Source: Candidatus Vogelbacteria bacterium (GTDB lineage: Bacteria > Patescibacteriota > Minisyncoccia > Phycocordibacterales > XYD1-FULL-46-19). From it: a DNA stretch of 13,715 nucleotides. Below, piece by piece: positions 1 through 13,715 of this stretch (position 1 is the first letter of the stretch; every line of letters starts with the position of its first letter). A program made the translations under genes and the position numbers. The notes under the pieces were generated by a model. That model had not been told where the DNA came from and searched no databases. It saw only the letters and a program-made list of their open reading frames with translations. The stretch covers positions 1 through 13,715 of the forward strand of contig DSBD01000037.1 of the NCBI GenBank assembly GCA_011049365.1, read 5' to 3'.

Positions 1-4
1 GGCA

Positions 5-77
5 TATATTAGCGACGTAGAGCGAGTGAAATGAAAATGTTTTTACATTTTCATTTCCGAGCCGAGGAGCTAATATA
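5..77. repeat. Repeat module A: long imperfect hairpin
   Basis: The outer arms TATATTAGC (5-13) and GCTAATATA (69-77) are exact reverse complements. Nested inside is a perfect 13-bp stem, 28-40 with 45-57, closed by a TTTT loop. The stretch between the arms is GC-richer than the genes. The first 16 bases of the window recur exactly at 159-174, and the 13-mer TAGCGACGTAGAG (10-22) recurs at 13330-13342, so this is a dispersed module and not a one-off hairpin. No ORF is present. It is probably an intergenic REP/MITE-like element; its function is unknown. Confidence 0.7.
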
Positions 78-168
78 GGTATAATACCGCACGGCTCGGC
101 CGGGCGCAAGGACAAGCGAAGCGAGTTCGTATTTATTACCTCGGGACTTTACCCCGAGGGCATATATT
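74..168 (+). repeat. Repeat module B, left copy
   Basis: This stretch of about 95 bp matches the reverse complement of 13617-13715 along its whole length. Shared exact blocks include TATAGGTATAATA (74-86 with 13703-13715), AGCGAAGCGAGTTC (115-128 with 13656-13669) and ATTACCTCGGG. It ends in a hairpin, CCTCGGG (139-145) with CCCGAGG (153-159). It is clearly GC-richer than the flanking genes and has no coding capacity. It directly abuts module A, and the two together form a composite intergenic repeat. Mobility is inferred, because no transposase is present. Confidence 0.75.
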
Positions 169-174
169 AGCGAC
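159..174 (+). repeat. Direct repeat of the window's first 16 bases
   Basis: GGCATATATTAGCGAC at 159-174 is identical to 1-16, giving a 158-bp period. It looks like the start of a second module A that stops after the AGCGAC part. The arrangement suggests alternating A-B-A modules, or a duplicated junction left by insertion or unequal recombination. Confidence 0.65.
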
Positions 175-181
175 AAAGTCT

Positions 182-202
182 TCTTCCTAAGGAAGATTTT
201 TT
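182..202 (+). terminator. Candidate intrinsic terminator upstream of dut
   Basis: TCTTCC (182-187) pairs with GGAAGA (191-196) across a TAA loop and is followed at once by six T residues (197-202). This is the hairpin-plus-U-tract layout of a rho-independent terminator, though the stem is only 6 bp. It would end transcription entering from the left, making dut the first gene of a new unit. Confidence 0.4.
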
Positions 203-203
203 A

Positions 204-212
204 TGCTAAATT
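204..212 (+). promoter_or_regulatory. Candidate extended -10 box for dut
   Basis: TGC followed by TAAATT (207-212) resembles an extended -10 element and matches TATAAT at four of six positions. Six bases separate it from the dut ATG at 219, so the predicted start point is the A of the start codon (leaderless). No convincing -35 box is visible. Support comes mainly from the same spacing upstream of 6596 and 9861. Confidence 0.35.
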
Positions 213-218
213 AGAATT

Positions 219-653
219 ATGTCTCAAAAGATTAGAATAAAAGTCAAAAAACTTGTTCCTGAAGCAATATTGCCGGTTTATGCTTTACCGGGCGATGCTG
301 GTTTTGATGTTTTTTCAATTGAAGAAATTAAAATTCCAGCTAAAAAATGGGCGCCGATCAGAACTGGTTTAGCTATAGAAATTCCCGATGGTTTTGTCTC
401 TTTGGTTTGGGATAAGAGTGGTTTGGCTTTAAAAAATGGTTTAAAGACGGCCGGTGGAGTAATCGATTCTGGTTATCGGGGTGAATATACTATAATTGTT
501 CATAATTTAAGTCATAAAGATATAGTTATAAAGCCCGGACAGAAAATAGCTCAAGTTTTGATTCAGGCAGTCTGTCGACCGGAGATTGAATTGGTTGAGG
601 AATTATCAGAGACTGCTCGCCAAGCTAATGGTTTTGGTTCAACCGGAATTTAA
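219..653 (+). CDS. dut: dUTP diphosphatase (dUTPase)
   Basis: Hydrolyses dUTP to dUMP and pyrophosphate, which keeps uracil out of DNA and supplies the dTMP precursor; the family is usually a cytoplasmic homotrimer. At 144 residues it has the normal length. The five trimeric-dUTPase motifs are present in order: GDAGFD (25-30), DKSGLA (65-70), GVIDSGYRGEY (80-90, catalytic Asp83), GQKIAQ (107-112) and GFGSTG (138-143). Motif 2 has Lys where Arg is commoner before SGLA. The Gly/Phe-rich motif 5 that closes over the nucleotide is complete. The ATG at 219 gives a full N-terminal strand and has no Shine-Dalgarno sequence. It appears to be the first gene of a run with argS (12-base gap), ileS and recO. 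Confidence 0.95.
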   Translation: MSQKIRIKVKKLVPEAILPVYALPGDAGFDVFSIEEIKIPAKKWAPIRTGLAIEIPDGFVSLVWDKSGLALKNGLKTAGGVIDSGYRGEYTIIVHNLSHKDIVIKPGQKIAQVLIQAVCRPEIELVEELSETARQANGFGSTGI

Positions 654-665
654 AATATCTGTTTT

Positions 666-2387
666 ATGTTAGAAAAAAAGATAAAATTAGAAACGACCGA
701 GATTTTAAAAAAGATGGGTGTTCGTGGACCAAAATTTATAGTTGAACATCCAACTGATATGTCTTTAGGTGATTATTCTTTGAATGGCGCTTTAATTTAC
801 GGCAAAAAACTTAATAAAAATCCTCTAGATTTAGCGGTAGAAATAATTAGTGAATTAAAGAAAAGAAATATACCGGAAATTTCTAAAATGGACATTGCCG
901 GTTTTGGTTTTATAAATATCTTTTTGAAAGATGATTTCTTTGCTAATTCTTTAGAAAAAATAATAAAAAGTAGCCGTAATTTTGGAAAAATAAAATCAAA
1001 TCAAGGTAAAAAAATAGCAATAGAATATACTGACCCTAATCCTTTTAAAGAATTTCATATTGGTCATATGATGACTAATTTTATTGGCGAATCTTTGGCT
1101 AGGATTTTTGAATTTTCCGGAGCTGAAGTTAAGAGATTTTGTTATTCTGGTGATGTTGGTTTGCATGTTGCTAAAGCTATTTATGGTCTAAAACAAAATC
1201 TTCATCTTTTATTATGGCAGAAACTTTTTGGACAACAAACTAGTCGAGCCAGATTTTTGGGAGATTGTTATGCTTATGGAGATAAAAAATATCGTGAAGA
1301 TGAAAAAGCTCGTCAGCAAATAGTAGAAATTAATAAAGAAATTTATGGACAAAAAAAATTTTTAACTAAATTTATTTATAATTTAGGTCGGCAGTGGAGT
1401 TTGGATGAATTTGCTGAAATATATGATATTTTAGATACTAAATTTGATTTTAGTTTTTTTGAAAGCCAAACTGCCATTCGAGGTGTGGAATTAGTTAAAG
1501 AATATTTAGCCAAAGATATTTTTGTTTTTTCCGACCAAGCAATTATTTTCCCCGGCGAAAAATATAATCTCCACACCAGGGTCTTTATAAATTCCCATAA
1601 TTTGCCGACCTATGAAGCCAAAGATTTGGCTTTGGCAGAAATAAAGTACGAATCTTATCCTTATGATTTGTCTTTTATTGTTACCGGTAATGAAGTCAAT
1701 GATTATTTCGCTGTTGTTTTAAAAGCTTTGGAAGAAATTTATCCTAACTTAGCTCAGAGAACTAAACATATTGGTCATGGAATGTTAAAGTTACCTTCCG
1801 GTAAGATGTCATCGCGGACTGGTTCGGTTATTGCTTTTAAGAGCTTATTAAAAGATATAGAAAAAATAATAGAAGAAAAAATGTCTGAACGTTTATTATC
1901 TAAAAAAGAAAAACAGCAAGCTATTCAAGATATTGCTCTAGGTGCTTTACGTTTTGCTGTTCTTAAACAATCGCCCGGTAAAGATATAATTTTTGATTTT
2001 AATAAATCCCTTTCTTTTGAAGGAGATTCCGGTCCCTATCTTCAATATTCAGCCAGAAGAGCCGAGTCTTGTTTAGATGAAGCTAAAAAGATTGGCTTAG
2101 AATGTTCTTTTTCTCGTCCTGATAATTGGCCTTTAGAAAACTTAGAAAGATTATTGTATCGTTTTCCGGAAGAAGTGGCGCGAGCTGGAGAGAATTCTTC
2201 TCCTCAAATAATAATTTCTTATCTTTTAAATTTGGCCGGTAATTTTAACAATTTTTATTCGCGAGAAAAAATAGTTGATAAAGATGACCCAACAGCTAGT
2301 TATAAATTAGCTTTAACTATGGCCTTTTTTCAAGTTATGGAAAACGGCTTATATTTGCTTGGAATAAGAATTCCCAGTAAAATGTAA
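666..2387 (+). CDS. argS: Arginyl-tRNA synthetase
   Basis: Charges tRNA-Arg with arginine using ATP; class I, cytoplasmic, and requiring tRNA for activation. The 573-residue chain has the family layout. An N-terminal Add-1 domain covers roughly residues 1-110. The Rossmann core carries an exact HIGH motif (131-134, preceded by DPNPFKEF) and the second signature as KMSSR (380-384). The DALR anticodon-binding helical domain starts near the YLQYSARRAE stretch. The C-terminus ends in the usual ...LGIRIPSKM tail, so the protein is complete. The stop is TAA and the gap to ileS is only five bases, which implies cotranscription. No Shine-Dalgarno sequence is visible before the ATG. Confidence 0.96.
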   Translation: MLEKKIKLETTEILKKMGVRGPKFIVEHPTDMSLGDYSLNGALIYGKKLNKNPLDLAVEIISELKKRNIPEISKMDIAGFGFINIFLKDDFFANSLEKIIKSSRNFGKIKSNQGKKIAIEYTDPNPFKEFHIGHMMTNFIGESLARIFEFSGAEVKRFCYSGDVGLHVAKAIYGLKQNLHLLLWQKLFGQQTSRARFLGDCYAYGDKKYREDEKARQQIVEINKEIYGQKKFLTKFIYNLGRQWSLDEFAEIYDILDTKFDFSFFESQTAIRGVELVKEYLAKDIFVFSDQAIIFPGEKYNLHTRVFINSHNLPTYEAKDLALAEIKYESYPYDLSFIVTGNEVNDYFAVVLKALEEIYPNLAQRTKHIGHGMLKLPSGKMSSRTGSVIAFKSLLKDIEKIIEEKMSERLLSKKEKQQAIQDIALGALRFAVLKQSPGKDIIFDFNKSLSFEGDSGPYLQYSARRAESCLDEAKKIGLECSFSRPDNWPLENLERLLYRFPEEVARAGENSSPQIIISYLLNLAGNFNNFYSREKIVDKDDPTASYKLALTMAFFQVMENGLYLLGIRIPSKM

Positions 2388-2392
2388 TAACT

Positions 2393-5300
2393 ATGGATAA
2401 AGATGATAAAAAAAAGAGCAAAATTGCTCTTCAAGAAGAAGAAATTCTTAAATTTTGGTTAGTTAATAAAATATTTAAAAAGAGTTTAACCAAATCAAAT
2501 CCCCAAGGTGACTTTGTTATGTATGATGGTCCGCCTTTTGCTACCGGTGACCCGCATTATGGTCATATTTTGCCGACTTCGCTCAAAGATTTAATACCAA
2601 GATTTAAAACTATGAAAGGTTATCGTGTCGCTAGACGTTGGGGTTGGGATTGTCATGGTTTACCAATTGAAAATATTACTGAAAAAGAAATCGGTTTGGA
2701 GTCAAAGAGGGATATAATTGAGTATGGTCTTGATAAATTTAATCGCCAAGCTTCAGTTAGTGTTCTTCGTTGTGCTGGAGTTTGGCAAGAGTTAATTCCT
2801 AGAATGGGACGTTGGGTTGATATGGAGGATGATTATCGAACTATGGATACTGAATATACCGAGACTATCTGGTGGATTTTTAAAAGATTGTTTGACCAAG
2901 GATTAATTTATGAAGGTTTTAAATCACTTCATCTTTGCCCCAGGTGCGAAACTACTTTATCTAATTTTGAAGTTAATCAGGGTTATGCTGATATTGAAGA
3001 TATTTCAGTGATTGTTAAAATACCTTTGGTCGGTGAAAAAGATTCTTATTTACTTATTTGGACAACTACCCCCTGGACATTACCGGCCAATGTGGCGGTG
3101 GCTATTAATCCGGAATTTATTTATTGTCGAGTTGAGCATCAAGGACAATTTTATATTGTAGCTAAAAATTTGATTGAAAAAGTTTTTGGCAAAAAAGTAA
3201 AGATAATTGAAGAAATGTCCGGTAATAATTTAGTTGGTAAAGAATATCAACCGATTTTTTCATATTATCAACGTCAGGATATGGATAATGGTGATAAGGC
3301 CTGGAAAATATATCCAGCTAACTTTGTCTCTTTAGAAGAGGGAACCGGTCTGGTTCATATTGCTCCAGCTTTTGGAGAAGATGATTTGGAGCTAGCTAGG
3401 AAATTTTCCTTACCTCTTATTCAACATATTGGTCAAAATGGTCGCTTTTTATCTCAAATGGGTGATTTGGCTGGCTTGGTGGTTAAAACTAAAAATGATT
3501 CTAAAAGTATAGATGAAAAAATCTGTTCTCTTTTAGAAGAAAAAGATTTACTTTTTAAGCGTGAGAACATTATTCACTCTTATCCTCATTGTTGGCGTTG
3601 TGATACACCGCTTCTCAATTATGGAACTAATTCTTGGTTTGTTAAAGTTACTGACTTTAAAGATAAATTATTAAAAAATAATTCCCAAATAAATTGGGTT
3701 CCGGCACATATTAAAGAAGGCCGTTTTGGTAAATGGTTAGAAAATACTAGAGACTGGGCTATTTCTCGCTCTCGTTTTTGGGGAGCTTCAATTCCCGTCT
3801 GGGTTTGCGATTCTTGTCAGGGGAAAAAAGTTTTTGGTTCAATAACTGAATTAGAGGAAGCTCTACCATTAGCTAATAATCAATATTGGGTTATGCGTCA
3901 TGGCCAGGCCGAATCAAATGTTAAAAATATCTTAAGTTCTGCTCTTGATAATCAACATGACTTATCAGAGTTAGGGCGACAACAAGTAAAAGATAAAATA
4001 GCGGAACTTAAAAAGTTAGATATTGATTTAATAATTTATTCGCCGCTTTTAAGAACAAAAAACACTGCTTCCTTAGTGGCTAATTTGTTGGGATTAAAAG
4101 ATGACAAACTTATAGCCGATGAACGTTTGCGGGAAATAGAATTTGGTCAGTTTGAATTAAAATCAGTAGATGATTATATAAATCATTTTTCTGGCAATCT
4201 AGATCGTTTCGAAAGGGCGCCGGTGGGCGGAGAAAACTTGAAAGATGTTTTACAGAGAGTGTCCGATGTATTATTTGAAGTGGAAGAAAAATATAAAAAT
4301 AAAAAAATACTTTTTGTTACTCATGAGACTCCGGCTTGGCTTTTATTATCAGCCGGCGCTGGTTTTTCTATTCGCCAAATGATTAATATTAAAAATCATC
4401 ATCAAGATTTTATAGATACGGCTGATTATCGCCCCCTTAAATTATCAACTTTGCCCCGAAATGAATTTGGCGAGATAGATTTACATCGACCCTTTATAGA
4501 CCAAGCTCAACTTGATTGCTCTTGTGGTGGAAAATTGAAAAGAATAGAAGATGTTTTTGATTGTTGGTTTGAATCAGGAGCTATGCCTTATGGGCAAAGA
4601 CATTATCCCTTTAAGACTGAGGAAGATTTTCAACCTGATAAAGGAATTGGTTTACCGGCTGATTTCATTGCTGAAGGTCTTGACCAAACGAGAGGTTGGT
4701 TTTACTCACTTTTGGTTATTTCAACAGCTTTATTTGACCGCCCGGCTTACAAAAATGTAATAGTTAATGGAATAGTTTTGGCAGAAGACGGTCAAAAGAT
4801 GAGCAAACGATTAAAAAATTATCCTGATATTAGTGATATAGTTAATGATTATGGGGCTGATGCTTTAAGAATTTATCTTTTATCTTCACCAGTAGTTAGA
4901 GGTGAAGATTTTAGTTTTTCTACTAAGGGCCTAATGGAAGTTTCTCGTCGAATTATTTCTCGCTTAGATAATATTTTAATTTTTTATGAGACTTATGCTG
5001 ATAAGGATGTTCAAGCTGAGTTTAAAGATGATAATATATTGGATCATTGGATGAAGGCTCGCTTAGATTGTCTTACTTTAGAAATTGAAAAATTACTGGA
5101 AGCTTATGAAATTGATAAAGCTACCAAATTGCTAGATGGCTTAGTTGATGATTTTTCTACTTGGTACTTGCGTCGCTCACGCTCTCGTTTTAAAGATGAA
5201 GATATTAAGGAAAGAAAAAATGCCTCCGCAGCTCTTAAAAAAGCTCTTCATCATTCGGCTACTATTTTAGCGCCCTTTGCTCCCTTTATGGCCGAAAGAA

Positions 5301-5887
5301 TATATCAACAAATTCGTTCTAATGATGAACCCGAGAGTATTCATTTGACTTCTTGGCCGGAAATTGAGTCATTTGATAAAGAAATTTTAGAAAATATGGA
5401 AATTGCCAGAAAGATTTGTTCTTTAGCTCTTGAAAAACGTTCCCAGTTGGGCCTTAAAGTTCGTCAACCTTTGAAAACTTTATTCATCGGAGATGAAAAA
5501 ATTTCTAAACAAGAAGAATTGAAACAAATAATTAGCCAAGAAATAAATGTTAATGAAATTACTTTTGTAGCCGATAAAGAAGATAGCTATTTAGAATTAG
5601 ATAGTAATCTGACTCCTGAATTATTATTAGCTGGTCAATTAAGAGAATTTATCCGCCAGGTTCAGAATTTGAGAAAGAAAAATGGTTTTTCACCTAATGA
5701 TAAAGCTGATTTGAAAATTTATTGCAATTCTGATTTTGGAAAATTTTTGGAAAAATCAATTGATGATTTAAAACGGCAAGCTTCTTTAAGAGATATATCT
5801 ATTCAATCTTTTACTGATTCTCCTCACGAGGTAGAAAAGATTATTATAGATGATAAAAAAGTCGCCATTAATTTAAAAAAAGTTTAA
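2393..5887 (+). CDS. ileS: Isoleucyl-tRNA synthetase with inserted histidine-phosphatase domain
   Basis: Charges tRNA-Ile. At 1164 residues it is about 100-200 longer than ordinary IleS. The synthetase parts are complete: HYGH (55-58), a zinc knuckle split around the CP1 editing domain (Cys182/185 and Cys400/403), editing motif WTTTPWTLPAN (223-233), the DWAISRSRFWG core (454-464), KMSKR (802-806), an anticodon-binding domain and a DUF5915-like C-terminus as in archaeal/eukaryote-type IleS. Residues about 494-672 are foreign to IleS: a phosphoglycerate-mutase-like histidine phosphatase with Arg502-His503-Gly504, SPLLR (550-554), Glu581, GGEN (612-615) and His644. The insert lies between Cys472/Cys475 and Cys709/Cys711, which look like halves of a second zinc ribbon. 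The frame is continuous and base use is uniform. The synthetase call is certain; the role of the phosphatase is unknown. Confidence 0.96.
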   Translation: MDKDDKKKSKIALQEEEILKFWLVNKIFKKSLTKSNPQGDFVMYDGPPFATGDPHYGHILPTSLKDLIPRFKTMKGYRVARRWGWDCHGLPIENITEKEIGLESKRDIIEYGLDKFNRQASVSVLRCAGVWQELIPRMGRWVDMEDDYRTMDTEYTETIWWIFKRLFDQGLIYEGFKSLHLCPRCETTLSNFEVNQGYADIEDISVIVKIPLVGEKDSYLLIWTTTPWTLPANVAVAINPEFIYCRVEHQGQFYIVAKNLIEKVFGKKVKIIEEMSGNNLVGKEYQPIFSYYQRQDMDNGDKAWKIYPANFVSLEEGTGLVHIAPAFGEDDLELARKFSLPLIQHIGQNGRFLSQMGDLAGLVVKTKNDSKSIDEKICSLLEEKDLLFKRENIIHSYPHCWRCDTPLLNYGTNSWFVKVTDFKDKLLKNNSQINWVPAHIKEGRFGKWLENTRDWAISRSRFWGASIPVWVCDSCQGKKVFGSITELEEALPLANNQYWVMRHGQAESNVKNILSSALDNQHDLSELGRQQVKDKIAELKKLDIDLIIYSPLLRTKNTASLVANLLGLKDDKLIADERLREIEFGQFELKSVDDYINHFSGNLDRFERAPVGGENLKDVLQRVSDVLFEVEEKYKNKKILFVTHETPAWLLLSAGAGFSIRQMINIKNHHQDFIDTADYRPLKLSTLPRNEFGEIDLHRPFIDQAQLDCSCGGKLKRIEDVFDCWFESGAMPYGQRHYPFKTEEDFQPDKGIGLPADFIAEGLDQTRGWFYSLLVISTALFDRPAYKNVIVNGIVLAEDGQKMSKRLKNYPDISDIVNDYGADALRIYLLSSPVVRGEDFSFSTKGLMEVSRRIISRLDNILIFYETYADKDVQAEFKDDNILDHWMKARLDCLTLEIEKLLEAYEIDKATKLLDGLVDDFSTWYLRRSRSRFKDEDIKERKNASAALKKALHHSATILAPFAPFMAERIYQQIRSNDEPESIHLTSWPEIESFDKEILENMEIARKICSLALEKRSQLGLKVRQPLKTLFIGDEKISKQEELKQIISQEINVNEITFVADKEDSYLELDSNLTPELLLAGQLREFIRQVQNLRKKNGFSPNDKADLKIYCNSDFGKFLEKSIDDLKRQASLRDISIQSFTDSPHEVEKIIIDDKKVAINLKKV
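3872..4408 (+). other. Histidine-phosphatase domain encoded inside ileS
   Basis: This is the coding span for IleS residues about 494-672. It reads as a full histidine-phosphatase-superfamily fold. The phospho-accepting His503 sits in Y-W-V-M-R-H-G. The second arginine, Arg554, is in SPLLRTKNTA, the acidic residue Glu581 in LREIEFGQFE, and the second histidine, His644, in LFVTHETP. A GGEN loop stands where family members usually have GGES. Having all the phosphate-pocket residues predicts activity, not mere scaffolding. The substrate cannot be told from sequence. Domain edges are approximate: synthetase-like sequence ends near SITELEEAL (483-491) and resumes by DLHRPFID (696-703). Confidence 0.88.
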
Positions 5888-5893
5888 AAATAA

Positions 5894-6487
5894 ATGTCTC
5901 ATTTTATCTATCAAACAGAGGGCTTTATATTAAAAAGAGAATACTGGAATGAGATTGATTTACGACTTTTGGTTTTAACTAGAGAATTGGGTCTATTGTG
6001 GGTAGAGGCTAAAGGAATTAGAGTCTTAAAATCAAAACTAAGGTATCATCTCAATTTATATTCTTTAGCTAATTTTTCTTTAATATCAACCAAAGCTGAC
6101 TATTGGCGTTTGGTTGGAGTAGAAACAATTAGCCAGAATTCACCTTTTCTTTTTTCCATTTCTCGTCGTTTTTTAGTCGCCAATTGGTCATCTTTGATAA
6201 ATAGGTTATTGGGCCAGAGAGATAAATATTCTTCTCTTTATGATGATTTAATTGCTTGCCTATTTATTTTAGCTAATCGGGAATTAACTATTGACCAAAT
6301 AAAATCTTTAGAGATTGTTTTCAATTTGCGCCTTTTATCTCATTTAGGTTATCGGCCCCTACCAAAATTTTGCCAAGAATTTTTGGCGGTTGATGATTGG
6401 CAAACTAAAGCTATATCAATTGAAAAAAATAAACGTCAAGCTTTTATCAGGGAAATAAATGAATCAATTAATTTGACTAATTTATAG
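5894..6487 (+). CDS. recO: DNA repair protein RecO
   Basis: RecO works with RecR (and RecF) to load RecA onto single-stranded DNA and to anneal strands during gap repair. The N-terminus is characteristic: an OB-fold opening with EGFILKREYWNEIDLRLLVLT followed by an Ala-Lys-Gly-Ile-Arg segment, then a helical C-terminal half. At 197 residues it is shorter than the usual 230-250. It has no cysteine cluster, so the zinc finger seen in some RecO proteins is missing. The reading frame is clean and ends in TAG. It begins six bases after ileS and is probably the last gene of that run. The N-terminal match is good and the C-terminal half is weakly conserved. Confidence 0.82.
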   Translation: MSHFIYQTEGFILKREYWNEIDLRLLVLTRELGLLWVEAKGIRVLKSKLRYHLNLYSLANFSLISTKADYWRLVGVETISQNSPFLFSISRRFLVANWSSLINRLLGQRDKYSSLYDDLIACLFILANRELTIDQIKSLEIVFNLRLLSHLGYRPLPKFCQEFLAVDDWQTKAISIEKNKRQAFIREINESINLTNL

Positions 6488-6515
6488 AAAATATAAATTT
6501 ATATTATATTTTTTC
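6488..6515 (+). terminator. AT-only palindrome and T-tract after recO
   Basis: A perfect 16-base palindrome (6490-6505) lies directly after the recO stop. An alternative stem, AAAATATA (6488-6495) with TATATTTT (6505-6512), runs into the T-rich stretch to 6514. The stem contains no G-C pair, so termination would be weak. Its position at the end of one gene run and before a promoter-like box fits a transcription boundary. Confidence 0.35.
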
Positions 6516-6560
6516 TGATTCAAAACCTTAAACTTATCAAATAGAATGATTTAGTTAAGC

Positions 6561-6589
6561 TTGTTTTGGATTTCAATAGGCTTTATAAT
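6561..6589 (+). promoter_or_regulatory. Candidate promoter for the surface-protein gene
   Basis: A perfect TATAAT (6584-6589) is preceded, after a 17-base spacer, by TTGTTT (6561-6566; three of six matches to TTGACA). Exactly six bases follow before the ATG at 6596, which places the expected transcription start on the A of the start codon. This is the best promoter candidate in the window. It sits in the largest gap between intact genes, supporting a new transcription unit and a leaderless mRNA. Confidence 0.55.
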
Positions 6590-6595
6590 ACCAAT

Positions 6596-8509
6596 ATGTC
6601 TTCTGATCATAATGAATATAGTAAAATAACAGAATTAGAGAAAAAACTCTTTCAAGAAAAAAAAGAAAAGGGTATTACTCCTCCTTCAGATTTATCACCT
6701 CTAAAGAAAAAAGTTCCTGAAAAGTGGCAACAAGAAGCGCCTCGTCGTAAGAAGAAAATATTTAGCTTTAACATTTTTTTGGGCGGGATTTTTATTTTAT
6801 CTCTCATTTTTTTTATCGGAGTGGCTGTCTTTGCTTTTTGGGCTTTTTCACGAGATTATAATATTGTTTCCAATCGCAATATTGATATAGATTTTCAGAC
6901 TCCATCTTTAGTTAAAGCTGGGGACCGTGTATCTATTCGTTTAACTATTGTTAATCGTAATAATATAGCTTTAAATGAAGCTGTTTTAATCCTTTCTTTA
7001 CCTGAAAATAGTCGCTCACCGGATGATCTTTCTTTTCCTTTAACCACTTGGCGAGAAGAATTGGGTACCATAGAACCTGGCGAGATGCGTAATTTAACCA
7101 TCGCGGTGGTTCTTTTTGGCCAAGAAAATGAAGAAAAAGATTTTTCGGCGATTATGGAATATCGGGTAGCCGGTAGTAATACCCCCTTTGCTAAAAGAAG
7201 TTCTCATAAATTAGTTATTAGTACTCCACCGGTAAGTATTTTTGTTGACTTAATTCCCGAAGTTATTTCCGGACAGGATATTGTAATAGAAGCGAGAGCT
7301 GTTTCTAATGCCGCTTTACCTCTTCAGGGAGTAGTATTCGAGGTTAGTTATCCCCGTGGTTTTGTCTTTAGTCGTTCCGAACCGCCACCGGTCATTGGTG
7401 ATAATTTTTGGCGTTTGGGAGATTTACCTACTGGCGCTGAAAGGAGGATAAAGATATTTGGAACGATTTCTGGCCAAGAAGAAGAAATAAAACCTTTTCA
7501 GTTCAGAATCGGTTTATCTGAAGGTCGGAATGATTTGCAGACTATTCTAGGTGAAATTTTTTCTCTAACTTCCATAAGTCGTTCTTTTTTGGGTGCTAAT
7601 ATAATTATAAACAACAGCTCTTTACCTGAAGTAGTGGTGGCTCCCGGTTCGGAAGTAGTTATAAATATAGATTTAGTCAATAATCTTCAAGAAAATTTAT
7701 TAGATAATCGTTTGGAATTGTCTTTTGCCGGTCAGCCGATAGATGATTTATCTTTTAGAGTAACAAATGGATTTTATCGGGCCAGCGAGAGAACTGCCTT
7801 TTGGGATAAGAGAACATTTCCGGCTCTTAATGTAATGTCACCCGGAGTTCGAGAGAGAGTTAGTTTGAGATTTAATTTGTCTTCTTTAACAGCTCTCGGA
7901 CGTTCACCTTTTTATAATCCAACCATCGGTATTAATCTGGCCGTTATTAGTAAAAGAATAGCTGAAGGTTTCCCCGACGAAGAGACTAGGATTGATATTC
8001 AAAGAGTTGTTAAAATTCATTCTGATTTTCGTGCCACGGCTAGAGCTTTCTACACTCAAGGTCCTTTCATTAATTATGGACCTTTACCTCCTAGGGTAGA
8101 TAGAGAAACCACCTATACTATTGGCTGGTCATTAATCAATTCTTCCAATGATCTTCGCGATGTTGAAGTTAGGGGCTTCCTACCTCCTTATGTCTCTTGG
8201 TTAAGTAATATTTCTCCGGAAAATGAAAATATTAGTTATAATGCTAATACTGGAGAAATTATTTGGAGAGTTAGTGATTTACCAGCCGGCACCGGTTTTG
8301 ACCGTCCCACTAGGGAAGCTTTTTTCCAAGTTTCTTTGAGACCAACCGTGGCTGATATTGGACGGGCACCTAATCTTATTTCTCGTTTATCATATGGAGG
8401 TTTTGACACTTTCACAGAAAGTAATTTAACCGGCTCATTACGTAATTTAGATACCAATTTAATAGCTGAATCCGGTTTTGACCCCAAATGGGCTGAAGTT
8501 GTTCAATAG
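6596..8509 (+). CDS. Single-pass membrane protein with DUF11-like extracellular repeats
   Basis: I do not recognise a named family for the whole protein. From the ATG at 6596 it has 637 residues. A charged N-terminal tail of about 55 residues ends in a basic RRKKK stop, followed by one transmembrane helix (about 57-82) and a long ectodomain with no further membrane segment. The orientation is predicted N-in, C-out. The ectodomain appears to hold about four beta-sandwich units of the DUF11/CARDB style. Each begins with a strand such as VSIRLTIVNRNN or TTYTIGWSLINSS, and two close with W-R-(L/V)-(G/S)-D-L-P-(T/A)-G. There is no protease, glycosidase or sortase motif. The TTG start ten codons upstream lies in the promoter and is disfavoured. 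A surface or cell-contact role is inferred. The M16 peptidase gene follows 12 bases after the stop. Confidence 0.75.
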   Translation: MSSDHNEYSKITELEKKLFQEKKEKGITPPSDLSPLKKKVPEKWQQEAPRRKKKIFSFNIFLGGIFILSLIFFIGVAVFAFWAFSRDYNIVSNRNIDIDFQTPSLVKAGDRVSIRLTIVNRNNIALNEAVLILSLPENSRSPDDLSFPLTTWREELGTIEPGEMRNLTIAVVLFGQENEEKDFSAIMEYRVAGSNTPFAKRSSHKLVISTPPVSIFVDLIPEVISGQDIVIEARAVSNAALPLQGVVFEVSYPRGFVFSRSEPPPVIGDNFWRLGDLPTGAERRIKIFGTISGQEEEIKPFQFRIGLSEGRNDLQTILGEIFSLTSISRSFLGANIIINNSSLPEVVVAPGSEVVINIDLVNNLQENLLDNRLELSFAGQPIDDLSFRVTNGFYRASERTAFWDKRTFPALNVMSPGVRERVSLRFNLSSLTALGRSPFYNPTIGINLAVISKRIAEGFPDEETRIDIQRVVKIHSDFRATARAFYTQGPFINYGPLPPRVDRETTYTIGWSLINSSNDLRDVEVRGFLPPYVSWLSNISPENENISYNANTGEIIWRVSDLPAGTGFDRPTREAFFQVSLRPTVADIGRAPNLISRLSYGGFDTFTESNLTGSLRNLDTNLIAESGFDPKWAEVVQ

Positions 8510-8511
8510 TT

Positions 8512-8517
8512 TATAAT
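8512..8517 (+). promoter_or_regulatory. TATAAT box before the M16 peptidase
   Basis: A perfect TATAAT lies in the 12-base gap, ending four bases before the ATG at 8522. No -35 match exists at normal spacing; TTGACC at 8478-8483 is 28 bases upstream. In AT-rich DNA this may be chance, and readthrough from the upstream gene is equally plausible. Confidence 0.25.
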
Positions 8518-8521
8518 CTCT

Positions 8522-9814
8522 ATGTCTAGAACATCTTTTGAGGTGATAAAATTAAAAAATGGTCTGCCGGTTTTATTATTACCGGCCGGCCGACAATCAC
8601 GGACCGCCTCTTTATTTTTTATCGCTCGTTCCGGCTCAGAAAGGGAAAGTAAAAAAATTAAAGGTGCCGCTCATTTTTTGGAGCATATGTGTTTTAAGGG
8701 GTCTAAAAATTATCCCGGCCCACTTGATATCTCAGTCGCCCTAGACTCTTTAGGTGCCGAATACAATGCTTATACTAGTCGACAAAATACGGTCTATTAT
8801 GCTTCTTCCTCTCCTTCGGCTTTGCCTAAGATAGTTTCCATTTTAGCTGATATGTATGGTCGTCCCAATTTAACGTCGGCTGATTTAGAAAGAGAAAGGG
8901 GAGTTATTTTGGAAGAATTAAGAATGTATAAAGATTTTCCTCCTGATTTGGCTGAAGAGCTTATCTGGCCCTTAACTTATGGTCAATCAATTTCTGCTGG
9001 TTGGAGTGTTGTCGGGGAGGAAGAAACAATCCAAAATATGAAAATAAGAGATTTAAGAAATTTTTATCATAAGAATTACTCTATCGCTAATAGTGCCGTC
9101 ATAATAGCTGGTCGTTTTGACTCTTCAAAAATTTTAGCTATTTTAGAAAAAGAAACTACTGATTTTGCTAAAGGCAAAAAATTACCATCCTTATCAAGTC
9201 TTAAACGACGACCCGGTCTTCGCCTAGAAACTATTAATAAAAAAACTGACCAAAATCATTTTATGTCCTCTTTCCCGGGCTTTTCTTATTCAGCTTCTCA
9301 ACTACCTCAAGCAGTTATTTTATCTGCTATTTTAGGTGGCGGAATGAGTTCCAGATTATTTATTAAATTAAGAGAAGAGTTAGGGGTGGCTTATTATTGT
9401 TTTGCTAGACATTATGCTTTGGCTAATAGGGGATTATTTATGATTGGTGCTGGTTTAAGAAAGGATTCTTTTCTCAATTCTTTAGAGGCTGTCTTTGAAG
9501 AAGTTACTAAAATAAAAGAAAGACCTATTTCATCTCAAGAGCTTTTCAAAGTTAAAAATAGCTTAAAAGGTAGAATTCTTTTGAGTTTAGAAACACCGGC
9601 TGGTTTGGCTTCATTTTTTACTTCTCGCTTATCAGCTGGTTTGCCTTTAGTATCACCTGAAGATTATTTAAATGCCCTAGAAAGTGTAACCGCTGAACAA
9701 ATTAGAGTTTTGGCTGAAGATATTTTTTCAGCTAGTAATTTGAGTTTATCGGTTGTTGGCGAAAAATTAAAACTTGATAAGATAGAAAAATTAGCTACCA
9801 AAATTCTAGGTTAA
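8522..9814 (+). CDS. M16-family zinc metallopeptidase (processing-peptidase-like)
   Basis: An inverzincin-type peptidase of the family that includes mitochondrial processing peptidase and bacterial PqqL/YmxG proteins. The inverted zinc motif HFLEH (His51, Glu54, His55) is intact, and the third zinc ligand Glu131 falls 76 residues after His55 in ILEELRMYKDFP. The C-terminal half has the expected substrate-side segment, GGGMSSRLFIKLREELGVAYY. At 430 residues it is a complete two-domain subunit. There is no signal peptide or membrane segment, so it is predicted cytoplasmic. Such enzymes degrade or trim short peptides; the substrate here is unknown. Genes on both sides encode membrane proteins, but a functional link is only a guess. 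The stop is TAA. Confidence 0.92.
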   Translation: MSRTSFEVIKLKNGLPVLLLPAGRQSRTASLFFIARSGSERESKKIKGAAHFLEHMCFKGSKNYPGPLDISVALDSLGAEYNAYTSRQNTVYYASSSPSALPKIVSILADMYGRPNLTSADLERERGVILEELRMYKDFPPDLAEELIWPLTYGQSISAGWSVVGEEETIQNMKIRDLRNFYHKNYSIANSAVIIAGRFDSSKILAILEKETTDFAKGKKLPSLSSLKRRPGLRLETINKKTDQNHFMSSFPGFSYSASQLPQAVILSAILGGGMSSRLFIKLREELGVAYYCFARHYALANRGLFMIGAGLRKDSFLNSLEAVFEEVTKIKERPISSQELFKVKNSLKGRILLSLETPAGLASFFTSRLSAGLPLVSPEDYLNALESVTAEQIRVLAEDIFSASNLSLSVVGEKLKLDKIEKLATKILG

Positions 9815-9824
9815 ATCATGGTGG

Positions 9825-9853
9825 TTGTAAATTACCACTTAATATAGTAAATT
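9825..9853 (+). promoter_or_regulatory. Candidate promoter for the AI-2E-family gene
   Basis: TTGTAA (9825-9830) and TAAATT (9848-9853) each match consensus at four of six positions and are separated by 17 bases. Seven bases follow before the ATG at 9861, again predicting a start point at or next to the start codon. A small stem, GTGGT (9821-9825) with ACCAC (9834-9838), overlaps the -35 side. The 46-base gap is the longest in the downstream gene run. Confidence 0.35.
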
Positions 9854-9860
9854 TAGAATA

Positions 9861-10931
9861 ATGAAAGATAATACTTTATCTATAAATATTTCAACTGGCA
9901 CAATTCTTAAAGCGATGGTTTTGGTTTTGGGCTTAGTTCTTTTCGTTTTTCTTTTTGATGTCTTTTTGATTATTTTGACTTCAGTAGTCATAGCTTCAGC
10001 GGTTGAACCGACCACTAAATGGTTTGCCAAGAAAAGGGTGCCGAGAGTTTTGGCTGTTCTTTTTATTTATGTTTTATTTTTCAGTATTATTATCGGTAGT
10101 TTATACTTTTTAATTCCTCCTCTTTTGACTGAGATGTTTGACCTTTCCAAGACTGCTCCTGAAAAATTAGAATCTTTTGATTTCTTTGGTCTAGCAGAGG
10201 AGTCTTGGGCTTCATTAACAGGAACTTTAGGAATAGATTTTCCTTTGGAAAATTTGTTTGAAGGTTTGAAAAAAGAATTGGAAGTTTTAGCCGGTGGAGC
10301 TTTCTTAACTACAGCTATGTTTTTTGGAGGAATTTTTAATTTTGTCTTGATTTTAGTTCTGTCTTTTTATCTAGCGGTTCAAGAAAAGGGGATAGAAAAT
10401 TTCTTACGGCTAACTACTCCGCTTAAATATGAAGAATATATTCTTTCTCTTTGGCGTCGAGCTCAAAAGAAAATTGGTTTATGGATGAAGGGGCAGTTGA
10501 TTTTGAGTCTAATTGTTGGGGTTTTAGTTTTTCTGGGGTTAACAATTCTTGGTGTTCGTTATGCTCTAACTTTAGCTATCATTGCCGCCATTTTTGAACT
10601 TATTCCCATCTTCGGCCCAATATTATCAGCTGTGCCGGCTTTTTTCATAGCTTTGACTAGTGGCTTCCCATTAGCTTTAGCGGTTATTGCTTTATATGTA
10701 ATTATTCAACAGTTTGAAAATCATCTCATTTATCCGATAGCTGTTAAGAAAGTAGTTGGCGTTCACCCAATCATTGCCATTTTGTCATTAATAATCGGCT
10801 GGAAGCTGGCTGGTTTTTTGGGAATAATTTTAGCAGTACCAGTAGCTACCGTCTTGTTAGAATTGGCTAATGATTATGGAGAACAAAAATTAGCTTGGCT
10901 TAAAAAGATATCTTCAAAATCTGAAAAATAA
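9861..10931 (+). CDS. AI-2E family transporter (TqsA/PerM-like permease)
   Basis: A polytopic inner-membrane protein of 356 residues with about seven or eight hydrophobic helices. There is a pair at about 14-48, one at about 64-88, one near 145-175 and a dense cluster from about 210 to the end. A soluble segment at about 90-140 follows the third helix. Family signatures are visible: the ELIPIFGPILSAVPA stretch after the fifth helix, and Q-Q-F-E-N-H-L-I-Y-P-I followed by KKVVGVHP. Members export autoinducer-2 in E. coli (TqsA), but others act in ion/proton antiport or are unassigned, so the substrate should not be assumed. metG begins two bases after its stop codon, so the two genes are almost certainly cotranscribed. 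Confidence 0.9.
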   Translation: MKDNTLSINISTGTILKAMVLVLGLVLFVFLFDVFLIILTSVVIASAVEPTTKWFAKKRVPRVLAVLFIYVLFFSIIIGSLYFLIPPLLTEMFDLSKTAPEKLESFDFFGLAEESWASLTGTLGIDFPLENLFEGLKKELEVLAGGAFLTTAMFFGGIFNFVLILVLSFYLAVQEKGIENFLRLTTPLKYEEYILSLWRRAQKKIGLWMKGQLILSLIVGVLVFLGLTILGVRYALTLAIIAAIFELIPIFGPILSAVPAFFIALTSGFPLALAVIALYVIIQQFENHLIYPIAVKKVVGVHPIIAILSLIIGWKLAGFLGIILAVPVATVLLELANDYGEQKLAWLKKISSKSEK

Positions 10932-10932
10932 A

Positions 10933-12354
10933 ATGGCTAAGAGTTTCTATATCACCACCACCTTACCCTATATCAATAACGAACCTCATGTCGGTTTTGC
11001 TTTAGAAGTGGTTAGGGCTGATATTATTGCTCGTTATCATTTGTCTTTAGGTGAGGATGTTTTTTTTAATACCGGTACTGACGAGCATGGTTTGAAAATA
11101 CTACAAAAAGCCACAGAACAAAATATTAGTCCTCAAGAATATGCTGATAAAAAATCAAAAATTTTTAGTGATTTAATAGAAAAACTAGACATTTGGCCGG
11201 AAATAAACTTTATTAGAACCACTGATAAAAAACATATTAAAGCCGCTCAACATTTTTGGAAAATTTGTAAAGATAATGGTTATATTTATAAAAAGAAATA
11301 CAAGGCCAAGTATTGTATTGGTTGTGAATTAGAAAAAACTGATTCTGAATTGATTGCTGGTGAATGTCCTCTTCACCCGGGTCAGCAATTGGAAATTATT
11401 GAGGAAGAAAATTATTTTTTTCGTTTTAGCTCTTTTCAAGATAAATTACTTGAGCTTTATAAAAAAAATCCTGAATTTATTTTACCTGATTATCGCCTGA
11501 AAGAAATTTATAATTTTGTTTCTAGTGGTTTGAGTGATTTCAGTATCTCTCGATTGAAAGATAAAATGCCCTGGGGGATAGAAGTGCCTGGTGATAAAAA
11601 ACAAGTTATCTATGTTTGGTTTGATGCTTTGGTCAATTATTTAACCGCTATTGGCTGGCCGGAAGATATGGAAAAATTTAAAAAATATTGGCCGGTTATT
11701 CAGTATTGTGGTAAAGATAATCTTCGTCAACAATCAGCTATGTGGCAAGCCATGCTCTTAGCTGCCGGTTTATCTAATTCAAAGAAAATAATCATCAATG
11801 GTTTTATTACCGCTGATGGAAAAAAAATGAGTAAAAGTTTAGGAAATGTTATTTCACCTTTTACTTTGATTGACGAATATGGAACTGATGCTTTGCGCTA
11901 TTATTTAACTCGTCATATAAATCTTTTTGATGATAGCGATTATTCTGATGCCAGATTTAAAGAAATTTATAACGCTCACCTAGCTAATGGTTTAGGCAAT
12001 TTAGTCAGTCGGATAATGAAGTTATCATCCCAATATCTAAATCAAACACCTTTTTATGAAATTAATTGTCCGGAGGAATATCATAATTTTATGAATAATT
12101 ATAATCTTAACGAAGCTATTAATTTCATTTGGCAAAAGATTGGTTCAATGGATGAGACCATTAGTGTCAGAAAGCCATTTGAATTAATAAAAATTTCCCC
12201 AGCTGAAGGAGAAAAAATATTGATAGATTTAGTTAAAGATTTAGCCATCATCGGTAAAATGTTGGAACCATTTATGCCCAAGACGGCTAGTAGAATAATA
12301 TCTTTAGTCAGGGAGAATAAATTTCCCGAGCAACCATTATTTCTTAGAAAATAG
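10933..12354 (+). CDS. metG: Methionyl-tRNA synthetase
   Basis: Charges initiator and elongator tRNA-Met. The 473-residue class I enzyme has the ATP-binding motif as HVGF (19-22), where His usually closes HIGH. It also has GTDEHGLKI (48-56), a one-zinc connective domain (Cys128, Cys131, Cys145, His148), VYVWFDALVNY, GKDNLRQQ and an exact KMSKS (298-302). The anticodon-binding helical bundle completes the chain. The extra C-terminal Trbp111-like tRNA-binding domain of many bacterial MetG proteins is absent, which is a known short form and not a truncation. From memory, the PHVGFALE variant is typical of Patescibacteria. The stop is TAG; tatD follows after two bases. Confidence 0.95.
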   Translation: MAKSFYITTTLPYINNEPHVGFALEVVRADIIARYHLSLGEDVFFNTGTDEHGLKILQKATEQNISPQEYADKKSKIFSDLIEKLDIWPEINFIRTTDKKHIKAAQHFWKICKDNGYIYKKKYKAKYCIGCELEKTDSELIAGECPLHPGQQLEIIEEENYFFRFSSFQDKLLELYKKNPEFILPDYRLKEIYNFVSSGLSDFSISRLKDKMPWGIEVPGDKKQVIYVWFDALVNYLTAIGWPEDMEKFKKYWPVIQYCGKDNLRQQSAMWQAMLLAAGLSNSKKIIINGFITADGKKMSKSLGNVISPFTLIDEYGTDALRYYLTRHINLFDDSDYSDARFKEIYNAHLANGLGNLVSRIMKLSSQYLNQTPFYEINCPEEYHNFMNNYNLNEAINFIWQKIGSMDETISVRKPFELIKISPAEGEKILIDLVKDLAIIGKMLEPFMPKTASRIISLVRENKFPEQPLFLRK

Positions 12355-12356
12355 TT

Positions 12357-13181
12357 ATGATACCAGAATTTATAGACATTCACGCTCATGTCAATTTCGC
12401 CGTTTTTAATAATGAGGCTGAAGAAATAATTAAAAAAACTTTAGATGAAAATGTTTGGCTAATAAATGTTGGTAGTCAAAAAGCCACCTCTTGGCGAGCT
12501 GTATTTTTAGCTGAAAAATATCCCCAAGGAGTTTATGCCTCTATTGGTCACCATCCAATACATTCCTGTTCTTCTTCTACTGATGATGAAGACGAAGATG
12601 AAGTTAATAAATCTCAAGAAGAGAATCCTAATGATTTTGATATTGATTATTATCGCCACTTAGCAAAAAGTAAAAAAGTAGTGTCTATTGGTGAATGTGG
12701 TTTGGATTATTTTCACCTAAAAAACGACGAAGACAAAAAAGAGCAAAGAAAAATATTCATTGAGCAGTTGGAATTAGCTCAGGAAAACAAATTACCGATA
12801 ATGCTTCATATTCGAGAAGCTTTTGATGATGCCTTGGCAATTTTAAAAGATTTCAAAGGTTTAAAAGTTAATGTCCATTTTTTCTCCGGTGATTGGCTAA
12901 TAGCTCGCACTTTTCTTGATTTAGGCCATACTTTATCATTTACCGGAGTTATTACTTTTACTTCACAATATGATGAGATTATTAAAAATTGTCCTCTGGA
13001 TAGAATAATGTCAGAAACCGATTGTCCCTATGTCTCTCCTGAACCATATCGTAATAAAAGAAATGAACCCTTGAATGTTCGCCTAGTAGCTGAAAGAATA
13101 GCTTATTTGCGCCCTGAGCCGAAAAAGGAAGTTTTAAAGGCCTTGGTTGATAATGCTATTAGGACTTTTAATTTTGTATAA
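12357..13181 (+). CDS. tatD: TatD-family metal-dependent hydrolase/DNase
   Basis: A TIM-barrel amidohydrolase-fold nuclease; characterised members are 3'-5' DNA exonucleases linked to DNA repair or turnover. The metal ligands are all present: His9 and His11 (DIHAH), Glu113 (IGECGLDYF), His151 (MLHIREA), His174 (VHFFSG) and Asp222 (SETDCPYVSPEP). The 274 residues are slightly longer than the usual 255-265 because of an acidic, low-complexity stretch (about 72-97) between GHHPIH and the third barrel unit. metG ends two bases before the ATG, a neighbour pairing common in bacteria. This is the last gene of the plus-strand run; terminator-like hairpins follow. Confidence 0.93.
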   Translation: MIPEFIDIHAHVNFAVFNNEAEEIIKKTLDENVWLINVGSQKATSWRAVFLAEKYPQGVYASIGHHPIHSCSSSTDDEDEDEVNKSQEENPNDFDIDYYRHLAKSKKVVSIGECGLDYFHLKNDEDKKEQRKIFIEQLELAQENKLPIMLHIREAFDDALAILKDFKGLKVNVHFFSGDWLIARTFLDLGHTLSFTGVITFTSQYDEIIKNCPLDRIMSETDCPYVSPEPYRNKRNEPLNVRLVAERIAYLRPEPKKEVLKALVDNAIRTFNFV

Positions 13182-13183
13182 TG

Positions 13184-13238
13184 TTGGTAAAAAGTGCCAA
13201 AAGAGTGTACACATTACCGTATCTGCTTAACTCTTTTT
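13184..13238 (+). terminator. Hairpins and T-tract after tatD
   Basis: A small stem TTGGTA/TGCCAA (13184-13189 with 13195-13200, one G-U pair) is followed by AAAAGAGT (13199-13206) pairing perfectly with ACTCTTTT (13230-13237) over a 23-base loop. The T-run on the descending arm ends at 13238. The second hairpin's loop contains the palindrome GTGTACAC (13205-13212, sharing two stem bases). The position just after the last gene fits transcription termination, but the loop is long and the stem AT-rich. Confidence 0.4.
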
Positions 13239-13269
13239 ATAAATCTGTAAAAATGTAAGTATTAAGACG

Positions 13270-13315
13270 AAAAAGGACCCGAACGGTTAAATACCTAAGG
13301 GCCTTTTCCTTTTGA
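13270..13315 (+). terminator. Second terminator-like hairpin after tatD
   Basis: AAAAGGACCC (13271-13280) pairs with GGGCCTTTT (13299-13307) leaving one bulged A, over an 18-base loop. A pyrimidine stretch CCTTTT follows (13308-13313). The stem is more stable than the preceding one. The near-symmetric A-run and T-run would let it work in either direction. It may be the main terminator, or part of a structured 3' RNA that I do not recognise. Confidence 0.45.
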
Positions 13316-13329
13316 TAAAATTATTTTTT

Positions 13330-13375
13330 TAGCGACGTAGAGTTAATGTATGTAAAGTATGTAACTTGCGTCGCT
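13330..13375. repeat. Module A-like hairpin
   Basis: AGCGACG (13331-13337) pairs with CGTCGCT (13369-13375), and inside it AGTTA (13341-13345) pairs with TAACT (13362-13366). The 13-mer at 13330-13342 is identical to 10-22 of module A. The hairpin interior differs completely, so what is conserved is the edge sequence and the ability to fold, not the middle. Confidence 0.55.
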
Positions 13376-13377
13376 TG

Positions 13378-13402
13378 ACTTGTCATGAGCTTGCCGAAGG
13401 GG
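13378..13402. repeat. Motif resembling a widespread environmental intergenic repeat
   Basis: The segment containing TTGTCATGAGCTTGCCGAAGG resembles, from memory, a short intergenic sequence of the form GTCATCCTGAGCTTGTCGAAGG found in many uncultured bacterial genomes. It lies in the 235-base non-coding stretch after tatD, which otherwise holds only hairpins. No ORF was seen here. The family assignment rests on recollection only. Confidence 0.35.
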
Positions 13403-13416
13403 GACTATATTTTTAA

Positions 13417-13614
13417 TTAAGAAACTTTCTTTTTAATATCATTATCTTCCAAAAAAGACTTATGATTTGATTTAATTTTTTTATACAAAGAAGAAGCAAA
13501 ATTTTTGTTTGGAAACAATAGCATAGCGAACCTATTTTCTTCAATCAAAAAATCCACAAGCATTTTATAATCTCCGTCGCCAGATACCAAAACAATTTTC
13601 TCAAAATCTTCTTT
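13417..13614 (-). pseudogene. 3' remnant of a NYN-domain (LabA/DUF88-like) protein gene
   Basis: Reading the minus strand, 65 codons run to a TAA (complement of 13417-13419). The translation begins KEDFEKIVLVSGDGDYKMLV and continues with a PNKNFASSLYKK segment. The SGDGD motif after a hydrophobic strand, followed later by PNK-x-x-x-S-S-L, is typical of the C-terminal half of NYN/LabA-like PIN-related nuclease domains. The N-terminal half, with the first catalytic Asp, is missing. An in-frame TGA (13617-13615) stands where repeat module B begins, and no start codon precedes the conserved part. I infer a gene truncated by the repeat, unless the N-terminal half lies beyond the window. Confidence 0.7.
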
Positions 13615-13616
13615 TC

Positions 13617-13715
13617 AATATACGCCCTCGGAGCAAAGCCCCGAGGTAATAATATGAACTCGCTTCGCTCGTTCTTGCGCGCGGCAAAGCCACACAATAT
13701 TATATTATACCTATA
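13617..13715 (-). repeat. Repeat module B, right copy (inverted)
   Basis: The reverse complement of this stretch matches 74-168 along its whole length with scattered substitutions and small indels. It includes the terminal hairpin CCTCGGAGC (13626-13634) with GCCCCGAGG (13638-13646, one mismatch). The changes often fall within the hairpin arms. The copy runs to the last base of the window, and by comparison with the left end a module A may continue beyond it. Its inner edge coincides with the break in the NYN gene. Confidence 0.75.

Follow-up and report, generated by a model that had tools for sequence, protein, structure and literature searches.

The ileS locus and its inserted domain

The window, by which we mean the whole stretch of DNA analysed, is one complete contig (G000:C3) of 13,715 bases. 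Between argS and a recO-like gene it contains an uninterrupted frame of 1164 codons (2393-5887), the ileS gene, whose product is an isoleucyl-tRNA synthetase (IleRS) with a phosphatase domain embedded in it. The features that matter for the argument are as follows.

666..2387, + strand: argS, the upstream neighbour; a putative name, given by reading of the sequence
2393..5887, + strand: ileS, IleRS with embedded phosphatase, 1164 amino acids (open frame; TIGR00392)
2393..3856, + strand: N-terminal part of IleRS (PF00133, residues 18-491), with what we take to be the HIGH-type motif and the editing region, and with the first half of the CxxC...CxC module
3806..3817, + strand: Cys472 and Cys475, first half of the zinc-type module that the insert splits
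3857..4471, + strand: inserted module, spanning about residues 489-693; insert-free homologues align on either side of it but lack it
3887..4396, + strand: His_Phos_1 (PF00300) profile match, residues 499-668
3896..3901, + strand: Arg502-His503, the RH(G) motif with the presumed nucleophilic histidine; 177 of 177 distinct IleRS inserts
4052..4054, + strand: Arg554, the phosphate-pocket arginine; 177 of 177
4133..4135, + strand: Glu581, candidate general acid; Glu in 169 of 177, Asp in 8 of 177
4232..4234, + strand: Glu614 (GGEN motif), invariant in our alignments A3 and A6 and general in stand-alone relatives too
4256..4258, + strand: Arg622, likewise invariant in A3 and A6 and general in stand-alone relatives
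4322..4324, + strand: His644, second catalytic histidine; 177 of 177 IleRS inserts
4472..5884, + strand: C-terminal part of IleRS with DLHRPFID, KMSKR, the anticodon-binding domain (PF08264, residues 884-1029) and DUF5915 (PF19302, residues 1062-1164)
4517..4525, + strand: Cys709 and Cys711, second half of the split zinc-type module (from the translation)
5894..6487, + strand: recO-like downstream neighbour, presumably recO; blastp also finds this gene 3' of ileS in five cases with a free-standing phosphatase (L235, L242, L243, L245, L246)

The ileS product scores 873.9 bits against the NCBIfam equivalog model for IleRS (TIGR00392; cut-off 621.4). The AlphaFold2 model of all 1164 residues (pLDDT 92.5, pTM 0.87) has type-2 IleRS structures (8c9d/8c8v) as its top Foldseek matches and thus the fold expected of that type. 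The whole scaffold is shared with Priestia megaterium IleRS2 (8c9d/8c8v) and with the Thermus (1ile) and yeast (8wnd) enzymes, with E-values down to 2.5e-90, whereas the titles of these entries name no inserted phosphatase. On these comparisons the protein is a type-2-like IleRS, predicted to charge tRNA-Ile. Its residues 1 to about 490 are 42-56% identical to the insert-free IleRS of six related genomes (G036, G068, G015, G069, G043, G087), and comparison with insert-free relatives puts the insert between the two halves of the CxxC...CxC module, which we take to bind zinc. The first half is poorly retained beside the insert: Cys472 is found in 46 and Cys475 in 45 of the 80 named relatives' loci.

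A first-pass annotation had placed a histidine phosphatase in IleRS residues 494-672, which do correspond, as it stated, to nucleotides 3872-4408. The Pfam scan agrees, with PF00300 matching residues 499-668 (E 3.5e-31, 108.8 bits, cut-off 21.7). A genome-wide profile search returned the same domain (E 2.4e-33) as the sole match at E <= 0.001 in the 83%-complete genome. The annotation was right about the position of the module but drew its limits somewhat too tightly, since the added stretch runs from about residue 489 to 693 (nucleotides 3857-4471). The residues it had pointed out, namely RHG at 502-504, Arg554, Glu581 and His644, are all present in a frame that continues through IleRS. In alignment they match the family's conserved positions, and they make up the set that marks branch 1 of the histidine phosphatases (RHG, a second Arg, an acidic residue and a second His). 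Modelled alone, the insert reaches a pLDDT of 96.3. By residues and modelled fold it is a complete branch-1 histidine phosphatase, predicted to act through a phosphohistidine.

The closest PDB folds include PspA (4ij5/4ij6), CobC (6e4b, 6nru), PhoE/YhfR (1ebb, 1h2e) and Rv2419c (4pz9), with TM-scores of 0.72-0.80 over the query, and in sequence alignments these proteins have the RHG, R, E and H motifs in common with the insert. The nearest folds and sequences are mostly small-molecule phosphatases. However, all four are separate proteins, whereas the insert is only 22-27% identical to them and occurs in or beside a tRNA synthetase. Models of individual functions scored below their cut-offs: phosphoserine phosphatase PspA (NF045917) gave 62.2 bits (66.5 for the insert alone) against 350, alpha-ribazole phosphatase CobC (TIGR03162) 77.0 bits (82.0 for the insert alone) against 162.9, and 2,3-bisphosphoglycerate-dependent phosphoglycerate mutase (dPGM) 94.7 bits (NF038349) against 225, while a second dPGM model (TIGR01258) gave the insert alone 16.7 bits against 81.7. 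With the PspA, CobC and phosphoglycerate mutase cut-offs unreached, the substrate cannot be named from sequence.

Combinations of this general kind are on record. By its name, the NCBIfam model NF040702 (ileS_w_GNAT) describes a form of IleRS with a small catalytic domain, but that domain is GNAT rather than a phosphatase. With 289.7 bits the window protein stays below the model's cut-off of 1999, and the Pfam scan finds no GNAT domain in it. The bifunctional RNase H/acid phosphatase (NF005567) joins a phosphatase to a nucleic-acid enzyme in one protein. Its phosphatase part matches the insert (82.3 bits, below the cut-off of 326), but the partner is RNase H instead of a synthetase, and the two domains stand end to end, not one inside the other. 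No model of a phosphatase-bearing IleRS was among the matches listed in the Pfam and NCBIfam scans of the window protein.

Distribution of the insert and conservation of its catalytic residues

The first-pass annotation suggested, with some doubt, that similar insertions occur in other Patescibacteria, and this proved right. Within this phylum, to which our sampling was confined, the phosphatase lies in the IleRS frame of at least 88 of 99 related genomes, the window's own included (83 recognized by eye from the places of the matches, plus L005, L016, L057, L067 and G014, locus L267). Six genomes have IleRS without the insert (G015, G036, G043, G068, G069, G087), in another three the contig stops within ileS (G003, G006, G031), and for G052 and G073 we could find no proper IleRS. 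In a sample of 142 genomes from the class, PF00300 lies within a frame of at least 600 residues in 94, and every one of the 25 such frames examined at locus level is IleRS; 24 of the 142 have no match. In a set of 145 genomes from the whole phylum, all nine of the window's class carry an embedded match, as do at least 14 of the other 136, in IleRS or ValRS. The best 80 of 203 confirmed named relatives, some of them the same genomes as others in the sample, include Nomura-, Taylor-, Zambryski-, Kaiser-, Adler-, Wolfe-, Yonath-, Lloyd-, Vogel- and Colwellbacteria. The carriers form a large group of very small bacteria, most of them uncultured. Since many independent assemblies bear the insert, which is thus not confined to one of them, an assembly artefact or chance insertion can be rejected. 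A viral origin found no support either: the single match on a viral contig (L032) is a separate phosphatase-like gene, 35% identical, and not a synthetase.

In four of the insert-free enzymes (G015, G043, G069, G087) the HIGH region reads GPPTAN and not GPPFAT, and these look like replaced genes, while G036 and G068 look like losses of the insert. In G043, which is 99% complete, and in G069, PF00300 has no match anywhere. The insert is therefore dispensable, its function being useful rather than essential, and with six of 99 relatives lacking it, two of them without any PF00300 match, the coupling of phosphatase and synthetase is not obligatory.

Where the insert is present, its catalytic residues are retained. 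Among all frames fetched there were 197 IleRS with the insert, 177 of them distinct. These have the set R-H-R-E-H in 169 cases and R-H-R-D-H in eight, counting only the first domain of doubled proteins and in a sample obtained largely by domain search, in which strongly decayed copies could be missed. The catalytic His and Arg residues are hence not freely lost, Arg502, His503, Arg554 and His644 being present in 177 of 177. The set is likewise whole in 30 of 30 proteins (29 relatives and the window) and at 80 of 80 named loci, and it persists even in the insert of L067 (G077), from which about 33 internal residues are gone. This constancy holds although mean pairwise identity among the 30 proteins is 40% for the insert, against 63% and 61% for the synthetase flanks. 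Across 73 aligned full-length IleRS, nine columns within residues 499-668 are invariant and all five catalytic positions are among them, for which our own arithmetic gives a chance of about 1e-7 were invariant columns random. The same residues are conserved in stand-alone relatives, and they therefore mark a working enzyme of the family and nothing special to the insert. In 14 rows of ValRS domains, L052 is without His644 and L177 without Glu581. The IleRS insert is under purifying selection, with dN/dS of 0.04-0.42 in the 11 of 22 same-genus pairs in which dS was not saturated, according to a rough Nei-Gojobori script of our own; the two highest values come from pairs with very unlike inserts. 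Apparently, then, the phosphatase has been kept catalytically competent by purifying selection, and activity may be predicted.

These observations bear directly on the idea that the insert is a non-catalytic spacer or metabolite sensor, which would shape tRNA binding or tune charging. Its location in the zinc-type module of the catalytic half is compatible with such a role, as is the normal appearance of IleRS from which the insert has been lost. However, we consider this very improbable, because catalytic residues have been retained at an insert identity of about 40% and because the same module exists as a free-standing protein; both points also make a pure sensor less likely.

Free-standing genes, valyl-tRNA synthetases and extra copies

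Six genomes (G502, G481, G579, G542, G438, G364) have a separate phosphatase frame, 183-209 residues long, flanked by an argS match on one side and by an ileS without the insert on the other. Stop-to-stop frames of the three genes overlap by a few to about 70 bases, the exception being G502 with its 322-base gap after argS. The same order with looser gaps is seen in G421, and G519 has a free phosphatase gene near ileS. The remaining five of the 13 free-standing class genes (G271, G581, G512, G574, G498) are not beside ileS in the stretch fetched. That free-standing versions exist suggests a module able to act as a protein of its own, which argues against a mere spacer.

The domain is also found in valyl-tRNA synthetase (ValRS), in 13 distinct proteins. 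In the five that we looked at, it follows an ISRQ...-type stretch ending in P[VA]WY and precedes DTWFSS, the place equivalent to that in IleRS; for the others, the order of profile matches agrees. Among 379 genomes of the phylum we count at least 11 ValRS inserts and one fragment. Several IleRS of family f149 have two phosphatase domains (L033, L034, L190, L193, L252), although L039 of that family has a single one. The IleRS of G143 (L045) carries the phosphatase at a second site, after the KMSKS half, together with a GNAT domain, and that of G458 (L249) has one phosphatase at each of the two sites. Two further synthetases (L250, L251) have a serine hydrolase match without a strict GxSxG, and L250 in addition has an HAD match without a DxDx[TSAG] motif.

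Because the phosphatase also occurs as a free gene next door and in ValRS, the two activities look coupled, and the repeated linkage to ileS and valS argues that its job is tied to these synthetases. The first-pass annotation had suspected selection for a phosphatase activity tied to the synthetase; residue conservation, dN/dS, the free gene flanked by argS and ileS, and the ValRS inserts all speak for such a connection. Our preferred reading, offered tentatively, is that the insert is a phosphomonoesterase whose substrate is a small phosphorylated compound that either arises at the synthetase or harms it, and that it is coupled to isoleucine and valine charging. Against coupling one may set the six insert-free relatives, the five free genes away from ileS, the rarity of ValRS inserts and the two ValRS rows in which a catalytic residue is missing.

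The main rival to a charging-coupled phosphatase is that an ordinary metabolic phosphatase, unlinked to charging, has found a place in an essential gene, where it would be retained and co-expressed while the genome shrinks. Several facts fit this idea: the insert is the sole PF00300 match in its 83%-complete genome, the insert-clade gene is free and away from ileS in G271 and G581, and related phosphatases in the phylum are fused to other enzymes (two SerA-like proteins, a pyruvate kinase and a protein with a nucleotidyltransferase match). However, those four fusions stand against 23 IleRS or ValRS among the 27 long-frame PF00300 places fetched outside the window, a tally that covers fetched places only and leaves other long frames (e.g. 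in G418, G273, G321 and G366) outside the count, whereas a passenger would be expected to appear in other essential genes more often. Nor is it favored by the several acquisitions, the tandem copies and the existence of two insertion sites. We therefore regard such a passenger as possible but doubtful, and return to the charging-coupled phosphatase as the better account.

Our trees are not fully settled, contain long rows and sample 17-18 stand-alone genes, but they bear on how this arrangement arose. The free genes of G502, G481, G579, G542, G438 and G364, and those of G271, G581 and G512, lie inside the clade of inserts from the order and the class (support 95/96), with G421 and G519 falling just outside. 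Since the free genes are nested within the insert clade, it is likelier that they arose by fission than that a free gene was ancestral, with the bootstrap unsettled on this point. IleRS inserts group with two ValRS inserts (L051, L052); stand-alone phosphatases surround most of the remaining ValRS inserts, as they do the second tandem copies. The trees would thus need several independent acquisitions of the phosphatase by synthetases, and they do not support a single origin of all synthetase-borne copies. Comparison of insert and core trees adds a further element. The inserts of L003 and L070 are 71% identical, against 57% for their cores, and the two are paired in the insert tree with 100/100 support but in 0% of the bootstrap trees for the core; L146 and L135 show a similar conflict. 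For the other two of four suspected pairs the trees agree, and exchange is rejected there. In the two conflicting pairs, it is as if cassettes had passed between lineages.

Such exchange, together with tandem copies and sporadic loss that would fit a changing threat, is what might be expected of built-in protection, in which the domain would destroy phosphorylated or aminoacyl-nucleotide-type inhibitors of IleRS or ValRS at their target. We consider this rather unlikely. To our knowledge, no such inhibitor is known for these bacteria, which counts against it; insert and core trees agree in two of the four pairs, and homologous recombination by itself may account for the exchange. The extra domains of some phosphatase-bearing synthetases, namely GNAT (L045), the serine hydrolase matches (L250, L251) and the one HAD match, do recall the enzyme types of microcin C immunity, where MccE is a GNAT, MccF a peptidase and MccH a HIT phosphoramidase (PMC7157772, PMC9239234). 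The first of these reports also describes MccH homologues in Parcubacteria and the cloning of Parcubacteria homologues of one microcin C immunity family, one of which is named as inactive against microcin C (PMC7157772). However, the likeness drawn here is one of enzyme type: the immunity enzymes are separate proteins directed against an inhibitor of AspRS and include no histidine phosphatase, and the strict motifs noted above are missing from the HAD match and from those to serine hydrolases. A more specific form of the idea would see exchangeable catalytic cassettes in or beside IleRS and ValRS, with the histidine phosphatase single, doubled or at two sites and sometimes joined by GNAT, serine hydrolase or HAD domains, as destroying natural adenylate-type or phosphorylated inhibitors. 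By analogy this may be imagined, though we think it unlikely. If true, it would amount to in-cis resistance built into an essential enzyme, its diversity kept by recombination.

Proposed function and significance

The first-pass annotation had listed as candidate roles the removal of a phosphorylated nucleotide or by-product, action on phosphorylated tRNA or protein, and metabolite sensing; all stay candidates, a pure sensor being the less likely. Two other roles can be weighed against a small-molecule phosphatase coupled to charging. Replacement of a missing phosphoglycerate mutase was considered because the window's own genome has no match to the cofactor-independent enzyme (iPGM, PF06415) in its 83%-complete assembly. 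As a general role we reject it: PF06415 has a match in 13 of 31 genomes (12 above cut-off), several of which also have the insert, and the dPGM cut-offs are not reached. The phosphatase might alternatively dephosphorylate the synthetase itself or its tRNA, for instance where a kinase toxin has attacked them. Branch-1 histidine phosphatases such as SixA and PGAM5 do act on phosphoproteins, and kinase toxins acting on other synthetases exist. The insert, however, resembles small-molecule phosphatases, and its match to the SixA model (TIGR00249) is weak (30.1 bits for the insert alone against 74.5), making this role quite improbable in our view.

For the charging-coupled phosphatase the following mechanism may be outlined. 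The insert would be a branch-1 histidine phosphatase that is competent in catalysis and works as a phosphomonoesterase without a metal. By the established chemistry of the family, His503 would take the phosphate, Arg502, Arg554 and His644 would hold it, and Glu581 would give the proton. The phosphatase would be a semi-autonomous partner of isoleucyl-tRNA charging, and of valyl-tRNA charging in some lineages, acting in cis where the synthetase contains it and in trans where the adjoining gene supplies it. Its substrate might be of nucleotide or aminoacyl-nucleotide type, produced at the synthetase or interfering with it. Activity, small-molecule substrate and link to charging are alike predictions from sequence and modelled structure.

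Few enzymes are as conserved as the aminoacyl-tRNA synthetases, and catalytic domains known to be inserted in them mostly proofread. We found no description of a phosphatase in IleRS or ValRS in the full-text literature searched, as judged from titles and abstract beginnings among the matches listed, with most subscription journals and all of bioRxiv outside its scope. What seems new here is the combination: a known domain, the histidine phosphatase, in recurrent partnership with a synthetase. An active-looking phosphatase spread across a large part of a Patescibacteria class and recruited repeatedly suggests that the charging of isoleucine and valine involves a chemical problem of which the literature searched gave no account. 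The finding bears on the ways in which translation is protected or tuned in host-dependent bacteria whose genomes are very small.

IleRS genes apparently at odds with their lineage or label

The IleRS of four relatives (G015, G069, G043 and G087; loci L062, L063, L064 and L065, respectively) all lack the histidine phosphatase insert and have GPPTAN in the HIGH region in place of the window's GPPFAT. In these genomes, ileS looks like a replacement by a gene from another lineage. An IleRS of the same kind as the window's, with the insert present, is found in a record named Spirochaetia bacterium (L087); our guess is that this record is probably mislabelled or a mixed bin.

Synthetases with further domain matches

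Three synthetases have further domain matches:

L045:3338-7690, minus strand, IleRS of G143, 1451 aa
L250:327-4157, plus strand, ValRS of G325, about 1280 aa
L251:695-4537, plus strand, ValRS of G462, about 1280 aa

The G143 IleRS has a GNAT acetyltransferase match downstream of its DCWFESG motif, and a histidine phosphatase occupies a second site, after the KMSKS half. In both ValRS, a PF06821 (Ser_hydrolase) match lies just N-terminal to the histidine phosphatase match. Residues 229-342 of the G325 ValRS give an additional HAD match, from which the DxDx[TSAG] motif is absent.

Phosphatase domains joined to other enzymes

Histidine phosphatases are also fused to other enzymes, putatively so in the gene of L032:

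L037:2764-4413, minus strand, SerA-like 2-hydroxyacid dehydrogenase fusion
L041:2488-4143, minus strand, SerA-like 2-hydroxyacid dehydrogenase fusion
L056:1722-3179, plus strand, pyruvate kinase frame with N-terminal histidine phosphatase
L058:1153-3147, plus strand, 665-aa frame with nucleotidyltransferase match and histidine phosphatase
L032:4980-5975, plus strand, putative two-part gene on a viral contig

Read by eye, the translation of the viral gene appears histidine phosphatase-like in its first half and cytidylyltransferase-like in its second. The two SerA-like fusions perhaps represent a single protein for two steps of serine synthesis.
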